Source: Aeromonas eucrenophila
GTDB taxonomy: Bacteria > Pseudomonadota > Gammaproteobacteria > Enterobacterales > Aeromonadaceae
DNA: 64,000 bases
Direction: 5' to 3'
Assembly (NCBI RefSeq): GCF_000819865.1
Contig: NZ_CDDF01000011.1
Location: 178,566 to 242,565, forward strand
Part shown: positions 1-64,000 of the stretch, piece by piece
How positions within the stretch are numbered: the stretch's first letter is position 1
How the letters are laid out: every line of letters begins with the position of its first letter
Notes under the pieces: model-generated
Told to the model about the DNA's origin: nothing
The model's input: the letters and a program-made list of their open reading frames with translations, nothing else
The model's database searches: none
Program-made: the position numbers and the translations under genes

Positions 1-1057
1 TGTCCTTGGAGACGCCGGAGAGCTTGGAGACCGAATCCACGTCGTAATCCGCCACGAATTTCGCGAAATCATCGAAGCTCATGGGGGTGGATTCGCCACT
101 GTCCGGGTTCTTCGCCTGCTGCTGCAGCGGGTTGGTCGGACGCAGGCCGTAGCCGATGTCGGTGACGCCCTTGCGGAACTGGGTGTGCTTGTTGACGAAC
201 TCCCAGTTCACCTTGTCGTTCTGGATGATGTAGTTGGCGACGTAGTTGAGGATCGCGAGATCGGTCTGCGGCGTGAACACCATGCCGTTGTCGGCCAACT
301 CGAAGCTGCGATGCTCGAAGGTGGAGAGCACGTGCACCTGCACGTCCGGATTGGAGAGGCGGCGATCGGACATCCGTGACCAGAGGATGGGGTGCATCTC
401 GGCCATGTTGGAGCCCCACAGCACGAAGGCGTCGGCTTGCTCGATGTCGTCGTAGCAGCCCATGGGCTCATCCATACCGAAGGTGCGCATGAAACCGACC
501 ACGGCCGAAGCCATGCAGTGACGGGCGTTGGGATCCAGGTTGTTGGAGCGGAAACCGGCCTTCATCAACTTGGAGGCGGCGTAACCTTCCCACACTGTCC
601 ACTGGCCGGAGCCGAACATGCCGACGGCGGTCGGGCCCTTCTCTTTGAGGGTGGCCTTGAACTTCTCGGCCATGATGTCGAACGCCTGATCCCAGCTGAT
701 GGGGGCGAAGTCACCGTTCTTGTCGAATTTGCCGTTGGTCATGCGCAGCATGGGCTGAGTCAGCCGGTCCTGGCCGTACATGATCTTCGACAGGAAGTAG
801 CCCTTGATGCAGTTGAGGCCACGGTTGACCGGGGCATCGGGATCGCCCTGGGTCGCGACGACGCGGCCACCCTGAGAGCCCACCAGCACAGAACAACCGG
901 TACCGCAGAAGCGGCACGGCGCCTTGTCCCAGGTGATGGCGGTCTTGTCGGTACTGGTGATCAGGTTCGCCGCCAGGGTGGGGGCACTGACACCGGCCAC
1001 AGCAGCGGCTGCAGCCACCGCGTTGGCCTTCATAAAGTCGCGTCGACTCAGCTTCAT
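1..1057 (-). CDS. napA: NapA, periplasmic nitrate reductase catalytic subunit (partial, 3' end off window)
   Basis: Only the first 352 codons are present; the gene runs off base 1. The protein reduces nitrate to nitrite in the periplasm using bis-MGD molybdenum cofactor and a [4Fe-4S] cluster. The sequence opens with a twin-arginine signal (SRRDFMK, residues 4-10). Cluster cysteines follow at about 48, 51, 55 and 83 (CRFCGTGC ... CIKGYF). A GAGGAT ribosome site precedes the ATG at 1057. It is the third gene of a minus-strand napF-napD-napA run; napB and napC would be expected beyond the left edge (inference). The 260-base gap to napD is unusually long and holds decayed napD copies. Identification is very secure. 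Confidence 0.97.
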
Positions 1058-1077
1058 GGCATATCCTCACTTTGCTT

Positions 1078-1197
1078 ATCGCGTAAGTTGTCGAGTGTAT
1101 CGATCTGGTAGTCGCTCAGGCGGTGAACAACACACCCGGCATCGCTTTTATCGCATCAATGGCCGCCATCCTGATGGATCCCGTTGGCTCAGCCTTA
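1078..1197 (-). pseudogene. Decayed copy of the napD 3' end (distal copy)
   Basis: Read on the minus strand, this stretch resembles the last third of napD. A frame gives MAAIDAIKAMPGVLFTA, matching the IMDAIDAINALPGVLSAA segment of the intact gene, and is then broken by a stop. The flanking bases (GAGCCAAC at the upstream side, TACCAGATCGAT near the end) also match. It lacks the first two thirds of napD and no start was recognised. It looks like a relic of tandem duplication rather than a gene. Alignment was by eye. Confidence 0.6.
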
Positions 1198-1311
1198 TGA
1201 CGCGTCATTCCTTGTTATTGCACATCGAATTCATCGAGCTATTGGTAGATAAAGGCAGCACAGAGCCCCGCATCACCTGCATCATGAGAAGCCGCGCTGG
1301 CTCAGTCTCAT
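1198..1311 (-). pseudogene. Decayed copy of the napD 3' end (proximal copy)
   Basis: The 45 bases at 1205-1249 match the napD tail at 1318-1362 at roughly 80 percent by eye. Shared blocks include ATTCATCGA and TTGGTAGAT/ATGGTAGAT. The match continues more weakly to the GAGCCA block near 1305. Stops and small indels break the frame. With the distal copy it forms a tandem array of three napD tails, of which only the one in napD is coding. It may serve as spacer or leader RNA between napD and napA (inference). Confidence 0.62.
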
Positions 1312-1317
1312 GACTCT

Positions 1318-1605
1318 TTATTCCTCACATTGGGCATCGGATTCATCGAACTGATGGTAGATGAGCGCGGCGGAGAGCACTCCCGGCAGCGCATTAATGG
1401 CGTCGATGGCATCCATGATAGGGCGTTGGCTCGGCCCCTCCAGGGTCACCACCAGCTTGCCTTCATCGCTGACGGCGTGGATCTCGGCCCCCTTGAGGGC
1501 GGCTATCTGCTCGGCGAGCCGATGACGCAGTGCAGGCTGGGTCAGCACCACCAGGCTAGATACGTGAAACTCTTCTCGGTTCATATTATTTTCCAACTTG
1601 CTCAT
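1318..1605 (-). CDS. napD: NapD, chaperone for NapA maturation
   Basis: NapD is a small cytoplasmic chaperone that binds the Tat signal of NapA and holds back export until the cofactor is inserted. The predicted protein is 95 residues with the ferredoxin-like pattern of the family (EFHVSSLVV ... LPGVLSAALIYHQFDE). Its ATG at 1605 overlaps the TGA of napF as ATGA, which argues for this start and for translational coupling. A second ATG seven codons later is possible. The C-terminal coding region is the apparent source of two decayed copies downstream. Confidence 0.93.
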   Translation of the reverse strand: MSKLENNMNREEFHVSSLVVLTQPALRHRLAEQIAALKGAEIHAVSDEGKLVVTLEGPSQRPIMDAIDAINALPGVLSAALIYHQFDESDAQCEE

Positions 1606-2123
1606 CGCTTGCTTCCTGTCGGCGCGTCGCCATGGCGAACTCCGATCCTGATGCTGCCAACCGGGCAATCCGCGACGCAGGCGCCACAGCCATTGCACAG
1701 CTCGCTATCAACGCTGGGGGTTGGGACTCGCCCCAGCTGGGGGGAAAAACGGATCGCCTGCAGCTCACAGCTGTCCTGGCAACGCTGGCAGAAGACCTGG
1801 GCACTGGCCAAGCAACCAGCTTCGATGTGGGCCACATAATCCCACGGCGCCTGGGTGGTCGGCCGAAATATCGGCGCCTGGCAGGCGGTCACACAGTCGG
1901 TGCAGAAGGTGCATTCGCCGCGCAGAAAATCCACCGTCGGAAAGCCACCATCCCCCTTGACCAAGATCTGCTCGGGGCAGGCCACCAAGCAATCACCACA
2001 ACGGGTGCAATCGGCCACAAAGTCGGCCCAGGAAACGGACCAAGGCAGCTGCACCTTGGGCTCGGTCGGGCTCAGTCGTCCTCGAAACAGACTACGGCGT
2101 GACAGGTTGACCCCATCCGGCAT
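1602..2123 (-). CDS. napF: NapF, ferredoxin-type protein
   Basis: NapF is a cytoplasmic iron-sulfur protein that interacts with NapA during maturation or reduction. The 173-residue protein carries cysteine clusters CTRCGDCLVACP, CTFCTDCVTACQ, CQRCQDSCE and CNGCGACVADCP, as expected for NapF. I chose the ATG at 2123 (MPDGVNLSRRSLFRG) because AAAAAGGAGTCGAT precedes it; an upstream in-frame start at 2222 would add 33 residues unlike the family. It is first in the nap operon and overlaps napD by four bases. Confidence 0.95.
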   Translation of the reverse strand: MPDGVNLSRRSLFRGRLSPTEPKVQLPWSVSWADFVADCTRCGDCLVACPEQILVKGDGGFPTVDFLRGECTFCTDCVTACQAPIFRPTTQAPWDYVAHIEAGCLASAQVFCQRCQDSCELQAIRFSPQLGRVPTPSVDSELCNGCGACVADCPVGSIRIGVRHGDAPTGSKR

Positions 2124-2201
2124 ATCGACTCCTTTTTTCAGGGACAGAACACGAGAGCGAAGACAGTGACTGGTATTTTTAATACCTATTAGAAGCGTGG
2201 G

Positions 2202-2332
2202 TGTATATTGCGACTCTGACAAGTCCAGCGATATACCACTAGGGGGATAAACAGGGGGGATTCTTGCGCTGGATCAAACCCTTGGCGCAATAAGCAGCAA
2301 TCGGGGCAAACCAAATTACCCCTATGGGAGGA
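2202..2332 (-). promoter_or_regulatory. nap promoter region with FNR-like and NarP-like sites
   Basis: Upstream of napF on the minus strand lie two 7-2-7 NarP/NarL-like inverted heptamers. One is TACCACT-AG-GGGGATA at 2234-2249; the other is TACCCCT-AT-GGGAGGA at 2317-2332. An FNR-like site TTGCG-CTGG-ATCAA lies at 2264-2277. A weak -10 (TATACA) sits at about 2207-2202. The order and rough spacing resemble the E. coli napF promoter, where FNR lies upstream of a NarP/NarL site. With narQ-narP 1.5 kb away, NarP and FNR control is the natural reading (inference). Confidence 0.6.
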
Positions 2333-2343
2333 TTGCTTATTAA

Positions 2344-2387
2344 TCGGTGGCTATTTTTGTGCGGGAGATCAACATCTCAGCCACCGA
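2344..2387 (-). terminator. Hairpin over the moaA stop codon
   Basis: A 9-base inverted repeat (TCGGTGGCT/AGCCACCGA at 2344-2352 and 2379-2387) encloses a smaller one (GAGAT/ATCTC) and spans the moaA stop. There is no clean U-tract in the moaA direction, so it may be a weak terminator or an RNA-stabilising hairpin between moaA and the nap promoter. Confidence 0.35.
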
Positions 2388-3372
2388 TGGAAGCGAGGTG
2401 AGGAGTCATGCCGGCGTTGCCGTCGTGCAGACGGTGGGTCGCGGCCTTGCCGGTGAGGGCATGGCGGATCCGCTGTTGCAGCTCATCTTGCTGAGCATCG
2501 GCGTTCAACAGATCCCGCAGCTCGACCCCATGGTCGCCAAACAGGCACAGGTGCAGCTTGCCCACCGAGGAGACCCGCAGCCGATTGCAGCCAGCGCAGA
2601 AATCCTTGCTGTAGGGCATGATCAACCCCACCCCGCCTTGGGATTCCGGATGCATGAACACCTGGGCCGGGCCGTCATCTACCCCGCGCAGTTGCTGTAC
2701 CCAGCCATTGCCAAGCAGCTGCTGCTTGATGAGCTCGCCGCTGGTGTGGTGATCGCGAAACAGGCTGTCCATCTCGCCGGTCTGCATCAGCTCGATGAAA
2801 CGCAGCTCGATGGGCTTGTGCCTGATCCAGGCCAGAAAGGCATCCAGCTGGTGATCGTTGAGCCCCTTGAGCAGCACCGCATTGATCTTCACCGACTTGA
2901 AGCCGGCGGCCAGCGCCGCCTCGATGCCCTCCATCACCTCCGCCAGCTTGTTCTCGCCGGTAATCTGGTGAAACTGGCGGGGATCCAGGCTGTCGACGCT
3001 GACATTGAGCGCTGTCAGGCCCGCATCGAACCACTCTTGGGCGCGCTCTTTCAAGCGATAACCGTTAGTGGTCATGGCCACCTTCTCGATCCCGGGCGTG
3101 TTGGCCACTGTCTCGATGATGGTGGTGAAATCACGACGCAGGGACGGTTCGCCGCCGGTCAGGCGCACCTTGCGGGTGCCCATGGCGGCAAAGCCAGACA
3201 CGACACGGCGGATCTCCTCCAGGGAGAGAAACGACTTGCGTCCCTCCTTGTCCCCTGTCGGAGGCCGATAGCCGTCGGGCAAGCAGTAGGTACAACGGAA
3301 ATTGCACACGTCGGTGACAGACAGGCGCAAATAGTAAAAACGACGGGAAAAACCATCTTCAAGTGGCAACAT
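2377..3372 (-). CDS. moaA: MoaA, GTP 3',8-cyclase (molybdenum cofactor biosynthesis)
   Basis: MoaA is a radical-SAM enzyme that starts molybdenum cofactor synthesis by converting GTP to 3',8-cyclo-7,8-dihydro-GTP with MoaC downstream. The 331-residue protein has the CNFRCTYC radical-SAM cluster motif near the N-terminus, [11 protein letters not shown], the second-cluster cysteines in FCAGCNRLR, and the required C-terminal Gly-Gly. The ATG at 3372 is preceded by GGAAAGG; an ATG 11 codons upstream lies inside the conserved leader. moaA stands alone here, without moaBCDE, next to the nap operon that needs its product. Confidence 0.97.
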
Positions 3373-3490
3373 AAACACCTTTCCAAATACGGGAGGCCAG
3401 GGCATTTCTTTCCTGACCCTTACAGCTCGAACATCGGCTGACGGCTGTTTCCCCCTATCTCAAGGACTTAGGCAAAACAGCTCGGAGTTC
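3373..3490 (-). ncRNA. Moco-RNA-motif-type leader of moaA
   Basis: The moaA 5' leader contains GAACTCCGAGC at its upstream end and GCCTCCCGTATTTGGAAAGG just before the start codon. Both recall the conserved Moco RNA element (putative molybdenum-cofactor riboswitch) found before moaA in E. coli and relatives. Two G/C-rich inner helices are possible. The 3' part overlaps the ribosome site, so control of translation initiation is plausible. The call rests on memory of the consensus, not on a covariance search. Confidence 0.7.
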
Positions 3491-3578
3491 ATCTAGTTTT
3501 TCGATGCTAGCACAAGTTGGAGTACACTCCCATGCTACTTTGTGGGGTTATTGTCTGATCCGAGGGAATCCAATCGGT

Positions 3579-5291
3579 ATGGGAAAGTGGTTCAAAGTGC
3601 ACTCGGTCAGCAGCGCCATCGGCCGCTCCATGGTGCTCATCCTGTTCATGGCGAGCCTGATCGCCTTGGTGGCCATGGTCACCCTGTTCTATTCGGTACC
3701 CGACGCCAAGGCCATCAATCTGTCCGGCTCCCTGCGGATGCAGGCCTATCGCATGGCCTACGAGATAGAGAAAGATCAGGCAGTGCTCGGGCGGCTCGCC
3801 CAGTTCGAGCAGACCCTGCACGCCCATGAGTTGCAGGAGACCCAGCGCTGGATCACCCCTGCTTCCCTGCGCCGCACCTATGGCGAGGTGCTGCTGCAAT
3901 GGCAGGTGATGCGCGAGCACATCGAGAATGCGACGCCGAGGCGTTACACCGACAACACGGAGCAGTTTGTCGCCGCCATCGATGACTTCGTCAACCAGAT
4001 GCAGTATCACGTCGAGTTCAAGGTGCGCATGCTGGCCCTGGCGGAAGGGCTGGGCCTGCTCTCCATCATCACCATCGCCTGGTTCACGGTGCGTTTCACT
4101 CGCCAGCAAGTGGTCGCCCCGCTCAATCAGCTGGTCTATTGTGCCCGCCAGATCCAGCGTCAGGAGTTCGATCTAACCCTCCCCCCCCACTGTGACAACG
4201 AGCTGGGGGAGCTGTCGGGCGCCTTTGCCACCATGGCGGATGAACTCGGCAAGCTCTACCGGGAGCTCGGTAGCAAGGTCGAGGAGAAGACGGCCAAGCT
4301 GCAACAGGCCAACGACACCCTCTCCTTCCTCTATTCCACCGCTCAGAAGTTGCATGCGGCGCCGCTGAGTCGACGCACTCTGCAAAAGCTGCTGGAGCGG
4401 GCCGCCGCCCATCAACACATCGATTACATCCGGCTGACCCGCTTCGAACACAACGCCATGCCGGTCTATATCACGGGACGAAAGGGCTGGCCCGGCGATC
4501 TGGATACCCTGGTGAGCTTCTATCTGCAGATGGACGATCAGGAGTACGGACGGCTCGACATGATAAGCAGCCACCCCATCGACGAGCGGTTGATGAAGAA
4601 CTTCTCCATGCTGCTGGCCCAGGTGCTGCACAAGGATCAGACCCTGCTACAACATCAGCGTCTGCTCTTGATGGAAGAGCGAGCCGTCATCGCCCGCGAG
4701 CTGCACGACTCCCTGGCCCAGGCGCTCTCCTACCTCAAGATCCAGTCCACCCTGCTCAAGCGCTCCGTCGCCAAGGGCGATCATGGCAAGGCCGAGGCAG
4801 CCATGCAGCAGATCGATGAGGGACTCAGCAACGCTTACACCCAATTGCGCGAGCTGCTCGGCACCTTCCGCCTCAGCATAGGGGACGCCAATCTCGGGGA
4901 AGCCATCGCCGTCATGCTGGAGCAGCTCAAACCCCAGACCGGTGCCGAGATAAGGCTCCAATACGGTCTTTCCGATACCGACCTCGAGGCCGGACAGCAC
5001 ATCCATATCCTGCAGCTGATCCGTGAGGCAGTGCTCAATGCCATCAAACATGCGGGCGCACAGCTGATTGAGGTTAGCTGTGAGACCCTCGCTGATGGTA
5101 ACATCCAGGTTCAGATTTCAGATGATGGTGTCGGAATTGGGAGCGCGAGCTCCGCGGTCAATCACTACGGTCTTAGCATCATGAACGAGCGCTCCAGCAA
5201 GTTGCACGGTCAGTTGACCATCAGTGAGCTGCCGTCCGGAGGCACCCGTGTACACCTGACCTTTCCCACCAGCCTAACAAGAGACGCCTGA
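3579..5291 (+). CDS. narQ: NarQ, nitrate/nitrite sensor histidine kinase
   Basis: NarQ senses periplasmic nitrate and nitrite and phosphorylates NarP. The 570-residue protein has TM1 at about residues 15-38, the ligand-binding P-box (NLSGSLRMQAYRM), a periplasmic helical domain, TM2 at about 148-168, a HAMP linker, a central module, the HisKA_3 box (ARELHDSLAQALSYLK) and an HATPase domain (REAVLNAIKHAG). The cysteine cluster typical of NarX is absent, which favours NarQ. The ATG at 3579 follows CGAGGGAAT. narP overlaps its stop by one base. Its promoter must lie in the same short interval as the moaA leader. Confidence 0.93.
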   Translation: MGKWFKVHSVSSAIGRSMVLILFMASLIALVAMVTLFYSVPDAKAINLSGSLRMQAYRMAYEIEKDQAVLGRLAQFEQTLHAHELQETQRWITPASLRRTYGEVLLQWQVMREHIENATPRRYTDNTEQFVAAIDDFVNQMQYHVEFKVRMLALAEGLGLLSIITIAWFTVRFTRQQVVAPLNQLVYCARQIQRQEFDLTLPPHCDNELGELSGAFATMADELGKLYRELGSKVEEKTAKLQQANDTLSFLYSTAQKLHAAPLSRRTLQKLLERAAAHQHIDYIRLTRFEHNAMPVYITGRKGWPGDLDTLVSFYLQMDDQEYGRLDMISSHPIDERLMKNFSMLLAQVLHKDQTLLQHQRLLLMEERAVIARELHDSLAQALSYLKIQSTLLKRSVAKGDHGKAEAAMQQIDEGLSNAYTQLRELLGTFRLSIGDANLGEAIAVMLEQLKPQTGAEIRLQYGLSDTDLEAGQHIHILQLIREAVLNAIKHAGAQLIEVSCETLADGNIQVQISDDGVGIGSASSAVNHYGLSIMNERSSKLHGQLTISELPSGGTRVHLTFPTSLTRDA

Positions 5292-5929
5292 TGGACGAGA
5301 TGAAATATAGTGTTCTGGTCGTGGATGACCATCCCCTCATGCGCAAAGGGATTGTGCAACTGCTGGAGTTGGAAGATAACCTCGAGGTGATAGGTGAAGC
5401 TTCCAACGGGACTGATGCCGTGGCCATGGCCAAGGAGTCCGAACCGGATCTTATTCTGCTCGATCTCAACATGAAGGGCCTGTCCGGTCTCGATACCCTC
5501 AAGGCACTGCGGGCCGAGGAAGTCACCTCCCGGGTGGTGATCCTGACCGTCTCCGATGCCCGTCAGGATGTGGTTGCCCTGCTCAAGGCCGGCGCCGATG
5601 GTTACCTGCTCAAAGATACCGAGCCGGATATGCTGCTGGGCCAGCTGGCCGATGTCATGACCGGCAAGCAGATCCTGAGCGAGCCGCTGCGCCCCTACCT
5701 GGAAAACATCTACGAGCTGGATCACCTGCAGCAGAAGCTCGAGAGCCTGACCCGACGCGAGATGCAGATCCTGCGCGAGATCGCCAAGGGTCTCTCCAAC
5801 AAGCAGGTCGCCTCCGTGCTGCATATCTCCGAAGGGACCGTCAAGGTTCACGTCAAGAGCCTGCTCAAGAAGCTCGAGGCCCAGAGCCGGGTAGAAGCCG
5901 CCGTCATGTATCTGGAGCAGCGCAACTAA
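5291..5929 (+). CDS. narP: NarP, nitrate/nitrite response regulator
   Basis: This 212-residue LuxR/NarL-family regulator has a receiver domain (VVDDHPLMRKG; phospho-acceptor Asp58 in LLDLN; Lys of YLLKD) and a C-terminal helix-turn-helix (LTRREMQILREIAKGLSNKQVA ... EGTVKVHV). NarP binds paired heptamers arranged 7-2-7 and activates nap-type genes. The start overlaps the narQ stop (TGATG), so the two are co-translated. Candidate targets in this window are the sites upstream of napF. Confidence 0.94.
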   Translation: MDEMKYSVLVVDDHPLMRKGIVQLLELEDNLEVIGEASNGTDAVAMAKESEPDLILLDLNMKGLSGLDTLKALRAEEVTSRVVILTVSDARQDVVALLKAGADGYLLKDTEPDMLLGQLADVMTGKQILSEPLRPYLENIYELDHLQQKLESLTRREMQILREIAKGLSNKQVASVLHISEGTVKVHVKSLLKKLEAQSRVEAAVMYLEQRN

Positions 5930-5972
5930 GCGCCCCCTACATAGCTCAGCAGGCGGCATCCTTGCCCACATC

Positions 5973-5995
5973 AGGCCCCGTCACCTCGGGGCCTT
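5973..5995 (+). terminator. Terminator after narP
   Basis: GGCCCCG-TCAC-CTCGGGGCC followed by TTT forms a compact G/C hairpin 45 bases after the narP stop. The U-tract is short. Confidence 0.65.
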
Positions 5996-6129
5996 TGCTG
6001 GCTGCGGCACCAAAACCTCTCCCTCCGATGAGCCCGATACCGGGGCACATGAAATAATCTCACCTCGCCACACCTTATTGAGTTATTGCATTATTATGTT
6101 CATGCGACCACAGATGGAGGACGGGCGAC

Positions 6130-6555
6130 ATGACTACCGCACAGATCGAACTGGTACAGAAGGCATGGGGCAAGGTCACGGCGTTGAATCACACCTACGT
6201 GCTGGAGGTGTATGAGGAGCTGTTCCGACTGTCGCCGGAATTGATCAACCTCTTTCCCGATCCTTCGGGAATGCCGATCGCCAAGGTATCGGAGACGCTG
6301 AACACGGTGATCACCAGCCTGGAGCAGCTGGATGCCCTGGGTTTCATCATCAGGGATCTCGGTCGCAGGCATCAAAAGTTCAACGTGGAGCCACACCAGT
6401 TCGCGCTGCTGAAGCAGGCACTGACGACGGTACTGGCACGGCGCTTGGGAGAGAGCTTCAAACCCGAACTGGCCGACGCCTGGTCACAAATGTATGACGA
6501 GATCTCCGCCTTGATGTTGGAAGGACTCAATCATCGCACCACATCACTGGTCTGA
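6130..6555 (+). CDS. Single-domain bacterial globin
   Basis: A 141-residue haem protein of the flavohaemoglobin-like single-domain globin group. LFPDPSG contains the expected CD1 phenylalanine (Phe42). The proximal histidine is most likely His81 in DLGRRHQKFNV, followed by a typical GH helix region. Such globins bind oxygen or nitric oxide and often take part in NO detoxification with a reductase; no reductase domain is present. The gene follows narQP but is separated by a terminator, so it probably has its own promoter. A GGAGGACGG ribosome site precedes the ATG. An NO-related role is inference from context. Confidence 0.85.
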   Translation: MTTAQIELVQKAWGKVTALNHTYVLEVYEELFRLSPELINLFPDPSGMPIAKVSETLNTVITSLEQLDALGFIIRDLGRRHQKFNVEPHQFALLKQALTTVLARRLGESFKPELADAWSQMYDEISALMLEGLNHRTTSLV

Positions 6556-6874
6556 ACTGCCATGACCATGGCCTCGGATGGTTCTTTTCCTCATCGGGTA
6601 GATAACGACAGACGGGCATTTTGCAGGGAGCGTGTTTGCAATATGCAAATGATGCCCCATTCTGCAGACGGGGCATGTTCGAGCCCCTTAAAACTCATCC
6701 GTATCCCATCAGAGTTCATCGTGAAGCCAATAATCATTACTTCCATAACCAACTGATTTTAAATACAAATTAAAATAAACTCTCCCTCGACGGCCCCGAC
6801 GGGCCGTTTTCTTCACCCTCTGGCACAGTCACTGCATTGTCATATTCAGATGCGACTTATTCGGAGGATGGAAC
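6556..6874 (+). other. Intergenic region with nested palindromes, no gene
   Basis: No convincing coding sequence is seen. An imperfect inverted repeat pairs GGGCATTTTGCA (6614-6625) with TGCAAATGATGCCC (6644-6657). It overlaps ATGCCCC/GGGGCAT (6652-6658 and 6670-6676). The GCATTTTGCA core recurs after the next gene at 7464-7515. A terminator lies at 6790-6811. Confidence 0.6.
6790..6811 (+). terminator. Terminator before the LON-domain gene
   Basis: ACGGCCC-CGAC-GGGCCGT followed by TTTTC. It is a perfect 7-pair G/C stem and would isolate the LON-domain gene from the globin transcript. Confidence 0.75.
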
Positions 6875-7450
6875 ATGAAACTTCAACCCTTGGCACTGTT
6901 CCCCTTACCCTCACACATACTGCCGGGCGGAAAACTCCCCCTGCGCCTGTTCGAACCGCGCCACCTGCAGATGCTCAAGGAGTCGTTCATCGATGATCGA
7001 GGCTTTGGCATCGTCATGGAGGAAACGACCAGCACGGGCGCTTGCGGGCGGATCCTGCCGGTGGGCACCCGGGTCAAGGTAACGGATTTTTATACCCTCA
7101 ACGATGGCCTGCTCGGGGTTACCGTACTGGGTCTGGAACGATTTTCCATTCATGAAATGGAGACTGACGAGACGGGTTTGCGTCACGCCCGAGTAGAAAC
7201 GCTGCCCAACTGGCCGAGTGCCCACTCGGATTTCAGTGACAAGCAACTGGTCAGCAGATTGAGGGAGGTGTTTGAGCAATATCCTGAACTGGATGAGCTC
7301 TATCCGGACAAGCAGTTTGACGACGCAGCCTGGCTCTGCCAGCGCTGGCTCGAGATCCTGCCCATGCCTATCTATGAAAAACAGATGTTGATTGCCAAAC
7401 AAAACAGTGAAGCGGCGCGCCAGTTTTTGCGCCGACTGATCGCACAGTGA
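6875..7450 (+). CDS. LON substrate-binding-domain protein
   Basis: The 191-residue protein is a stand-alone version of the N-terminal substrate-binding domain of Lon protease. It starts LALFPLPSHILPGGKLPLRLFEPRH, the hallmark LON opening, and has no ATPase or protease domain. Such proteins may bind unfolded or tagged substrates, but their role is not established. A good TCGGAGGATGG ribosome site precedes the ATG. It is monocistronic between a terminator and a convergent kinase gene. Confidence 0.85.
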   Translation: MKLQPLALFPLPSHILPGGKLPLRLFEPRHLQMLKESFIDDRGFGIVMEETTSTGACGRILPVGTRVKVTDFYTLNDGLLGVTVLGLERFSIHEMETDETGLRHARVETLPNWPSAHSDFSDKQLVSRLREVFEQYPELDELYPDKQFDDAAWLCQRWLEILPMPIYEKQMLIAKQNSEAARQFLRRLIAQ

Positions 7451-7463
7451 GTCACGAAGTGTT

Positions 7464-7515
7464 TTGCAAAATGCGATAATTCTTACAATGAGAAATAATA
7501 ATTCGCATTTTGCAA
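7464..7515. repeat. 12-base perfect inverted repeat
   Basis: TTGCAAAATGCG (7464-7475) and CGCATTTTGCAA (7504-7515) are perfect reverse complements with a 28-base A/T-rich gap. The core GCATTTTGCA also occurs at 6616-6625, so related palindromes flank the LON-domain gene. It may be a regulator site or an RNA stem; no protein is assigned. Confidence 0.6.
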
Positions 7516-7569
7516 CGAGCTGGCAGAATAAATAACACATAGCTCAGCTGCAAGCCGCAATAACAGGTT

Positions 7570-7680
7570 ATGACAAGTTGGCACGGTTTTTTCATATAGG
7601 ACCGTACAACCCGATTTATCCCGTGCTCTCTTCAGTATTTGCTGAAGAATTGGTCAACCACCAGGTTGACCATTTTTTTA
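7570..7680 (+). ncRNA. Candidate small RNA or detached 3' end with terminator
   Basis: A possible promoter (ATGACA at 7570-7575, 17-base gap, CATATA at 7593-7598) is followed by about 75 bases with two clean hairpins. These are CTTCAG-TATTTG-CTGAAG, then the terminator TGGTCAACC-ACCA-GGTTGACCA (7651-7672) with seven or more Ts. It lies 150-230 bases after the LON-domain gene and faces the hybrid kinase gene. It may instead be only the terminator of a long 3' UTR. Confidence 0.4.
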
Positions 7681-7681
7681 T
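7651..7681 (+). terminator. Rho-independent terminator
   Basis: A nine-pair perfect stem TGGTCAACC/GGTTGACCA with loop ACCA is followed by a long T run. It is a strong plus-strand terminator just before the end of the convergent kinase gene. Confidence 0.85.
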
Positions 7682-7692
7682 CCAAAATTCGC

Positions 7693-9774
7693 TCAGCTTG
7701 TCCTGCAATGACGCAACAGACAGTTGCGCAGACGGATCAGACTGATGGGTTTGGCCAGGAAGTCATCCATTCCCTGCCCCAGGCAACGCGCCCTGTCTTC
7801 CGTCATCGCATTGGCCGTCAAGGCCACTATCGGCATCTCATACCCCATTTCACGCAATCGACGGGTCGCCTCCAGCCCATCCATCTGCGGCATCCGCATG
7901 TCCATCAATATAAGATCGGGTCGCTTCTCGCTGACCTGTGCCAACGCCTCCAGACCATTGGCCACCAGCCTCACCCGGCACGCCAGTTTCTGCAGCATGA
8001 GCGACACCACCAGCTGATTGACCGGGCTGTCCTCTACCACCAGCACGTCCAGATCCAGCATGGAGAGCTCATCGTTGGCGGTGCTGACAAGTTCGGCGCA
8101 AGGCGCCGCCATGTCGGCCAACTCGAACCAGAAACAACTGCCTTGTCCAAGGCGGCTATGCAGGTAAATTTCGCCTCCCATCAATTGCACCAGCCGCCGG
8201 CTGATGGCAAGCCCGAGTCCGGATCCGGAGAAGCGGCGGGTGGCCGAGCTGTCGACCTGATAAAACGGCTCGAACAATAACGCCTGATCTTCGGGCGAGA
8301 TGCCTATCCCAGTGTCGGTCACCGAGACCCTCAGCCGTTCATCCTGCCATCCCAGCACGAGCTGCACCTGACCGGCGGCGGTAAACTTCACCGCGTTACC
8401 GAGCAGGTTGCCGATCACCTGGGATAAACGGACGGCGTCGCCCTGCAACTGACCCGGCAAGCTCTCATCCAGTTGCCAATCCAACCGGATGCCCTTGGCG
8501 CAGGCTTGCTCCTGCAGAGGCTCCACCAACGCCTGACACAACCGGGCGGGCTGAAACGGCTCGCAGTGCAGTGCCAGGGTGTGAGATTCAATCTTCGAGA
8601 AGTCGAGCACATCGTCGATGATTGTTTGCAGCAGATGCGCCGAATGGGTGGCATGGCCGAGCAGGGCCTGTTGCGGCGTCTCGAGCCGTCCATATTGGAG
8701 CAGATCCAGCATCCCCAGCACCGCATTCATGGGGGAGCGGATCTCATGGGTCATCATGGCCAGAAACTGCGACTTGGCGCGGTTGGCCGTCTCGGCCTCA
8801 TCCCGGGCACGTGCCAGCTCCTGCTCCCGGCGGATCTGGTTGCCTATCTCCCGGGCCGTCCCCCGATAGCCGATGAAGACGCCACTGGTATCGAAGCAAG
8901 GTTCGGCGTTGATCTCCATCCAGCAGGGGCCGCTGGCCAGGGTAACCTGGGCGCGGATCGCCCGTACGGGCAGATGGCGAGCGATCAGGTGCCGGTACTT
9001 GCACCACTCGGGATCCTGTTTGTCATGGGCAAAGTCATGGAGGCTGCGACCGGTCTGGCGGATGAGCACTTCCCCCTGATAGCCCGGGGCTGACACATAG
9101 CTGAGTCGGTGCTCGGGGTCCGTCTCCCAGAACCAGTCGGACGCCATGGCCGCGAAGCTGCGAAAGCGCTGCTCGCTCGCCTGCAGTGCCAGGGTCTTGA
9201 GATCGACCTGCTCTTGCAGGCGAGCCCGATAGGCGATGTTGACCAACGCCTGGGAGATAAGGGGACGGCAGCGCTGCATCGCCGCCTTACTCTTGAGATC
9301 GAAGGTACCAGCCGCGTGATGGCGGCAGATGAGGACACCGGAAAAACCGGGAGCCTGCAGACCCGTCATCATGACGCTGGCCCAACCGGCGGTGTCAGCC
9401 AGGGGGGCGAGCTCCGGCAACTGGGCCGGATCATAGATGACCAGAGTTTCTCCTGCGATGGCGCGGGAGAAGAGAGGCGTCAGCGACCAGGGACGCCCCA
9501 CCTCGTCTGGTTGGGTACTCAGATGAGTGGTGCCGCTCGCGGCGCCCCAAGCCACCACATCCGCCTGCTCGAAGCCGATGAAGGGTTTGAGCGCCAGGAT
9601 GAGGCTGTCCAGCACCTGCTCCAGGCTCTGAGCCTCAGCCAGCGTTGCCACCCCGCACAGCAAGGCTTGCGACTCCTGGCGGTATTTGGCCTCCCGCTCC
9701 CGGCAACGCACCAGCTCCACCAGCGTGGTCTGCAGCTTGTCACCCAGCGCTTCGAGTTCGCTATTGCCTATCAT
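7693..9774 (-). CDS. Hybrid sensor histidine kinase (GAF-PAS-HisKA-HATPase-REC), NahK/VpsS-like
   Basis: The 693-residue cytoplasmic hybrid kinase has no clear membrane segment. Domain order is a GAF-like region (about 35-190), a PAS domain (about 205-320), HisKA with the H-box MMTHEIRSPMNAVLG, HATPase (NLLGNAVKF, DTGIGIS, GSGLGLAI) and a C-terminal receiver with Asp in ILMDMRMP. It lies 18 bases after a FIST-domain gene and is clearly co-transcribed with it. Published NosP (FIST, haem, NO sensor) systems pair with such hybrid kinases, for example NahK in Pseudomonas and VpsS in Vibrio cholerae. Assignment to that pathway is inference. Phosphoryl transfer would need an HPt protein; one is encoded at 12026-12361. 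Confidence 0.88.
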   Translation of the reverse strand: MIGNSELEALGDKLQTTLVELVRCREREAKYRQESQALLCGVATLAEAQSLEQVLDSLILALKPFIGFEQADVVAWGAASGTTHLSTQPDEVGRPWSLTPLFSRAIAGETLVIYDPAQLPELAPLADTAGWASVMMTGLQAPGFSGVLICRHHAAGTFDLKSKAAMQRCRPLISQALVNIAYRARLQEQVDLKTLALQASEQRFRSFAAMASDWFWETDPEHRLSYVSAPGYQGEVLIRQTGRSLHDFAHDKQDPEWCKYRHLIARHLPVRAIRAQVTLASGPCWMEINAEPCFDTSGVFIGYRGTAREIGNQIRREQELARARDEAETANRAKSQFLAMMTHEIRSPMNAVLGMLDLLQYGRLETPQQALLGHATHSAHLLQTIIDDVLDFSKIESHTLALHCEPFQPARLCQALVEPLQEQACAKGIRLDWQLDESLPGQLQGDAVRLSQVIGNLLGNAVKFTAAGQVQLVLGWQDERLRVSVTDTGIGISPEDQALLFEPFYQVDSSATRRFSGSGLGLAISRRLVQLMGGEIYLHSRLGQGSCFWFELADMAAPCAELVSTANDELSMLDLDVLVVEDSPVNQLVVSLMLQKLACRVRLVANGLEALAQVSEKRPDLILMDMRMPQMDGLEATRRLREMGYEMPIVALTANAMTEDRARCLGQGMDDFLAKPISLIRLRNCLLRHCRTS

Positions 9775-9792
9775 TTTGTGTTCAGCACCCAG

Positions 9793-10977
9793 TCAACTAT
9801 CGAGGAAGATGACGCTCGACACCATGAGGTTGCCATGGGCCAGCTCACCATGGGGCAGACGTCCCTGCTCGCCGAAGGTAAAGGCAGTAATGAAGGGGAT
9901 CTCCCCCAACCTGTCACGAAACTGGTCGACGACGTCGTTCAGACTCTCTCCTAGCGCCAGCCGGCAGCCGGCGCAGAAGACCACCAGCGCCCCGAAGGGC
10001 TGCACGTTGCCCACCATGCCATATTCAGGCTCGATCCGCACCGCGTTCAGGCTGCGCTGCAGCAAGCCTTCCTGGCTGCTGTGCATCAGTTGCAAGCGCT
10101 CCCCCAGCCGGGTCTCGGTAAACAGGCGCAACCCCTCCCGCTCGGTCACTGCCTCGGGATGAGAAAGTTTGTAATAAGGCATGTCATCGAGCATGCCGAC
10201 CTGACGGGCCAGCGGGGAGAGCGTGGTCTCCCTCAGGATGGGGCCCACTCGCCAGGGTGCTTCGCGCTCGGTCCAGCGGGCATACACCCGGGCCGCTGGC
10301 TCGTGGTCGATGGTCAGCACCTCGCGCCCATCCAGCGCGGTAATGATGCCATGCCGCTCGGTGGGCACATAACCGGAATGAAACTGGAAGGCCAACTGAC
10401 AATCCGGATAGAGCACCGCCAGCACGCAACCCTGCTGCCCCTCCCCCTCGCTCCAGCACAGCTGCCAGTCACCGGTCACCCCATCATCCGCCGCCGAGCC
10501 GCCGACGACGGGAACAGTCGCGCCGAACTCCGCCTCGATCCCCGCCAACACAGCCTCTTCCAGCCCAGGGCTGGTATGCAGCAAGATGAGTTGCGGCAAC
10601 TCGCCCGGGCGGCCGCCATCGGCGATGGCACTGCGCAGCAGCTGGCGCACATCCGGCGTCGCTCCAATCTGACCCGCCACACCGTAGGCCCCCCTGTCGT
10701 CATAGAGTGCGGCAACGGCCAGGCTACAGCCAAGCCGGGCATGGTAGCCGGTCTGGGTCAGGATCCCGCAGCAGGAGCTGCAGCCGAGCAGGCGGGCATC
10801 GGGAAAGTGGGCCTTGAGTGCATGCCGCAGTACCGCAGCATCGTGAGCTTGGGTAAAATAGACCAGCAACAACGAAGGAGAGCGAGGTGATTGAGCGAGC
10901 AGCCGTTCAGCTATCTGTTGGGCGGCCAGCAATGTCGTCTCTGCAAGAGAGTGAGCCGTCAGGAAGTTCAACACCAT
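9793..10977 (-). CDS. FIST-domain sensor protein (NosP-like)
   Basis: The protein is about 394 residues with FIST_N (about 30-210; GCSSCCGILT, VVGGSAADD) and FIST_C (about 225-370; GNVQPFGALVVFCAGCR, PFITAFTFGEQG) domains. FIST proteins are cytoplasmic ligand sensors; some, called NosP, bind haem and nitric oxide and control a neighbouring hybrid kinase, which is the arrangement here. I use the ATG at 10977. GAGGAG directly abuts it, and the TTG at 10971 sits at a better distance from that Shine-Dalgarno, so the start could be six bases later. The haem ligand was not identified. Confidence 0.82.
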   Translation of the reverse strand: MVLNFLTAHSLAETTLLAAQQIAERLLAQSPRSPSLLLVYFTQAHDAAVLRHALKAHFPDARLLGCSSCCGILTQTGYHARLGCSLAVAALYDDRGAYGVAGQIGATPDVRQLLRSAIADGGRPGELPQLILLHTSPGLEEAVLAGIEAEFGATVPVVGGSAADDGVTGDWQLCWSEGEGQQGCVLAVLYPDCQLAFQFHSGYVPTERHGIITALDGREVLTIDHEPAARVYARWTEREAPWRVGPILRETTLSPLARQVGMLDDMPYYKLSHPEAVTEREGLRLFTETRLGERLQLMHSSQEGLLQRSLNAVRIEPEYGMVGNVQPFGALVVFCAGCRLALGESLNDVVDQFRDRLGEIPFITAFTFGEQGRLPHGELAHGNLMVSSVIFLDS

Positions 10978-11087
10978 CTCCTCGTGATATGTGATGCTGC
11001 TAGCAAGCAAAAATCATACCCTTATCAAACAATTACCTGGCTGCGTTGACTAGAATGACACTCACTGGCCTCCCACAGGATGACTGC

Positions 11088-12011
11088 ATGTGGCAGAAAA
11101 ATATCACTCATTTTGATCGGGTCGTCGCCATCGGCGGTGGACACGGCATGGGTCGGGTACTCTCTTCCCTCTCATTTTTAGGGCCCAGGCTGACCGGTAT
11201 CGTCACCACCACGGATGATGGCGGCTCGACCGGACGCCTGCGCAAGAGTCAGGAATGCATTGCCTGGGGAGATCTGCGTAACTGCCTCAATCAGCTGGTG
11301 ACCGATCCCGGCATCGGCAGCCTGCTGTTCGAATACCGCTTCACGGGCCGTGGCGAGCTGGCGGGCCACAATCTCGGCAACCTGATGCTGCTGGCCCTCG
11401 ACAATCTCTGTGTCCGCCCCCTCGATGCCATCCGGCTCATCAGCGACATGCTGAAGATAGAGCCTCAGCTACTGCCCATGTCCGAGCAGCCCACCGATCT
11501 CTGTGCCCACACCCTGTGCGGCGACCAGATCCTGGGGGAGGTCTCTATCGATCGGCTCACCACGCCCCCCCGCGCCTTGAGCCTGAACCCGGCCGTGCCG
11601 GCCACCCAGGAGGCCGTCGAAGCCCTGACTCACGCCGACATCATCATTCTGGGGCCAGGCAGCTTCCTGACCTCCGTCATGCCCCCCCTGCTGCTCTGCG
11701 ACATCGCCGAGGCCATCCGCAACAGCGGGGCCATCGTCGTCTTCATCGGCAATCTGGTAGCAGAAGAGGGACCAGCCGGTCAGCTGACGCTGCTCAACCA
11801 GTATCGCTGGCTGGAGGAGAAGATCGGCAGCGGTCGGGTCGATGCCATCCTGGCCCCCGAAGGCCCAGCCATCCCCGAGCTGGCCCATTGCCTTGTCCAG
11901 GCCGATCTGGGTGAAGCTGCCCTCCCCCATCGACACGATCGCCTCAAACTCAGGCAAGCGCTGGACGACGTCATCCAGAGCTGGCACCTCGCCCATGACA
12001 AGGCGGGGTAA
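11088..12011 (+). CDS. ybhK: YbhK-type protein of the YvcK/CofD-like family
   Basis: This 307-residue protein resembles E. coli YbhK and Bacillus YvcK (GlmR). Shared elements are VVAIGGGHGMGRVLSSL, TDDGGSTGRLR, WGDLRNCLNQL, GHNLGNLMLLALD and ILGPGSFLTSVMP. The family binds UDP-GlcNAc-type ligands and affects gluconeogenic growth and cell shape; the role in gammaproteobacteria is unclear. I place the start at 11088 (MWQKNITHFD), preceded by ACAGGATGACTGC, rather than at upstream starts with no ribosome site. In E. coli ybhK sits next to moaA; here moaA is 8 kb away. Confidence 0.9.
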   Translation: MWQKNITHFDRVVAIGGGHGMGRVLSSLSFLGPRLTGIVTTTDDGGSTGRLRKSQECIAWGDLRNCLNQLVTDPGIGSLLFEYRFTGRGELAGHNLGNLMLLALDNLCVRPLDAIRLISDMLKIEPQLLPMSEQPTDLCAHTLCGDQILGEVSIDRLTTPPRALSLNPAVPATQEAVEALTHADIIILGPGSFLTSVMPPLLLCDIAEAIRNSGAIVVFIGNLVAEEGPAGQLTLLNQYRWLEEKIGSGRVDAILAPEGPAIPELAHCLVQADLGEAALPHRHDRLKLRQALDDVIQSWHLAHDKAG

Positions 12012-12025
12012 CCCCGCTCACCAGC

Positions 12026-12361
12026 TCAGTGATAACGGGCCAGGTGGGAAAAGACCTGCGGCAAGGAGTGCTCGAGCTGTGCCAGACGCTGACCGGCGTC
12101 TTCTGCATCTTCCCGCCGGCAGGCGAGTTCCAGCGCGATCACCTGCCGGTAGCTGGGCTCGGCACCGTAACTGCCGCAAGAAGATTTCATGCTGTGGGCA
12201 AGACGTGCAAGGGCGGTCCAGTCCCGCTGTTCAAACAGCGGCCTGAGCTGGGCAAGTTGCCCCCCCACCTCCTCGACAAAGACCGAGATGACCACAGGCA
12301 TCATCTCGTGACCTATGTCCTCTGCCAGTTGTCGCAGCACCTTCTGATCCAGCCACTCCAT
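12026..12361 (-). CDS. HPt histidine phosphotransfer protein
   Basis: The 111-residue single HPt domain has the phospho-accepting histidine at about residue 56 (LARLAHSMKSSCGSYGA). The sequence is helical and has no other domain. Such proteins relay phosphate from hybrid kinases to response regulators, as LuxU and HptB do. The start at 12361 has AAAGGAAAG upstream; in-frame sequence further upstream is not HPt-like. It converges with ybhK 14 bases away. Being 1 kb from the FIST/hybrid-kinase operon and 5 kb from an HD-GYP receiver protein, it is a candidate relay between them (inference). Confidence 0.87.
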   Translation of the reverse strand: MEWLDQKVLRQLAEDIGHEMMPVVISVFVEEVGGQLAQLRPLFEQRDWTALARLAHSMKSSCGSYGAEPSYRQVIALELACRREDAEDAGQRLAQLEHSLPQVFSHLARYH

Positions 12362-12531
12362 CTTTTCTTTCCTTTGATGGTATTCAAACAGAACACAATA
12401 TAGCCGATAGGCCCGCTTGCTGTCATCTGCCCTTGCGGGGGATGGCGGGGTCGTCGGCCGCCTCAACAGCACAGTAGTGTGAGCCAGATCAAGTTCTAGA
12501 AAAGTAGACACAGCGGGATGAAATTTAAATA

Positions 12532-12666
12532 TTGCAACAAAATTAACATTTAAATAACAATGAAAGCCATGAGAATGATGCGGCTCAGCAACACCTCTCT
12601 CATCCCTTTTTGCCTGTATGGCTGCTGCGAAGAACCAGGGTAGGATTCTACCCTGGTATTTTTTTT
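12532..12666 (+). ncRNA. Candidate small RNA between the HPt gene and yafJ
   Basis: A plausible promoter (TTGCAA 12532-12537, 17-base spacer, TAACAA 12555-12560) precedes about 100 bases that end in a strong plus-strand terminator at 12634-12666. No plus-strand gene lies nearby: the last one, ybhK, ends 620 bases upstream with the antisense HPt gene between. The transcript would contain C/U-rich unpaired stretches (ACACCTCTCTCATCC). No known sRNA was recognised. Confidence 0.4.
12634..12666 (+). terminator. Strong terminator reading plus strand
   Basis: ACCAGGGTAG-GATT-CTACCCTGGT is followed by ATTTTTTTT. The T run abuts the yafJ stop. On the minus strand only TCTTC follows the stem, so termination of yafJ is possible but weaker. 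Confidence 0.8.
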
Positions 12667-13462
12667 ATGCCTGAGCCAGCAACTTGGCCGAGTTGCCATA
12701 TTCCAGTTCACCCAACCGAAACAGGCAAAACTCCCCCGGCATCATCTTCACCCAGTTTTCATTGCCGGTGAGCGGCCGGGTCGCGACCAGGGTCACCACG
12801 TCATTCGGCGTCGTCTCGCTCTGAAAATCGATGGCCACGTCCTCATCCAGCAGGCTGGCCTCACCAAAGGGAGCCCGACGGGTCAGCCAGTAGAGGTTGT
12901 TGCTGCAATAGGTCATCACGAATTCCCCATCCGACAGCAACATGTTGAATACCCCCAGCGTACGCAGCTCCTCGCACAGACTCGCCAGATGGCGGAACAT
13001 GGCGGGGAAATTGGTCGGGCGTTTGGGGTATTTCTGCTCAAGCTGGCCGAGCAGCCAGCAGAAGGCGTGCTCGCTGTCGGTGTCCCCCACCGGACGGTGG
13101 CGCCCGGTCGGCAGCCGCTTGTAGCCGGTCAGCTGACCGTTATGAGCGAAGGTCCAGTAGCGTCCCCACAGCTCGCGGGTGAACGGATGGGTGTTTTCCA
13201 GCGACACGCAGCCACGGTTCGCCTGCCGGATGTGGCTGACCACGGCGCGGCTCTTGATGGGCAGCGCCTGCACCAGCTTGGCGATGGGAGACTGGGCGCT
13301 GGGCTCGGGATCCTTGAAGGTGCGAAAACCTCGCCCCTCGTAGAAGGTGATCCCCCAGCCATCCTTGTGGGGGCCTGTCTTGCCACCCCGCAGCATCAGC
13401 CCGGTAAAACTGAAGCAGATGTCGGTCGGCACATTGGCACTCATGCCGAGCAGTTCGCACAT
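12665..13462 (-). CDS. yafJ: YafJ, class II glutamine amidotransferase-like protein
   Basis: The 265-residue protein begins MCELLGMSANVPTDICFSFTG, with Cys2 exposed as the N-terminal nucleophile after methionine removal. This is the Ntn/GATase-II signature. HNGQLTGYK and DTDSEHAFCWLL are further family motifs. It probably hydrolyses a glutamine-like amide, but the physiological substrate is unknown. The start at 13462 has GGAGGGGAT directly upstream. It follows gmhA by 110 bases on the same strand, the same neighbourhood as in E. coli. Confidence 0.92.
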   Translation of the reverse strand: MCELLGMSANVPTDICFSFTGLMLRGGKTGPHKDGWGITFYEGRGFRTFKDPEPSAQSPIAKLVQALPIKSRAVVSHIRQANRGCVSLENTHPFTRELWGRYWTFAHNGQLTGYKRLPTGRHRPVGDTDSEHAFCWLLGQLEQKYPKRPTNFPAMFRHLASLCEELRTLGVFNMLLSDGEFVMTYCSNNLYWLTRRAPFGEASLLDEDVAIDFQSETTPNDVVTLVATRPLTGNENWVKMMPGEFCLFRLGELEYGNSAKLLAQA

Positions 13463-13572
13463 ATCCCCTCCACTGCCTGAATCACTCGGGCATTTTTCAA
13501 TCGGTGCACTCGGCGACTTGGGGAACGTCGACATCGGTCACGCCGATCCGACAACCCCCAGCGCTGTCTAAA

Positions 13573-14151
13573 TTACTTGGCCATCTCTTTCTCGACCAGC
13601 TGGATCAGGATGTGGATCACCTTGATGTGTATTTCCTGAATCCGGTCGGCATAGCCAAAATGCGGCACCCGGATCTCGATGTCGGCCAGGCCAGCCATCT
13701 TGCCACCGTCCTTGCCGGTCAGCGCGATCACCTTCATGCCCTTGGCGTGAGCGGCCTCGATAGCCTTGAGAATGTTGCCGGAGTTGCCACTGGTGGAGAT
13801 GCCAAGCAGCACGTCGCCACGACGACCGACCGCTTCCACGTAGCGAGAGAACACATAGTCATAGCCGAAGTCATTGGAAACGCAGGAGAGGTGGCTCGGA
13901 TCCGAGATGGCGATGCCGGCATAACCGGGGCGGTTTTCCCGGTAGCGACCAGTCAGTTCCTCTGCAAAGTGCATGGCATCACAGTGGGAACCACCGTTGC
14001 CACAGGAGAGTACCTTGCCTTCCTGCTTGAAGGAGTCGGCCAGCAGTTTGGCGGCCGCTTCGATGTTCTTCAGGTTCTGCTCATCGGCCAGGAATGCCTG
14101 GAGCACGGTGGCAGCTTCGGTCAATTCATTGCGGATAAGTTCTTGGTACAT
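13573..14151 (-). CDS. gmhA: GmhA, sedoheptulose-7-phosphate isomerase
   Basis: GmhA makes D-glycero-D-manno-heptose 7-phosphate, the first step of LPS inner-core heptose synthesis. The 192-residue protein has the SIS-domain features [35 protein letters not shown] and the C-terminal [12 protein letters not shown] segment of the family. Length matches E. coli GmhA. It is divergent from fadE and upstream of yafJ. Confidence 0.97.
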
Positions 14152-14340
14152 GGCGTCTGATGTCTCTTTGTATCGTCCAACATAGGGTCAGCGCATTGTC
14201 GCACAAGCCAATCTCGCCGTCGCCCCCCTGCCCGCCAAGATGCTCCCCGCGAGACGTTAGGCCGATCACGGTGTCAAGGTAACAAGCTTGTAAACAGCTT
14301 GATAAGTTTGTGCACATGAATTACAACTGGGGCCACATCC

Positions 14341-14357
14341 AACAGGTCAGACCTCTG
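14341..14357. promoter_or_regulatory. FadR-like operator upstream of fadE
   Basis: AACAGGTCAGACCTCTG has the GGTCAGACC core of the FadR consensus (CTGGTC-N-GACC). It lies about 55 bases before the fadE start codon, where FadR represses fad genes in relatives. No fadR gene is in the window. Confidence 0.65.
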
Positions 14358-14411
14358 GATCAGTTAATCCACTCTCCACCCAATTTCGGCAACTCATGCA
14401 AGGAGCGAAAA

Positions 14412-16868
14412 ATGACGACGACCCTCACTCTGCTCGGAGTGATCCTGGTGATCGGCGCCATGGCTTATCGCCGGGCGTCTCTGTTCACCTCCACGCTGGC
14501 CACGGCCGCTGCACTGGTCATAGGTGCCTTCTATGGCCATGTCCCCCTGTTGATCTGGGTACTCTTCGCCCTGGTTGCCATCCCGTTGAATCTGGTGGAG
14601 TTTCGCCGTAATCAACTGACCAAGCCCCTGTTCAAGATCTACAAGTCCATCATGCCGGAGATGTCTCGCACCGAGAAGGAAGCCATCGAGGCGGGCACCA
14701 CCTGGTGGGAAGCGGACCTCTTTGCCGGCAACCCGAACTGGAAGAAGCTGCACGCCATTCCGGTCAGCACCCTCAGCGCCGAGGAGCAGGCCTTCCTGGA
14801 TGGCCCGGTCGAAACCGTGTGTCGCATGGTCGACGACTGGGAAGTGACCCACGAGCGCGCCGATCTCTCCCCAGAGGTGTGGCAATACCTGAAGGACCAC
14901 AAGTTCTTCGCCATGATCATCAAGAAGAAGTACGGTGGGCTGGAATTCTCCGCCTATGCGCAATCTTGCGTGCTGCAAAAGCTGTGCGGCGCCAGCGCCG
15001 TGCTCGCCTCCACCGTCGGCGTGCCCAACTCCCTAGGCCCTGGCGAGCTGCTGCAACACTACGGCACCGAGGAGCAGAAAGACCACTACCTGCCGCGTCT
15101 GGCCATTGGCAAGGAGATCCCCTGTTTCGCCCTGACCAGCCCGGAAGCGGGTTCGGATGCGGGCTCCATCCCGGACTTTGGCATCATCGCCAAGGGGGAA
15201 TGGGAAGGGGAAGAGGTGCTCGGCATGCGCCTGACCTGGAACAAGCGCTACATCACCCTCGCCCCCATCGCCACTGTGCTGGGGCTGGCGTTCAAGCTGC
15301 GCGATCCGGATCACCTGCTGGGTGAAGAAGAGGAGCTCGGCATCACCTGTGCCCTGATCCCCACTCATATCAAGGGGGTCGAGATCGGCCGCCGCCACTT
15401 CCCGCTCAACGTGCCGTTCCAGAACGGTCCGACCCGCGGTGAAGAGGTGTTCGTGCCGCTCGACTTCATCATCGGCGGCCCGGCCATGGCCGGCCAGGGT
15501 TGGCGCATGCTGGTGGAGTGTCTGTCGGTCGGCCGCGGCATCACCCTGCCCTCCAACAGCACCGGCGGCGTCAAGATGCTGGCCCTGGCGACCGGCGCCT
15601 ACAGCCGCATCCGCCGCCAGTTCAAGCTGCCCATCGGCAAGATGGAGGGGATCGAGGAGCCGCTGGCTCGCCTCGGCGGCAACGCCTACATCATGGGTGC
15701 CGCTGCCAAGCTGACGGTCACCGGCATCGATCTGGGGGAGAAACCCTCGGTCATCTCCGCTATCGTCAAGTATCACCTCACCGACCGTGCCCAGAAGTGC
15801 GTCATCGATGCCATGGACATCCACGGCGGCAAGGCGATCTGCATGGGTCCGAACAACTACCTGGCCCGTGGCTACCAGGGCGCCCCCATCGCGGTGACAG
15901 TCGAAGGGGCCAACATCCTGACCCGCAGCATGATCATCTATGGTCAGGGTGCCATCCGCTGCCATCCCTATGTGCTGCCGGAGATGCTGGCCGCCAGCCA
16001 CCCGGACAAGGAAGTGGCGCTCAAGGAGTTCGACAAGGCGATGTTCAGCCACGTCGGCTTCGCCATCAGCAACCTGGTGCGCAGCTTCTGGCTGGGCCTG
16101 ACCGGCGCCAAGCTGGCGGCGGCACCGTTCAAGGATCAGACGAAGGGCTATTACCAGCAGCTGACCCGACTCTCCGCCAACCTCGCCTTCCTGTCCGACA
16201 TGGCAATGGGCACTCTGGGGGGCGAACTCAAGCGCAAGGAGCGGGTCTCCGCCCGTCTCGGCGACGTGCTGAGCCAGCTCTATCTGGCCTCCAGCGCCCT
16301 CAAGCGCTATCAGGACGAGGGTCGCCAGCAGGCGGATCTGCCGCTGCTGCACTGGGCACTGCAAGATGCCATGTTCAAGGCACAGGAAGCCATCGACGAA
16401 CTGCTGCGCAACTTCCCGAACCGCTGGATTGGGCTGGCCCTGCGCGTCATAGTGCTGCCGCTGGGTCGGGATCTGAAACGTCCGAGCGACAAGCTGGACC
16501 AGCAAGTCGCCCGTCTGCTGCAGACCCCGAGTGCCACCCGCAGCCGTCTGGCCGAGGGCCAGTACCTCACCCGCGAGGAGGGCAATCCCTTCGGTCTGCT
16601 GGAGCAGGCGCTCGAAGACGTGCTGGCCGCAGAGCCCTTGTTCGACAAGGTGTGCAAGGCGGAAGGCACCAAGCGTCCCTTCACCCAGCTGGACAAGGTG
16701 GCCGATGCCGGCCTCGCGCTGGGGGTCATCAACCAGAACGAAGCCGAGCTGCTGCGCCGTGCCGAGCAGAGCCGTCTGCAGACCATCAACGTCGATGACT
16801 TCGACCCCATCGATCTCGTCGCCAACAAGTCACTGTTCGAGCCATCTGCCTATCACAGGGCAGCCTGA
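14412..16868 (+). CDS. fadE: FadE, acyl-CoA dehydrogenase
   Basis: FadE catalyses the first, FAD-dependent step of fatty-acid beta-oxidation. The 818-residue protein matches the FadE length, with an N-terminal hydrophobic region (two membrane segments in the first about 65 residues), an acyl-CoA dehydrogenase core ([42 protein letters not shown] region) and the FadE-specific C-terminal domain. The ATG at 14412 has a near-ideal AAGGAGCGAAAA ribosome site. A FadR-like operator lies upstream and a strong terminator downstream, so it is monocistronic. Confidence 0.97.
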
Positions 16869-16887
16869 GTCCGGCTCTGAGCGTCAA

Positions 16888-16915
16888 AACGCCTCCCTCC
16901 TGGAGGCGTTTTTTT
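16888..16915 (+). terminator. Terminator after fadE
   Basis: AACGCCTCC-CTCCT-GGAGGCGTT with a T run begins 20 bases after the fadE stop. Confidence 0.9.
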
Positions 16916-17045
16916 ATGCCTGAATCATTTGTGCTACCAAGACGAAAAAAGAGACGCCAGCGGGATCAAATTTTGTAAATCTATCCGTTTCCTATCTTTA
17001 ATGAAGCAGTTAAGGTATGCACAGGATCACAAACAGGATTGCATA

Positions 17046-18563
17046 ATGGATGATCAAATCCTGATTATTGACGACGACGATCTACCCCTGCCCGTATCGC
17101 GACAAGCCGGCTGGAAGGTGATGATTGTGGATGATGAGCCGGAAGTGCACCGCATCACCAAGATCACCCTGAGCAAGTTTGAATTCGACGGCAAGCCCAT
17201 CGATTTTCTGCACGCCTATTCGGCCGCCGAGGCCAAGGCGCTGCTCGCCACGACCTCGGATCTCGCCTTGCTGCTGCTCGATGTGGTCATGGAGGCCGAT
17301 GACGCCGGTCTCGAGGTGGTGAAATTCGTACGCGATGAGCTGCAAAACAAGATGGTGCGCATCGTGCTGCGAACCGGCCAACCAGGTCAGGCGCCGGAGG
17401 ATGACGTCGTCACCAACTACGACATCAACGACTACAAGGACAAGACCGAGCTCACCTCCCAGAAGCTGCGCACCCTGCTGCGCGCCAGCCTGCGCTCCTA
17501 TCGGGACATCCGCACCCTGGAGAGCAACCGACAGGGGCTGGAGAAGGTCATAGAGGCGTCCAAGGGGATCTTCGAGCAACGGGCACTGCGTCAGTTCGTC
17601 GAGGGGGCCCAGACCCAGCTCAGCGCCCTGCTCAATCTGGAAGACTCCCAGATCTACGATGTGAAGCACCTGGCCTACGAGGTCCGGGATCAGGAACTCG
17701 AACCCCTGCTCAGTGATGAGCCACCCCTGCGACTGAGCGAGGCCCCCGTCATTCTGCGCCACGCCATGACGAGAGGGGCCAACGTCTACGACGGCAACCA
17801 GATGGTGCTCTACTGCCAGAATCCCCGCCACCACCTGCTGTTCCACATCGAGACCTCCCGCCCCCTCAACCAGATGGACACAGGCCTGCTTAGTCTGTTT
17901 ACCGAGAACATCATAGTGGCGCTGGAGAACATCCGGCTCAACGAGGTCATCGGCGACAACCAGCGCGAGATCATCTACCGCATCGGTGAACTGGTGGAGA
18001 CCCGCTCCAAGGAGTCCGGCCTGCACGTCAAGCGGGTGGCGCTCTACACCGAGCTGTTCTGCCAGCTGCTCGGCATGAACGAGGAACGCTGCGAACTCAT
18101 CAAGCGCGCTTCCCCCCTGCACGACATCGGCAAGGTGGGGATCCCGGACGCCATCTTGCACAAGCCGGGCAAGCTCACACCGGAAGAGTGGGAGATCATG
18201 AAGACCCACGCCCAGCTGGGGCAGGACATGCTCTCCGGCAGCGATCTTGCGCTGTTTCAGATTGGTGCCACCATCGCCGGCAGCCACCATGAGAAATGGA
18301 ATGGCAGCGGCTATCCCCGCGGCCTCAGCGGCGAGGCCATTCCGCTGGAGGGGCGGATAGTCGCGTTGGCCGATGTATTCGACGCCCTGGGCTCGGATCG
18401 CTGCTACAAGCAGGCCTGGCCGCTGGATCGCGTGATGGCTCTCATCGAAACCGAGCGGGGTCAACACTTCGATCCCCAGCTGGTGGCCCTGATGCTGGCC
18501 AATCTGGACAAGTTTCTCGACATCCGCGAGCAACACAAGGATATCTACGTCGGGGAACACTGA
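17046..18563 (+). CDS. REC-DUF3369-HD-GYP protein, putative cyclic-di-GMP phosphodiesterase
   Basis: The 505-residue response regulator has an N-terminal receiver (MIVDDEPEVHRITKITL; Asp in LLLLDVVME; KDKTELT), a DUF3369 middle region and a C-terminal HD-GYP domain. The latter has HDIGKVGIPD, HHEKWNGSGYPRG and the ALADVFDAL segment intact, so phosphodiesterase activity is likely. The start at 17046 follows AACAGGATTGC. Receiver/HD-GYP proteins are outputs of H-NOX and NosP relays in Shewanella. Linkage here to the FIST/hybrid-kinase/HPt genes 5-8 kb upstream is inference. Confidence 0.87.
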   Translation: MDDQILIIDDDDLPLPVSRQAGWKVMIVDDEPEVHRITKITLSKFEFDGKPIDFLHAYSAAEAKALLATTSDLALLLLDVVMEADDAGLEVVKFVRDELQNKMVRIVLRTGQPGQAPEDDVVTNYDINDYKDKTELTSQKLRTLLRASLRSYRDIRTLESNRQGLEKVIEASKGIFEQRALRQFVEGAQTQLSALLNLEDSQIYDVKHLAYEVRDQELEPLLSDEPPLRLSEAPVILRHAMTRGANVYDGNQMVLYCQNPRHHLLFHIETSRPLNQMDTGLLSLFTENIIVALENIRLNEVIGDNQREIIYRIGELVETRSKESGLHVKRVALYTELFCQLLGMNEERCELIKRASPLHDIGKVGIPDAILHKPGKLTPEEWEIMKTHAQLGQDMLSGSDLALFQIGATIAGSHHEKWNGSGYPRGLSGEAIPLEGRIVALADVFDALGSDRCYKQAWPLDRVMALIETERGQHFDPQLVALMLANLDKFLDIREQHKDIYVGEH

Positions 18564-18600
18564 TCCCGTCCGGTTGACATGCCTTATCAGCTACCAAGCA

Positions 18601-18628
18601 AAAAGCCGCCCACTCGGGCGGCTTTTTC
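18601..18628. terminator. Bidirectional terminator
   Basis: AAAAAGCCGCC-CACTC-GGGCGGCTTTTT lies between the convergent HD-GYP gene and the TIGR03503 gene and has U-tracts in both directions. Confidence 0.92.
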
Positions 18629-18644
18629 ACAACCAGATTGAGGC

Positions 18645-19904
18645 CTACTGCTCCGGCAGGTTCAGATCCAGCCTGGGCGCTGGCGCGGCCTCGCCTTGGG
18701 CCTTTTGCGCCGCCATCGCCTTGTGCAGAGTCCGGCGCTTTTGCAGCACGATGAAGCCGCCCGCACCGAGCAGCAGCAACAGGGCACCGCCGCCCCCCAG
18801 GACCCAGGGCAACCAGCTGCTTTCCTGCTCCTCAGGTTGCGGCTCGGCCGCTGTCACCACCGGGGTGGCTGGGGCCGCAGAGGGCTCAGGGGCCAGCACC
18901 GGCAGTATGTTGAACGACTTGGTCGGCAGTTGCAGTTGAATTTCACGCCCGAGCCGGGTCGTGCCAAACAGGGTCGCCTCGACCTTGTACTGCCCCACCG
19001 CCTTGAGGGTGGGGAGATCGATGCTGAGGCGAAGTTCACTCGCCACCGCATTGAACGCCAGGCTCTCCCCCGTGCCGTTGATGGCCTTGCCCTGGATAGC
19101 CACCGAGGCCGGATCCAGTTCGTCGGCATCGATGAGCAAGGAGATCTTGGCCCCCGCCTCACCCGAGGGCGCCGCCAGGGTGTAACTGACCGGCCAGGGA
19201 TAGAGCAGCACCTGCTGTGACTGGGCCCGGGAGAACACCTGGTTACCCGTGCTGTAGAGGGCCCGATACTTGCCGGCCGGGACGTCCAGCACGGCCTCGG
19301 CAGTCATTACACCATCGCCCGGCACCTCGTCGAGCCCCTTGCCATCGTCCAGATAGCGGCCAAGGGTCTCCTCAAACATGGGCTCCCCGCTCTGGTCGCC
19401 CTCCCCAAATTGCTGCAGCTTCACCGTCATGCCGAGATCGGAGAGGTAATAGCCCGCGCCGGGCGCGGTGCCATCTATCAGCAAGCGGGACTGGAGCTTG
19501 ACCCTTTCTCCCTGATAGAGCCGGGACGGCAGCGGTTCACTCTCGAGCCGGATGTCAGACAGCAGCCGTACCCGGTTGTCGGGGTCAACTCCACCGATGG
19601 CTTGCCAGGGGCCCGCCATGGGATTTCGGACAGTGATGAGATCCTGATCCGGCAGCGCCAGCCAGCCCACATCCGGCGGGGTGACCTTGCCCACATAGAG
19701 CTTGCTGCCATCGGGTTGCACCAGGATCACCGAGGGGCTATCCGGCTTGCGCTTGATGATAAAGGTGATCTCCTTCACCCCGTAATCGATGCGAAAGCGA
19801 TTGTCGAGCAGCGGGATGTCGGAGGGGGCAAACACCTCATTGGCCATGGTCGTCGCCGAAAACGACAGCGAGGCCAGCAGCAACCCTCCCCAGAATGGGC
19901 TCAT
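18645..19904 (-). CDS. TIGR03503-family envelope protein
   Basis: The 419-residue protein has an N-terminal signal peptide (ending near TTMANEVF), a long beta-rich periplasmic region beginning FAPSDIPLLDNRFRIDYG, and a C-terminal membrane anchor (WVLGGGGALLLLLGAGGFIVL) followed by a short basic cytoplasmic tail. Its function is unknown; the family is found in Vibrio, Shewanella and Aeromonas. The ATG at 19904 overlaps the dnaQ stop (ATGA), arguing for translational coupling to dnaQ. The pairing of an envelope protein with the replication proofreader is unexplained. Confidence 0.75.
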   Translation of the reverse strand: MSPFWGGLLLASLSFSATTMANEVFAPSDIPLLDNRFRIDYGVKEITFIIKRKPDSPSVILVQPDGSKLYVGKVTPPDVGWLALPDQDLITVRNPMAGPWQAIGGVDPDNRVRLLSDIRLESEPLPSRLYQGERVKLQSRLLIDGTAPGAGYYLSDLGMTVKLQQFGEGDQSGEPMFEETLGRYLDDGKGLDEVPGDGVMTAEAVLDVPAGKYRALYSTGNQVFSRAQSQQVLLYPWPVSYTLAAPSGEAGAKISLLIDADELDPASVAIQGKAINGTGESLAFNAVASELRLSIDLPTLKAVGQYKVEATLFGTTRLGREIQLQLPTKSFNILPVLAPEPSAAPATPVVTAAEPQPEEQESSWLPWVLGGGGALLLLLGAGGFIVLQKRRTLHKAMAAQKAQGEAAPAPRLDLNLPEQ

Positions 19905-20635
19905 TGCCGCCACAGGCAGGCGCCTCCCTTCTTCTGCACCAGATCGAGCCGCCCCTCGTGGGTCGCCACCACCTCGTCACTGGCCCGGATCACCTTGAGC
20001 GCCGGGCGGTTGCTCTCCAGCCGGCGGATCCCGGTGTCCTGGTTGCTGTCATTCTCGTTGCTCTCGCTGGCCAGGTTCAGCTTGGTCTGGCCACCCGTCA
20101 TCAGCAGATAGACGTCAGCCAGGATCTCCGCATCGAGCAGTGCACCGTGCAGGGTACGGTGAGAGTTGTCGATGCCGTAGCGATCGCAGAGCACGTCCAG
20201 GTTGTTGCGCTTGCCGGGGAAGAGGTCCCGCGCCATCGCCAGGGTATCCGTGATGCTGCAGATATCCGCCGTCTTGAAGCTCAGCCCGAGCTTGCTGAAC
20301 TCATAGTCCATGAAGCCCACGTCGAAGGGCGCGTTGTGGGCGATGAGCTCGGCGCCGCGGATGAACTCGATGAAGTCATCGGCTATCTGGCTAAAGGCAG
20401 GCTTGTCGACCAGGAAGGCATCTGTGATGCCGTGCACCGCGATGGCCTCGGGGTCCACCAGTCGATCCGGCTTGATATAGACATGGAAATGGTTGCCGGT
20501 CAGTTTGCGGTTGATCACCTCCACACAGCCGATCTCGATGATGCGGTGCCCGAGGTAGACGGGACCGCCTGCCGTGTTCATACCTGTGGTTTCAGTATCC
20601 AGAATGATCTGGCGATTCAGTTGGGGTGTGTTCAT
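19901..20635 (-). CDS. dnaQ: DnaQ, DNA polymerase III epsilon subunit
   Basis: This is the 3'-5' proofreading exonuclease of the replicase. The 244-residue protein carries ExoI (LDTETTG), ExoII (HNAPFDVGFMDYE) and ExoIII (HGALLDAEILADVY) motifs with all acidic residues, followed by a flexible tail and a C-terminal alpha-binding region. It is divergent from rnhA with 53 bases between the starts, the arrangement known from E. coli. Confidence 0.97.
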   Translation of the reverse strand: MNTPQLNRQIILDTETTGMNTAGGPVYLGHRIIEIGCVEVINRKLTGNHFHVYIKPDRLVDPEAIAVHGITDAFLVDKPAFSQIADDFIEFIRGAELIAHNAPFDVGFMDYEFSKLGLSFKTADICSITDTLAMARDLFPGKRNNLDVLCDRYGIDNSHRTLHGALLDAEILADVYLLMTGGQTKLNLASESNENDSNQDTGIRRLESNRPALKVIRASDEVVATHEGRLDLVQKKGGACLWRQ

Positions 20636-20688
20636 GATCCAATCTATGTCAAACTTCGGTTTTACTCGCTAGTTTACCCTCAAGCACC

Positions 20689-21153
20689 ATGCAAAAACAG
20701 ATTGATTTATATACGGATGGTTCCTGTCTCGGCAATCCTGGCCCCGGTGGCTATGGCGCCGTCATGGTCTATGGCAAGCACCGCAAGGAATTGGCGGGAG
20801 GCTATCGGCTGACCACCAACAACCGGATGGAGCTGATGGCCGCCATCATGGGACTGCGAACCCTGAACGAGCCCTGCCTGGTCCGCCTCACCACCGACAG
20901 CCAGTATGTGCGCCAGGGGATCACTCAGTGGATCCTCGGCTGGAAGAAGAAAGGCTGGATGACGTCAAACCGCCAGCCGGTCAAGAACGTGGATCTCTGG
21001 CAGGCACTGGATGCGGAGGCGAGCCGCCATCAGATCGAATGGCTCTGGGTCAAGGGACACTCAGGTCACCCGGAGAACGAGCGCTGCGATGTGCTGGCGC
21101 GCGATGCCGCCAGCGGCAAACAGCTTGCCGAAGACACGGGTTATCAACCTTAA
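20689..21153 (+). CDS. rnhA: RnhA, ribonuclease HI
   Basis: RnhA cleaves RNA in RNA-DNA hybrids. The 154-residue protein keeps the catalytic residues Asp10 (YTDGS), Glu48 (RMELMA), Asp70 (TTDSQY) and the late acidic residue near [12 protein letters not shown]. It is divergent from dnaQ and convergent with the yafS-type methyltransferase gene. Confidence 0.98.
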
Positions 21154-21184
21154 GGCTGTGGTGTCACCCGGCCATTGAGGCCTG

Positions 21185-21937
21185 TTACCAGCCCTGGCGC
21201 GCCATGCCCGGCGCCGCCATCGACTCCGGCAGGCGCCAGCGGCGGCGCACCGGCGTGATGGGATAACGCCGCTTGCGGGCGGCTATCACATAGACCGAGG
21301 CCAGGGGCCGGCAATAGTCCCGCCCCAGACTCTCCCGCCACCAGCCGATCCGGCTCTGCTTGCCCATAAAAGAGAAGCCAAAGCGCTCGTCAAACATTAC
21401 CTCGCACCCCAGCAGCTGCAGCCAGTCGGTCACCCGTACCGGGGTAAACATGCGCGCCGACCAGGGCAGGCGCTGGCGCATCACCGGCAGGTAATGGCCA
21501 AGCCCCACCAGGCTGGTGGGGTTATAGCCGCTGATGATGAGCCAACCATCCTCGGTCAGCACCCGTTCGGCCTCACGCAGCACCTGATGGGGATCCGGTG
21601 AAAAATCGAGGCAGTGGGCGAGCAGACAGGCATCCACACTGCCGGATCGCACCGGCAAGGCCAGGGGGTCGCCCTTTATATCCAGCGGCCTGCCGTCGGG
21701 GGCAACGCCAATCTGATGACGGATGGAGGAGTTCCCACAGGAGAGCTCGGCGCTCAGGGCGCCAATTTTCAGCAGATGATAACCAAACAGGTGTGGGCAC
21801 CAGTTATCGAGCCGTTCCTGGATTTCGGCGGCCACCCAATCCCCCATGGGCAGCGACGACCAGCTGGTCGGGATCTCGATCTGTTGTTCGGTACGTGCCA
21901 GCTGCATAATGGGACCAATCCGGGGTTCAAACGCCAT
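21185..21937 (-). CDS. yafS: YafS-type class I SAM-dependent methyltransferase
   Basis: The 250-residue protein has a Methyltransf_11-type fold: a degenerate first motif around LLKIGALSAELSC, then LALPVRSGSVDACLLAHCLDFSPDPHQVLREAERVLTEDG split over two motif regions, and LIISGYNPTSLVGL. The substrate is unknown. It sits between rnhA and divergent gloB exactly as yafS does in E. coli. The ATG at 21937 lies 12 bases from a GGGAGGG tract, so spacing is long; a later ATG at 21907 lacks any ribosome site. Confidence 0.85.
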   Translation of the reverse strand: MAFEPRIGPIMQLARTEQQIEIPTSWSSLPMGDWVAAEIQERLDNWCPHLFGYHLLKIGALSAELSCGNSSIRHQIGVAPDGRPLDIKGDPLALPVRSGSVDACLLAHCLDFSPDPHQVLREAERVLTEDGWLIISGYNPTSLVGLGHYLPVMRQRLPWSARMFTPVRVTDWLQLLGCEVMFDERFGFSFMGKQSRIGWWRESLGRDYCRPLASVYVIAARKRRYPITPVRRRWRLPESMAAPGMARQGW

Positions 21938-21988
21938 TCTGTTATATAAGATCCCTCCCATAAAGAGAACACAAAGAGAGACCGACTC

Positions 21989-22753
21989 ATGTATAGCGTC
22001 ATCACAGTTCCTGCCTTCAGTGACAACTACATCTGGTTGATCCGACACGAGAATCGCTGCCTGGTTGTCGATCCGGGCGAGGCGGCGCCGGTGCTGGAAC
22101 GGCTCGAGGCCCTGGGGCTCGAGCTCGACGCCATCCTGCTGACCCACCACCATCGCGATCACGTGGGCGGCGTGCTCGAGCTGCTGCACCACTTCCCCCA
22201 TGCCAACCTTTATGGCCCGAAACTGGATCCCATGCCGGACCATCACGGCCAGTGGCTGGAAGATGGCGATCAGATCAACTGGCATGGCCTGAGCCTGGAC
22301 GTCATCCATGTGCCAGGCCACACCCTGGGCCACATCGCCTACCACGGTCAGGGCATGCTGTTCTGTGGGGATACCCTCTTCTCCGCCGGCTGCGGTCGGC
22401 TGTTCGAAGGCACCCCGGCCCAGATGCACGACTCGCTGCAACGGCTCGCGTCCCTGCCCGATGACACCCTCCTTTATTGTGCCCATGAATACACCCTCTC
22501 CAACCTGCGTTTCGCCCACACGGTCGAACCGGACAACCTGGCGATCCAGCAACGGATCGGGGTGATCAGCAAGTTGCGCCAACAGGGCCTGCCGAGTCTT
22601 CCTTCCCGGCTGGGGGATGAACGGCATTTCAACGTTTTCATACGCTGCGAGCAGGATTCTGTGAGATTTTCTGCTGAGAAATACGCCCTTAAATGCTTGG
22701 AAAATCCAGAGGATACCTTCGCCGTGCTACGGGGCTGGAAGGACGTTTTTTGA
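21989..22753 (+). CDS. gloB: GloB, hydroxyacylglutathione hydrolase (glyoxalase II)
   Basis: GloB hydrolyses S-lactoylglutathione to lactate and glutathione in methylglyoxal detoxification. The 254-residue protein has the metallo-beta-lactamase motif LTHHHRDHVGG, further metal ligands in HVPGHTLGHIAY and FCGDTLFSAGCGRLFEG, and the C-terminal substrate-binding region (ALKCLENPEDTF). Divergent from yafS and followed by mltD 69 bases on. Confidence 0.97.
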   Translation: MYSVITVPAFSDNYIWLIRHENRCLVVDPGEAAPVLERLEALGLELDAILLTHHHRDHVGGVLELLHHFPHANLYGPKLDPMPDHHGQWLEDGDQINWHGLSLDVIHVPGHTLGHIAYHGQGMLFCGDTLFSAGCGRLFEGTPAQMHDSLQRLASLPDDTLLYCAHEYTLSNLRFAHTVEPDNLAIQQRIGVISKLRQQGLPSLPSRLGDERHFNVFIRCEQDSVRFSAEKYALKCLENPEDTFAVLRGWKDVF

Positions 22754-22822
22754 ACAAACCTTGATCAGGGGGCCATTGCCCCTTATGATGCGAGCTGTTT
22801 TTCAATAGATGACCTGAGCGAG

Positions 22823-24364
22823 ATGAAGCTACGAACGGCCTTATTGGCGGCGCTGTTTCTCAGCGGCTGTCAAAACCTGAGCCATCAGGATGACCGGGCG
22901 GTAACGGCAATCGAGCCGATCAAATCCCCCCAAGTCAGCAAGAAAACGTACAAGAAACACTCTTCCAGAATGCTGTTCGGCGACGAGCAGTTAGAAGAGA
23001 TGGATGACACCGATAACCTGTGGGTGCGTATCAGCGATGATATGCAGCTGGACTCGCATGATAATGCCCGGGTCCGCCAACAGCGTGATTGGTTACTGCG
23101 TAATGATAAGCATATGGCGACCATTGCCAGCCGGGCTGAGCCCTACCTGTATCTGATGGTAGAGGAAATCGAACGGCGTGAGCTGCCAATGGAGCTTATT
23201 ACCATCCCCATGATCGAGAGCACCTTCGATCCCAATGCCCGCTCCCGCAGCAATGCGGTCGGTCTTTGGCAATTTGTGCCTGCCACCGGCAGAAACTTCG
23301 GCCTGCGCCACGACAACTGGTATGACGGCCGTCGTGATGTGATTGCGTCCACCAACGCGGCGCTGGATTATCTGGAATACCTGAACCGCTTCTTCGACGG
23401 TGACTGGTTGCAGACGCTGGCCGCCTACAACGCCGGTGAAGGCCGCGTGCGCAACGCCATCATCCGCAACCAGAAGGCCGGTCGACCGACCGACTACTGG
23501 TCTCTGGACTTGCCCCGCGAGACCCGGATGTATGTGCCCAAGATCTTGGCCATGGCGGACATGATCCGCAACGCGGACAAGTACAATGTCCCGCTGCCGG
23601 TGCTGGCCAACAAGCCGCAGCTGCGGACCATCAACACCGGTGGTCAAATCGATCTGAACGTGGCCGCCCAGTTGGCGGGGGTATCCGCCTCCCAGCTCAA
23701 GGCACTCAATCCCGCGCTCAAGCGTGGCACGACGTCGCCGCAGGGGCCTTACAACCTGCTGGTGCCGGTCGAGTATGCCGACACCCTGGAACTGGCGCTG
23801 GCCGACCTGCCCAAGCGTGAACGCACCCGTGGCGTACGCTCCTATCAGGTCACCAGCGGCGATACGCTCTCCCGCATCGCCCAGAACCACGGGGTGAGCG
23901 TGCAGCAGCTCAAGCTCGCCAACAACCTGCGTGGCACCAACCTGCGCCGTGGCCAGAGCCTGGTGATCCCCAACGGCGGCACATCGAGCCAGGTCGCCCA
24001 GAGCAAGCCGCAGCAGCTGGCCAGCCGCAGTGGCAACAAGGTGAACTACCAGGTGCGCTCTGGCGACAACCTGTGGAGCATCAGTCAGGCGCACGGTGTG
24101 GCACACACCGACCTGGCCAAGTGGAACGGATTGAATGCCAAGTCGGCCCTGAAGCCGGGCATGAAACTGGTGGTCTGGCCCAAGCAGGGCAAGGGCAGCA
24201 ACAAGTCCATGGTCTATCAGGTTCGTCGTGGAGATTCCCTCTCCTCCATCGCAGCCCGCTTCCAGGTCGCCGTCAACGACGTGATGCGCTGGAATCAGAT
24301 CGGCAAGAGTGACAACCTCAAGCCGGGTCAGGAGCTGACCCTGTTCGTGAAGAACAACAGCTGA
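22823..24364 (+). CDS. mltD: MltD, membrane-bound lytic murein transglycosylase D
   Basis: This outer-membrane lipoprotein cleaves peptidoglycan glycan strands to 1,6-anhydro products. The 513-residue protein has a lipobox (ALFLSGC), a transglycosylase SLT domain with catalytic Glu in IPMIESTFDP, AVGLWQFVPATGRNFGL and AAYNAGEGRVRNA, then three LysM repeats (near SYQVTSGDTLSRIA, NYQVRSGDNLWSIS and VYQVRRGDSLSSIA). E. coli MltD typically has two LysM repeats; here I count three. It follows gloB as in E. coli. Confidence 0.96.
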   Translation: MKLRTALLAALFLSGCQNLSHQDDRAVTAIEPIKSPQVSKKTYKKHSSRMLFGDEQLEEMDDTDNLWVRISDDMQLDSHDNARVRQQRDWLLRNDKHMATIASRAEPYLYLMVEEIERRELPMELITIPMIESTFDPNARSRSNAVGLWQFVPATGRNFGLRHDNWYDGRRDVIASTNAALDYLEYLNRFFDGDWLQTLAAYNAGEGRVRNAIIRNQKAGRPTDYWSLDLPRETRMYVPKILAMADMIRNADKYNVPLPVLANKPQLRTINTGGQIDLNVAAQLAGVSASQLKALNPALKRGTTSPQGPYNLLVPVEYADTLELALADLPKRERTRGVRSYQVTSGDTLSRIAQNHGVSVQQLKLANNLRGTNLRRGQSLVIPNGGTSSQVAQSKPQQLASRSGNKVNYQVRSGDNLWSISQAHGVAHTDLAKWNGLNAKSALKPGMKLVVWPKQGKGSNKSMVYQVRRGDSLSSIAARFQVAVNDVMRWNQIGKSDNLKPGQELTLFVKNNS

Positions 24365-24378
24365 TGGCCGAGACCCAA

Positions 24379-24413
24379 TAAAAAAATACCCCGCCTGGTG
24401 CGGGGTATTTTTT
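24379..24413. terminator. Bidirectional terminator after mltD
   Basis: AAAAAATACCCCGC-CTGGT-GCGGGGTATTTTTTT lies between convergent mltD and yafD, with U-tracts in both directions. Confidence 0.93.
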
Positions 24414-24433
24414 TGTCTGCTATCCGGCTCCGA

Positions 24434-25279
24434 TCAGGGGGTGATGGCCTGAGCCGCGAAGCGCGCCATGATGGGATTGTGATCCGAGGCATCGGTGGCG
24501 GGTGAACTCACTTCCACCAGATCCAGGTTGCGGTAGTAGAGGTGATCCAGCGGGCGGCCGAAGGCGGTGCGGCGCAAGTCAGGCACCGGGATGGCTTCCT
24601 GCAGGCCCAGCTCCCCCACCAGCTTGTTCAACCAGAACTCTCGCTTGTCACTCCAGGTGTTGAAATCCCCCGCCAGGATGACCGGCCCCTGATGGCGATG
24701 AACGAGCGCCGTCAGATCGTTGATCTGCTCGCGGAAGGTGGCCATGCCCAGCTCGAAGTTGACCGCATGCAGGTTCACCACCAACACACCGTCAGGATCG
24801 CCCTGCAAGGGGTACAGGCTCACCAGACCGGACTTGGGAATACGCAGCAGCGGCTCGGGAGAGCGCACGCCACAGACGAAGGCTTGAGGTGTCTTGGCCA
24901 CCGTCATGACGCCGAAGGAGACACCGCCCTGGGTGAAGGCCTGTAGTTGCTGCCACTGGAAGTCACCGGTCTTGAGCCAGTCCAGCATCTCGGGCCGGGT
25001 GACCGACTCCTGCAGCAACACCAGATCCTGGGACTTGGCATACTCGTCCAGCCCCTCGCGCCAGTTCTTGCGCTGACCCTTGTAGAGATTCCAGACGGTG
25101 ATGCCGAACTCGCGGGGCAAGGCGGTGGACGCCAGCGCCACCAGCGGCGGTTGCTGGCAATTGACGCCGGGCACTATGCCCGCCGCCGTGACCAGATGAT
25201 CCTGATCAGGCACCTCGAAACAACCGACCAATCCCAGCGTCAGCAGGGAAGTCCCCAGAATCCGATAACTATTTTTCAT
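24434..25279 (-). CDS. yafD: YafD-like endonuclease/exonuclease/phosphatase-family lipoprotein
   Basis: The 281-residue protein has an EEP-fold: ITVWNLYKGQ, LVLLQESVTRPE, LHAVNF, VILAGDFNTW and the final SDHNPIMA. These are the metal-binding and catalytic motifs of the family (Asn, Glu, Asp-Asn, Asp-His). A lipobox (TLGLVGC) suggests an outer-membrane or periplasmic lipoprotein, so a phosphodiesterase acting outside the cytoplasm is plausible. YafD in E. coli has the same domain and a nearby locus. Substrate unknown. Confidence 0.82.
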   Translation of the reverse strand: MKNSYRILGTSLLTLGLVGCFEVPDQDHLVTAAGIVPGVNCQQPPLVALASTALPREFGITVWNLYKGQRKNWREGLDEYAKSQDLVLLQESVTRPEMLDWLKTGDFQWQQLQAFTQGGVSFGVMTVAKTPQAFVCGVRSPEPLLRIPKSGLVSLYPLQGDPDGVLVVNLHAVNFELGMATFREQINDLTALVHRHQGPVILAGDFNTWSDKREFWLNKLVGELGLQEAIPVPDLRRTAFGRPLDHLYYRNLDLVEVSSPATDASDHNPIMARFAAQAITP

Positions 25280-25390
25280 TGGCTAACAATCACCTGCCTC
25301 TGCAACCGGCCATGACCAACACAAGTGTCATGGTCGCCGACTAGTCTCATTATTCGTGTCCGGCCCGACTCATCCATGAGGGATCCCGCA

Positions 25391-25615
25391 ATGGCGAGAC
25401 AGCACCAGTACCGCGTGACATTTTATGATCAACAAGGAACTTGTCATCAAGTGGAGCTCTCCACCGTCTACCAGATCAGGCGGGATCCCCAGTGCGATCT
25501 CTGCCTGTTTGACGCCACTCAATGCGTCGGCTCGGAAGAGATGCTGGAGCGCATGATACGGCAAAAAACCGGGCTTGAGCAGGAAATATCCATCATCAGC
25601 GCCCGGATCATCTGA
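25391..25615 (+). CDS. Small hypothetical protein
   Basis: A 74-residue soluble protein starting MARQHQYRVTFYDQQG, with no recognised domain, signal or membrane segment. A GAGGGATCC ribosome site precedes this ATG; an upstream in-frame start at 25325 has none. It has two closely spaced cysteines (DPQCDLC) and a third (TQC). It converges with yciA, six bases away. Codon use looks like that of its neighbours, which supports a real gene, but no homologue was recognised. Confidence 0.6.
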   Translation: MARQHQYRVTFYDQQGTCHQVELSTVYQIRRDPQCDLCLFDATQCVGSEEMLERMIRQKTGLEQEISIISARII

Positions 25616-25621
25616 GCGGGA

Positions 25622-26020
25622 TCAGACCGGGACGGGGCGGGATTTACCCTGATCGTCGATGGCGACGTAGGTGAAGACTCCCTCGGTCACGCAGTAGCGC
25701 TGGGCTTCATTCTCCCGCAGCACCGGCTTGACCCAGACTTCCAGCTTGAGGCGCATGGAGCTGCGCCCTACCTTCAGGCAGCGGCCGTAGCAGCACACCA
25801 CATCCCCCACCTTGACCGGACTGTGAAAAGTCATGCCTTCGACCGACACGGTACAGATGCGCCCCTTTGCCAGCTCCTTGGCCATGATGCCCCCACCTAT
25901 ATCCATCTGGGACATGATCCAGCCCCCGAAGATATCACCATTGGGGTTGGTATCGGCTGGCATTGCCAAGGTTCTCAGCAGCAGTTCCCCATCGGGGTGA
26001 CGCTTGGTATCGACCATCAT
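25622..26020 (-). CDS. yciA: YciA-like acyl-CoA thioester hydrolase
   Basis: The 132-residue hot-dog thioesterase hydrolyses acyl-CoA thioesters. It has the family motif PADTNPNGDIFGGWIMSQMD with the catalytic Asp region, then VSVEGMTFHSPVKVGDVVCCYG. Length and motif order match E. coli YciA. The genomic context is not informative; it is monocistronic on the minus strand. Confidence 0.93.
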   Translation of the reverse strand: MMVDTKRHPDGELLLRTLAMPADTNPNGDIFGGWIMSQMDIGGGIMAKELAKGRICTVSVEGMTFHSPVKVGDVVCCYGRCLKVGRSSMRLKLEVWVKPVLRENEAQRYCVTEGVFTYVAIDDQGKSRPVPV

Positions 26021-26226
26021 TACGACTCTCTATGACTGGTATGAATGGCGGTATGGCGGCGAAATCCCGGCGTCCCATCGAGGCAGGCCGGGTATAGAGC
26101 GCCACATGACCGCACTTCAGGCTATGGGTGAGGCATGATAGGGGGCGATCCCGACCTTGGCAAATCGCAATTACCCGCCAGGCTCTTGGATAAAATGCAG
26201 CAGATAATATTGAGCCCTATCTTTTT

Positions 26227-27039
26227 TCAATCTGATTGTGCTACTGGATCCGCAAACCAGTGGGCCGGATCCGGCCAGCGGTAGACGAAACCGAGCCGCT
26301 GGCAGATCCGTTGCCCCTCGATGGGGGCAAAGTCGCCGCCCGGCTCGGTGAAGGTCGGCGGCGCCAACCCGAGCAGGCGCGAGGCAAAGGGATAGAGCTG
26401 CTCGCGCCTGGGGTGCACAGGGGCACTCAGGTTGTAGGCGTCCCCATCCTGCCCTTGTGCCAGCATCAGCAGACTGGCTGCCACCACGTCGTCCAGGTGC
26501 ACCAGATTCACCGCTTGAGCGCCCCCCGCCAGCGTCTTGCCTGCGAGGAAACGGCCGGGATGGCGATCCGGGCCATAGAGACCGGCGGGACGCAGCACCA
26601 TGGCGCACTCAAAACCTGCGCCCAGCACCGCCTGCTCGGCGGCCAGCATCCGCATCCCGCGAGAATGGGCAGGTTGAGGGGCTTCGTCCTCCCCCTGCCC
26701 CGGTGCCCACACCGAGGTGGCGCTGATGAACAGCACCCGCTGCGTGCCCGCCGCCCTGGCCAGCTGGCAGAGCCGTGCCACCGCGGCCGGATAATCTTCC
26801 GTCTTGCTCGGCGGCACGCAGACAACCAGCTCGCGGCAGTGAAACGGCAAGGCGTCCAGCTGGGCCGACAGTTGCAGCGACCAGGCCGGTATCCCTTCGG
26901 CCGTCAGGCGCGCGGCCTTCTCGCTCGAGCTGACCGTCACCGCGACCGATTGACCCTGCGCCTGCAGCGCCTTCGCCAGCGGCAATCCCAGCCAGCCAGC
27001 CCCCACTATTCCCGTCTGATATTCACTCTCGACTGTCAT
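26227..27039 (-). CDS. YeeZ-like NAD(P)-dependent epimerase/reductase-family protein
   Basis: The 270-residue Rossmann protein of the extended SDR group has an N-terminal dinucleotide-binding loop (GIVGAGWLGLPLAKALQ), FISATSVWAP, the LRPAGLYGPDRHPG segment and LVHLDDVVAASLL. It resembles E. coli YeeZ. The canonical YxxxK catalytic pair is not evident, so it may bind rather than convert a nucleotide-sugar-like ligand. AGGA precedes the ATG at 27039. A strong terminator ends only 15 bases upstream of the start codon, making its expression conditional or separately promoted. Confidence 0.8.
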   Translation of the reverse strand: MTVESEYQTGIVGAGWLGLPLAKALQAQGQSVAVTVSSSEKAARLTAEGIPAWSLQLSAQLDALPFHCRELVVCVPPSKTEDYPAAVARLCQLARAAGTQRVLFISATSVWAPGQGEDEAPQPAHSRGMRMLAAEQAVLGAGFECAMVLRPAGLYGPDRHPGRFLAGKTLAGGAQAVNLVHLDDVVAASLLMLAQGQDGDAYNLSAPVHPRREQLYPFASRLLGLAPPTFTEPGGDFAPIEGQRICQRLGFVYRWPDPAHWFADPVAQSD

Positions 27040-27054
27040 CGGTAAAATCCTGGC

Positions 27055-27083
27055 AAAAAAAAACGGCCATCCATGATGACCGT
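27055..27083 (-). terminator. Terminator immediately upstream of yeeZ
   Basis: A nine-position stem (one mismatch) with loop ATG and a nine-T tract in the minus direction ends 15 bases before the yeeZ ATG. Confidence 0.85.
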
Positions 27084-27165
27084 CGAAAGTAACGAAGGAA
27101 ATAGCTGGATTAACCAGTTACCTCCCACAGCGGGAAAATCGGGAGCGCACGCTCCTAATTCGTGG
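27055..27165 (-). ncRNA. Candidate structured RNA (small RNA or attenuating leader) before yeeZ
   Basis: Read on the minus strand, an RNA starting near 27165 would fold as follows. An outer CCCAC/GTGGG stem (27166-27162 with 27128-27124) encloses a GGAGCG-TG-CGCTCC hairpin (27155-27142). A CTGG-TTAAT-CCAG hairpin comes next. Last is a terminator ACGGTCATC-ATG-GATGGCCGT with nine Us (27083-27055). A TAGGAT -10 lies at 27175-27170, and a CRP-like site is centred about 41 bases upstream of the inferred start. Size, structure and terminator fit an independent sRNA; an attenuator for yeeZ is the alternative. No known family recognised. Confidence 0.5.
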
Positions 27166-27196
27166 GCCTATCCTAGTGGCAGCGCGGTCAAAAAGC

Positions 27197-27212
27197 TTTG
27201 AAGCGGATCACA
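27197..27212 (-). promoter_or_regulatory. CRP-like site
   Basis: On the minus strand TGTGA-TCCGCT-TCAAA matches the CRP consensus TGTGA-N6-TCACA at 9 of 10 positions. Its centre is about 41 bases upstream of the inferred start of the structured RNA, a class II activator position. Confidence 0.55.
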
Positions 27213-27227
27213 GTTGAAAAGGATTTC

Positions 27228-27241
27228 TGAAAGCGCTTTCA
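27228..27241. promoter_or_regulatory. LacI-family-type palindromic operator
   Basis: TGAAAGCGCTTTCA is a perfect 14-base palindrome with the central CG of LacI/GalR operators. It lies 44 bases after the LacI-family gene stop and upstream of the structured RNA and yeeZ, so that transcript is a likely target of this regulator (inference). Confidence 0.65.
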
Positions 27242-27257
27242 ATGTTTTGCGAATAAA

Positions 27258-27276
27258 TTGGCCCGTTCAGGGCCAA
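27258..27276 (-). terminator. Terminator after the LacI-family gene
   Basis: TTGGCCC-TGAAC-GGGCCAA followed by TTTATT on the minus strand, nine bases after the regulator's stop. Confidence 0.7.
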
Positions 27277-27284
27277 TCTCTTGC

Positions 27285-28289
27285 TCAGGCGACGGATTCG
27301 CGGGGCACCAGTTCTGCCTCGAACTTGAGTGCCAGGCCGTCGACCGGCTTGTGATCCAGCAACCGCAAGGCCAGCTCCGCGGCCCGCTCGCCCATCTCTT
27401 CGATGGGGTAGCGCACAGTAGTGAGCTTGGGGTAGATGTAGCGGGCGTAGGGAATGTCATCGAAGCCGACCACCGACACCTGCTGCGGGATCTTGTAGCC
27501 GCGCTCCAGCAGACAGGAGATGGCCCCCGCCACCATGGCGTCGTTGAAACCCAGCACGGCGCTGAACTCGACCCCGCGTTCCAGCAATTCTGTCATGGCC
27601 ACATAGCCACCCTTCTCATCGGCATAGGCGCGACCGATCAGGGTCTGATCCAGCTCGATGCCGGCTCGCTGCAGGGCGACCCTGTAGCCCGCCATACGCT
27701 GCTGGCCATCGACGAACTCCTCATCATCCGAGGTGACGAAGGCAATCTTGCGGTGGCCCGCATCCAGCAGATGCTGACAGGCGGTGGTGATGCCCGCCTG
27801 GTTGTCCAGCCAGACGCAGCGATCCTCGCAACCCGGCACCTGACGGTTGATGAAGACGATGGGGGTGGAGCCCGTCGCCAGTTCGATCAGCTCGGCATCC
27901 GGCAGCGCCTTGCTGTGCAGGATCAGGGCATCACACTGGCGCTGCAGCAGCGCCTGGATGGCGTGCCGCTCGCGGGTCGCATCGTGGTTGCCGGACACCA
28001 CTATGGTGAACTTGTTCGCCTTGTCGACCATGCTCTCGATGCCGCGCATCATCTGGGCGAAGAAGGGGCCACCACAGAGATCCCCCACCAGCACGCCGAT
28101 GCAGTTGGAACGTTTGCTCACCAGGGCCTGGGCAAAGCTGTTGGGACGGAAACTCAGCTCTTTCATGGCCGCGAGGACAGCCTCGCGCTTCTCGGGGGCG
28201 ACCTGCGCCGTGTTGTTGATGACTCGCGACACCGTCGAAATGGACACATTCGCCAGCTGAGACACATCTTTGATCGTTGCCACTCTCAA
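27285..28289 (-). CDS. LacI/GalR-family transcriptional regulator
   Basis: The 334-residue protein has an N-terminal helix-turn-helix (TIKDVSQLANVSISTVSRVINN), the hinge region (SFAQALVSKRSNCIGVLVGD) and a periplasmic-binding-protein-like effector domain ending with VSVVGFDDIPYARYIYPKLTTV. It resembles GalR/GalS in general layout, but the effector cannot be assigned. No sugar-metabolism gene is adjacent. The only fitting operator seen is the TGAAAGCGCTTTCA palindrome downstream. Its own upstream region carries two interleaved inverted repeats. Confidence 0.9.
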   Translation of the reverse strand: MRVATIKDVSQLANVSISTVSRVINNTAQVAPEKREAVLAAMKELSFRPNSFAQALVSKRSNCIGVLVGDLCGGPFFAQMMRGIESMVDKANKFTIVVSGNHDATRERHAIQALLQRQCDALILHSKALPDAELIELATGSTPIVFINRQVPGCEDRCVWLDNQAGITTACQHLLDAGHRKIAFVTSDDEEFVDGQQRMAGYRVALQRAGIELDQTLIGRAYADEKGGYVAMTELLERGVEFSAVLGFNDAMVAGAISCLLERGYKIPQQVSVVGFDDIPYARYIYPKLTTVRYPIEEMGERAAELALRLLDHKPVDGLALKFEAELVPRESVA

Positions 28290-28317
28290 TTCCTTTGTTG
28301 GGGAAGCCTGTCTGTGT

Positions 28318-28379
28318 TGATCGGGCTATTGTATCGAACCTGCCAGCCCAAGATGCGGTGCCCGATCACCTGGCAGGTT
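28318..28379. repeat. Two interleaved inverted repeats upstream of the LacI-family gene
   Basis: TGATCGGGC (28318-28326) pairs with GCCCGATCA (28360-28368), and AACCTGCCAG (28337-28346) pairs with CTGGCAGGTT (28370-28379). The arms alternate, so as RNA the hairpins are mutually exclusive or form a strained pseudoknot; as DNA they could be two operators. A TACAAT -10-like element (minus strand) lies between arms. Confidence 0.6.
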
Positions 28380-28424
28380 TCCTTTTGTAACAAAGCTTAA
28401 GGGATGATAACCATTTTGAGGCAA

Positions 28425-28462
28425 GAATGGGAGGCAACCGCCGTGACGACTGCCTCCCATTC
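28425..28462 (-). terminator. Hairpin after slt
   Basis: GAATGGGAGGCA and TGCCTCCCATTC are perfect 12-base arms ending one base after the slt stop. The U-tract is poor (TTGCC), so it may act mainly as an RNA 3'-end stabiliser. Confidence 0.55.
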
Positions 28463-30379
28463 TCAATAGGCGTGATTCAGCTCGCGTTCCGACATGAAAC
28501 GCAGGGGCTGCTGCAGCTTGTGCTGATAGATGAGATCGAAGGAGAGCACGTTCTGGACGTAGTTGCGCGTCTCCCGATAGGGAATGCTCTCCACCCAGAC
28601 GTCCATCGGCTTGTTCTCGCTCTGATCGCGCCAGCGTTTGACCCGGCCGGGCCCAGCGTTATAGGCCGCCGCCGCCAGGATCCGGTTGCCGTCATACACA
28701 TCCAGCAGGCGCTTGAGGTAGGCACTGCCGAGCCGGATGTTCATGGCCGGATCGAACAGCTGCTGCTCGTTGCGATAGGGCACCCCCAGCTTGGCGGCCG
28801 TCTCCTTGGCGGTGGCCGGCATCAGTTGCATCAGGCCACGGGCCCCGACCGGCGACTGCGCCAGCGGATAGAGGGCGCTCTCCTGACGGGAGATGGCGTA
28901 GAGCAGGCTGGTGTTCATGGTGCGCTCCTGCGCCATCTGGGAGAAGGTGCGCTTGAGCGGCAGCGGGAAGCGCAAGTCGAGCGCGTCCCAGGCCTCGGCC
29001 CGGATGCTGGAGAGGATCGCCAGCTCATGCCAGCCCTGATTGAGGGCGATGTGACCAAACTCGAGGCGCTGAGCCACCGGGTTGCGATCCATGTTGTGGA
29101 TCCACTCAGAGCGTGCCGCCGTGATCTCGTTCATGTCCAGCAGCTCGCGCACTCGCAGCAGGAAGGGCCAGCGGCTGCTCGCCGTGCGCCAGTCCGGCAC
29201 CTTGTGCGCCGAGCTCTGGTTCTTGATGCGATAAGGCACGCCGGTGCGCTGGGCCGCCATGAAGCCATAGAAGCCGCGCAGGTTGGCGGTCTCGAGATAG
29301 AGATCCCGCGCCGCCTTCTGCTGGCCCTTCACCTCGAGGGAGCGAGCCAGCCAGTAACGCCAGCGATCCTCCTTCTGCAGCGCCATCGGCATCTTCTTGA
29401 CCCAGCCGTCGAGCCCACGCCAATCCTCTTCCCAGATGGCGAGCCGCGCCCGCAGCTCCAGCAGCTCGGCATCCTTGCTGCGCGCCAGGGTTCCATCCAG
29501 CCAGCCGCGCTGGGCAGTGGATCTGTCCAGCAGCAGACGACGGGCGGCGGCGCGCTCCACGGCCGCTACCTCGGTCTGATTCAGGCCGAAGCGGCGCTTC
29601 ATCTCGCCCAGCTGGCGGAGCACGGCCTCGGGCTCCTGATTGGCATACCGAGCCAGCCCCAGGGCGAGCAGGTGTCTGGATTGGGGCGCCGCCGTGAAGT
29701 TGGCCGGGTTCATCGCCCTGGCGGGTTGATCGAACAGGGCGATCATCTGATCCCCATAGGGTTTCAGGTTGCCGCTCAGCTGGGCGCCAAGGTGACGGAT
29801 GAGATCGGGATTTTGCGCCTCGAACGCCAGCTTCATCCGCTGCCAGATCTTATCCTGAGTGCGCAAACCGGCCTGTTGCCAGAGCTGGAACAGGGGATCG
29901 CAGGCATCGGGCCTGGATTGGCCGCTCAGCCAGAGCTTATCTGCTTCATTCAGGGCTTGTGTCCGCTGTCCGGTGTAGTAGCGCGCCTGATAGTGCATGC
30001 AGAGCAAGTCGGTGGAGCTCGGCTTGGCCGGGTAGAAGCGCAGGAACTGGGACCACTGCTGGCTCTGGGCCAGGTAGGTGAGATAGCTGCGCTCCAGCCG
30101 GTTGGACTGGGGCGTGTCCCCGTGCTGGCGAATAAAACGGGTCACATCGTCGTAGTCCGCCGCCCCCGGCCGGAACGCCAACTGGTAGTAATCCAGATAG
30201 GGCAGCAGCGGATAATGGGTCAAGCGGGCACGGATCTGCTGGAAACGGGCCTGATCGTCCGCCCGCACCGCGTCATAGGCCTGACGGTAGAGGGATTGCT
30301 CCATGGTTTGAGCAGAGGCTTGCGGCAGCAGCCCAGGCAGGCACAGCGCCGATAAGATGATTCCCCAGACGGCTTTCAC
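28463..30379 (-). CDS. slt: Slt, soluble lytic murein transglycosylase
   Basis: This periplasmic enzyme cleaves peptidoglycan glycan strands. It is about 638 residues with a signal peptide (KAVWGIILSALCLPGLLPQASAQ), a long alpha-superhelical U/L region, and a C-terminal SLT domain with catalytic Glu in ISRQESALYP, GARGLMQLMP and AAAAYNAGPGRVKRW. I place the start at the GTG at 30379 because AAGGGAGAACG precedes it and it gives a normal signal peptide; an ATG at 30442 would add 21 atypical residues. Confidence 0.93.
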   Translation of the reverse strand: MKAVWGIILSALCLPGLLPQASAQTMEQSLYRQAYDAVRADDQARFQQIRARLTHYPLLPYLDYYQLAFRPGAADYDDVTRFIRQHGDTPQSNRLERSYLTYLAQSQQWSQFLRFYPAKPSSTDLLCMHYQARYYTGQRTQALNEADKLWLSGQSRPDACDPLFQLWQQAGLRTQDKIWQRMKLAFEAQNPDLIRHLGAQLSGNLKPYGDQMIALFDQPARAMNPANFTAAPQSRHLLALGLARYANQEPEAVLRQLGEMKRRFGLNQTEVAAVERAAARRLLLDRSTAQRGWLDGTLARSKDAELLELRARLAIWEEDWRGLDGWVKKMPMALQKEDRWRYWLARSLEVKGQQKAARDLYLETANLRGFYGFMAAQRTGVPYRIKNQSSAHKVPDWRTASSRWPFLLRVRELLDMNEITAARSEWIHNMDRNPVAQRLEFGHIALNQGWHELAILSSIRAEAWDALDLRFPLPLKRTFSQMAQERTMNTSLLYAISRQESALYPLAQSPVGARGLMQLMPATAKETAAKLGVPYRNEQQLFDPAMNIRLGSAYLKRLLDVYDGNRILAAAAYNAGPGRVKRWRDQSENKPMDVWVESIPYRETRNYVQNVLSFDLIYQHKLQQPLRFMSERELNHAY

Positions 30380-30463
30380 GAATAGCGTTCTCCCTTGAGA
30401 GGCACAACCACCGCCCGTTGGCGGTGGTGACATGGCTTTCATTCTACCCGTTAAATATGGGGG

Positions 30464-32971
30464 CTACGCCACACTATTTTTATCGGTCTGGGGGTTGCGG
30501 TCGTGGCGCGTCAGCCGGCTGATATAGCGCTCCAGATAGGGCACTGGCAGCGGCTTGGAGGCGAGATAGCCCTGGAAGAAATGACAGCCCTGCGCCTGCA
30601 GGAATTCCAACTGCTGGCGCGACTCGACCCCCTCGGCCGTCACGTTGAAGCCCATGTGACGGGCCATGGCGATCACCGCCTCGACGATGGCCATGTTGTC
30701 GCCATCCTTGGGGATGTCCTGGATGAAGGAGCGATCTATCTTGAGCTCGTCCGCCGGCAGTCGCTTGAGGTAGCTCAGGGAGGAGTAACCGGCGCCGAAA
30801 TCGTCGATGGCAAAGCTGATGCCGAGGGTCTTGAGCTCGGCCATCTTGCTGATGGTGTCCTCCGCATGACCGAGCACCACGGACTCGGTGATCTCCAGGT
30901 TCAGACAGGCGGGATCCATACCGGTGGCGGCCAGCACGTCGTGAATGCAATCGACGAAGTCATGGGCATGGAACTGCTTGGCGCTGACATTGACCGACAG
31001 CTGAGGCACGTGGATCCCGTTCTCCTCCCAGGAGACATATTGGGCGCACGCCTCGTGCAGCACCCAGTTGCCGATGTCGACGATGAGATCCGTCTCCTCG
31101 GCGATGGGGATGAACTCGGCGGGCGAGACCAGCGCGCGGCCAGGGGGTTGCCAGCGGATCAGCGCCTCCACCCCTATGATGTCCCCCCCCTCCACCATGT
31201 GCTGGGGCTGATAGTGGAGCGTCAGCTCCTGATTGTTGAGGGCGCTACGCAGCTCGTTGTGAATGAGCAGACGGCGATCGGCCTGCAACTGCATGGAGGC
31301 ATCGAAGAAGCGCCGGGTCTTGCGGCCCGCCGACTTGGCCTGATACATGGCGGTGTCCGCCTGCTTGAGCAGGTCCCCCGCCTCCTGCTCCCGCCCGGGG
31401 AACAAAGTAATGCCCACGCTGGCGCCGATGTGCAGCACCTGGCCGCCATGGCTGTAGGGCGCGGCAATCTCGCCGATGAGCCGCTCGGCGATGAGGTCGG
31501 CCTGCATCTCCGCCTGGGGGGGGCTGATGGAGAGGGAAGGCAGCAACAACACGAACTCGTCGCCGCCGAGCCGCGCCAGGCAATCTCCTTGGCGCACCAA
31601 CCGCTTGAGGCGGCTGGCCACCTCTTTGAGCAGCCAGTCGCCGGTGGCGTGACCGAGGGAATCGTTGATGGTCTTGAAGTGATCGAGATCGATGAACAGC
31701 AGGGCGCCGATCAGGTGCTCACGGCTCGCCTCCACGAACGCCTGGGCCAGGGTCTCATGGAGCTGGCGACGATTGGGCAGACCGGTCAGCTCATCGTAAT
31801 AGGCGAGATCCTGAATGCGGCGCTCCGCCGCCTTGCGCTCCGAAATGTCTTCAAAGAAGATGACATAGTGACTGATGCCCCCCTTGTCATCCTGCACCGG
31901 CGTGACGATTTCCCACTGGGGATAACCATGACCGTCGGCGTGTAGCCGCAGGGTCTCCCCCTGCCAGCGATCCAGGCCATTGAACTCATAGCCAAGCCCC
32001 CCCAGCCCGGACCAGAGGTCATTGCCAAGGTAGCGGCCTATCACCCCCTGGTTGTCAAAACCGGTGATCTGGCTGAAGGCGTTGTTGACCCGCAGGATCT
32101 TGAAGTCGGGATCCGTGATGATGATCCCTTCGTGGGTTTCGAACGCCACAGCCGACAGGCGCAGCTGGGCATCGCTTTGCAGACGCTCCAGCTCGGCCAC
32201 CATGCGCACCGAGAAGATGGTCAGCACGGATCCCAGGTTCGCGGTCTGGGTCTGGCTCGGGAACAGCAATGCCAGATGGCCGAGGACCTGTCCCCGGCGA
32301 TCGAGCAGGGGCTGAGCGTAATAGTGCTGGCCCGGTGGTAGGCTGGTGCAGCCCTGCAGGGGCTCGCTGATGGGGTTCACGGCGACCACATCTTGCCGGT
32401 AGAGCCGCTGACAGGGCATGTCGGCGAGGGCATATTCTTTGAGGTCGATCCCGTGGCCCGCCAGCACCCTGAGCCGATCGCGGCCAACGCGCTCCGTCAG
32501 CCAGACCGCATTGGCCCCCAGAATATGGGCAAGCTCGTTGACCAGGGTGTTGCAGAAATCGAGACCGGTCTTGGCGGAGAGGGCCTGGGCCAGCTGGGTC
32601 AGCAGGGGGTCTTGCAACTGATGGGAGGGTTGCACCAGGCCGTCCGGCAGTTCGGCGCCATGGGCCCCGTCCAGCGGCGCCAGCCAACCACAGCACACCT
32701 GCTGGGCTGGCACGTACTGACCGCTCCAGAGCACGTGGTGCACGGCGCCGTTCTCGTCGCAGAGGTGGCCGATAAACTGGCCAGGTTGACGCGAGTGATA
32801 GAGTCTGGAGAGAAAGTCGGCGAAGCCGGATTCATCCTCTTGCGCCAGTTGCCCGGCCCAGGGATGAGCCCCCTCCCCCTGCCAGGGCTGGCAAGAGACA
32901 TGATCAGACAGGCTCCATTGCGCATGCTGCCGATCATAAAACCACATCATCTGGGTGGCTTGTTGCTTCAT
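30464..32971 (-). CDS. GAF-PAS-GGDEF-EAL cyclic-di-GMP turnover protein
   Basis: The 835-residue cytoplasmic protein has an N-terminal region of unknown fold, a GAF-like domain (about 125-270), a PAS domain with PAC (about 275-395), a GGDEF domain and an EAL domain. The GGDEF active site (RLGGDEF) and an upstream RxxD inhibitory site (RQGD) are intact. The EAL domain keeps EALIRW, NLEITES, DDFGAGYSS and LKIDRSF. Both synthesis and breakdown of cyclic-di-GMP are possible. No membrane segment is evident. Monocistronic; the input signal is unknown. Confidence 0.92.
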   Translation of the reverse strand: MKQQATQMMWFYDRQHAQWSLSDHVSCQPWQGEGAHPWAGQLAQEDESGFADFLSRLYHSRQPGQFIGHLCDENGAVHHVLWSGQYVPAQQVCCGWLAPLDGAHGAELPDGLVQPSHQLQDPLLTQLAQALSAKTGLDFCNTLVNELAHILGANAVWLTERVGRDRLRVLAGHGIDLKEYALADMPCQRLYRQDVVAVNPISEPLQGCTSLPPGQHYYAQPLLDRRGQVLGHLALLFPSQTQTANLGSVLTIFSVRMVAELERLQSDAQLRLSAVAFETHEGIIITDPDFKILRVNNAFSQITGFDNQGVIGRYLGNDLWSGLGGLGYEFNGLDRWQGETLRLHADGHGYPQWEIVTPVQDDKGGISHYVIFFEDISERKAAERRIQDLAYYDELTGLPNRRQLHETLAQAFVEASREHLIGALLFIDLDHFKTINDSLGHATGDWLLKEVASRLKRLVRQGDCLARLGGDEFVLLLPSLSISPPQAEMQADLIAERLIGEIAAPYSHGGQVLHIGASVGITLFPGREQEAGDLLKQADTAMYQAKSAGRKTRRFFDASMQLQADRRLLIHNELRSALNNQELTLHYQPQHMVEGGDIIGVEALIRWQPPGRALVSPAEFIPIAEETDLIVDIGNWVLHEACAQYVSWEENGIHVPQLSVNVSAKQFHAHDFVDCIHDVLAATGMDPACLNLEITESVVLGHAEDTISKMAELKTLGISFAIDDFGAGYSSLSYLKRLPADELKIDRSFIQDIPKDGDNMAIVEAVIAMARHMGFNVTAEGVESRQQLEFLQAQGCHFFQGYLASKPLPVPYLERYISRLTRHDRNPQTDKNSVA

Positions 32972-33285
32972 TTACGACTCCAACACTACAGCAACCAGGT
33001 TATCCACCCCGCTCGCTTGAGGGGGCGGAATATCCGCTTCTACGCATACCGCCATTCGCGCATGGCAGTCAGGCTGCGATGCGGTGACGGGGATAGACAG
33101 AGGAAATACGAAACTAAGCGGCAAAAACCAGACATCAGGTCGACACAAGGCGCTGCCAAGAGGGGACAGAGACGAGCCTAGTTTCGTCATACTGCCTGCC
33201 AGTTTCGCGGAGCTCAAGCGGTTTTTGGCATGAAACGGGAAAAGCTCACAATTTATAAATCGCTAGATAACCAAGGCCTGATTTC
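32972..33285. other. Intergenic region without recognised gene
   Basis: The stretch between the GGDEF/EAL gene and the raiA promoter shows no ORF with a ribosome site, no strong terminator and no clear repeat. It presumably holds the promoter of the minus-strand GGDEF/EAL gene. Confidence 0.5.
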
Positions 33286-33301
33286 GTGACACAGATCACA
33301 T
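33286..33301 (+). promoter_or_regulatory. CRP site upstream of raiA
   Basis: CGTGA-CACAGA-TCACA is nearly a perfect CRP site. A TAATCT -10-like element about 30 bases on would put the site near -40, a class II position, so raiA is probably CRP-activated (inference). Confidence 0.75.
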
Positions 33302-33367
33302 TTCAATCTGGCAACATGGGTAATCTGAAGGTGAAGACACAAGCAAGACGACCCAAAGGGGGCCAAT

Positions 33368-33712
33368 ATGAAAATCGAAATCACCAGCAAAATCATCGAC
33401 ATCACCCCAGCCATTCGCGAGCGCATCGAATCCCGTTTTGAAAAGCTCGAGCGTCTTCAAGTGCCTCTTATCACACCCCATGTGATCATCTCCAAGGAGC
33501 GTTTGACCTATATCGTCGAGGCCACCGCCGGCATCCCCAACGGCAAGCTGTTTGCACAGGCAGAGCACGAGGATCTGTACGCCGCCATCACGGATCTGGG
33601 CCAGAAGCTGGAACGCCAGCTCAATCGCCACACCGAGAAACCCCTTGCTCGCCGCGCAGCCGCCGCAGGCAAGGACATTCCCCAGACGGAGCCTGACGAA
33701 GCCGACGCCTGA
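33368..33712 (+). CDS. raiA: RaiA/HPF-type ribosome-associated hibernation factor
   Basis: The 114-residue protein of the ribosomal S30AE family starts MKIEITSKIIDITPAIRERIESRFEKLERL. It has the short C-terminal tail of RaiA (YfiA) rather than the long HPF dimerisation domain. It binds the small subunit during cold or stationary phase and blocks translation. AAGGGGGCC precedes the ATG. A CRP site lies upstream and a bidirectional-looking terminator downstream; it is monocistronic. Confidence 0.93.
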   Translation: MKIEITSKIIDITPAIRERIESRFEKLERLQVPLITPHVIISKERLTYIVEATAGIPNGKLFAQAEHEDLYAAITDLGQKLERQLNRHTEKPLARRAAAAGKDIPQTEPDEADA

Positions 33713-33738
33713 TCCAGGCAGTCATCCCATCCATTGAG

Positions 33739-33766
33739 CAAAAAGGCGGGTCATCCCGCCTTTTTG
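33739..33766. terminator. Terminator after raiA
   Basis: AAAAAGGCGGG-TCAT-CCCGCCTTTTT, symmetric and usable by both raiA and the convergent gene. Confidence 0.92.
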
Positions 33767-33790
33767 CATGTTGTCCGCTCGCTCTCCTCC

Positions 33791-34315
33791 TCACCCCAAC
33801 CATCGCAACCTGGCATCGACCCCACTCTTCAGCTCATCGAGCAGAGGCAGCATCAGCGAGAGCTCTTCCTCTCTGGGTTGCGAAGCCAGAGACCGGGTGG
33901 CTTGCTTCTCCTGCCAGCGCTCACGTCCCAGCGCCGACAGATTGTCATACACAGCGGGATCCAGGGCGGGCGCCTCGCTCAGCAGAGGGGGCGTTCGCAA
34001 TGCCAGCCAGAGCCGCACATCCGTCATGCAGCCCCCTTGCTGCAGGCGCTCGTTGAGTGCGCCGCCGTCGGCATCATCCCATTTGCCCTGCAGGGGTGCC
34101 TGCGCCGGCAAGCCGAAGTGGGCACGCCACTCCCTGGCGCCAGGGGCGGCCAGCGGCTTGTCGCCAAACCAGGGCTGATCTTCGACGGCCCCGCTCAGCA
34201 GGGCGAGGTGCAGCCTGAAGTCGGCCCTGTCCCCTTGTCGGAGATCCCGGTTGAGGCGCTGGCCCAACTGGGCTTCATCAACGAGCAGTCGATCACGAAT
34301 CGCACTGGGCAGCAT
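33791..34315 (-). CDS. Conserved hypothetical protein, possibly VC2046/SO_2500 family
   Basis: The 174-residue soluble protein has the segment LNRDLRQGDRADFRLHLALLSGAV near its N-terminus (shown split: LNRDLRQGDRADF then RLHLALLSG). This recalls the VC2046/SO_2500 family of Vibrio and Shewanella proteins of unknown function. No catalytic motif or signal peptide is visible. It is convergent with raiA and upstream of the tRNA-Tyr pair. The family assignment is from memory. Confidence 0.6.
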   Translation of the reverse strand: MLPSAIRDRLLVDEAQLGQRLNRDLRQGDRADFRLHLALLSGAVEDQPWFGDKPLAAPGAREWRAHFGLPAQAPLQGKWDDADGGALNERLQQGGCMTDVRLWLALRTPPLLSEAPALDPAVYDNLSALGRERWQEKQATRSLASQPREEELSLMLPLLDELKSGVDARLRWLG

Positions 34316-34377
34316 GAGATAAATCTTGGAAATGGAGGTTTCATTGCTTATCGGCCGGCAACCTCAACCTTTGAGCA

Positions 34378-34400
34378 TTAAAAAACCCCGTCGAGGGGTT
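34378..34400 (-). terminator. Minus-direction terminator next to the tRNA promoter
   Basis: On the minus strand AACCCCT-CGAC-GGGGTTTTTT forms a stem with a U-tract. It would stop antisense transcripts reaching the tRNA genes from the tamB side. Confidence 0.6.
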
Positions 34401-34425
34401 CACAACACGGATAGATCTGTTAGTA
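34398..34425 (+). promoter_or_regulatory. Promoter of the tRNA-Tyr pair
   Basis: TTCACA (-35), a 16-base spacer and TAGTAT (-10) are followed by a G/C-rich discriminator (GCGCTCGC), typical of stringently controlled stable-RNA promoters. Confidence 0.65.
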
Positions 34426-34440
34426 TGCGCTCGCACTTGG

Positions 34441-34525
34441 GGAGGGGTTCCCGAGCGGCCAAAGGGATCAGACTGTAAATCTGACGGCTCTGCCTTCGAA
34501 GGTTCGAATCCTTCTCCCTCCACCA
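34441..34525 (+). tRNA. tRNA-Tyr (GTA), copy 1
   Basis: An 85-base class II tRNA with encoded CCA. The acceptor stem GGAGGGG pairs with CTCCCTCC at the 3' side, the anticodon is GTA in GACTGTAAATC, a long variable arm follows (GACGGCTCTGCCTTC region), and the T-loop is GGTTCGAATCC. Confidence 0.97.
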
Positions 34526-34570
34526 TTCAAGTGCACAAAGCAGTATCACATCGATAGAGAAATACCCCGT

Positions 34571-34655
34571 GGAGGGGTTCCCGAGCGGCCAAAGGGATCA
34601 GACTGTAAATCTGACGGCTCTGCCTTCGAAGGTTCGAATCCTTCTCCCTCCACCA
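34571..34655 (+). tRNA. tRNA-Tyr (GTA), copy 2
   Basis: Identical to copy 1 over the 85 bases, separated by 45 bases, and co-transcribed from the upstream promoter, as in the tandem tyrT-type arrangement. Confidence 0.97.
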
Positions 34656-34665
34656 TTCTTCAGAC

Positions 34666-34695
34666 AACCCGGCCCAGCGCCGGGTTTTCGCTTTT
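34666..34695 (+). terminator. Terminator after the tRNA-Tyr pair
   Basis: AACCCGG and CCGGGTT arms are followed by TTCGCTTTTT, 10 bases after copy 2. Confidence 0.8.
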
Positions 34696-34755
34696 TAGCC
34701 CCGGCATGTTCACTCCCAAGCGCCTCGCTACCCAATACCCCGTCGCCAATAGCAA

Positions 34756-34777
34756 ACGGGAGGCCAAGGCCTCCCGT
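34756..34777 (-). terminator. Terminator after tamB
   Basis: ACGGGAGGCC-TT-GGCCTCCCGT followed by TTTGCTATT on the minus strand, about 20 bases after the tamB stop. Confidence 0.75.
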
Positions 34778-34797
34778 CGTCACACTCCTTATTCCCC

Positions 34798-37700
34798 TCA
34801 CAGGGTGAAGCGGTAGAAGATATCCACCGCCTGGGCCACCCCGCTCACCGCCTGCAGATAGAGCCTTGGCAGCACCTCGTAGCGCAGCTTGAACTCGGCG
34901 ATGGGGCTGAATACCCCGACCCCGTACTGGAACTGCAGGCCGGGCAGCAGATAGGCCGACAGTGTCACCTGGGTGTCGTCACCGCTGCCGGCGGTATCCA
35001 GGGCCACGTCGCTCATGCCGAGGGACTCCCCTATGCTGGAGACCACCCCGTTGGCCTGACTGACGGCGCCGGCCACCAGCAGGCCGTTGAAGCCGCCATC
35101 CTCACCGCTGGTCTGCAGCCCCTTGCCGCGTAGCAGGTAGGAGAGCTGCTCGGACTGCGCCATCTGCGGCTCGGAGTAGACGGTGATCTTCGGCTTGGCC
35201 GCGGGTCCCGCCACCCGCACCCCGACGGTGACATTGTCCTCTATGGTATCGGGATCCCGGTTCGCCTCTATGTTGAGGTAGGGCTGATCGATGGGGCCGG
35301 AGAACAGGATGCGACCCTCCTTGATGATGAGGTTCTGGCCATAGGCCTTGAAGCGCCCATCTTTCAGCTCCAGCTGACCGTTGCCCGACAGCGGCTTGGA
35401 CGGATCCTGGCGAATGTTCAGCGCCCCTGTCATCTTGGTCTTGAGCCCCATGGCCTCCAGCCGGACATCGTCACCGAGCCGGATGGCGAGCTTGATCTCC
35501 ATCGGCAGCGGCTCGGCCTTGGGGACAGGCGGCAGATCGTCGTAGATCACGGTCACATCATCGGAGACGGCCACCGCGCTTTCGGGCAGGCTCTTGACCA
35601 GGATCCGCGACCAGGGAATGTCCACCTGACCGCTAACTTTGGTCTCCTCCCCGAGCGAGATGGCAATGTCCGGGGTCACCCGCACCCGGCCCATGCCCGG
35701 GTACTGCGCCTCCAGATCCTTGCCCTTGATGGTGAGGCTGCCGGTGACGGGCTGCTGGGCCCAGCTCAGCCAGCCCCCCAGCGCGAGCGGTCCCTTGCCC
35801 ACCATCATGGTGCCATCGAGTTCGGCTCTGTTGCCCTGGATCTTGAGGCGGGTCACCAGCTTGGAGAGGGTCACCATGTCGGAGTGGGTCTGCACCTCGC
35901 CGTCTTTCAGGTCGAGCTCCCCATACAGCAGGGGCGCCTTCAGGGTGCCATCGAAGCGGGCATCCGCCGAGATGAAGCCCTGCAAGGAGCGCACCTCGGG
36001 GATGAGCGGCGCGAAGGTGGCGAGCTTGAGCTGGTCAAATTTGAGCTGACCCGACAGCTGGCCCCGCCCGGCGGGCTCTTTGATCAGCAGATCCGTGTCG
36101 ATGTTGCCGATCTGCTTGGAGGCAAAGTCGAGCCGGATGGCGGCCTGCTGGCGTTCGAAATCGACGCCGAGTTCAAGCCGCTGGTACTCGGTCTTGAGCT
36201 CGTCGGCGATGAAGGTACCGGCCGTGGTACGCACGGTGGCGTGCAGGGTCGGTTGGGAGCCGCGCCAGCTGGCACGGCCATCGGCCGACAGCACCGCCTG
36301 CCAGCGGAAGTTGTCCGGCAGCCAGGGGCGCAGTCGCTTGAGATCGAGGGCATTGAGGGCAAACTCCAGACTGCCCTGGGCGGCGGAGATCTGGCTGCCC
36401 TTGACGCAGAGACTGGCGCCCTGGGAGCCCAGGCAGAGATCCCTCATGGTCAGCTGCTGTTTGGACAGCGCCAGATCCAGCGCCCAGGGCGCCATCAGCT
36501 CCCAGCGCTTGAGGGGCGTCTTCATCTTCAGGGTCGAGAGGGTTCCGCGCCAGTGATCGCCGCGCAGGCCGCCATTCAGACTCAAGTCCGCGGCCACCGG
36601 ATCCCCTTTCATGGTCAGGGTCAGATCATGGCGATTGAGATCCCCGCGGAGGTTCAGGGCGAGCTGGGAGAGGGCCGTCGTCCCCTGCACCAGGCTCGCC
36701 ACCGTCAGCGCCAGCTCACCGGCGGGTTTGTCCCCCACCAGGGCATTGCCCTTGATGGCGATCCCTTTTAGCACTGTTCCCGCATAGGAGAGGCGACCGG
36801 ACGCCAGATCGGCGTTCACTCTCGGCGCCTTCTGGCTGCCGGTGAGCCGCACCTGTCCCTTGACGTCCCCCTTGAGGCCGGGATAGATGCCGCCGAGGGC
36901 GGGCGCGTCGATATCCGCATCCAGCTTCCAGGCTTGCGCCGTGAGGGCGCCCTTGGCCTGCAGCTGGTTGGGGCCGCTTTGCAGCGCCAGCGCCGGGATC
37001 TTCCATTCCATCTTGTCGTTGCCGCTGAGCTCCCCCTTGAGGGCCAACGGATACTGGTTCAACTTGCCATCGACCTTGAGCTCGGGCAGGGCCAGCTGCC
37101 AGTGGCCCGCCTCTGTCATCTCGAAGCGGCTGACTATCTTGCCCGCCAGCTTGCCCTTGATCTCGGGCACCAGCTCGGCCGGGTTGATCTCCTTGAACTC
37201 GGTGGTGCCCTGCCACTGGACGCCCTTGCGCCAGGCCAGCTTGCCATCGAGCTTGAGCTCCCCGGTCAGGGCATTGAGCAGCAGCTCGATGCGGCCGAGC
37301 TGGGTCAGGTCCCCCTTGCCGGACAGGGCCAGCTTGAAGGGGGGCACGTCCGTGCCCTTGCCGCCGGTGTTCAAGGCAAACTGGTAGCCAGAGAGCTTGC
37401 CCTTGGCACTCAGGCTGCCCTTGTCCAGCTGATAGCTCGGCTCCTCCTTGGCGGGCTTGTGCAGCGGCCAGCCGAGGCGCTTCCAGTCCAGCGCCAGATC
37501 GAAGGGCAAGTCAGGATCCAGCGCCCCCAGGGTCCCCTTGAGGTTGGCGGCCACCGGCCCCTTGGCCTGCAGCGCCAGCGCCAGCTTGCCCACAGAACCA
37601 TCCAGGGTCAGCTTTGCCTGCTCGGTGTCGAGTTCCCACTGCTTGAGCCCCTTGCGGGCCTTGGCGTCCAGGGTCAACGCGAGGGGGTAGTCATCCACCA

Positions 37701-38655
37701 GACGGACATGGCCACTCAGGGCCAGATCGGCCATGTCGTGGCGCAGGGAGAGCTCGCGCACATCGATGCGCTCCTCCTTGGCCGTGGCGCTGAGCAGCAG
37801 GGTGTCGAGCCCCTCTATCAGCTCCCCTTGCTGGTAACGCAACTTGGTGGCGTTCAGGCCTTCCAGCTGGATGGGGAATGGCAGGCGGATGGCGGGCAGC
37901 GCTATGGGCTCGGGCTTGCTGGCGGCCTTGCTCTTGCTGTTCTTGTCGGCCTTGGTTCCCTCGGACGGCTTGGCCGCCGCGACGGAGACATCCTTGCCCT
38001 GCTTGTCTTGCTTGTCTTGTTTGTCCTGCTTGTCAGTGGCCGCCTTGGTCTGCGCCGCCTTGGCGGGCTGCTTTGCCTTGTCGGCGGGCTTTTTGCCGGC
38101 AGGCTCCTCGGGGGTCTCCGCCAGCACTATGTTGAGTCCATCGAGCACAGGCCCCCGCACTATGAGCCCCTTGCGATCCAGGGTCGCCCCTATGTCGAGG
38201 GCCTTGAGGGTGACAGCTACTCCAGGCACGGCTAGATCCAGATCCGCCACCTTGAGGCTGTCAAACTGGATGCGCAGCGGCAGCGGGCGCCAGACGAAGG
38301 GCTCCGTCGGCTCTTCGGCCACCGGCTCGGACTCGGCCACCCGCACCACGGGGTGGGTGACCTCCAGGGACTTGATCCAGAGCTTGCCCTGCAGCAGCTT
38401 GCCGAGATCCCAGTCCAGCACGGCGCGATCGACGGTGACATCCACCAGCTCGTCCTGCCAGCCGGCTCCTTCCAGGGTCCAGCCGTACCCGAGCTGGCCG
38501 GCCACCAGCTCCCCCTTGAGGGACGGCAGCGCCGACTTGGCCTGTTGCCACAGCCACTTGTTGCCCTGATGGGTGAAACCCAGCAGGCTGACGCCGATGA
38601 GCAGCAGGAAGATCAGACCCATCAGCCAGAGGAAGATGCGTTTTATCCAGATCAC
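34798..38655 (-). CDS. tamB: TamB, inner-membrane subunit of the translocation and assembly module
   Basis: TamB is a large bridge-like periplasmic protein that works with TamA in outer-membrane protein insertion and lipid transport. The 1285-residue protein has one N-terminal membrane anchor (IWIKRIFLWLMGLIFLLLIG), a very long beta-rich region and the conserved C-terminal DUF490 domain ending in FYRFTL. I choose the GTG at 38655 (AGGGGGT ribosome site). Around residues 195-260 there is a Lys/Gln/Asp low-complexity stretch (TDKQDKQDKQDKQGKD). A truncated copy of the tamB start lies immediately upstream and its stop overlaps this GTG. Confidence 0.95.
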   Translation of the reverse strand: MIWIKRIFLWLMGLIFLLLIGVSLLGFTHQGNKWLWQQAKSALPSLKGELVAGQLGYGWTLEGAGWQDELVDVTVDRAVLDWDLGKLLQGKLWIKSLEVTHPVVRVAESEPVAEEPTEPFVWRPLPLRIQFDSLKVADLDLAVPGVAVTLKALDIGATLDRKGLIVRGPVLDGLNIVLAETPEEPAGKKPADKAKQPAKAAQTKAATDKQDKQDKQDKQGKDVSVAAAKPSEGTKADKNSKSKAASKPEPIALPAIRLPFPIQLEGLNATKLRYQQGELIEGLDTLLLSATAKEERIDVRELSLRHDMADLALSGHVRLVDDYPLALTLDAKARKGLKQWELDTEQAKLTLDGSVGKLALALQAKGPVAANLKGTLGALDPDLPFDLALDWKRLGWPLHKPAKEEPSYQLDKGSLSAKGKLSGYQFALNTGGKGTDVPPFKLALSGKGDLTQLGRIELLLNALTGELKLDGKLAWRKGVQWQGTTEFKEINPAELVPEIKGKLAGKIVSRFEMTEAGHWQLALPELKVDGKLNQYPLALKGELSGNDKMEWKIPALALQSGPNQLQAKGALTAQAWKLDADIDAPALGGIYPGLKGDVKGQVRLTGSQKAPRVNADLASGRLSYAGTVLKGIAIKGNALVGDKPAGELALTVASLVQGTTALSQLALNLRGDLNRHDLTLTMKGDPVAADLSLNGGLRGDHWRGTLSTLKMKTPLKRWELMAPWALDLALSKQQLTMRDLCLGSQGASLCVKGSQISAAQGSLEFALNALDLKRLRPWLPDNFRWQAVLSADGRASWRGSQPTLHATVRTTAGTFIADELKTEYQRLELGVDFERQQAAIRLDFASKQIGNIDTDLLIKEPAGRGQLSGQLKFDQLKLATFAPLIPEVRSLQGFISADARFDGTLKAPLLYGELDLKDGEVQTHSDMVTLSKLVTRLKIQGNRAELDGTMMVGKGPLALGGWLSWAQQPVTGSLTIKGKDLEAQYPGMGRVRVTPDIAISLGEETKVSGQVDIPWSRILVKSLPESAVAVSDDVTVIYDDLPPVPKAEPLPMEIKLAIRLGDDVRLEAMGLKTKMTGALNIRQDPSKPLSGNGQLELKDGRFKAYGQNLIIKEGRILFSGPIDQPYLNIEANRDPDTIEDNVTVGVRVAGPAAKPKITVYSEPQMAQSEQLSYLLRGKGLQTSGEDGGFNGLLVAGAVSQANGVVSSIGESLGMSDVALDTAGSGDDTQVTLSAYLLPGLQFQYGVGVFSPIAEFKLRYEVLPRLYLQAVSGVAQAVDIFYRFTL
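37997..38035. repeat. 9-base tandem repeats within tamB
   Basis: About four tandem copies of a TTGTCTTGC-like unit encode (DKQ)n in TamB. The repeat could vary in copy number by slippage without changing frame. Confidence 0.75.
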
Positions 38656-38720
38656 TGTGCCACCCCCTGGGAAGAGGACAAACTCAGCGGCCACAAGAAA
38701 ATACGTTTTATCCAGATCAC
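38652..38720 (-). CDS. Mini-ORF: duplicated tamB start coupled to tamB
   Basis: A 22-codon frame starts at a GTG at 38720 and reads MIWIKRIFLW, then PLSLSSSQGVAQ and TGA. The first ten residues are identical to the start of TamB, and the underlying 31 bases are nearly identical (a few synonymous changes). GAGG lies eight bases upstream. Its TGA overlaps the tamB GTG as GTGA, so ribosomes finishing the mini-ORF could restart at tamB. It may be a leftover of a 65-base tandem duplication or a regulatory leader; expression is not shown. Confidence 0.5.
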   Translation of the reverse strand: MIWIKRIFLWPLSLSSSQGVAQ

Positions 38721-38841
38721 GATGGGGACCTCAGCGAGAAATGCAGCCGCAGCGGCCGAACCAGCATAATTAAATTGAAAATGGCGATACTTTCAGCGCA
38801 AGGTTTCGCTGAACTTTTAACAAATAGCGTATGTAGCTGCC

Positions 38842-40566
38842 TCATAGCTCAGGCCCCAGCGCGAAGTGCAGCCGCAGCGGCTTGTCTTCCTCGGTGATCC
38901 CCACCGCCAGATCCAGCCTGACTTGACCTATGGGGGTTACCCAGCGCACCCCGACCCCGGTGCCTATCTTCCAGGCCTCGCTGTAATCGTTGGTGGCGGT
39001 GCCGCCATCCACGAACAGGGCGCCAAGCCACTTGTCGCTGAAGCGGTAGTTGTACTCCAGACTGCCCACGCTGGTGTAACGGCCCCCGGTCAGCTTGCCA
39101 TCGTCCCCCTTTGGAGAGACGGTCTCATAGCCGTAGCCACGGATGGTCTGATCGCCACCGGTGAAGAAACGCAGGGAAGGCGGCACCAGGGAGAAGTCGT
39201 CGCCGACGATGGCCCCCTGCTCGACCCGCATCAGGAAGCGGTGATCCTCCCCCAGAGTCCGCAGCCACTTGCTGCGCCCCCACACCCGCATGAAGTTGAT
39301 GTCAGAGCCCCAGTAAGGACTGGAAAACTCCATCGTCAGTTGCTGGCGATCCCCCCAGTCCGGCACCAGGCCACCACGCACCCGCAGCCGCGACCAGGAA
39401 ACACCCGGGATCAGCAGCAGGCTGTTCCCCTCGTCGTTACCCTGCACGTAGCGCTCGTTCTCCAACCGGATGAAGACGTCTCTGTCCCAGCTCTCCGGCC
39501 GCCGCGTCCAGCGGTGCACGCCGAAGGTGGCCAGATCGGAGCGGGTATCGTTGTTGTCGGTGTACTGGTAACCCGCCTGCAGGGAGTAATAGTCCCGCAG
39601 CGGGTTGCCCACCGGGATCTGGTAGTCGAAGCTGAGCTCCGCCTCCGGGGCCGAGATCTTGGCGGTACTGGAGAGGCTGTGGCCGTAGCGGTTGACCCAG
39701 GGTTTCTCCCAGGTCGCGCTCAGCCGCGGCCCGACGTCGGTGGCATAGCCGATACCGGTCTCGATCTCGTGATCGACCCGGTTGGCGAGCGTCACCTGCA
39801 CCGGCACCCGGTTGCCCTCGGCCTGGCTGATCATGGGTTTGATGTCCACCTGCTTGAACAGCTTGGTGGAGGAGACATCCTGGGACATCTCGGCGAGGCG
39901 GATCGCCAGATAGGGATCGCCGCTCTTGATGTTGATCAGCGGCCGGATGAGGCGCAGTGCCTCCGGCGTCGCATCGTAGTGGATGTCGCCGAAGTGATAA
40001 CGGGGGCCTGAGCGGAACAGGATGAAGATCTCGGCCTTGCCCTGCTCCGGGAAGACCTTGACCTGGCTCTTGCTGATCTTGGCGTCAAAGTAGCCGCGCG
40101 CCAGCCCCAGGCTGCCGAGATCCGCCTTGATGGACTCGTACTTGCCATGGTTGAGGGGCTCCCCCTCCTTGAGGGGCAGCTTGTCCAGCAGCTCGCTGTA
40201 GACCTCGTCACTGCCCGCATCCCCTTCCAGCAGGATGTCGAGGCGCGAGATGAGCACAGGCTTGCCCTTCTCTATGGCGATCACCACCTTGGCGGGAGCT
40301 TGCTTGTCGCGGCTCAGGGTGATCTTGGGCTGGTAGTAGCCGTAGACCTGCAGGGCTTGCTGCACGCTCTCGGTGATCTTGGCGCGGGCGGGGCGATACT
40401 GACGCTCCTGATAGACGGGTAGGGCATTGAGGTAGGCTTCGACGTTATCCTTCTGCTCCCCTTTGACCCCCTTGATCTGGTAGGTCAGTTTGGCCGCCAT
40501 GGCGGGCGTCACCAGCAGCAACAGGCAGAGCGCGAGCCCCCACGGGGCCAGCCCACGACGAAGCAT
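38842..40566 (-). CDS. tamA: TamA, outer-membrane Omp85 component of the TAM complex
   Basis: The protein is about 574 residues with a signal peptide (MLRRGLAPWGLALCLLLLVTPAMA), three POTRA domains and a C-terminal Omp85 barrel including the FTGGDQTIRGYGYE (RGY) motif, ending HFALGPEL. It partners TamB, encoded next on the same strand. I favour the ATG at 40566, which gives a standard signal peptide; an ATG at 40635 adds 23 unusual residues. Neither has an ideal ribosome site, so the start is uncertain. Confidence 0.94.
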   Translation of the reverse strand: MLRRGLAPWGLALCLLLLVTPAMAAKLTYQIKGVKGEQKDNVEAYLNALPVYQERQYRPARAKITESVQQALQVYGYYQPKITLSRDKQAPAKVVIAIEKGKPVLISRLDILLEGDAGSDEVYSELLDKLPLKEGEPLNHGKYESIKADLGSLGLARGYFDAKISKSQVKVFPEQGKAEIFILFRSGPRYHFGDIHYDATPEALRLIRPLINIKSGDPYLAIRLAEMSQDVSSTKLFKQVDIKPMISQAEGNRVPVQVTLANRVDHEIETGIGYATDVGPRLSATWEKPWVNRYGHSLSSTAKISAPEAELSFDYQIPVGNPLRDYYSLQAGYQYTDNNDTRSDLATFGVHRWTRRPESWDRDVFIRLENERYVQGNDEGNSLLLIPGVSWSRLRVRGGLVPDWGDRQQLTMEFSSPYWGSDINFMRVWGRSKWLRTLGEDHRFLMRVEQGAIVGDDFSLVPPSLRFFTGGDQTIRGYGYETVSPKGDDGKLTGGRYTSVGSLEYNYRFSDKWLGALFVDGGTATNDYSEAWKIGTGVGVRWVTPIGQVRLDLAVGITEEDKPLRLHFALGPEL

Positions 40567-40635
40567 GCACCGGAGCGATCGGTTTCCTGCTGGCTGGATA
40601 GGATAGCATCCTGTCAAACGTAATTTTCCCCGCAT

Positions 40636-41156
40636 AACATGATTAAAAAGCTGTCATATTTAGAATGATAATGAGGCTCACTCGGTGGCAAGCGCCGTGC
40701 ATCCTAGCATAATCGGCGCGGCGACCGCAGCGGGATCCCCCATGGGGCCCTCCCCTATTCTGGCACCACTCCGCCCGTAACATAGCGACCAGACAGGGAA
40801 AATCCCATCCAGAGCGGGCGAAAGCGAACACTCTCTCGGCAGAATGGTACAAAAAATCCCCGCCACGGGGGCTCGGCCAGCGTCCCACAGGTGGCGTCTC
40901 CTGCGGTTTTCACCGCCTGCGTCACGCGACAAACCCTGTCGGAAAAGCGGCGACAGCGGACCGGGTGGCCGCGGCATGACTGGACATCAGCCCTGCCATC
41001 AGCGTGCACCCTTCTCGCTATTCAACAGGAAAATAAATTTAAATCAATAAGTTGAATGGGTGAGATGAAAGCTTCGTTCAATCCAATCGATTTATCCCGC
41101 TGCCACTGGGCGCCCACCTGCTCCACACTGATGACATCAATCGCAGGAGACACCCC
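40636..41156. other. Intergenic region without recognised gene
   Basis: About 520 bases between tamA and a small membrane-protein gene. Short open frames exist on both strands, but none has a credible ribosome site or family match. A weak Fur-like string (GAATGATAATGAG) lies at about 40662-40674. AT-rich sequence near 41030-41060 may hold the promoter of the downstream gene. Confidence 0.5.
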
Positions 41157-41531
41157 ATGCCCTTACGTAGCGAACAGATGGCTGACTACATCGCCGACCG
41201 GCTCGAGTTCATCACCTTCCTGGCCTGTTGCAGCGCCCTGCTGGCCCTGCTGACCGGCATGAATGGCCAGCAGGCCCTGGCCTTCACCGCCCTCAACCTG
41301 CCCTTCGGGCTCGCCCTGCTGCTGGGGCTGGCCATGCTGGCGCCGCTGCCGCTGCACTGGCGCCTGCCCGGCATCACCTTGCTGCTGGCCGGCGGCGCCC
41401 TGCTCACCCTGCAACTGGGCGGTCAATGGCTCAATCCGCTGGCCATCTGGAGCCTGTATGGGCTGCTCGGGCTGGAGATCCTGTGGCAGGCTCGCCCCAG
41501 GGCGCGTCTGGCGGCTGACGCACGGGGCTAA
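41157..41531 (+). CDS. Small integral membrane protein of unknown function
   Basis: The 124-residue protein has about four hydrophobic segments (FLACCSALLALLTG; ALAFTALNLPFGLALLLGLAML; LPGITLLLAGGALLTLQLGG; AIWSLYGLLGLEILW) and short loops. CAGGAGACACCCC precedes the ATG. No family recognised. It lies 57 bases before ppiC on the same strand and could be co-transcribed with it. Confidence 0.7.
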   Translation: MPLRSEQMADYIADRLEFITFLACCSALLALLTGMNGQQALAFTALNLPFGLALLLGLAMLAPLPLHWRLPGITLLLAGGALLTLQLGGQWLNPLAIWSLYGLLGLEILWQARPRARLAADARG

Positions 41532-41588
41532 TTCGGGTAATCTTGCGCCCCCTGTTATCCGCCCACCATCCACTCATGGAGCGCCCAC

Positions 41589-41867
41589 ATGAAAAAAGCC
41601 TGTGCCCAACACATCCTGGTCAAGACTGAGAAACAGTGTCTCGAGATCAAGGAAAAACTCGCCAAGGGCGCCGACTTCGGCCAGATGGCCAAGCGTTTCT
41701 CCACCTGCGCCTCCGCCAAACGCAGCGGCGATCTCGGGGAGTTCTCCAAGGGTGACATGGTCAAGGCATTTGACGATGCGGTGTTCAAGGGCGAGCTCCT
41801 CACGGTGCTGGGCCCCATCCGCACCAAGTTCGGCTTCCACCTCATCAAGGTACTCTACCGCAACTGA
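41589..41867 (+). CDS. ppiC: PpiC, parvulin-type peptidyl-prolyl isomerase
   Basis: This 92-residue stand-alone parvulin is cytoplasmic, with no signal peptide. It has the family motifs AQHILVKTE, RFSTCASAKRSGDLGEF and FGFHLIKVLYR. Length matches E. coli PpiC (Par10). ATGGAGCGCC precedes the ATG. Confidence 0.97.
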   Translation: MKKACAQHILVKTEKQCLEIKEKLAKGADFGQMAKRFSTCASAKRSGDLGEFSKGDMVKAFDDAVFKGELLTVLGPIRTKFGFHLIKVLYRN

Positions 41868-42023
41868 TCTGCCGGGCTCGCCACCGACGCGGGCCACTCT
41901 CCCACTGCCCCCTCCTTGAGCCAGACAGGCAAAACCCCGGAAGCTGGATGAATTTAATAACGTTATCAGGCGATTAAGTTTATCCTTCTGAGCATTGTCC
42001 ATCATCACCCGTGGATCTCCCCT

Positions 42024-42722
42024 ATGCCCAGCTATCTGTGGTGGCCCCTGCTGGCCTGGCTGTTGCCCCTCATCGGTGCCCTCGGCAGCCGTACCCATCT
42101 CTGGCCCTGGTGGCTCGGCTTCGGGCTCTGCCTCGCCAGTGCGCTGATCGGCCTGGGTCTGTTGCTGCGCCTGCCCTGGAGCCAGCATCGCACCCCCAGC
42201 CTCTGGGGCGCCGTTCCCCTGCTGCTGCCCCTGCTGTTTGTGGTGCAGGCGCTGCGCTCGCCGCTCACCAACGACGTCAGCACGGATCCCTATCATCCTC
42301 CCCGCCTCCTGTGGGCAGAGCAGCTTAGATCGGCGCAGGATCTGCCCGTCAATGCCGGGCCCCTGTCCGCCTTTGCCGGCAACCCGGCCCCGCTCTATAC
42401 CCAGGCCTCCCCAGCCGAGGTCCTCGCCGAGGCGGATGAGTTGATGACGGAGCTGGGCTGGCAGGTGAGCGCGAGCCCGGACGGCCTCGATGCCGTGGTG
42501 ACCTCGGGCTGGTTCGGCTTTCAGGATGACGTGGCGCTGCGGGTCTTTGCCGGCCTCAAGGAGACCCGCGTCGACATGCGCTCCGCCTCCCGTCAGGGAC
42601 GCAGCGATCTGGGCGTCAACCGGGCACGGATTCAGGATTTTTTGATCCGCCTGAACGAGCGACTGGGAGGGGCCATCAAACCCAAGATGCAGACAGTCGA
42701 TGAGGATCTCCATGCGCGTTGA
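42024..42722 (+). CDS. DUF1499-domain membrane protein
   Basis: The 232-residue protein has about three N-terminal membrane segments in the first 80 residues and a C-terminal soluble DUF1499 domain (NDVSTDPYHPPRL, DAVVTSGWFGFQDDVALRV, VDMRSASRQGRSDLGVNRARI). The family has no known activity. Its 3' end overlaps the YnjA-like gene, making it the first gene of a seven-gene run to 49694. Confidence 0.85.
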   Translation: MPSYLWWPLLAWLLPLIGALGSRTHLWPWWLGFGLCLASALIGLGLLLRLPWSQHRTPSLWGAVPLLLPLLFVVQALRSPLTNDVSTDPYHPPRLLWAEQLRSAQDLPVNAGPLSAFAGNPAPLYTQASPAEVLAEADELMTELGWQVSASPDGLDAVVTSGWFGFQDDVALRVFAGLKETRVDMRSASRQGRSDLGVNRARIQDFLIRLNERLGGAIKPKMQTVDEDLHAR

Positions 42723-43305
42723 GGTAAAAGCTGACCGGGAATATGCCTGGTTTATCCGCCCCTTCTTCTGGCTGCAGAAGCGCAACTACGGCCAAGTGCT
42801 GATCCCGGGCAAGTGCTGGGGTCGCTCCCCACGGCTGTTCGCCGCCGTGGCCACCCTGTACGGGGTCATCAACCGCAGGCGATCCCCCATAGACCCCGTG
42901 CTGCGCTCCCTGGTCACTGTGCGTGTCTCCCAGCTCAACTGGTGCCGCTTCTGCGTCGACATCAACGCCATGACCTTGGTAAAGAGAGCCGGCTCAAGCG
43001 CCAAGGTGGAAGCCCTGGCCCAGTGGCGAGACAGCCCCCTGTTCGATGAGCGGGAGCGGGCCGTGCTCGATTACACCGAGGCCATGACCGGGCTGGACGG
43101 AGTGAGCGACGAGCAGGCGCTGCGCCTCAAACCCTGGTTTGACGACGACGGCCTGGTGGAGCTGACCGGCCTCATCGCCTTCCAGAACATGTCGGCCAAG
43201 TTCAACGCCGCCCTCGACATCGCGCCTCAGGGCTTCTGCCAGTTGCCGGTGCAGCCGGTGCGCCCCCCGTCGGGCGACGATCAGCACCAAGACAAGGCGC
43301 CCTGA
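42712..43305 (+). CDS. YnjA-like carboxymuconolactone decarboxylase-family protein
   Basis: The 197-residue protein of the AhpD/CMD superfamily has the SQLNWCRFCVDINA segment, whose CxxC is the AhpD-type redox pair. This suggests thiol peroxidase or disulfide chemistry rather than true decarboxylation. The start at 42712 follows GAGGATCTCC; an ATG 12 bases earlier is alternative. It overlaps the DUF1499 stop and, at its end, the next gene (TGATG). E. coli YnjA, from the ynjABCDEF cluster, is the same family. Confidence 0.82.
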   Translation: MRVEVKADREYAWFIRPFFWLQKRNYGQVLIPGKCWGRSPRLFAAVATLYGVINRRRSPIDPVLRSLVTVRVSQLNWCRFCVDINAMTLVKRAGSSAKVEALAQWRDSPLFDERERAVLDYTEAMTGLDGVSDEQALRLKPWFDDDGLVELTGLIAFQNMSAKFNAALDIAPQGFCQLPVQPVRPPSGDDQHQDKAP

Positions 43306-45461
43306 TGACGCGCACCCGCCTGCTGCTGTTGCTGGTGATGGGGGCCCTCATCGCCGCCTTCTTCGCCTTCGATCTCGGCCGCTATCTGAACCTCGGCGCG
43401 CTGCAGGCACGCCAGGCGCAGCTCTCCGTCTGGGTAGAGGGGAACTTCGCCCTGGCCGCCCTGCTGTTCCTGCTCGTCTACGTGCTCAGCACCGCCCTCT
43501 CCCTGCCCGGCGCCAGCCTGCTGACCCTGGGGGGCAGCGCCGTCTTTGGCGTCGGTTGGGGGTTGTTGCTGGTGTCGTTCGCCAGCTCCCTCGGGGCCAC
43601 CCTGGCCATGCTCAGCGCCCGCTTCCTGCTGCGGGACTTTCTGTTGCGAGAGGGGGTAAAAGCTCGCTTTGGCGACAAGCTGACCCAGTTCGAGCAGGGG
43701 ATGGCGAAGGATGGCGCCTTCTATCTGCTGAGCCTGCGCCTCATCCCGCTGTTCCCCTTCTTCCTGGTCAACCTGCTGATGGGGCTCACCCCCATACGCG
43801 TCGGCACCTACTACTGGGTGAGCCAGCTTGGCATGCTGCCCGGCACCTTCGTCTATGTGCTGGCGGGCAGCGAGCTCGCGACCCTCACCAGCACCGGCAA
43901 TATTCTCTCCCCCGGCCTGATGGTGGCGCTGACCCTGCTCGGGATCATGCCGCTGCTGATGAAGCAGCTGATGAAACGCTTGGCCCTGCGCCGCCTGCAT
44001 GCCCCTTATCGCAAACCCGAACGCTACGACTACAACTTGCTGGTGATAGGGGCCGGCGCCGGTGGCCTGGTGACCAGCTATATCGCCGCCGCGGTGAAGG
44101 CCAAAGTGGCGCTGATCGAGCAGCGCAGCATGGGGGGGGATTGCCTCAATACCGGCTGCGTCCCCTCCAAGGCGCTGATCCGCGCCGCCCGCTTCGCCGC
44201 CGAGCAGCGCCGCGCCGCCGAGCTGGGCTTCACCCCCAGCCAATCCCGTGCCGATTTCGCCGCCGTGATGGCGCGTATCGCCCTGGTGATCAAAGCCGTC
44301 GAGCCCCACGACTCCATCGAGCGTTATCAGGGGCTGGGGGTAGAGTGCATCCAGGGCGCCGCGCGGCTGATCTCCCCCTGGGAGGTCGAGGTCAATGGCC
44401 GGCGCCTGTCCAGCCGCCACATCGTCATCGCCACCGGCGCCAGGCCCAGAGTGCCGAGCCTGCCTGGATTGGCAGAGGTGCCCTACCTCACCTCGGACAG
44501 CCTCTGGCAACTGCGCGCGGCGCCACGCCGACTGCTGGTGCTCGGCGGCGGCCCCATGGGTTGCGAGCTGGCCCAGAGTTTCGCCCTGCTCGGCATCCCG
44601 GTCAGCCTGGTGGAGCTGGCCGATCGGCTGCTGCCGAGGGAGGAGCCGGAAGTAGCCGCACTGTTGCAGGCCCAGATGGAGGAAGACGGGGTGCAAGTGC
44701 TCACCGGCTGGCGGGTCGAACGGGTCGAGAGCGGGAACCTGGGCGAGATCCGCCTGCACCTGAGCAGAGACGCGGAGCGCATGATGATAGAGGGAGACCA
44801 GTTGCTGCTGGCCCTCGGCCGGGTCGCCAACGTGGGCGGCTTTGGCCTCGAAGAGCTGGGGGTGACCCTGGCAGCGGGCGGCACCCTGGCGGTCGATGGT
44901 TTCCTTGCCACCAACTACCCCAGCATACTGGCGGTGGGGGACGTGGCCGGTCCCTATCAATTCACCCACGTCGCCGCCCATCAGGGCTGGTACGCGGCGG
45001 TCAACGCCCTGTTCGCGCCCCTCAAGTGTTTTCGGGTGGACTACCGGGTGATCCCGACCGCCACCTACACCAGCCCGGAGATCGCCCGAGTGGGATTGAA
45101 CCAGGGCGAGGCCCGCGCCCGGGGCATCCCCTTCGAGGCGACCCGCTTCCCGCTGGCCGAACTCGATCGCGCCATCACGGATGGCGATCGGCAGGGGTTC
45201 GTCGAGGTGTTGACGGTGCCGGGCAAGGACAGGATCCTGGGTGCCACCATAGTGGGCACTCACGCCGGCGAGCGGCTCGCCGAGTTCGTGCTCGCCATGG
45301 GCCAGGGGCTGGGGCTGCGCAAGATCCTCGCCACCGTTCACGCTTATCCGACCCTGATGGAGGCCAACAAGCAGGTGGCCGGACGCTGGCAGCAGGCCCA
45401 TCAACCCCTGCGTCTGCTGCCCCTATTGGCCCGTTATCACGCCTGGCGCCGCGGTGCCTGA
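43305..45461 (+). CDS. VTT(TVP38/TMEM64)-FAD disulfide oxidoreductase fusion
   Basis: A 718-residue two-part protein. Residues 1-225 are a VTT/SNARE-associated (DedA-like) membrane domain with a hydrophobic start, LLTLGGSAVFGVGWG, and LRLIPLFPFFLVNLLMGLTPI. Residues 237-700 are a class I pyridine-nucleotide disulfide oxidoreductase with FAD loop LVIGAGAGGLVTSY, redox pair GGDCLNTGCVPSKALI, NAD(P) loop LVLGGGPMGCELAQ, FAD site ILAVGDVAG and C-terminal dimer domain with TVHAYPTLMEANK. In E. coli the VTT proteins YdjX/YdjZ precede ynjABCD. The fusion implies that flavin-driven thiol redox is coupled to the membrane domain (inference). Confidence 0.9.
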   Translation: MTRTRLLLLLVMGALIAAFFAFDLGRYLNLGALQARQAQLSVWVEGNFALAALLFLLVYVLSTALSLPGASLLTLGGSAVFGVGWGLLLVSFASSLGATLAMLSARFLLRDFLLREGVKARFGDKLTQFEQGMAKDGAFYLLSLRLIPLFPFFLVNLLMGLTPIRVGTYYWVSQLGMLPGTFVYVLAGSELATLTSTGNILSPGLMVALTLLGIMPLLMKQLMKRLALRRLHAPYRKPERYDYNLLVIGAGAGGLVTSYIAAAVKAKVALIEQRSMGGDCLNTGCVPSKALIRAARFAAEQRRAAELGFTPSQSRADFAAVMARIALVIKAVEPHDSIERYQGLGVECIQGAARLISPWEVEVNGRRLSSRHIVIATGARPRVPSLPGLAEVPYLTSDSLWQLRAAPRRLLVLGGGPMGCELAQSFALLGIPVSLVELADRLLPREEPEVAALLQAQMEEDGVQVLTGWRVERVESGNLGEIRLHLSRDAERMMIEGDQLLLALGRVANVGGFGLEELGVTLAAGGTLAVDGFLATNYPSILAVGDVAGPYQFTHVAAHQGWYAAVNALFAPLKCFRVDYRVIPTATYTSPEIARVGLNQGEARARGIPFEATRFPLAELDRAITDGDRQGFVEVLTVPGKDRILGATIVGTHAGERLAEFVLAMGQGLGLRKILATVHAYPTLMEANKQVAGRWQQAHQPLRLLPLLARYHAWRRGA

Positions 45462-45484
45462 TCCCTTTTGCAGAAGGTCATCCC

Positions 45485-46699
45485 ATGTTCAAGACCCGAT
45501 TTAGCACCTTGCTCCGCCCCTTGCACCGGGCCCTGCTGCTCGGCGTCCTCCCCCTGCTGATGGCGAGCCCGTTGCGGGCGAGCGAACAGCCGCTGGATGA
45601 GTCGCGCTGGCAGCAGACGCTCCAGGAGGCCCGTGGCCAGACCGTCTACTTCAACGCCTGGGGCGGCAGCCCGGAGATCAACAGCTATCTGGTCTGGGCC
45701 GGCCAGGAGATCGAGCGTCAGTACGGGGTCAAGCTGGTGCAGGTGAAGGTGGATGACATCGCCCAGAGCGTCAGCCAGCTGCTGGCCAACCAGCAGGCGG
45801 GCAAGACCGAAGGTGGTCCCATCGATCTGCTCTGGGTCAACGGCAAGAACTTCAAGGCGCTCAAGGAGCAGCACCTGCTGGGCACCCCCTTCAGCACCGA
45901 GCTGCCCAACATGGCGCTGGTGGACGAGACGCTGCCGGTGACGGAGGACTTCACCGTGCCGGTCGAGGGACTGGAAGCCCCCTGGGGCATAGGCCAGCTC
46001 AACCTCATGGTCAATGAGCAGGAGGTGGCGACCCCGCCGACCTCGGCCCAGGCCCTGCTGACATGGGCCCAAGCCCACCCCGGCCGTTTCACCTACCCCA
46101 AGCCGCCGCAATTCCACGGCTCCAGCTTCCTCAAGCAGATCCTGCTGGAGTTGACGCCCGATCCCGCGCCTCTCTATCGGGAGGCGACCGATGCCGACTT
46201 TGATCGCCTGAGTGCGCCTCTCTGGGCCTGGCTCGACGCGCTGCACCCCGTGCTCTGGCGCAAGGGCAAGCTGTTCCCCACAGGCGCAGCCGAGACTCGC
46301 CAGCTGCTGGACGACGGCGAGCTCGCCATGGCCATCAGCTTCAACCCCCAGGAGGCGCAGAGCGCGGTTCAGAACGGCACCCTGCCCCCCACCGTCAAGG
46401 CGGTAGCCATGGCGAAGGGCGCGCTGACCAACAGCCACTTCCTCGCCATTCCCTTCAATGCCAGCGCGAGGGCCGGCGCCAAGGTGGTGGCCAACTTCCT
46501 GCTGAGCCCGGACGCCCAGGCCCGCAAGGCGGACCCCGCCTTCTGGGGCGATCCCAGCGTGCTGGATCCCGCCAAGCTCGGCGTCAAGGCCATCTCCACC
46601 ACGGGGGCACCGGCACTGCGCTTCAAGGCGGTGGCTGAACCTCACCCCAGCTGGCAGCTGCGGCTGGAAGCGGCCTGGGCCCAGCGCTACGGCCACTGA
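45485..46699 (+). CDS. ynjB: YnjB-like ABC transporter substrate-binding protein
   Basis: The 404-residue periplasmic binding protein has a signal peptide (LLLGVLPLLMASPLRA) and the features VYFNAWGGSPEINSYLVWAGQEI, IDLLWVNGKNFKALK and SSFLKQILLEL. It resembles E. coli YnjB. The ligand is unknown. The ATG at 45485 follows AGAAGGTCATCCC. It lies 23 bases after the fusion gene and 17 before the permease gene. Confidence 0.88.
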   Translation: MFKTRFSTLLRPLHRALLLGVLPLLMASPLRASEQPLDESRWQQTLQEARGQTVYFNAWGGSPEINSYLVWAGQEIERQYGVKLVQVKVDDIAQSVSQLLANQQAGKTEGGPIDLLWVNGKNFKALKEQHLLGTPFSTELPNMALVDETLPVTEDFTVPVEGLEAPWGIGQLNLMVNEQEVATPPTSAQALLTWAQAHPGRFTYPKPPQFHGSSFLKQILLELTPDPAPLYREATDADFDRLSAPLWAWLDALHPVLWRKGKLFPTGAAETRQLLDDGELAMAISFNPQEAQSAVQNGTLPPTVKAVAMAKGALTNSHFLAIPFNASARAGAKVVANFLLSPDAQARKADPAFWGDPSVLDPAKLGVKAISTTGAPALRFKAVAEPHPSWQLRLEAAWAQRYGH

Positions 46700-46716
46700 T
46701 CCATGAACATCCGTCC

Positions 46717-48405
46717 ATGAACACCCAGGCCTGGCGCCTCCCCTTGCTCTGGCTGTGCGCCCTGCTGCTGGCTGCGCCGCTCGCCGTCGGCCTGCTGCTC
46801 CTGCTGGCCGACGGCGTGGCCCAAGACAACCTGCGCCTGTTGCTGGCCCAGCCCGGGCTCTGGCACTCCCTGGGCCTGAGCCTCTGGATAGCGAGCGCCT
46901 CTACCCTGGGGGCCCTGCTCTTTACCGCCCTGCTGCTCGCCCAGGGAGATGGCAGCCGCTGGATGGGGCTGCTGCTGCGCCTGCTCTCCCCGCTGCTGGC
47001 GCTGCCCCACGTGGCCTTTGCCATCGGCTTTGCCTTTTTGCTCGCCCCCTCCGGCTGGCTGTTGCGGCTGCTTTCCTCGCCGCTGGGCTTCGCCAGCGTC
47101 CCTCCCGACTGGCAGACCCTCAAGGACCCCGCCGGTCTAGGCCTCATCCTCGCACTCATCCTCAAAGAGACCCCCTTCCTGCTGCTGATGGCGCTCTCGG
47201 CCCTGGATCCGGCCAAGGTGGCGCGTCAGCAGTGGATAGGCGTGAGCATGGGCTTCAGCCTCCCCCAGATCTGGTGGCGCCTGCTGCTGCCCGCCCTCTG
47301 GCCAGCCCTGCGCCTGCCGCTCTACGCGGTGGCGGCCTATGGCATCGCCGTGGTGGATCTCGCCCAGTTGCTGGGGCCGGATGCGCCAGCCCCGCTGGCG
47401 GTGCGGCTCTGGCTCTGGTATCAGGACGCCGATCTGCACTGGCGCGGGGCCAGTGCCAGCGGCGCCCTGCTGCTGCTCGCCAGCGGTCTGTTGCTGCTCG
47501 CCGGTTTGCGGCTGCTGGAGTGGGGGCATCTTGGCCTTGGCCGGCGCCATTGGCTCGATGGCCGCCGCGCGGCCCCTGCTTGCCTGGCCCGGCGTCTGGT
47601 CGGGGGGGGCGCCATGGGGCTGCTCGCCATCAATCTGCTGGTGCTGGCCTCGCTGCTGCTCTGGTCCCTGACCCGCCGCTGGCCCTTCCCAGAGCTGTGG
47701 CCTAGCCAGTGGAGCGGCCACCACTGGCTGGTGCTGCTGCCTACCTTGAGTCCACTGCTATGGCAGAGCCTGTTGCTCGCCATCGCGAGCGCCGGTATTT
47801 CCCTGCTGCTGGTGGTGCTCAGCCTGGAGGCGCAACAAAATCGACGCCCCTGGCCACTCTGGCTCGTCTGCCTGCCGCTGCTGCTGCCCCAGGCCAGCCT
47901 GCTGTTCGGGCTGCGCTTGGGGGCGGACTGGCTCGGCGCCTGGTGGCAGGGCTCTTGGTTGCAAGGCTCTTGGTTGCAGGGAAGCGGCATCGGCTGGGGC
48001 TGGGTGCTCTGGAGCCAGCTGCTGTTCGTGGCCCCCTATGTCTACCTCTGCCTGCACGGCGCCTATCGCCAGTTCGACCCTCGTATCGTACAGGCGGCGC
48101 AACTGCTCGGGGCCAGCCCCTGGCGCGCCTGGTGGCGGGTGAAGGCCCCCCTGCTGGCGCGCCCCCTGCTGTTCGCCTTCGGGGTCGGCGCGGCGGTGAG
48201 TCTGGCCCAATACCTGCCGACCCTGCTGTTTGGCGCCGGCCGGGTCGTGACCATCACCACTGAGGCGGTGGCCATCGGCAGCGGCCTCAACCGGCGGCTG
48301 GCGGGGCTCTACGGCCTGCTGCAACTGCTGTTGCCGCTGTGCATCTACGCCCTGGCACTCTGGCTGCCGGCCCGCATCAACCCAGCCCTGAGGCACAACT
48401 CATGA
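46717..48405 (+). CDS. ynjC: YnjC-like ABC transporter permease
   Basis: The 562-residue protein is two fused permease halves, about 12 membrane segments in all. EAA-type loops are visible near VARQQWIGVSMGFSLPQIWWR and VQAAQLLGASPWRAWWRV. It would form the channel for YnjB ligands. A 15-base tandem repeat (47949-47978) encodes QGSWLQGSW in one loop. Confidence 0.9.
   Translation: MNTQAWRLPLLWLCALLLAAPLAVGLLLLLADGVAQDNLRLLLAQPGLWHSLGLSLWIASASTLGALLFTALLLAQGDGSRWMGLLLRLLSPLLALPHVAFAIGFAFLLAPSGWLLRLLSSPLGFASVPPDWQTLKDPAGLGLILALILKETPFLLLMALSALDPAKVARQQWIGVSMGFSLPQIWWRLLLPALWPALRLPLYAVAAYGIAVVDLAQLLGPDAPAPLAVRLWLWYQDADLHWRGASASGALLLLASGLLLLAGLRLLEWGHLGLGRRHWLDGRRAAPACLARRLVGGGAMGLLAINLLVLASLLLWSLTRRWPFPELWPSQWSGHHWLVLLPTLSPLLWQSLLLAIASAGISLLLVVLSLEAQQNRRPWPLWLVCLPLLLPQASLLFGLRLGADWLGAWWQGSWLQGSWLQGSGIGWGWVLWSQLLFVAPYVYLCLHGAYRQFDPRIVQAAQLLGASPWRAWWRVKAPLLARPLLFAFGVGAAVSLAQYLPTLLFGAGRVVTITTEAVAIGSGLNRRLAGLYGLLQLLLPLCIYALALWLPARINPALRHNS
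47949..47978 (+). repeat. Two 15-base tandem repeats within ynjC
   Basis: GGGCTCTTGGTTGCA and AGGCTCTTGGTTGCA lie in tandem and keep the reading frame, encoding a repeated GSWLQ. Confidence 0.85.
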
Positions 48406-48421
48406 CGGTGAAACCCTGACC

Positions 48422-49096
48422 ATGCTGCACAGCACCCCACTCATACTTCACCTCGCAGGCAGCCCCCTGCTCACCCTGCCTGCGCTCGAGGTGGCCCCCG
48501 GCGAGGTGCTGACCCTGATGGGACCAAGCGGCTGCGGCAAGAGCTCACTGCTGGCGGCAATGGCAGGCGTGCTGCCCGGCGCTTTGACGGGAAGAGGCCC
48601 CTTTCGGCTGGAGGGCGATCTCTGGCTGGGTGAGCGACTGCTCACCCCCCTGCCCCCCCAGCGGCGGCGGATCGGCATGCTGTTCCAAGAGGACTTGCTG
48701 TTTGCCCACCTGACGGTGGCCGAGAACCTGATGTTTGGCATGCCCGCCCGGCTCAAGGGGCAGGCCGCCAGGCGGGCCTGTGCCCTCGAGGCATTGGCGC
48801 AGGTGGCATTGATGGATCAGGCGGACAAGCTGCCCGGCCAGCTCTCCGGCGGCCAGAAGGCCCGCGTCAGCCTGCTGCGGGCCCTGCTGGCCGAGCCCGA
48901 GGCGCTGCTGCTGGATGAGCCTTTCTCCCGGCTGGACAAGCCGCTGCGGGCCGCATTCCGGACCCTGGTGTTCGCGCAGATCGCAGCGCGACAAATACCC
49001 GCCATCCTGGTGACCCACGACGAGGACGACGCGCCGGGCGCCATATTGACACTGACAACCCCCTGCTCTGACAAAGAGGAACCCGACCTTGTTTGA
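48422..49096 (+). CDS. ynjD: YnjD-like ABC transporter ATP-binding protein
   Basis: The 224-residue ATPase has Walker A (GPSGCGKSSLL), signature (LSGGQKARVSLLRALL), Walker B (ALLLDEPF) and the switch histidine (LVTHDEDD). It energises YnjBC import. It lies 16 bases after ynjC and overlaps the next gene by eight bases. Confidence 0.92.
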   Translation: MLHSTPLILHLAGSPLLTLPALEVAPGEVLTLMGPSGCGKSSLLAAMAGVLPGALTGRGPFRLEGDLWLGERLLTPLPPQRRRIGMLFQEDLLFAHLTVAENLMFGMPARLKGQAARRACALEALAQVALMDQADKLPGQLSGGQKARVSLLRALLAEPEALLLDEPFSRLDKPLRAAFRTLVFAQIAARQIPAILVTHDEDDAPGAILTLTTPCSDKEEPDLV

Positions 49097-49694
49097 CCGC
49101 CATCTTATCCCCCTGATCCGCCGCCCCCTCGCCGCCCTCGCCGCCCCCTTGTGCCGGGCCGGGTTGAGCGCCAACCAGATCAGCCTCACCGGCTTTGCCA
49201 TCGGCATGCTGGCACTGCCGCTGCTCGCCTTCGGCCTCTATCAGCCGGCGCTTGTCGCCATCCTGCTGAACCGGCTGCTGGACGGGCTGGACGGCGCCGT
49301 GGCGCGGCAGACGGCGATCACCGACTGCGGCGGCTTTCTCGACATCACCCTCGACTTCATCTTCTATGCCGCCGTGGTGCTGGGCTTCGCCCTGAGTGCC
49401 CCGGCCAACGCCCTGCCCGCCGCCACCCTGCTGTTTGCCTTCATGGGCACGGGCTCGAGCTTCCTGGCCTTCGCCATCATGGCGGGCAAGCGTGGCATCG
49501 AGAGCCCCGTCTATCGCCACAAATCGCTCTACTACCTGGGCGGGCTCACCGAGGGCAGCGAGACCATAGCCCTGTTCGTGCTGATGTGCCTCTGGCCCGC
49601 CGCCTTCGGGTGGCTTGCCTACGGCTTCGCCCTGCTCTGCCTCATCACCACCCTGACCCGACTCTGGAGTGGCTACCACAGCCTGCGGGACTAG
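49089..49694 (+). CDS. ynjF: YnjF-like CDP-alcohol phosphatidyltransferase-family protein
   Basis: The 201-residue membrane enzyme has the CDP-alcohol motif (LLDGLDGAVAR followed by CGGFLDITLD) with its metal-binding aspartates. It would transfer a phosphatidyl group from a CDP-activated lipid to an unknown alcohol. I use a TTG start at 49089 preceded by AGAGGAACC; it overlaps ynjD. YnjF is the matching E. coli protein at the end of its ynj cluster; the YnjE rhodanese is absent here. Confidence 0.87.
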   Translation: MFDRHLIPLIRRPLAALAAPLCRAGLSANQISLTGFAIGMLALPLLAFGLYQPALVAILLNRLLDGLDGAVARQTAITDCGGFLDITLDFIFYAAVVLGFALSAPANALPAATLLFAFMGTGSSFLAFAIMAGKRGIESPVYRHKSLYYLGGLTEGSETIALFVLMCLWPAAFGWLAYGFALLCLITTLTRLWSGYHSLRD

Positions 49695-49789
49695 ATGCAT
49701 TTGGCTATGCCTGCTCGCACTGAGCACTTGCGCGCAGGCACCAATGTTTTACCATGACACCACTTAGTTTCAGGCTCCCGAGATCCCCT

Positions 49790-50881
49790 ATGCGCCGCCT
49801 TGTCTGCCTTCTCACCCTTTCCGCCTTGCCGCTGATCCAAAGCTGCAGCAGTACACCGCCCCCCGCAACTGTGGTCAAGCCACAGCCAAACAGCGCCTTC
49901 ATCAACCAGACGCCGCCGAGCAAAGCTGTTTACAGCCAAGGGGTTAGCAAGGGTGACTTCGCCAATCGCCCCAACGTGGACAGGTTCGTGCAGCGCATGG
50001 TCGAGAAGCACGGCTTCGACAACGCCGAGCTGCACCGGGTGCTGGCCCAGGCCCAGCGCTACGACTGGATCATCAAGCTGATGGACGCCCAGGCCCCCAC
50101 CACAACGCCACCGACCGGCCCGACCGGCGCCTGGAACCGCTATCGCGCCAAGTTCATCACCCCGGACAACGTGCAAAATGGCGTCAACTTCTGGCGTGAA
50201 TACGAGGGCGAGCTCAACAGGGCGCAGCAGATCTACGGGGTGCCGCCGGAGATCATCGTCGGCATCATTGGGGTGGAGACCCGCTGGGGTCGGGTGATGG
50301 GCAAGACCCGCATTCTGGATGCGCTGGCCACCCTGGCCTTCGACTATCCGCGCCGGGCCGATTTCTTCACGAGCGAATTGGAAGCCTTCCTGGTGATGAC
50401 CCGGGACGAGGGCATGGATCCCACCGAGCCGCAGGGCTCCTACGCCGGCGCCATGGGCTACGGCCAGTTCATGCCATCCAGCTTCCAGAGCTACGCGGTG
50501 GACTTCGATGGCAACGGTCACACCAACCTCTGGGATCCGGTGGATGCCATCGGCAGCGTGGCCAACTACTTCAAGGCCCACGGCTGGGAGAAGGGCCAAC
50601 CGGTTGCGGTGCGCGGCCAGGGCCAGCTGCCCGGCTATGAGCACGGCTTCCAGACCCGCTATCCCGTCGCCACCCTGCGCGGGGCTGGCCTCGCGCCCAC
50701 CGGTTCGCTGGGCAACCACCAGCAGGCGAGCCTGCTGCGCCTGGACGTCGGCACAGGCTACCAATACTGGTACGGCCTGCCGAACTTCTACGCCATCACC
50801 CGCTACAACCACAGCACCCACTACGCCATGGCGGTATGGCAGCTGGGTCTAGCGGTGAGAGACGCCAAAGGCAGCTATTAA
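49790..50881 (+). CDS. mltB: MltB, membrane-bound lytic murein transglycosylase B
   Basis: A 363-residue outer-membrane lipoprotein with lipobox (LPLIQSC) and the MltB catalytic region: GIIGVETRWGRVMGK with the catalytic Glu, SYAGAMGYGQFMPSSF and FDGNGHTNLWDPVDAIGSVANYF (shown in part). The start at 49790 gives a short lipoprotein signal; an ATG 12 codons upstream is less likely. About 95 bases separate it from the ynj set, so it is probably independent. Confidence 0.95.
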   Translation: MRRLVCLLTLSALPLIQSCSSTPPPATVVKPQPNSAFINQTPPSKAVYSQGVSKGDFANRPNVDRFVQRMVEKHGFDNAELHRVLAQAQRYDWIIKLMDAQAPTTTPPTGPTGAWNRYRAKFITPDNVQNGVNFWREYEGELNRAQQIYGVPPEIIVGIIGVETRWGRVMGKTRILDALATLAFDYPRRADFFTSELEAFLVMTRDEGMDPTEPQGSYAGAMGYGQFMPSSFQSYAVDFDGNGHTNLWDPVDAIGSVANYFKAHGWEKGQPVAVRGQGQLPGYEHGFQTRYPVATLRGAGLAPTGSLGNHQQASLLRLDVGTGYQYWYGLPNFYAITRYNHSTHYAMAVWQLGLAVRDAKGSY

Positions 50882-50897
50882 CGCTGCATCTTGCTAA

Positions 50898-50926
50898 CAA
50901 AACGGGCCCGCTGGGCCCGTTTTGTC
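50898..50926. terminator. Terminator after mltB
   Basis: AAAACGGGCCC-GCT-GGGCCCGTTTT is followed by GTC. It is symmetric and shared with the convergent marR-type gene. Confidence 0.85.
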
Positions 50927-51410
50927 ATTCGTTTTCCAATAGCCAGCGCTTGAGCAGGGCCGCAAGCTGCGCCTGCTCGGCCTGGGTCAGGGGCGCCAAC
51001 AGGCGGCGCTCGTTCGCCACATGCCGCTCCACCGCTCGCTCGATCAGCTCCCGCCCCTCCTGCGTCAGGCAGACCAGCAGGCTGCGCCTGTCGCTTGGCG
51101 CCGCCTGCCGCTCGATGAGACCCCGCTCGGCCAGCTTGTCGAGCCGGGCCGTCATGGCCCCCGAGGTCAGCATGGCGGACTGATAGAGCGCGGTGGGGGT
51201 CAGCGGTTCATCGGCGCGTCTTAAGGTCGCCAGTATGTCGAAGTCCGAGCCCAGCAGGCCGCACTCCTTGAGATCTTCGCTCACCTCGCGCCCGGCGATC
51301 GCCGCCATCCGCGCCACCCGGCCCAGCACCCCCATGGGGCTACAGTCGAGATCCGGCCGCTGTCTGGCCCACTGCACCAGCAGCAGATCTACATGATCAG
51401 ACTCCATCAT
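50925..51410 (-). CDS. MarR-family transcriptional regulator
   Basis: The 161-residue winged-helix protein has GSDFDILATLRRADEPLTPTALYQSAMLTSGAMTARLDKLAERGLI (recognition region, quoted in parts: FDILATLRRA, MLTSGAMTARLDKL) and wing QAAPSDRRSLLVCLT. The start at 51410 follows TGGAGCC. It is divergent from an EamA-type transporter, and two identical-style palindromes sit between the genes, pointing to autoregulation and control of the exporter (inference). Confidence 0.92.
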   Translation of the reverse strand: MMESDHVDLLLVQWARQRPDLDCSPMGVLGRVARMAAIAGREVSEDLKECGLLGSDFDILATLRRADEPLTPTALYQSAMLTSGAMTARLDKLAERGLIERQAAPSDRRSLLVCLTQEGRELIERAVERHVANERRLLAPLTQAEQAQLAALLKRWLLENE

Positions 51411-51418
51411 GGCTCCAT

Positions 51419-51436
51419 TATCTTTTCGTAAAGATA
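51419..51436. promoter_or_regulatory. MarR operator 1
   Basis: TATCTTT-TCGT-AAAGATA is a perfect 7-4-7 palindrome just upstream of the marR-type start. Confidence 0.75.
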
Positions 51437-51465
51437 CTTGATAATAAACCAACTCGTGGCTAATG

Positions 51466-51483
51466 TATCTTTACTTAAAGATA
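51466..51483. promoter_or_regulatory. MarR operator 2
   Basis: TATCTTT-ACTT-AAAGATA has the same arms and spacing as operator 1. It lies 47 bases away and 18 bases before the transporter ATG. Confidence 0.75.
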
Positions 51484-51501
51484 CTTATCAATGAGATACC
51501 C

Positions 51502-52377
51502 ATGCCACTGCTGATCGCCCTGCTCGCCCCCTTGCTGTGGGGGAGCACCTATGCCCTCGTCAGCCTCTATCTGACCGACTACTCCCCTTACTGGGTGGCG
51601 GTGTGGCGCGCCCTGCCCGCCGGCGTGCTGCTATTGTTGCTGCACCCGAGCCGGCCGCCGCTGACCTGGAGCAGGCAATTCCTGCTGGCGTTTTGCAACA
51701 TCACCGCCTTCTTCGCCCTGCTGTTCGTGGCGGCCTTTCGCCTGCCGGGGGCCGTGGCGGGCACCCTCGGCGCTACCTTGCCGCTGATCCTGATGGCGCT
51801 GGCCTGGCTGCAGGATGGCAAGAGACCCACCCTGAAGTGGCTGTTGCTGGGGCTGATGGGGCTCGCGGGCGTGTTGCTGCTGCTCAACCCCTCCGCCAAT
51901 CTGGATCCCGTCGGGGTCGCCTGTGCCCTGCTCGCCACCCTGCTCATCGGCCAATCCAGCCGCTGGATGCAACGCTGGCCGGTGAGCGATCTGCTGGCGC
52001 TGACCGCCTGGCAGCTGCTGCTCGGCGGTCTGATGCTGATCCCGATCGCCTGGTGGCTGGCGGGCCCCATGCCGATGCCGCACATGGCGAGTGCCCCCGG
52101 ACTGGGCTGGCTTATTCTGCTCAACACCGCACTGGCCTACTGGGCCTGGCTGTGGGGCCTCAAGCGCCACGGCCCCGAGGTAATGGGCATGCTGGCCCTC
52201 ACCAATCCCATGGTGGCGGTGTCGCTGGGCGTGCTCATGGTGGGGGAGACCCTGGACGGCCGCCAGTGGCTCGGCATCGGGGTGATCCTGCTCTCCCTGT
52301 TCCTGATGAAGCTGCCGGCGAGGCCCTTCTTCAAACGCTGGCAGGCCCGCAAGGCAAGCACCGGCAATGGCCGATGA
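51502..52377 (+). CDS. EamA-family (DMT) transporter
   Basis: The 291-residue inner-membrane protein has ten predicted membrane segments in two EamA repeats (LLWGSTYALVSLYL near the start; GLKRHGPEVMGMLALTNPMVAV in the second half). It is a metabolite or drug exporter of unknown substrate. The start at 51502 fits the first EamA helix better than an upstream ATG overlapping operator 2. Divergent MarR-type regulator. Confidence 0.87.
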   Translation: MPLLIALLAPLLWGSTYALVSLYLTDYSPYWVAVWRALPAGVLLLLLHPSRPPLTWSRQFLLAFCNITAFFALLFVAAFRLPGAVAGTLGATLPLILMALAWLQDGKRPTLKWLLLGLMGLAGVLLLLNPSANLDPVGVACALLATLLIGQSSRWMQRWPVSDLLALTAWQLLLGGLMLIPIAWWLAGPMPMPHMASAPGLGWLILLNTALAYWAWLWGLKRHGPEVMGMLALTNPMVAVSLGVLMVGETLDGRQWLGIGVILLSLFLMKLPARPFFKRWQARKASTGNGR

Positions 52378-52412
52378 TCGATGCGAGGCCTGCGCGGCGC
52401 ATAAAACGCCCA

Positions 52413-52445
52413 TAAAAAAGAGGAGCCACCAGGGCTCCTCTTTTA
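52413..52445. terminator. Bidirectional terminator
   Basis: AAAAGAGGAGCC-ACCA-GGGCTCCTCTTTT between the convergent transporter and pgm genes. Confidence 0.92.
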
Positions 52446-52468
52446 CATGGGGTGATCCGCAGAGGGCG

Positions 52469-54133
52469 TCAGACGCCGGCCTTGGCCAGGGCGGCGGAGA
52501 CGATCAGCTGGGCCTCCTGCTGGATCAGGTCCAGGTGTGCCTCACCCTTGAAGCTCTCCATGTAGATCTTGTAGATGGACTCGGTGCCGGAGGGGCGCGC
52601 CGCGAACCAGCCGTGCTCGGTCACCACCTTGAGGCCGCCGATGGCGGCGTCGTTGCCGGGGGCGCGGGTCAGCTTGGCGAGGATGGGATCCCCCGCCAGG
52701 CTGGCGGCTTCCACCAGAGCCGGATCCAGCTTGGAGAGCACGGCTTTCTGTGCGCTGTTGGCCGGGGCATCGATGCGGCGGTAGCTGGAGCGGCCGAACT
52801 TGGCCTCCAGAGCGTCGTAGTGGGCCTGGGGATCCTTGCCGGTGACGGCCAGGATCTCGGCCGCCAGCAGGGCCAGGATGAAGCCATCCTTGTCGGTGGT
52901 CCAGACGGTGCCGTCCTTGCGCAGGAAGGAGGCGCCCGCGCTCTCTTCGCCGCCGAAACCGAACTCGCCGCTGTAGAGGCCGTCAACGAACCACTTGAAG
53001 CCGACCGGCACCTCTTTCAGGGTGCGGCCAATCTCGCCAGCGACCCGGTCGATCATGGAAGAGGAGACCAGGGTCTTGCCGACGGCAGCCTCTTTTGCCC
53101 AACCGGTTCTGTGGGTGAACAGGTACTGGATCGCCACCGCCAGATAGTGGTTCGGGTTCATCAGGCCGGCCTTGGTGACGATGCCGTGACGGTCGTAGTC
53201 AGGATCGTTGCCAAGGGCGATGTCGAACTTGTCTTTCAGCGCAATCAGGCCAGCCATGGCGAAGGGGCTGGAGCAATCCATCCGGATCTTGCCGTCCTTG
53301 TCCAGGGTCATAAAGGAGAAGGTCGGGTCGACGCGGTAGTTGACCACCTCGATGTCGAGGTCGTAACGCTTGGCGATCACGTCCCAGTAGGCGACACCGG
53401 AACCGCCGAGCGGGTCGACCCCGATCTTGATGCCGGCGCGTTTGATGGCGTCCAGGTCCAGCACGTTTTCCAGATCGTCCACATAGGGGGTGACATAGTC
53501 GTGTTCGACCACGAACTCACTCGCCAGCGCCTCGGCGAACGGCATCCGCTTCACCCCGGCGAGGTTCGCTTCCAAAATGGCGTTGGCGCGGTCTTCCACC
53601 CACTTGGTGATCTCACCCTCGGCGGGACCGCCGTGGGGCGGGTTGTACTTGAAGCCACCGTCTTCCGGCGGGTTGTGGGACGGGGTGATCACCACGCCGT
53701 CCGCCAGGGCCGCCGGTTTGCTCGCCCCTTCTTTGCCAGAATTGTGGCGCAGTATGGCGTGGGAGATGACCGGGGTCGGCGTGAAGCCGAGGCCAGCCTG
53801 AATGCGCGTCTCGACGCCGTTGGCCGCCAGCACTTCCACCGCGCTGGCAAAAGCGGATTCCGACAGGGCGTGGGTATCCATGCCGACGAACAGCGGACCC
53901 GAGATCCCCGCCTGCTGGCGGTACTCCACCAGCGCCTGGGTCACCGCCAGGATGTGGGATTCGGTGAAGGCGTTGTGCAGAGCGCTGCCACGGTGGCCGG
54001 AGGTGCCGAAGGCCACTCGCTGCTCGGGGCGGCTCATGTCCGGCTTGTTGAGGTAGTAAGCGCTGACCAGACGGGGGATGTTGGTCAGATCGCTGAGGCG
54101 AGCCGGCTTGCCGGCGTGAGGATGCTGTGCCAT
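52469..54133 (-). CDS. pgm: Pgm, phosphoglucomutase
   Basis: Pgm interconverts glucose 1-phosphate and glucose 6-phosphate. The 554-residue protein has [10 protein letters not shown], the phosphoserine loop [14 protein letters not shown], the metal loop [10 protein letters not shown] and the sugar-binding GEESAGAS and RPSGTE motifs. It follows seqA on the same strand, as in E. coli. Confidence 0.97.
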
Positions 54134-54185
54134 GACGTTTTCCTTGAGCGAGGCCTTGCCGACAAGGCCTTAAGTCTGTGATGCG

Positions 54186-54698
54186 TTAAACTGCGCCGCA
54201 CACCCGCGCAGTCAGATCCTCGTCGTACCCCATGCTGGCCATCAGCTGGGCCACCATGTTCTGCTTGCGGCTGGTGTTGGTGTTGGTAATCACCCAGAAC
54301 GGGGTATCCGGCACCTGCTTGGGCTTGGTGGTGCTGCCACTGGCCCGCAGTGCCTCGGGATCCTGAGAGAAATAGACGCGCTTGCGGCCCTTGATCTCGG
54401 TCGCCTGGGTGAAGCTCTCCGGGTTGTCTCTATAGAGGGTACTCAGCACCAGCATGAAGCGGTTGATGGACTTCTCTTCCTGTTGCAGCGCGCCGGAGTC
54501 GAGCAGCGCCTGCAGTCCCATGGCATCGGCCGGGGCCACTGGCTGGGCCTGCACCGCCGGTTCGACGGTGGCGGGCACTCGCGCCGAGGCTGGTTGTTCC
54601 AGCAGGCGGCGCAGGATATCGGAGGCACTCTCGCCGATGTGCCGGGTCTGGCTCGCGATAAAGAAGTAGAGATCGTCATCAAGCTCGATGGTTTTCAT
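54186..54698 (-). CDS. seqA: SeqA, negative modulator of replication initiation
   Basis: SeqA binds hemimethylated GATC sites and sequesters new origins. The 170-residue protein has the N-terminal oligomerisation region ([21 protein letters not shown]) and C-terminal DNA-binding domain ([27 protein letters not shown]). The start at 54698 matches the family. It is upstream of pgm (52 bases) and divergent from ybfF. Confidence 0.96.
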
Positions 54699-54970
54699 AG
54701 GGATGCGCTGGACTCGTCGAAGTTCGGATGCGGCGATTATACATAGGCAAACCCGGCAGCCCAAGGGAGCGGCTGGCAGATGTGCATGAATCTCATCGAG
54801 AATACGGCATAATGCGGGACCAAGTGTGTGATCCCCCGCACTGATAGCGGATCCCGGGCGGTTTTTTTGGAAAAAAACCACATAAGAAACCTCCCAAAAA
54901 GAATGAAATCCTTTTCTTTCAATAGATTAAAAATCAGGCCCGCGTGCCAACGACCGATGAAGGTGTCATT

Positions 54971-55753
54971 TTGCAACACAACCCTCCTTTGAATTTCAAA
55001 CAACAAGGCCAGGGAGCCCCCGTCGTGCTGATCCACGGTCTGTTCGGCAGCCTGGACAACCTCGGCCTGCTGGCCCGCCCCCTGAGCGAACAGTACGGCG
55101 TCATCAGCCTGGATCTGCGCAATCACGGCGCCTCCTTTCATTCAGACGAGATGAGCTACCCCCAGCAGGCGGCCGACGTGCTCGCCCTGCTGGACAAGCT
55201 CGGTCTGGACCAGGTGGCGATTGTGGGCCACTCCATGGGTGGCAAGGTCGCCATGCAGCTGGCCAAGCAGGCGCCCGAGCGCGTCAGCAAGCTGGTGGTG
55301 GCCGACATTGCCCCGGTCGCCTACCCCCACGCCCGCCACAAGAATGTGTTCGCCGGGCTCAATGCCACCCTCGCCAATCCGCCCCAGAGTCGCAGCGAGG
55401 CCGAGGCCATGCTGGCCCAGCACATCGAGATCCCGGGGGTACGCCAGTTTCTGCTCAAATCCTTCGCCAAGGGGGAAGCCGGTTGGGGCTGGCGCTTCAA
55501 TGTGCCGGCGCTCGAACACAACTACGCCAACATCATGGGCTGGCCCGACGACCAGACCCGCTTCGATGGGCCGACGCTGTTCATCAAGGGGGGGGATTCG
55601 GACTATGTGCTGCCGGAATACACCGATACCGTGATGGCGCAATTCCCGGCCGCCAAGGCCCGCGTCATCGCCGGAACCGGCCACTGGCTGCACGCCGAGA
55701 AGCCGGTTTTATTCAATAAGCTGGTTGTGGATTTCCTGTCGACAGGCGGTTAA
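54971..55753 (+). CDS. ybfF: YbfF-like alpha/beta-hydrolase esterase
   Basis: The protein is about 260 residues with the hydrolase features VVLIHGLFGSLDNLG (oxyanion region), nucleophile Ser in VGHSMGGKVAM, and the catalytic His in GTGHWLHAEKP. E. coli YbfF is an esterase acting on acyl-CoA-like esters. A TTG at 54971 with GAAGGTG upstream gives an N-terminus of YbfF length; a GTG at 54944 is the alternative. Divergent from seqA, with ybfE and fldA downstream as in E. coli. Confidence 0.9.
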   Translation: MQHNPPLNFKQQGQGAPVVLIHGLFGSLDNLGLLARPLSEQYGVISLDLRNHGASFHSDEMSYPQQAADVLALLDKLGLDQVAIVGHSMGGKVAMQLAKQAPERVSKLVVADIAPVAYPHARHKNVFAGLNATLANPPQSRSEAEAMLAQHIEIPGVRQFLLKSFAKGEAGWGWRFNVPALEHNYANIMGWPDDQTRFDGPTLFIKGGDSDYVLPEYTDTVMAQFPAAKARVIAGTGHWLHAEKPVLFNKLVVDFLSTGG

Positions 55754-55808
55754 CAGTTTCAAATCCTTTGTGATATAGTGCGCCCGTCATAAGGAGTGTG
55801 CGCAATCC

Positions 55809-56030
55809 ATGCTGAGTGAACATATCGATCTGATCGAGAGTCTGGGCCTGAAGTTGTTCTTCGTGGCCATCTTCCTGCTGATTGGTCTGGCCATTCACGA
55901 CGTGCTCAAACGCGGCAACGTGCCCCGTTTCGGCCGCCTCGTCGTCTGGCTGGTTCTGTTTCTGGGTTGCGCGGGTTTTGTCGCCAAGGGGCTGATCGAA
56001 ATGGGCTGGGAAGGCTCAGGGATCGGCTAA
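55809..56030 (+). CDS. DUF2788-family small membrane protein
   Basis: The 73-residue protein has two membrane segments (LGLKLFFVAIFLLIGLAIHDVL and LVVWLVLFLGCAGFVAKGLI, each about 20 residues). The family is found between ybfF and ybfE in Vibrio and Aeromonas; function unknown. ATAAGGAGTG lies upstream of the ATG. Confidence 0.8.
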   Translation: MLSEHIDLIESLGLKLFFVAIFLLIGLAIHDVLKRGNVPRFGRLVVWLVLFLGCAGFVAKGLIEMGWEGSGIG

Positions 56031-56050
56031 CTTATTTTCATCTGTGATGT

Positions 56051-56347
56051 ATGGCCAAACAGCAAACTGATCGAACAACACTGGATCTGTTCGCAAGTGA
56101 GAAGCGCCCCGGCAGGCCAAAGACCAATCCACTCCCCCGTGAGACCCAACTCAAGATCAACAAGCGCAACCAGCTCAAGCGCGATCGGGAGAATGGCCTG
56201 AAACGGGTAGAGTTAAAGGTGGAGGCCGAGTTGCTGGAGCGCCTGAACCAACTCGCGCTGCAACAGAACGTCAGCCGAGCCGAGCTGATCCAATCTATCC
56301 TGAAGCAACAGATTGAGTCTGCTTTTGCAGCAGGCGTCGCAATCTGA
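56051..56347 (+). CDS. ybfE: YbfE-like (LexA-regulated) protein
   Basis: The 98-residue protein has a basic middle region (RETQLKINKRNQLKRDRE) and a ribbon-helix-helix-like C-terminus (LLERLNQLALQQNVSRAELIQSIL), so DNA binding is likely. E. coli YbfE is described as LexA-regulated; no clear LexA box was seen here. It lies 20 bases after the DUF2788 gene and before fldA. Confidence 0.87.
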   Translation: MAKQQTDRTTLDLFASEKRPGRPKTNPLPRETQLKINKRNQLKRDRENGLKRVELKVEAELLERLNQLALQQNVSRAELIQSILKQQIESAFAAGVAI

Positions 56348-56386
56348 CCGTTAAGCATTAACACCAGATACGGGTAACTAAACACT

Positions 56387-56911
56387 ATGGCTAGTGTAGG
56401 TCTGTTTTTCGGCAGCGATACCGGTAATACCGAAGCTGTCGCCAAGATGATCCAGAAAGAACTGGGCAAGCAACTCATTGAAGTTCATGACATTGCCAAG
56501 AGCAGCAAGGCCGATATTGCCAACTTCGATCTGCTGATGTTTGGCATCCCGACTTGGTACTACGGTGAGTCTCAAGCTGACTGGGATGACTTCTTCCCCG
56601 AGTTGGAAGAGATCGACTTCACCAACAAGCTGGTAGCCATCTTCGGCTGTGGCGATCAGGAAGACTATTCCGAGTACTTCCTCGATGCCATGGGCACCCT
56701 GCGCGACATCGTCGAAGCCAAGGGCGCCATCATCGTCGGTCACTGGCCGACCGCCGGCTACGAGTTTGAAGCCTCCAAGGCGCTGGTCGATGACAAGCAC
56801 TTCGTCGGTCTGGGCATCGACGAGGATCGCCAGCCTGAGCTGACCGCCGAGCGCGTCAAGGGTTGGTGCAAGCAGCTGCACGAAGAGCTGAATCTGGGCG
56901 AGCTGGCGTAA
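56387..56911 (+). CDS. fldA: FldA, flavodoxin
   Basis: The 174-residue FMN electron carrier has the phosphate-binding loop FFGSDTGNTEAVAK and flavin-stacking loops PTWYYGE and GCGDQEDYSEYF. It donates electrons to biosynthetic radical-SAM and related enzymes. The ybfE-fldA-fur neighbourhood is as in E. coli, with one inserted minus-strand gene before fur. Confidence 0.97.
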   Translation: MASVGLFFGSDTGNTEAVAKMIQKELGKQLIEVHDIAKSSKADIANFDLLMFGIPTWYYGESQADWDDFFPELEEIDFTNKLVAIFGCGDQEDYSEYFLDAMGTLRDIVEAKGAIIVGHWPTAGYEFEASKALVDDKHFVGLGIDEDRQPELTAERVKGWCKQLHEELNLGELA

Positions 56912-56928
56912 GTCACCTGCTCCCAAGA

Positions 56929-56952
56929 CAAGGGCCCCACTGGGGCCCTTGT
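56929..56952. terminator. Terminator after fldA
   Basis: CAAGGGCCCC-ACT-GGGGCCCTTG followed by TTGTTTC. Confidence 0.85.
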
Positions 56953-56972
56953 TGTTTCTGCGGCGCGGCTCG

Positions 56973-57455
56973 TCAGCCGCCCCTGTGCTCCGGCTTGGAT
57001 CTCACGTAGAGGGTGCGCCTGACCTGGGCCACCAGCTCGCCGCGCTTGTCCTGCACCTGCACCTCGAACTCGGGGAAGTGCTTGTCTCCCCCCTCGGTCG
57101 CCGCGACGATGGACGCCAGCTTGGCGTCGGTCAGATTGAACTCGGCCACCAGCATCCCCTTGCCCGGCTTGATGTAGTTGATGCTGCCCGCCTTGTCCCA
57201 GACGTAATAGCGATTCTTGAAGTGCCCCATCAGCATCAGCGGATAGATGGGATCCGTCATGGCGAACATGCTGCCGCCAAACTGGGTCCGGTTCGCATTC
57301 TTGTTCCACCAGCGGGATTTCAGAGTGACCCTGCAGAAGCGAAAATCGGCGCTCAGGGTTTCTATCTTGATACCGGCTCCCCAGAAGGGAGGCCAGGCGT
57401 TGAGGGCGTGGCGCACCCAGGCTGCGTTGCCAAAAAGCCAATCCATGGATCTCAT
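56973..57455 (-). CDS. DUF4442/YiiD-type hot-dog thioesterase-like protein
   Basis: The protein is about 160 residues with the hot-dog features NRTQFGGSMFAMTDPIYPLMLM and IKPGKGMLVAEF. It resembles DUF4442 putative acyl thioesterases; substrate unknown. The start is probably 57455, with 57446 also possible. It is inserted between fldA and fur on the opposite strand. Confidence 0.75.
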   Translation of the reverse strand: MRSMDWLFGNAAWVRHALNAWPPFWGAGIKIETLSADFRFCRVTLKSRWWNKNANRTQFGGSMFAMTDPIYPLMLMGHFKNRYYVWDKAGSINYIKPGKGMLVAEFNLTDAKLASIVAATEGGDKHFPEFEVQVQDKRGELVAQVRRTLYVRSKPEHRGG

Positions 57456-57599
57456 CCGACCAGACAATAGAGAAATTACATATTATCAACATTCCCCGCG
57501 GGAGCAAGCCGAACCACGCCGCGACAGATTTATCTTCAGACCCGGGTTATCTGCTAAAGCCCTTGAATTGCTGGGTTTATTTTTACGCTGGCTACGACC

Positions 57600-57605
57600 T
57601 ATAAT
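57600..57605 (+). promoter_or_regulatory. fur promoter -10 element
   Basis: A perfect TATAAT lies 85 bases before the fur ATG, with a weak TTTATT -35 18 bases upstream. A convincing Fur box was not found beside it. Confidence 0.5.
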
Positions 57606-57689
57606 GACAGGCTAAACGAGTTCGTGGTTGCCATTCCCTCGGCAGTCAATCAGAATAACCACACCTTCGAGAATGCGAATAAGTAGAAT

Positions 57690-58118
57690 ATGGCAGACCA
57701 CAATCAAGCATTAAAAAAGGCCGGGCTCAAGATCACCTTGCCCCGCGTCAAAATCCTGGAAATCCTGCAACAGCCGGACTGCCAGCACACCAGTGCGGAA
57801 GATCTGTACAAACGGCTGATCGATCAGGGTGAGGAGATTGGTCTCGCCACCGTCTATCGCGTTCTCAACCAGTTTGATGATGCCGGTATCGTTACCCGTC
57901 ACCACTTCGAAGGCGGCAAGTCGGTGTTCGAGCTGGCCACCCAGGAGCACCACGACCACCTGGTCTGCCTCGACTGTGGCAAGGTGATCGAGTTCTCCGA
58001 CGAGGTGATCGAGCAGCGTCAGCGCGACATCGCCAAAGCGCACAACATTCGCCTGACCAACCACAGCCTCTATCTGTATGGTCACTGCGCCTCCGGCGAG
58101 TGCAAGCACGACGAGTAA
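57690..58118 (+). CDS. fur: Fur, ferric uptake regulator
   Basis: The 142-residue iron-responsive repressor has a winged-helix N-terminus (LPRVKILEILQ, TVYRVLNQFDDAGIV), metal-site histidines and glutamates in HHFEGGKSVFEL and HHDHLVCLDCGKVIEF, and a C-terminal CASGEC pair. It is followed by a strong terminator. Confidence 0.98.
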   Translation: MADHNQALKKAGLKITLPRVKILEILQQPDCQHTSAEDLYKRLIDQGEEIGLATVYRVLNQFDDAGIVTRHHFEGGKSVFELATQEHHDHLVCLDCGKVIEFSDEVIEQRQRDIAKAHNIRLTNHSLYLYGHCASGECKHDE

Positions 58119-58137
58119 GTCTCTGCGCGTCAGCCAA

Positions 58138-58166
58138 TAAAAAAGCCAGCATCACGCTGGCTTTTT
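58138..58166. terminator. Bidirectional terminator after fur
   Basis: AAAAAGCCAGC-ATCAC-GCTGGCTTTTTT between convergent fur and glnS. Confidence 0.92.
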
Positions 58167-58219
58167 TGTGTCCGTCATCCGGACAAGAGTGGCGGGGTCT
58201 CCCCCGCCCTCTTCCTCTA

Positions 58220-59881
58220 TCAGGCTTCGGCCTTACCCCAGACGTCGCGCAGGGCGACGGTGCGGTTGAACACCAGGTGTTCGGCACTGGAGAGCTTGTT
58301 GTCGGCGCAGAAGTAGCCTTCGCGCTCGAACTGGTAGGCAAACTCCGGCTTGGCATCTTTCAAGGAAGCTTCCACGCGGGCCCCTTCGATGATCACCAGA
58401 GACTCCGGGTTCAGTGCAGCTTCGAAGTCGTCTTCGGCAGCCGGGTTCGGCATCTTGAACAGGCGATCGTAGAGACGGATCTCCGCCGGCAGGGAGTGAG
58501 TGGCACTGACCCAGTGGATCACGCCCTTCACCTTGCGGCCGTCCGCCGGATCCTTGCCCAGGGTTTCGGGATCGTAGGAGCAGTAGATGCAGGTGATCTT
58601 GCCGTCCGCATCCTTCTCGACCCGCTCGGCCTTGATGACGTAGGCGTTGCGCAGGCGCACTTCCTTGCCCAGCACCAGACGCTTGAACTGCTTGTTCGCC
58701 TCGATCTTGAAGTCCGCCTCGTCGATGAAGATCTCGCGGCTGAAGTGAAGCTCGCGGCTGCCCATCTCCGGCTTGTTCGGGTGAGCCGGCGCATTCAGCA
58801 CCTCGTCGGCGGCCAGGTTCTCGATGACGACCTTCACCGGGTGCAGCACGGCCATAGCGCGCGGTGCGTTCTCGTTGAGATCCTCGCGGATGCAGGCTTC
58901 CAGCATGCTCATCTCGACGATGTTGTCCTGCTTGGTCACGCCGATGCGCTTGCAGAACTCGCGGATGGAGGCCGGGGTGTAGCCACGGCGGCGCAGACCG
59001 GAGACGGTCAGCATGCGCGGATCATCCCAACCGCTGACGTGCCCCTCGGTCACCAGCAGGTTCAGCTTGCGCTTGGACATGACGGTGTATTCGAGGTTCA
59101 GACGGGAGAACTCGTACTGACGGGGGTGGCAATCGATGCTGATGTTGTCCAGCACCCAGTCATACAGACGGCGGTTGTCCTGGAACTCCAGGGTGCACAG
59201 GGAGTGGGTAATCCCCTCCAGGGCGTCCGAGATGCAGTGGGTGAAGTCATACATCGGATAGATGCACCACTTGTCACCGGTCTGATGGTGATGGGCAAAC
59301 TTGATGCGATAGATGACGGGATCGCGCATCACCATGAAGGGGGATGCCATGTCGATCTTGGCACGCAGGCAGGCGCTGCCCTCGGCCATCTCGCCGCTCT
59401 TCATTTTGGTGAACAGGGCCAGGTTCTCTTCGACGCTGCGATCGCGGAACGGGCTGTTCTTGCCAGGGGCCGTCAGGGTGCCACGGTATTCGCGCATCTG
59501 CTCGGGGGAGAGCTCGTCCACATAGGCCAGACCCTTCTCGATAAGCTCGATGGCGTAGCCGTGCAGCTTGTCGAAATAGTCGGAGGAGTAGCAGATCTCG
59601 CCGCTCCACTGGAAGCCGAGCCACTGCACGTCCTGCTTGATGGACTCCACGAACTCGATGTCTTCCTTCGCCGGGTTGGTGTCATCGAAGCGCAGATTGC
59701 ACTGGCCCTGATAATCGCGGGCGATGCCGAAGTTCAGGCAGATGGACTTGGCGTGACCGATGTGCAAATAGCCGTTCGGCTCTGGCGGAAAACGGGTATG
59801 CACGCTCTTGTGCTTACCGCTGGCCAGATCTTCATCGATGATCTGACGGATAAAATTGGTTGGGCTGCTCGCCTCGCTCAT
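58220..59881 (-). CDS. glnS: GlnS, glutaminyl-tRNA synthetase
   Basis: This 553-residue class I synthetase charges tRNA-Gln. It has the HIGH-type motif [13 protein letters not shown] and the KMSKS-type motif VMSKRK, plus [18 protein letters not shown] and the C-terminal anticodon-binding beta-barrels. Length matches E. coli GlnS. Monocistronic. Confidence 0.98.
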
Positions 59882-60416
59882 GAATTCACCTCGAAAGTCT
59901 CAGCTCATGGGGCAACCGCGCGCCCCCGCTTAGAAACCGACAATGATCCACTATTCACCCATGAGGCTCAACAGGAATTTGCCGCCGCGCCCTGCACAGT
60001 ATCACGCCAGACCGTCTTTCCATCGGCGCAGTGCCTGGTTCCCGACGTCATGCTCCCTTTCTTTAGTCGCCATGGAGGTGCGAGCAAGGGATTTGCGGAG
60101 CCGAAAAGCACCATGGGCACCTTGCCTGAGCATGGAAGCCCGCTTTTGAGTAAAAATAAAACGCTATTTACACTGGTTATTTCGACATCAAAATTCAACT
60201 ACCTAAAAATGATTGCCAACAATCAGCGCATCACACTACAAAAACAGATTAAGTCGGCATAAACAAAAACCAGGTGTTTTCCAAATCACATCATCCTAGT
60301 ATCCTGTTTACAACCTTGTCACTTTCAACCGCGACTTCAGGGAAGATGGTCGACAGCCCCTGTCCCCTCCCTTTCCCCCGAACCACTCGCCTCATCCTCA
60401 CACAGGTAGCGAAGCC
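59882..60416. other. Intergenic region without recognised gene
   Basis: About 535 bases between divergent glnS and the molybdenum-hydroxylase operon. The right part, about 60150-60320, is AT-rich and may hold the operon promoter (a TAGTAT -10-like string at about 60298). No ORF with a credible ribosome site, no terminator and no large repeat was seen. Confidence 0.5.
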
Positions 60417-63248
60417 ATGTCCTATCCCTTATCAAGACGTGAATTCATCAAGCAGTGCGTCATCGCCGGCATCGCCGTCTACAGCGCCCCCCTCCTCGCG
60501 AACCTCTCCCTGTCCGGCATGGAAGACGAGGTCTTCGATCCCGCCTTGCTCGGCCAGTGGAAGCAGGGAGGCAAGGTCAAGTTTCGCAGCGACGGCCTAG
60601 CCAAGGTGACCGGCCAGAAGATCTACAGCCGGGACTATCGCGCGCAGGACCTCGCTGGCTGGCCGTCCCAACAGCAACATGCGCAGCTGATCCGGCTCGA
60701 CAAGGCGGATCGCCGCTATCTGGGGCTGGATCTCGCCATGCTGCCCGCCAATGCCCAGCCCAGCCGGGTGATCACCGCGGCCGATCTGCTGCGCGATGGC
60801 GTCGAGTTGCCCTCCTTCTACGGCATCAACATGCTGGTGAGCGAAGGCACCACCCCGGACTATCTGGGCCAGGCCGCCGCCATGCTCCTCTTCCCGGACT
60901 TCGCCACCTTCAATCGGGCCAAGCAGACCCTGCAATTCAATGACAAGGTGGTGCGCTACGGTGACGTGACGCCGCTGGTCGCGGCCTCCCGCGATCCCTG
61001 GGCCTGCTGGCGCATCATCCGGATCGAGGGCAAGCTCGGCATGGCCGATCAATACAGTGCCTTGAAAAATGGCCTCTTCTTCCCGGCCATCGCCAATCAC
61101 CGGCCGGTATGGCCGACCCCCAAGGCCGATGGCGATGCGGGCGAGCAGGGCATGTATCAGGCCGAGCTGGTACACAAGGAGCTGGAGGCCGACGACGCCC
61201 TGGTGCTGGATCGCACCTATCAGACCCAGTTCATCGAGCCCATGATGATGGAGCCGGAGAACTTCAACGGCTGGTTCGATGCCAAGGCGCGTACCATGCA
61301 CCTGGTAGTGAGCACCCAGTCCCCTCACGACTTCTACTACGAAGCCGCCGAGATGCTGGCCAAGGGGCCGCTCGCGGGCAAGGTCGACAAGCTGGTGGTG
61401 CACTCCCCCTTCATCGGCGGTGGCTTCGGTGCCAAGGATCACACCATATTCCCCTTCTACGGCCTGCTCGCCGCCATCTATGGCAACGGCCCGGTGCGCC
61501 TGGCCAACGACCGTTTCGAGCAGTTCCAGGGTGGCCTCAAGCGTCATCCGTTCAACATGAAAAACAAGCTGGTGCTCGACAAGCAGAGCGGCCAGTTCCG
61601 CGCCCTCATCTCCTCCATGACGGTGGACGGTGGCGGTCGTTTGAACTTCACCGGCTCAGTCGCCAGCGTAGGCGCCAGTGCCATTCAGGGCGTCTACTAC
61701 CTGCCCAAGAACGACATCACGGCGGTCGCCCTGCCATCCGAGAACCCGGACTGCGGCTCGATGCGAGGCTATGGCTCCCTGCAGAGCATGGCGGCCATGG
61801 AGATGATGGTCAACGAGGCCGCCGCGCTGCTCAAAATGGATCCGCTGGAGCTGAGGCGCCGCAACCTGATCAAGCCAGGCCAGCCCAATACCCAGGGCGC
61901 CATCCCCGAGGGCAACAACCGTTACCCCGAGATCCTGGTGATGGCCGGGCAGCACGAGGCCTGGGCCCAGCGTGAGGCCAGGAAGCAGGCTTACGAGGCC
62001 CAGCACCCCGATCGCCTGCACGGCACAGGGTTCAGCATCACCACCAAGGACTACGGTACAGGCGCCGTGGCACCCTCGGCCTGCGTCGAGCTGACCAGCA
62101 AGGGAGAGATACTGCTGAAGATCAGCGGCATGGAGATGGGCACCGGGATCCAGACCTCCCAGGCCGAGATCGTCAGCCGCTACTTTGGCCAACCGGCCGA
62201 CACCATAGATCTCGCCGAAATTGCGCTCTGGGAAAGCTTCAAGCTGGAAGAGACGGACAACCCCTACACCATCTCCCAGGAACGCCAGGACGAGATGCAG
62301 AAGAACCCGCGCTGGACCCTGGCCATTCCGCAGGCCTCCTCGGCCTCCATTTCCTCCTACTTCCAGAGCCACGCCACCGCGGCGGCGGCCCGCCTCCTGT
62401 ATGAGCAGACGCTCTGGCCGGCGGCGACCGCCATCTGGCGCAAGCAGTACTTCGTCGGTCAGGCCGGCCTGGATCTGGGTCCCTCCAGCGAAGCGAGCTG
62501 GACCCCGGCTGGCCTCACGACCCGTGGCATGCCGCCACTGCCGCTCTCTCTGCTGGCGACCCATGCCCACGCCAACGGCCTCATCACAGGGGCCATGGTG
62601 CACACCTTCAACCGCTGGGCCTGGGCCGAGTGCGACTTCACCATCGAGGGTCAGAGCAAGCGCCTGCCCATCGATGCGCTGGCGCTGCGCTACGGCGAGG
62701 GTGCCAGCAGCGAGAAACGGGCACAGGCCGATGGCAACGGCTATCAGCTGCTCGAGCGCACCCAGGCCCACTACCCCAGCACCAGCCTGAACAACGCCAT
62801 GGTGACCTATTACGCCCCCTGCGCCACCCTGGTCGAGATCGCACTGGAGAAGGGCTCGGGCAAGGTGCATATCCTGTCTGCGCACAGCTGGCTGGACGCC
62901 GGCCGGGTCATAGTCCCCGAACTGGTGGAAGGCCAGATCCAGGGCGGTCTCGCCATGGGCGTCGGTCATGCCCTCTATGAATACTTGCCACCAGGACAAG
63001 AGGGGCCGGGCAACGGCACCTGGAACCTGAACCGCTATCAGGTGCCGCTGGCCCATCAACTGCCGGTCTGGAACCTGACCCACACCCTGCTGGATCCCCT
63101 CTCCCCCACCGATGCCACCAAGGGCATAGGCGAGGTGGTGATGATCCCCGTCGTCGCCGCCCTGGTCGAAGCCATCTATCAGGCGAGTGGCACCCGCTTC
63201 TATCATCTTCCCGTCACTGCAACCGACATTCAGAAGGCCATCCAATGA
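60417..63248 (+). CDS. Exported xanthine-dehydrogenase-family molybdopterin subunit
   Basis: The 943-residue protein is the large subunit of a molybdenum hydroxylase. A Tat signal (PLSRREFIKQCVIAGIAVYSAP) shows periplasmic location. SPFIGGGFGAKDH, NPDCGSMRGYGSLQ and the C-terminal KGIGEVVMIP with the catalytic Glu follow family order. Such enzymes hydroxylate aldehydes or N-heterocycles (isoquinoline or nicotinate type). The substrate is unknown. It overlaps the 2Fe-2S gene by four bases; no FAD-subunit gene is seen. Weak AGGTAGCG ribosome site. Confidence 0.9.
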   Translation: MSYPLSRREFIKQCVIAGIAVYSAPLLANLSLSGMEDEVFDPALLGQWKQGGKVKFRSDGLAKVTGQKIYSRDYRAQDLAGWPSQQQHAQLIRLDKADRRYLGLDLAMLPANAQPSRVITAADLLRDGVELPSFYGINMLVSEGTTPDYLGQAAAMLLFPDFATFNRAKQTLQFNDKVVRYGDVTPLVAASRDPWACWRIIRIEGKLGMADQYSALKNGLFFPAIANHRPVWPTPKADGDAGEQGMYQAELVHKELEADDALVLDRTYQTQFIEPMMMEPENFNGWFDAKARTMHLVVSTQSPHDFYYEAAEMLAKGPLAGKVDKLVVHSPFIGGGFGAKDHTIFPFYGLLAAIYGNGPVRLANDRFEQFQGGLKRHPFNMKNKLVLDKQSGQFRALISSMTVDGGGRLNFTGSVASVGASAIQGVYYLPKNDITAVALPSENPDCGSMRGYGSLQSMAAMEMMVNEAAALLKMDPLELRRRNLIKPGQPNTQGAIPEGNNRYPEILVMAGQHEAWAQREARKQAYEAQHPDRLHGTGFSITTKDYGTGAVAPSACVELTSKGEILLKISGMEMGTGIQTSQAEIVSRYFGQPADTIDLAEIALWESFKLEETDNPYTISQERQDEMQKNPRWTLAIPQASSASISSYFQSHATAAAARLLYEQTLWPAATAIWRKQYFVGQAGLDLGPSSEASWTPAGLTTRGMPPLPLSLLATHAHANGLITGAMVHTFNRWAWAECDFTIEGQSKRLPIDALALRYGEGASSEKRAQADGNGYQLLERTQAHYPSTSLNNAMVTYYAPCATLVEIALEKGSGKVHILSAHSWLDAGRVIVPELVEGQIQGGLAMGVGHALYEYLPPGQEGPGNGTWNLNRYQVPLAHQLPVWNLTHTLLDPLSPTDATKGIGEVVMIPVVAALVEAIYQASGTRFYHLPVTATDIQKAIQ

Positions 63249-63775
63249 TCACCGTAAACATGACCATCAACGACCGTCTCATCGGCCCGATCGACGTGGA
63301 TGACAACACCATGATGATCGACTTCCTGCACGAGTATGTGAACCTGACCGGTACCAAGTTCGGCTGTGGCGTCGGTGTCTGCCATGCCTGCACCATAGTC
63401 GTCGACGGAGCGGATGGCACCAGCGAGAGCGTGCGCACCTGCATCAACGGGGTAGGTCGCTTCAACGGCCAGCGCATACGCACGGTGGAAGGTCACGCCA
63501 AGCGCAACAGCCTCGGCAAGGTGATCGCCCTGAGTCCGGTGCAAAAGACCTTCCTCGATCACTTCTCCTTCCAGTGCGGCTGGTGCACCTCGGGCTTCGT
63601 CAACGAGACCACTGTGCTGCTCGAGCGCCTGCGCAAACAGCCGGTGGCCATGGCCGATCTCGAATCCACCATAGAGGGGGCACTCAAGGATCACGTCTGC
63701 CGCTGCACCGGTTACAAGAAGTATTACGAGGGGGTCAAGGCCATGCTCATCTCGGAGGGGGTAGTACGCACATGA
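63245..63775 (+). CDS. (2Fe-2S)-binding subunit of the molybdenum hydroxylase
   Basis: The 176-residue protein has two 2Fe-2S domains: plant-type cysteines in KFGCGVGVCHACTIVVDG and CINGV, then FQCGWCTSGF and CRCTGYKKYYEGV. It passes electrons from the molybdenum site to the next carrier. It has no signal peptide and presumably rides out with the Tat-exported large subunit. It overlaps both neighbours as ATGA, so the three genes are translationally coupled. Confidence 0.95.
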   Translation: MITVNMTINDRLIGPIDVDDNTMMIDFLHEYVNLTGTKFGCGVGVCHACTIVVDGADGTSESVRTCINGVGRFNGQRIRTVEGHAKRNSLGKVIALSPVQKTFLDHFSFQCGWCTSGFVNETTVLLERLRKQPVAMADLESTIEGALKDHVCRCTGYKKYYEGVKAMLISEGVVRT

Positions 63776-64000
63776 TGCTCTCCAGACTCACATTCGCACT
63801 GCTGCTTGGCGCAGGCACAGTGCACGGGGCCGAGGCACAGGATCCCCTGGTGGCACAGGGAGCCTACCTCTCCAAAGTCGGTGACTGCGCCGCCTGCCAC
63901 ACCACAGAAGGCGGTCAGAAGTACGCAGGGGGGCTCGGCTTCGAGACCCCCTTTGGCGTCGTCTACTCCACCAACATCAGCTCGGACAAGACCCAGGGCA
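63772..64000 (+). CDS. Cytochrome c subunit of the molybdenum hydroxylase (partial)
   Basis: Only the first 76 codons are present. A signal peptide (LTFALLLGAGTVHGAEA) is followed by VAQGAYLSKVGDCAACHTTEGG, with a CAACH haem-binding motif, and GLGFETPFGVVYSTNI. The protein resembles the multi-haem cytochrome c subunits of membrane-linked dehydrogenases and would take electrons from the 2Fe-2S subunit to the respiratory chain. It starts inside the stop of the previous gene (ATGA) and runs off the right edge. Confidence 0.9.
   Translation, partial: MMLSRLTFALLLGAGTVHGAEAQDPLVAQGAYLSKVGDCAACHTTEGGQKYAGGLGFETPFGVVYSTNISSDKTQG

Follow-up and report, generated by a model that had tools for sequence, protein, structure and literature searches.

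Among the closest described relatives of the locus studied here is the ydjXYZ-ynjABCD(E)-ynjF cluster of Escherichia coli. By its RefSeq products the K-12 region (ydjXYZ-ynjABCDEF) is largely without assigned function. The ydjXYZ-ynjABCD genes are activated by FNR, an anaerobic signal (PMC3688515), and ynjABCD was induced, perhaps indirectly, in an experiment with the envelope stress regulator BaeR (PMC2731931). YdjX and YdjZ, the VTT proteins of the cluster, fail to replace the DedA proteins YqjA and YghB in a cell-division mutant (PMC3836016). VTT domains also occur fused to a flavoprotein, and no other domain fusion is as common among COG0398 DedA proteins; phospholipid scramblase activity has been proposed for COG0398, and the group is linked to aerobes (PMC10127716).

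We analysed a window of 64,000 nucleotides from Aeromonas eucrenophila (contig NZ_CDDF01000011.1). A sequence-only reading had described seven packed genes of named families in this window. The frames, the coordinates and the family matches all hold: between 42024 and 49694 all seven reading frames are present on the + strand, and the scores of the seven products exceed Pfam's cut-offs. Identities to E. coli K-12 come from one-way BLASTP.

42024..42722, + strand: DUF1499 membrane protein, 232 aa, first in the run (PF07386, 74.7 bits)
42700..43305, + strand: YnjA homologue, CMD/AhpD fold with CxxC, 201 aa (PF02627, 44.1 bits; 49% to E. coli YnjA)
43305..45461, + strand: VTT (DedA/TVP38) membrane domain (residues 68-189) fused to a class I FAD disulfide reductase (243-690), 718 aa, single frame (VTT 80.6, Pyr_redox_2 192.2, Pyr_redox_dim 96.3 bits)
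45485..46699, + strand: YnjB, periplasmic solute-binding protein, 404 aa (NF008633, 528.9 bits, cut-off 203; SBP_bac_8, 69.3 bits; 49% to E. coli YnjB)
46717..48405, + strand: YnjC, double-length ABC permease, 562 aa (PF00528, BPD_transp_1, 31.1 bits; two-piece match to E. coli YnjC, 46 and 35%)
48422..49096, + strand: YnjD, ABC ATPase, 224 aa (PF00005, ABC_tran, 99.8 bits; 49% to E. coli YnjD)
49089..49694, + strand: YnjF, CDP-alcohol phosphotransferase, 201 aa (PF01066, CDP-OH_P_transf, 36.7 bits; 61% to E. coli YnjF)

In gene order the genes are separated by a 23-nt overlap, a 1-nt overlap, 23 nt, 17 nt, 16 nt and an 8-nt overlap; the sequence itself gave 45485 as the YnjB start. The ABC importer set is complete, with binding protein, permease and ATPase together. 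The DUF1499 gene lies just 5' of the CMD gene in all nine Aeromonas loci that reach that far (L196, L197, L199-L203, L212, L213). Between 41500 and 50000, a promoter scan found no site (0.7 expected) and a terminator scan found six (3.6 expected), three of them + strand sites that fall within genes. The seven genes would form one transcript.

The BLASTP comparison bears out the presence of YnjBCD and the CDP-alcohol transferase in the run. In E. coli the VTT proteins YdjX and YdjZ are indeed separate; they are about 35% identical to the VTT half of the fusion only. The likeness to the E. coli cluster, as first described, stands for five homologues (YnjA, B, C, D and F) and needs a small correction. 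YdjY and YnjE are missing from the Aeromonas run: neither had a match at E 1e-3 when the run, PpiC and MltB were entered as ten queries. Between 41867 and 42024, upstream of the run, there is no FNR-like site with up to two mismatches, and FNR control of the E. coli type is thus without support in Aeromonas.

In the fusion, PF09335 comes first and PF07992 and PF02852 come after it, all three within a single open frame of 772 codons. Among 37 Aeromonas genomes, 34 have the VTT match in a frame longer than 700 codons. Hence the fusion is no assembly slip. Two of the others are truncated by a contig end, and one has lost the flavoprotein half, with the rest of the run kept and no replacement copy. 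A reductase is indeed joined to a membrane domain, as had been claimed; the fusion is not new and is already in print (PMC10127716). Literature searches for TVP38 with mercuric reductase found no paper, and for TVP38 with oxidoreductase and selenite only PMC10127716.

The active-site motifs of the run are intact. The flavoprotein half has the CxxxxC motif and the C-terminal His-Glu pair of class I FAD disulfide reductases (C280, C285, H679, E686). All 15 fusions compared carry C280, C285, H679, Y681 and P682, and 14 of them carry E686. The CMD gene is present in 37 of 37 Aeromonas genomes, and its CxxC, part of the earlier description, is found in 18 of 18 aligned relatives. In AhpD the CxxC is accompanied by an active-site histidine, which follows the second Cys at a distance of four residues. 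At that place the Aeromonas protein, unlike AhpD peroxidases, has N, and the E. coli protein has T; the AhpD core-domain model TIGR00778 scores 29.9 bits, above its cut-off of 27.8. CDP-alcohol phosphotransferases have the motif DxxDGxxAR...GxxxDxxxD, and the full motif occurs in 45 of 45 YnjF relatives when a spacer of 7 to 9 is allowed. A literature search on ynjF returned nothing relevant by title.

YnjB is predicted to have a solute-binding-protein fold (pLDDT 90.6). A sequence search of solved structures gave no YnjB match. In the fold search, binders of polyamine, iron, sugar phosphate, disaccharide, glycerophosphocholine and dinucleotide tied, so no ligand could be chosen.

To account for this gene set, we tentatively propose that an importer-transferase pair serves a membrane lipid and that a thiol-redox arm accompanies it, the whole acting against copper or thiol stress in the envelope. 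YnjBCD would bring in a polar compound, which would be the acceptor of YnjF, and YnjF would join it to a membrane lipid. The VTT domain may act on a lipid, in line with the activity proposed for COG0398. The fusion and the CxxC protein would probably transport the membrane lipid, or else its thiol partner, and maintain it in the reduced state. Electrons would pass from NADH to FAD, to C280-C285, to a disulfide and to the CxxC protein. The stress itself would be copper or thiol oxidation. Among the points against this reading, the E. coli operon responds to the anaerobic signal of FNR (PMC3688515), whereas COG0398 is tied to aerobes (PMC10127716), and YdjX and YdjZ do not stand in for YqjA and YghB (PMC3836016). 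The BaeR-linked induction of ynjABCD (PMC2731931) counts in its favour.

Phylogenetic profiles, suggested as a check alongside the sequence-only reading, divide the operon into two parts. YnjB and YnjF go together: in a sample of 184 genomes, each occurs in eight and they share seven (P=5e-11). The YnjF set of eight was chosen at E 1e-35 after the list was seen; with all 11 at 1e-15, P is 2e-9. The importer and the CDP-alcohol transferase are a real pair. The fusion is only loosely tied to YnjB. It occurs in 54 of the 184 genomes, as opposed to eight for YnjB, and in five of the eight YnjB genomes (2.35 expected, P=0.05). One genus of the Aeromonas family (g167) has the VTT domain in 17 of 23 genomes and no YnjB at all. 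Together with the Aeromonas that lacks the flavoprotein half, these numbers speak against a single co-inherited system; the loss of co-inheritance that was to refute the idea is thus partly found.

For the fusion count we required a VTT match of at least 40% identity and an open frame of at least 600 codons. This left out G071 (no flavoprotein half seen), G052, G055 and G086 (frames short or interrupted) and low-identity VTT matches with long frames (the second copy in G139, G077, G024, G143). Of 53 fusion places, the second half was checked in 49; G085, G151, G076 and G173 were counted by frame length alone.

Alternatively, the run may hold two independent modules behind one promoter. YnjBCDF would then make or salvage a product of its own, the VTT-flavoprotein and YnjA would be a general envelope enzyme against thiol or metal stress, and adjacency would reflect joint control. 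This is a serious contender, though also one that we would not bet on. The unequal counts of the fusion, VTT and YnjB given above argue for it, as do three genomes with YnjBCDF and no VTT nearby (G047, G170, G054).

Gene neighbourhoods bear on the same question. We took the best 80 of 546 confirmed YnjB loci, ranked against a non-Aeromonas YnjB, and hence an uneven sample. Counts were made by tblastn because our home-made gene caller missed genes (several YnjD, for example); 'fused' means that both halves match on one strand, no more than 200 nt apart. Of these 80 loci, 37 have a VTT gene, fused or separate. Of the 80, 49 are flanked by 8 kb or more on each side; among these 49, YnjF occurs in 39 and VTT in 30, with a fused or abutting flavoprotein in 13. 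The 19 well-flanked loci without VTT favour two modules. The 30 with VTT do not: they come in several gene orders and cover Enterobacteria, vibrios, Tolumonas and Burkholderiales, a spread that exceeds what shared control of unrelated genes would easily yield. Adjacency of YnjB and the fusion recurs in Tolumonas, vibrios and Burkholderiales, in differing orientations. The two are divergent in all nine genomes of genus g169 that have both and in Tolumonas loci L110 and L112, and co-directional in Aeromonas. Hence the neighbourhood has outlived rearrangement.

Because YnjB and YnjF pair so closely and VTT accompanies YnjB in many of the best 80 of 546 loci, the earlier link between import, lipid and thiol redox stays reasonable. 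The redox arm is accessory: many ynjBCDF neighbourhoods do without it, and its flavoprotein half is gone in one Aeromonas.

A recurrent link to bufferins, copper-binding RiPPs, came unexpected, and lies beyond what a single stretch could reveal. In other bacteria, both halves of the set have bufferin neighbourhoods. Bufferin genes occur in 14 of the best 80 of 546 YnjB loci, and in 11 of these 14 the called gene directly 5' of YnjB, on the same strand, is HvfX or HvfC. In L151 the gaps along HvfB-HvfC-HvfX-YnjB are -4, -4 and 31 nt. L170 has BufA, HvfB and HvfC, then YnjB through YnjF, plus the fusion, and L047 has BufA-HvfB-HvfC-HvfX-fusion without YnjBCD. Of 53 fusions, 4 have an MNIO gene no more than 10 kb away, against an expectation of 0.34 (P=4e-4). 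All 14 bufferin-linked YnjB loci belong to Burkholderiales or betaproteobacterial MAGs and may be one event. Some genomes have unfused VTT genes close to MNIO or DUF547 as well (G112, G097 and G126, for example, among the matches listed); these were left uncounted.

The A. eucrenophila genome has no match to the MNIO enzyme PF05114 and no DUF547 gene. Hence copper is argued only from relatives. It is because these adjoin copper-binding-peptide genes in other bacteria that the set may import a compound for a membrane lipid and aid the envelope against copper or thiol stress. Here we infer the substrate, the product and any copper role in Aeromonas. A literature search joining bufferin or MNIO with VTT, TVP38 or ynjB found none that holds both among the papers listed. 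TVP38, VTT, ABC transporter, DUF547, DUF3047 and YnjB are all absent from the main text of PMC12452194, as are transporter, oxidoreductase, TVP38 and DUF547 from that of PMC12538549. A parallel to the gene context of arsenosugar/radical-SAM genes was considered, but a literature search gave it no support.

The metal theme also suggests detoxification in the style of MerT-MerA, with VTT as the uptake route for a metal-thiol complex and the fused flavoprotein as its reductase. Relatives have bufferin and sigma-factor neighbours, which point to metals, and mercuric reductases are among the nearest solved chains of the flavoprotein half, by sequence and by fold (the fold-search rows span 239-682, with the VTT half outside them). 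We consider this unlikely. None of 15 fusions has a Cys in the last 30 residues, so the MerA-type C-terminal cysteine pair is absent. The NCBIfam MerA model TIGR02053 scores 353.9 bits, below its cut-off of 454.45. The H679-E686 pair of thiol-disulfide reductases is retained, and 9 of 15 VTT halves have no cysteine at all.

An ordinary thiamine- or phosphonate-like nutrient importer among unrelated neighbours, with YnjF making a housekeeping lipid, is improbable: one JGI record gives a YnjB relative the name putative thiamine transport protein and the 2-aminoethylphosphonate and thiamine families score best for permease and ATPase, but these best scores are far below cut-off and both proteins stay under the cut-offs of the named families listed, and a vitamin importer would not be expected to pair YnjB with YnjF or to have bufferin and VTT genes around it. 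More far-fetched still is a thiol- or metal-binding phospholipid, for which YnjBCD would import an oxidised sulfur head group, the flavoprotein and YnjA reduce it, YnjF attach it to diacylglycerol and VTT flip it outward, copper being held beside bufferins, the gene neighbours in other bacteria.

The proposed importer-transferase pair with its redox arm leads to a concrete question. YnjBCD and YnjF pair across distant bacteria: is the imported ligand turned into the head group of a lipid? The repeated bufferin neighbourhood points to copper as the first stress to try. If the reading is true, VTT-flavoprotein fusions, present in over a quarter of the sampled genomes, gain a biochemical setting.

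Compared with known systems, the run shares the YnjB-C-D order and the presence of VTT proteins with the E. coli cluster. E. coli differs in having YdjX and YdjZ as two proteins, YdjY and YnjE, and no flavoprotein; its ynjF lies on the opposite strand, whereas the Aeromonas ynjF lies on the same strand as the rest. Bufferin or 5-thiooxazole copper-RiPP operons (BufA, MNIO HvfB, HvfC, DoxX-type HvfX, sigma factor) form co-directional runs with YnjBCDF, the fusion or both in other bacteria, but have the MNIO enzyme that A. eucrenophila lacks. With MerA and dihydrolipoamide dehydrogenase the flavoprotein half shares fold and redox cysteines; the fusion adds an N-terminal membrane domain, has no C-terminal CC and stays below the equivalog cut-offs. 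The domain order is identical to that of COG0398/TVP38 fusions to PF07992-PF02852 (RefSeq: bifunctional TVP38/TMEM64 family protein/FAD-dependent oxidoreductase). Most of these in our sample lie outside a ynj operon, whereas the Aeromonas fusion lies inside one.

The sequence-only reading saw the operon correctly. Seven co-directional genes form a tight run, in which neighbouring genes overlap by up to 23 nt or lie up to 23 nt apart, and all seven products score above the Pfam cut-off for their assigned families. From the spacing we infer one transcript. The region is laid out as follows.

156 nt upstream of the run: PpiC isomerase gene
42024-49694, forward strand: the run, in the order DUF1499, CMD/YnjA protein, VTT-flavoprotein fusion, YnjB, YnjC, YnjD, YnjF
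59 nt downstream of the run: mltB

The proposed ynj identity also holds: five of the seven genes have close homologues in the E. coli K-12 ydjXYZ-ynjABCDEF region, and YnjB falls into NCBIfam NF008633 (528.9 bits). By the names of its protein matches, the host is an Aeromonas.

Co-occurrence was profiled in 184 genomes spread evenly over the class, which in GTDB also takes in the former Betaproteobacteria. YnjB is found in 8 of these genomes (E up to 1e-30) and YnjF in 11 (E up to 1e-15), 8 of them at 1e-35 or better. The two sets of 8 share 7 genomes (P=5e-11), and co-occurrence of YnjB with the full YnjF set of 11 gives P=2e-9. The fusion, counted as a VTT match of 40% identity or more with an open frame of 600 codons or more, is present in 54/184 genomes (the window's and 53 others). 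It meets YnjB in 5 genomes vs 2.35 expected (P=0.05). When G043 is included, which has VTT and the flavoprotein in separate, neighbouring genes, the number rises to 6 (P=0.01). Hence, of the expected joint profile of the fusion with YnjBCD and YnjF, the YnjB-YnjF part stands, while the tie between fusion and YnjB is loose.

The family sample comprises 75 genomes, among them 37 from the window's genus and 23 and 11 from two other genera, g167 and g169. In the window's genus CMD and VTT occur in 37/37 genomes and YnjB in 35/37 (one of the 35 is split over two contigs). Genus g167 has VTT in 17/23 genomes, and YnjB and CMD in 0/23. In g169 VTT and YnjB occur in the same 9/11 genomes and CMD in 0/11; by the fusion's coordinates, it is divergent from YnjB in all 9. 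Two Tolumonas loci (L110, L112) have the same layout. In another Aeromonas genome, G212 (L196, 2563-8991, minus strand), CMD and a VTT protein of 236 residues that lacks the flavoprotein half are followed by YnjB, C, D and F, and other matches to the flavoprotein half in this genome are all 33% identical or less. G212 is a natural deletion of the flavoprotein half that keeps CMD, VTT and YnjB, C, D and F. Because of the class and family profiles, G212 included, the importer-transferase pair is the core, and the redox fusion is a frequent but separable partner.

In a further genome of the family, G220, the fusion is broken into two frames and lies next to YnjF (L207, about 3840-6624), and a CMD-VTT-rhodanese-like cluster lies elsewhere (L206, about 4065-6212). 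A search for a YnjB match in G220 found none.

One scan of named genomes with eight YnjB queries gave 546 confirmed loci; for the best 80, ranked against a non-Aeromonas YnjB and hence not an even sample, neighbours were counted by tblastn. Among these best 80 of 546, YnjF is found at 52, VTT at 37, YnjE at 17 and CMD/YnjA at 16; the flavoprotein half is fused to or abuts VTT at 17 of the 37 VTT-bearing loci. Restricting the set to the 49 loci flanked on either side by 8 kb or more leaves YnjF 39, VTT 30, fused or abutting 13, CMD 16 and YnjE 16. YdjX/YdjZ are present at the YnjB loci of many Enterobacteria. The fusion lies just upstream of YnjB in Enterovibrio (L186), Salinivibrio (L163) and Allopusillimonas (L117), and several Burkholderiales have YnjF and then the fusion.

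Two side observations concern these loci. In Burkholderiales, DUF3047 follows the fusion, directly in L131-L134, L149 and L170 and with one gene (DUF547) in between in L128 and L135. G074 has two distant YnjB paralogues (L090, L091), 33-34% identical to YnjB of the window. Both are accompanied by DUF547 and by permease frames of single length, and an MNIO gene is near one of the two; they perhaps form a sister transporter family.

Further neighbours of YnjB in Burkholderiales turned out to be bufferin genes. The MNIO maturase HvfB scores above the NF003818 cut-off, one HvfC representative above that of NF050145, and another carries PF09836. A DoxX protein is related to HvfX but scores 50.5 bits, under the 80 bits that HvfX requires. 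The neighbours also include a DUF2282 (Buf1) precursor. At least one of HvfB, HvfC and HvfX occurs at 14/80 YnjB loci (tblastn; best 80 of 546). In 11 of those 14 the called gene directly 5' of YnjB on the same strand is HvfX or HvfC; in 8 of these the two genes are at most 136 nt apart. The HvfB-HvfC-HvfX-YnjB gaps are -4, -4 and 31 nt in L151; in L123 this run extends to YnjF and the fusion, and in L170 a bufferin precursor heads the run and DUF3047 follows it.

The fusion also adjoins bufferin genes without YnjBCD, in L047 (BufA-HvfB-HvfC-HvfX-fusion-sigma factor), L048 and L066, where the two are convergent. In L048 (G103, 4764-7395, minus strand) a Cys-rich 85-residue peptide, an MNIO and a CxxC protein lie next to the fusion, and the CxxC protein has a histidine at the fourth position past its second Cys; this is possibly a Buf2-type operon with a peroxidase-like partner. 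An MNIO lies within 10 kb of 4/53 fusion places vs 0.34 expected (P=4e-4, ignoring relatedness; G091's MNIO was taken from L080). DUF547, for which Pfam states no function, lies within 10 kb of the fusion in 6 genomes vs 0.16 expected (53 fusion places; P=2e-8, again ignoring relatedness), namely at L052, L055, L064, L068, L081 and L095. Neither MNIO nor DUF547 was found in the window's own genome. The bufferin link therefore concerns the gene family and not the window's strain.

Bufferins keep copper in the periplasm, according to an excerpt of PMC12452194, which puts other conserved genes at extremely low proportions only; in an excerpt of PMC13097082 the neighbouring genes named are DoxX, DUF2282 and regulators. 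None of the papers listed by our literature search ties bufferin or MNIO to VTT, TVP38 or ynjB.

How might the parts work together? The YnjF catalytic motif is whole in 45/45 relatives, and its best NCBIfam matches are inositol-phosphate-type synthases, under cut-off. For the tie of YnjF to an ABC importer, the simplest reading is that YnjBCD would import the alcohol acceptor of YnjF. In a fold search with a model, YnjB has a standard fold whose tied matches bind polyamines, iron, sugar phosphates, glycerophosphocholine or dinucleotides. VTT would then move the YnjF product, and the flavoprotein and YnjA may hold a thiol reduced. The chief rival, two independent modules under one shared promoter, is separated from this explanation only weakly by the present data.

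For E. coli, an excerpt of PMC3688515 has the operon activated by FNR, which is at odds with the reported aerobic bias of COG0398. The response of ynjABCD to BaeR, perhaps indirect (excerpt of PMC2731931), fits envelope stress. In an excerpt of PMC3836016, neither YdjX nor YdjZ restored a DedA cell-division mutant, so on that account they are unlike the YqjA/YghB type.

The larger interest lies in the importer-transferase pair and in the proximity to copper-binding RiPP genes, for which our literature search found no prior report. Compared with the E. coli ynj cluster, the run is a new variant that carries a VTT-flavoprotein fusion of a kind already known.
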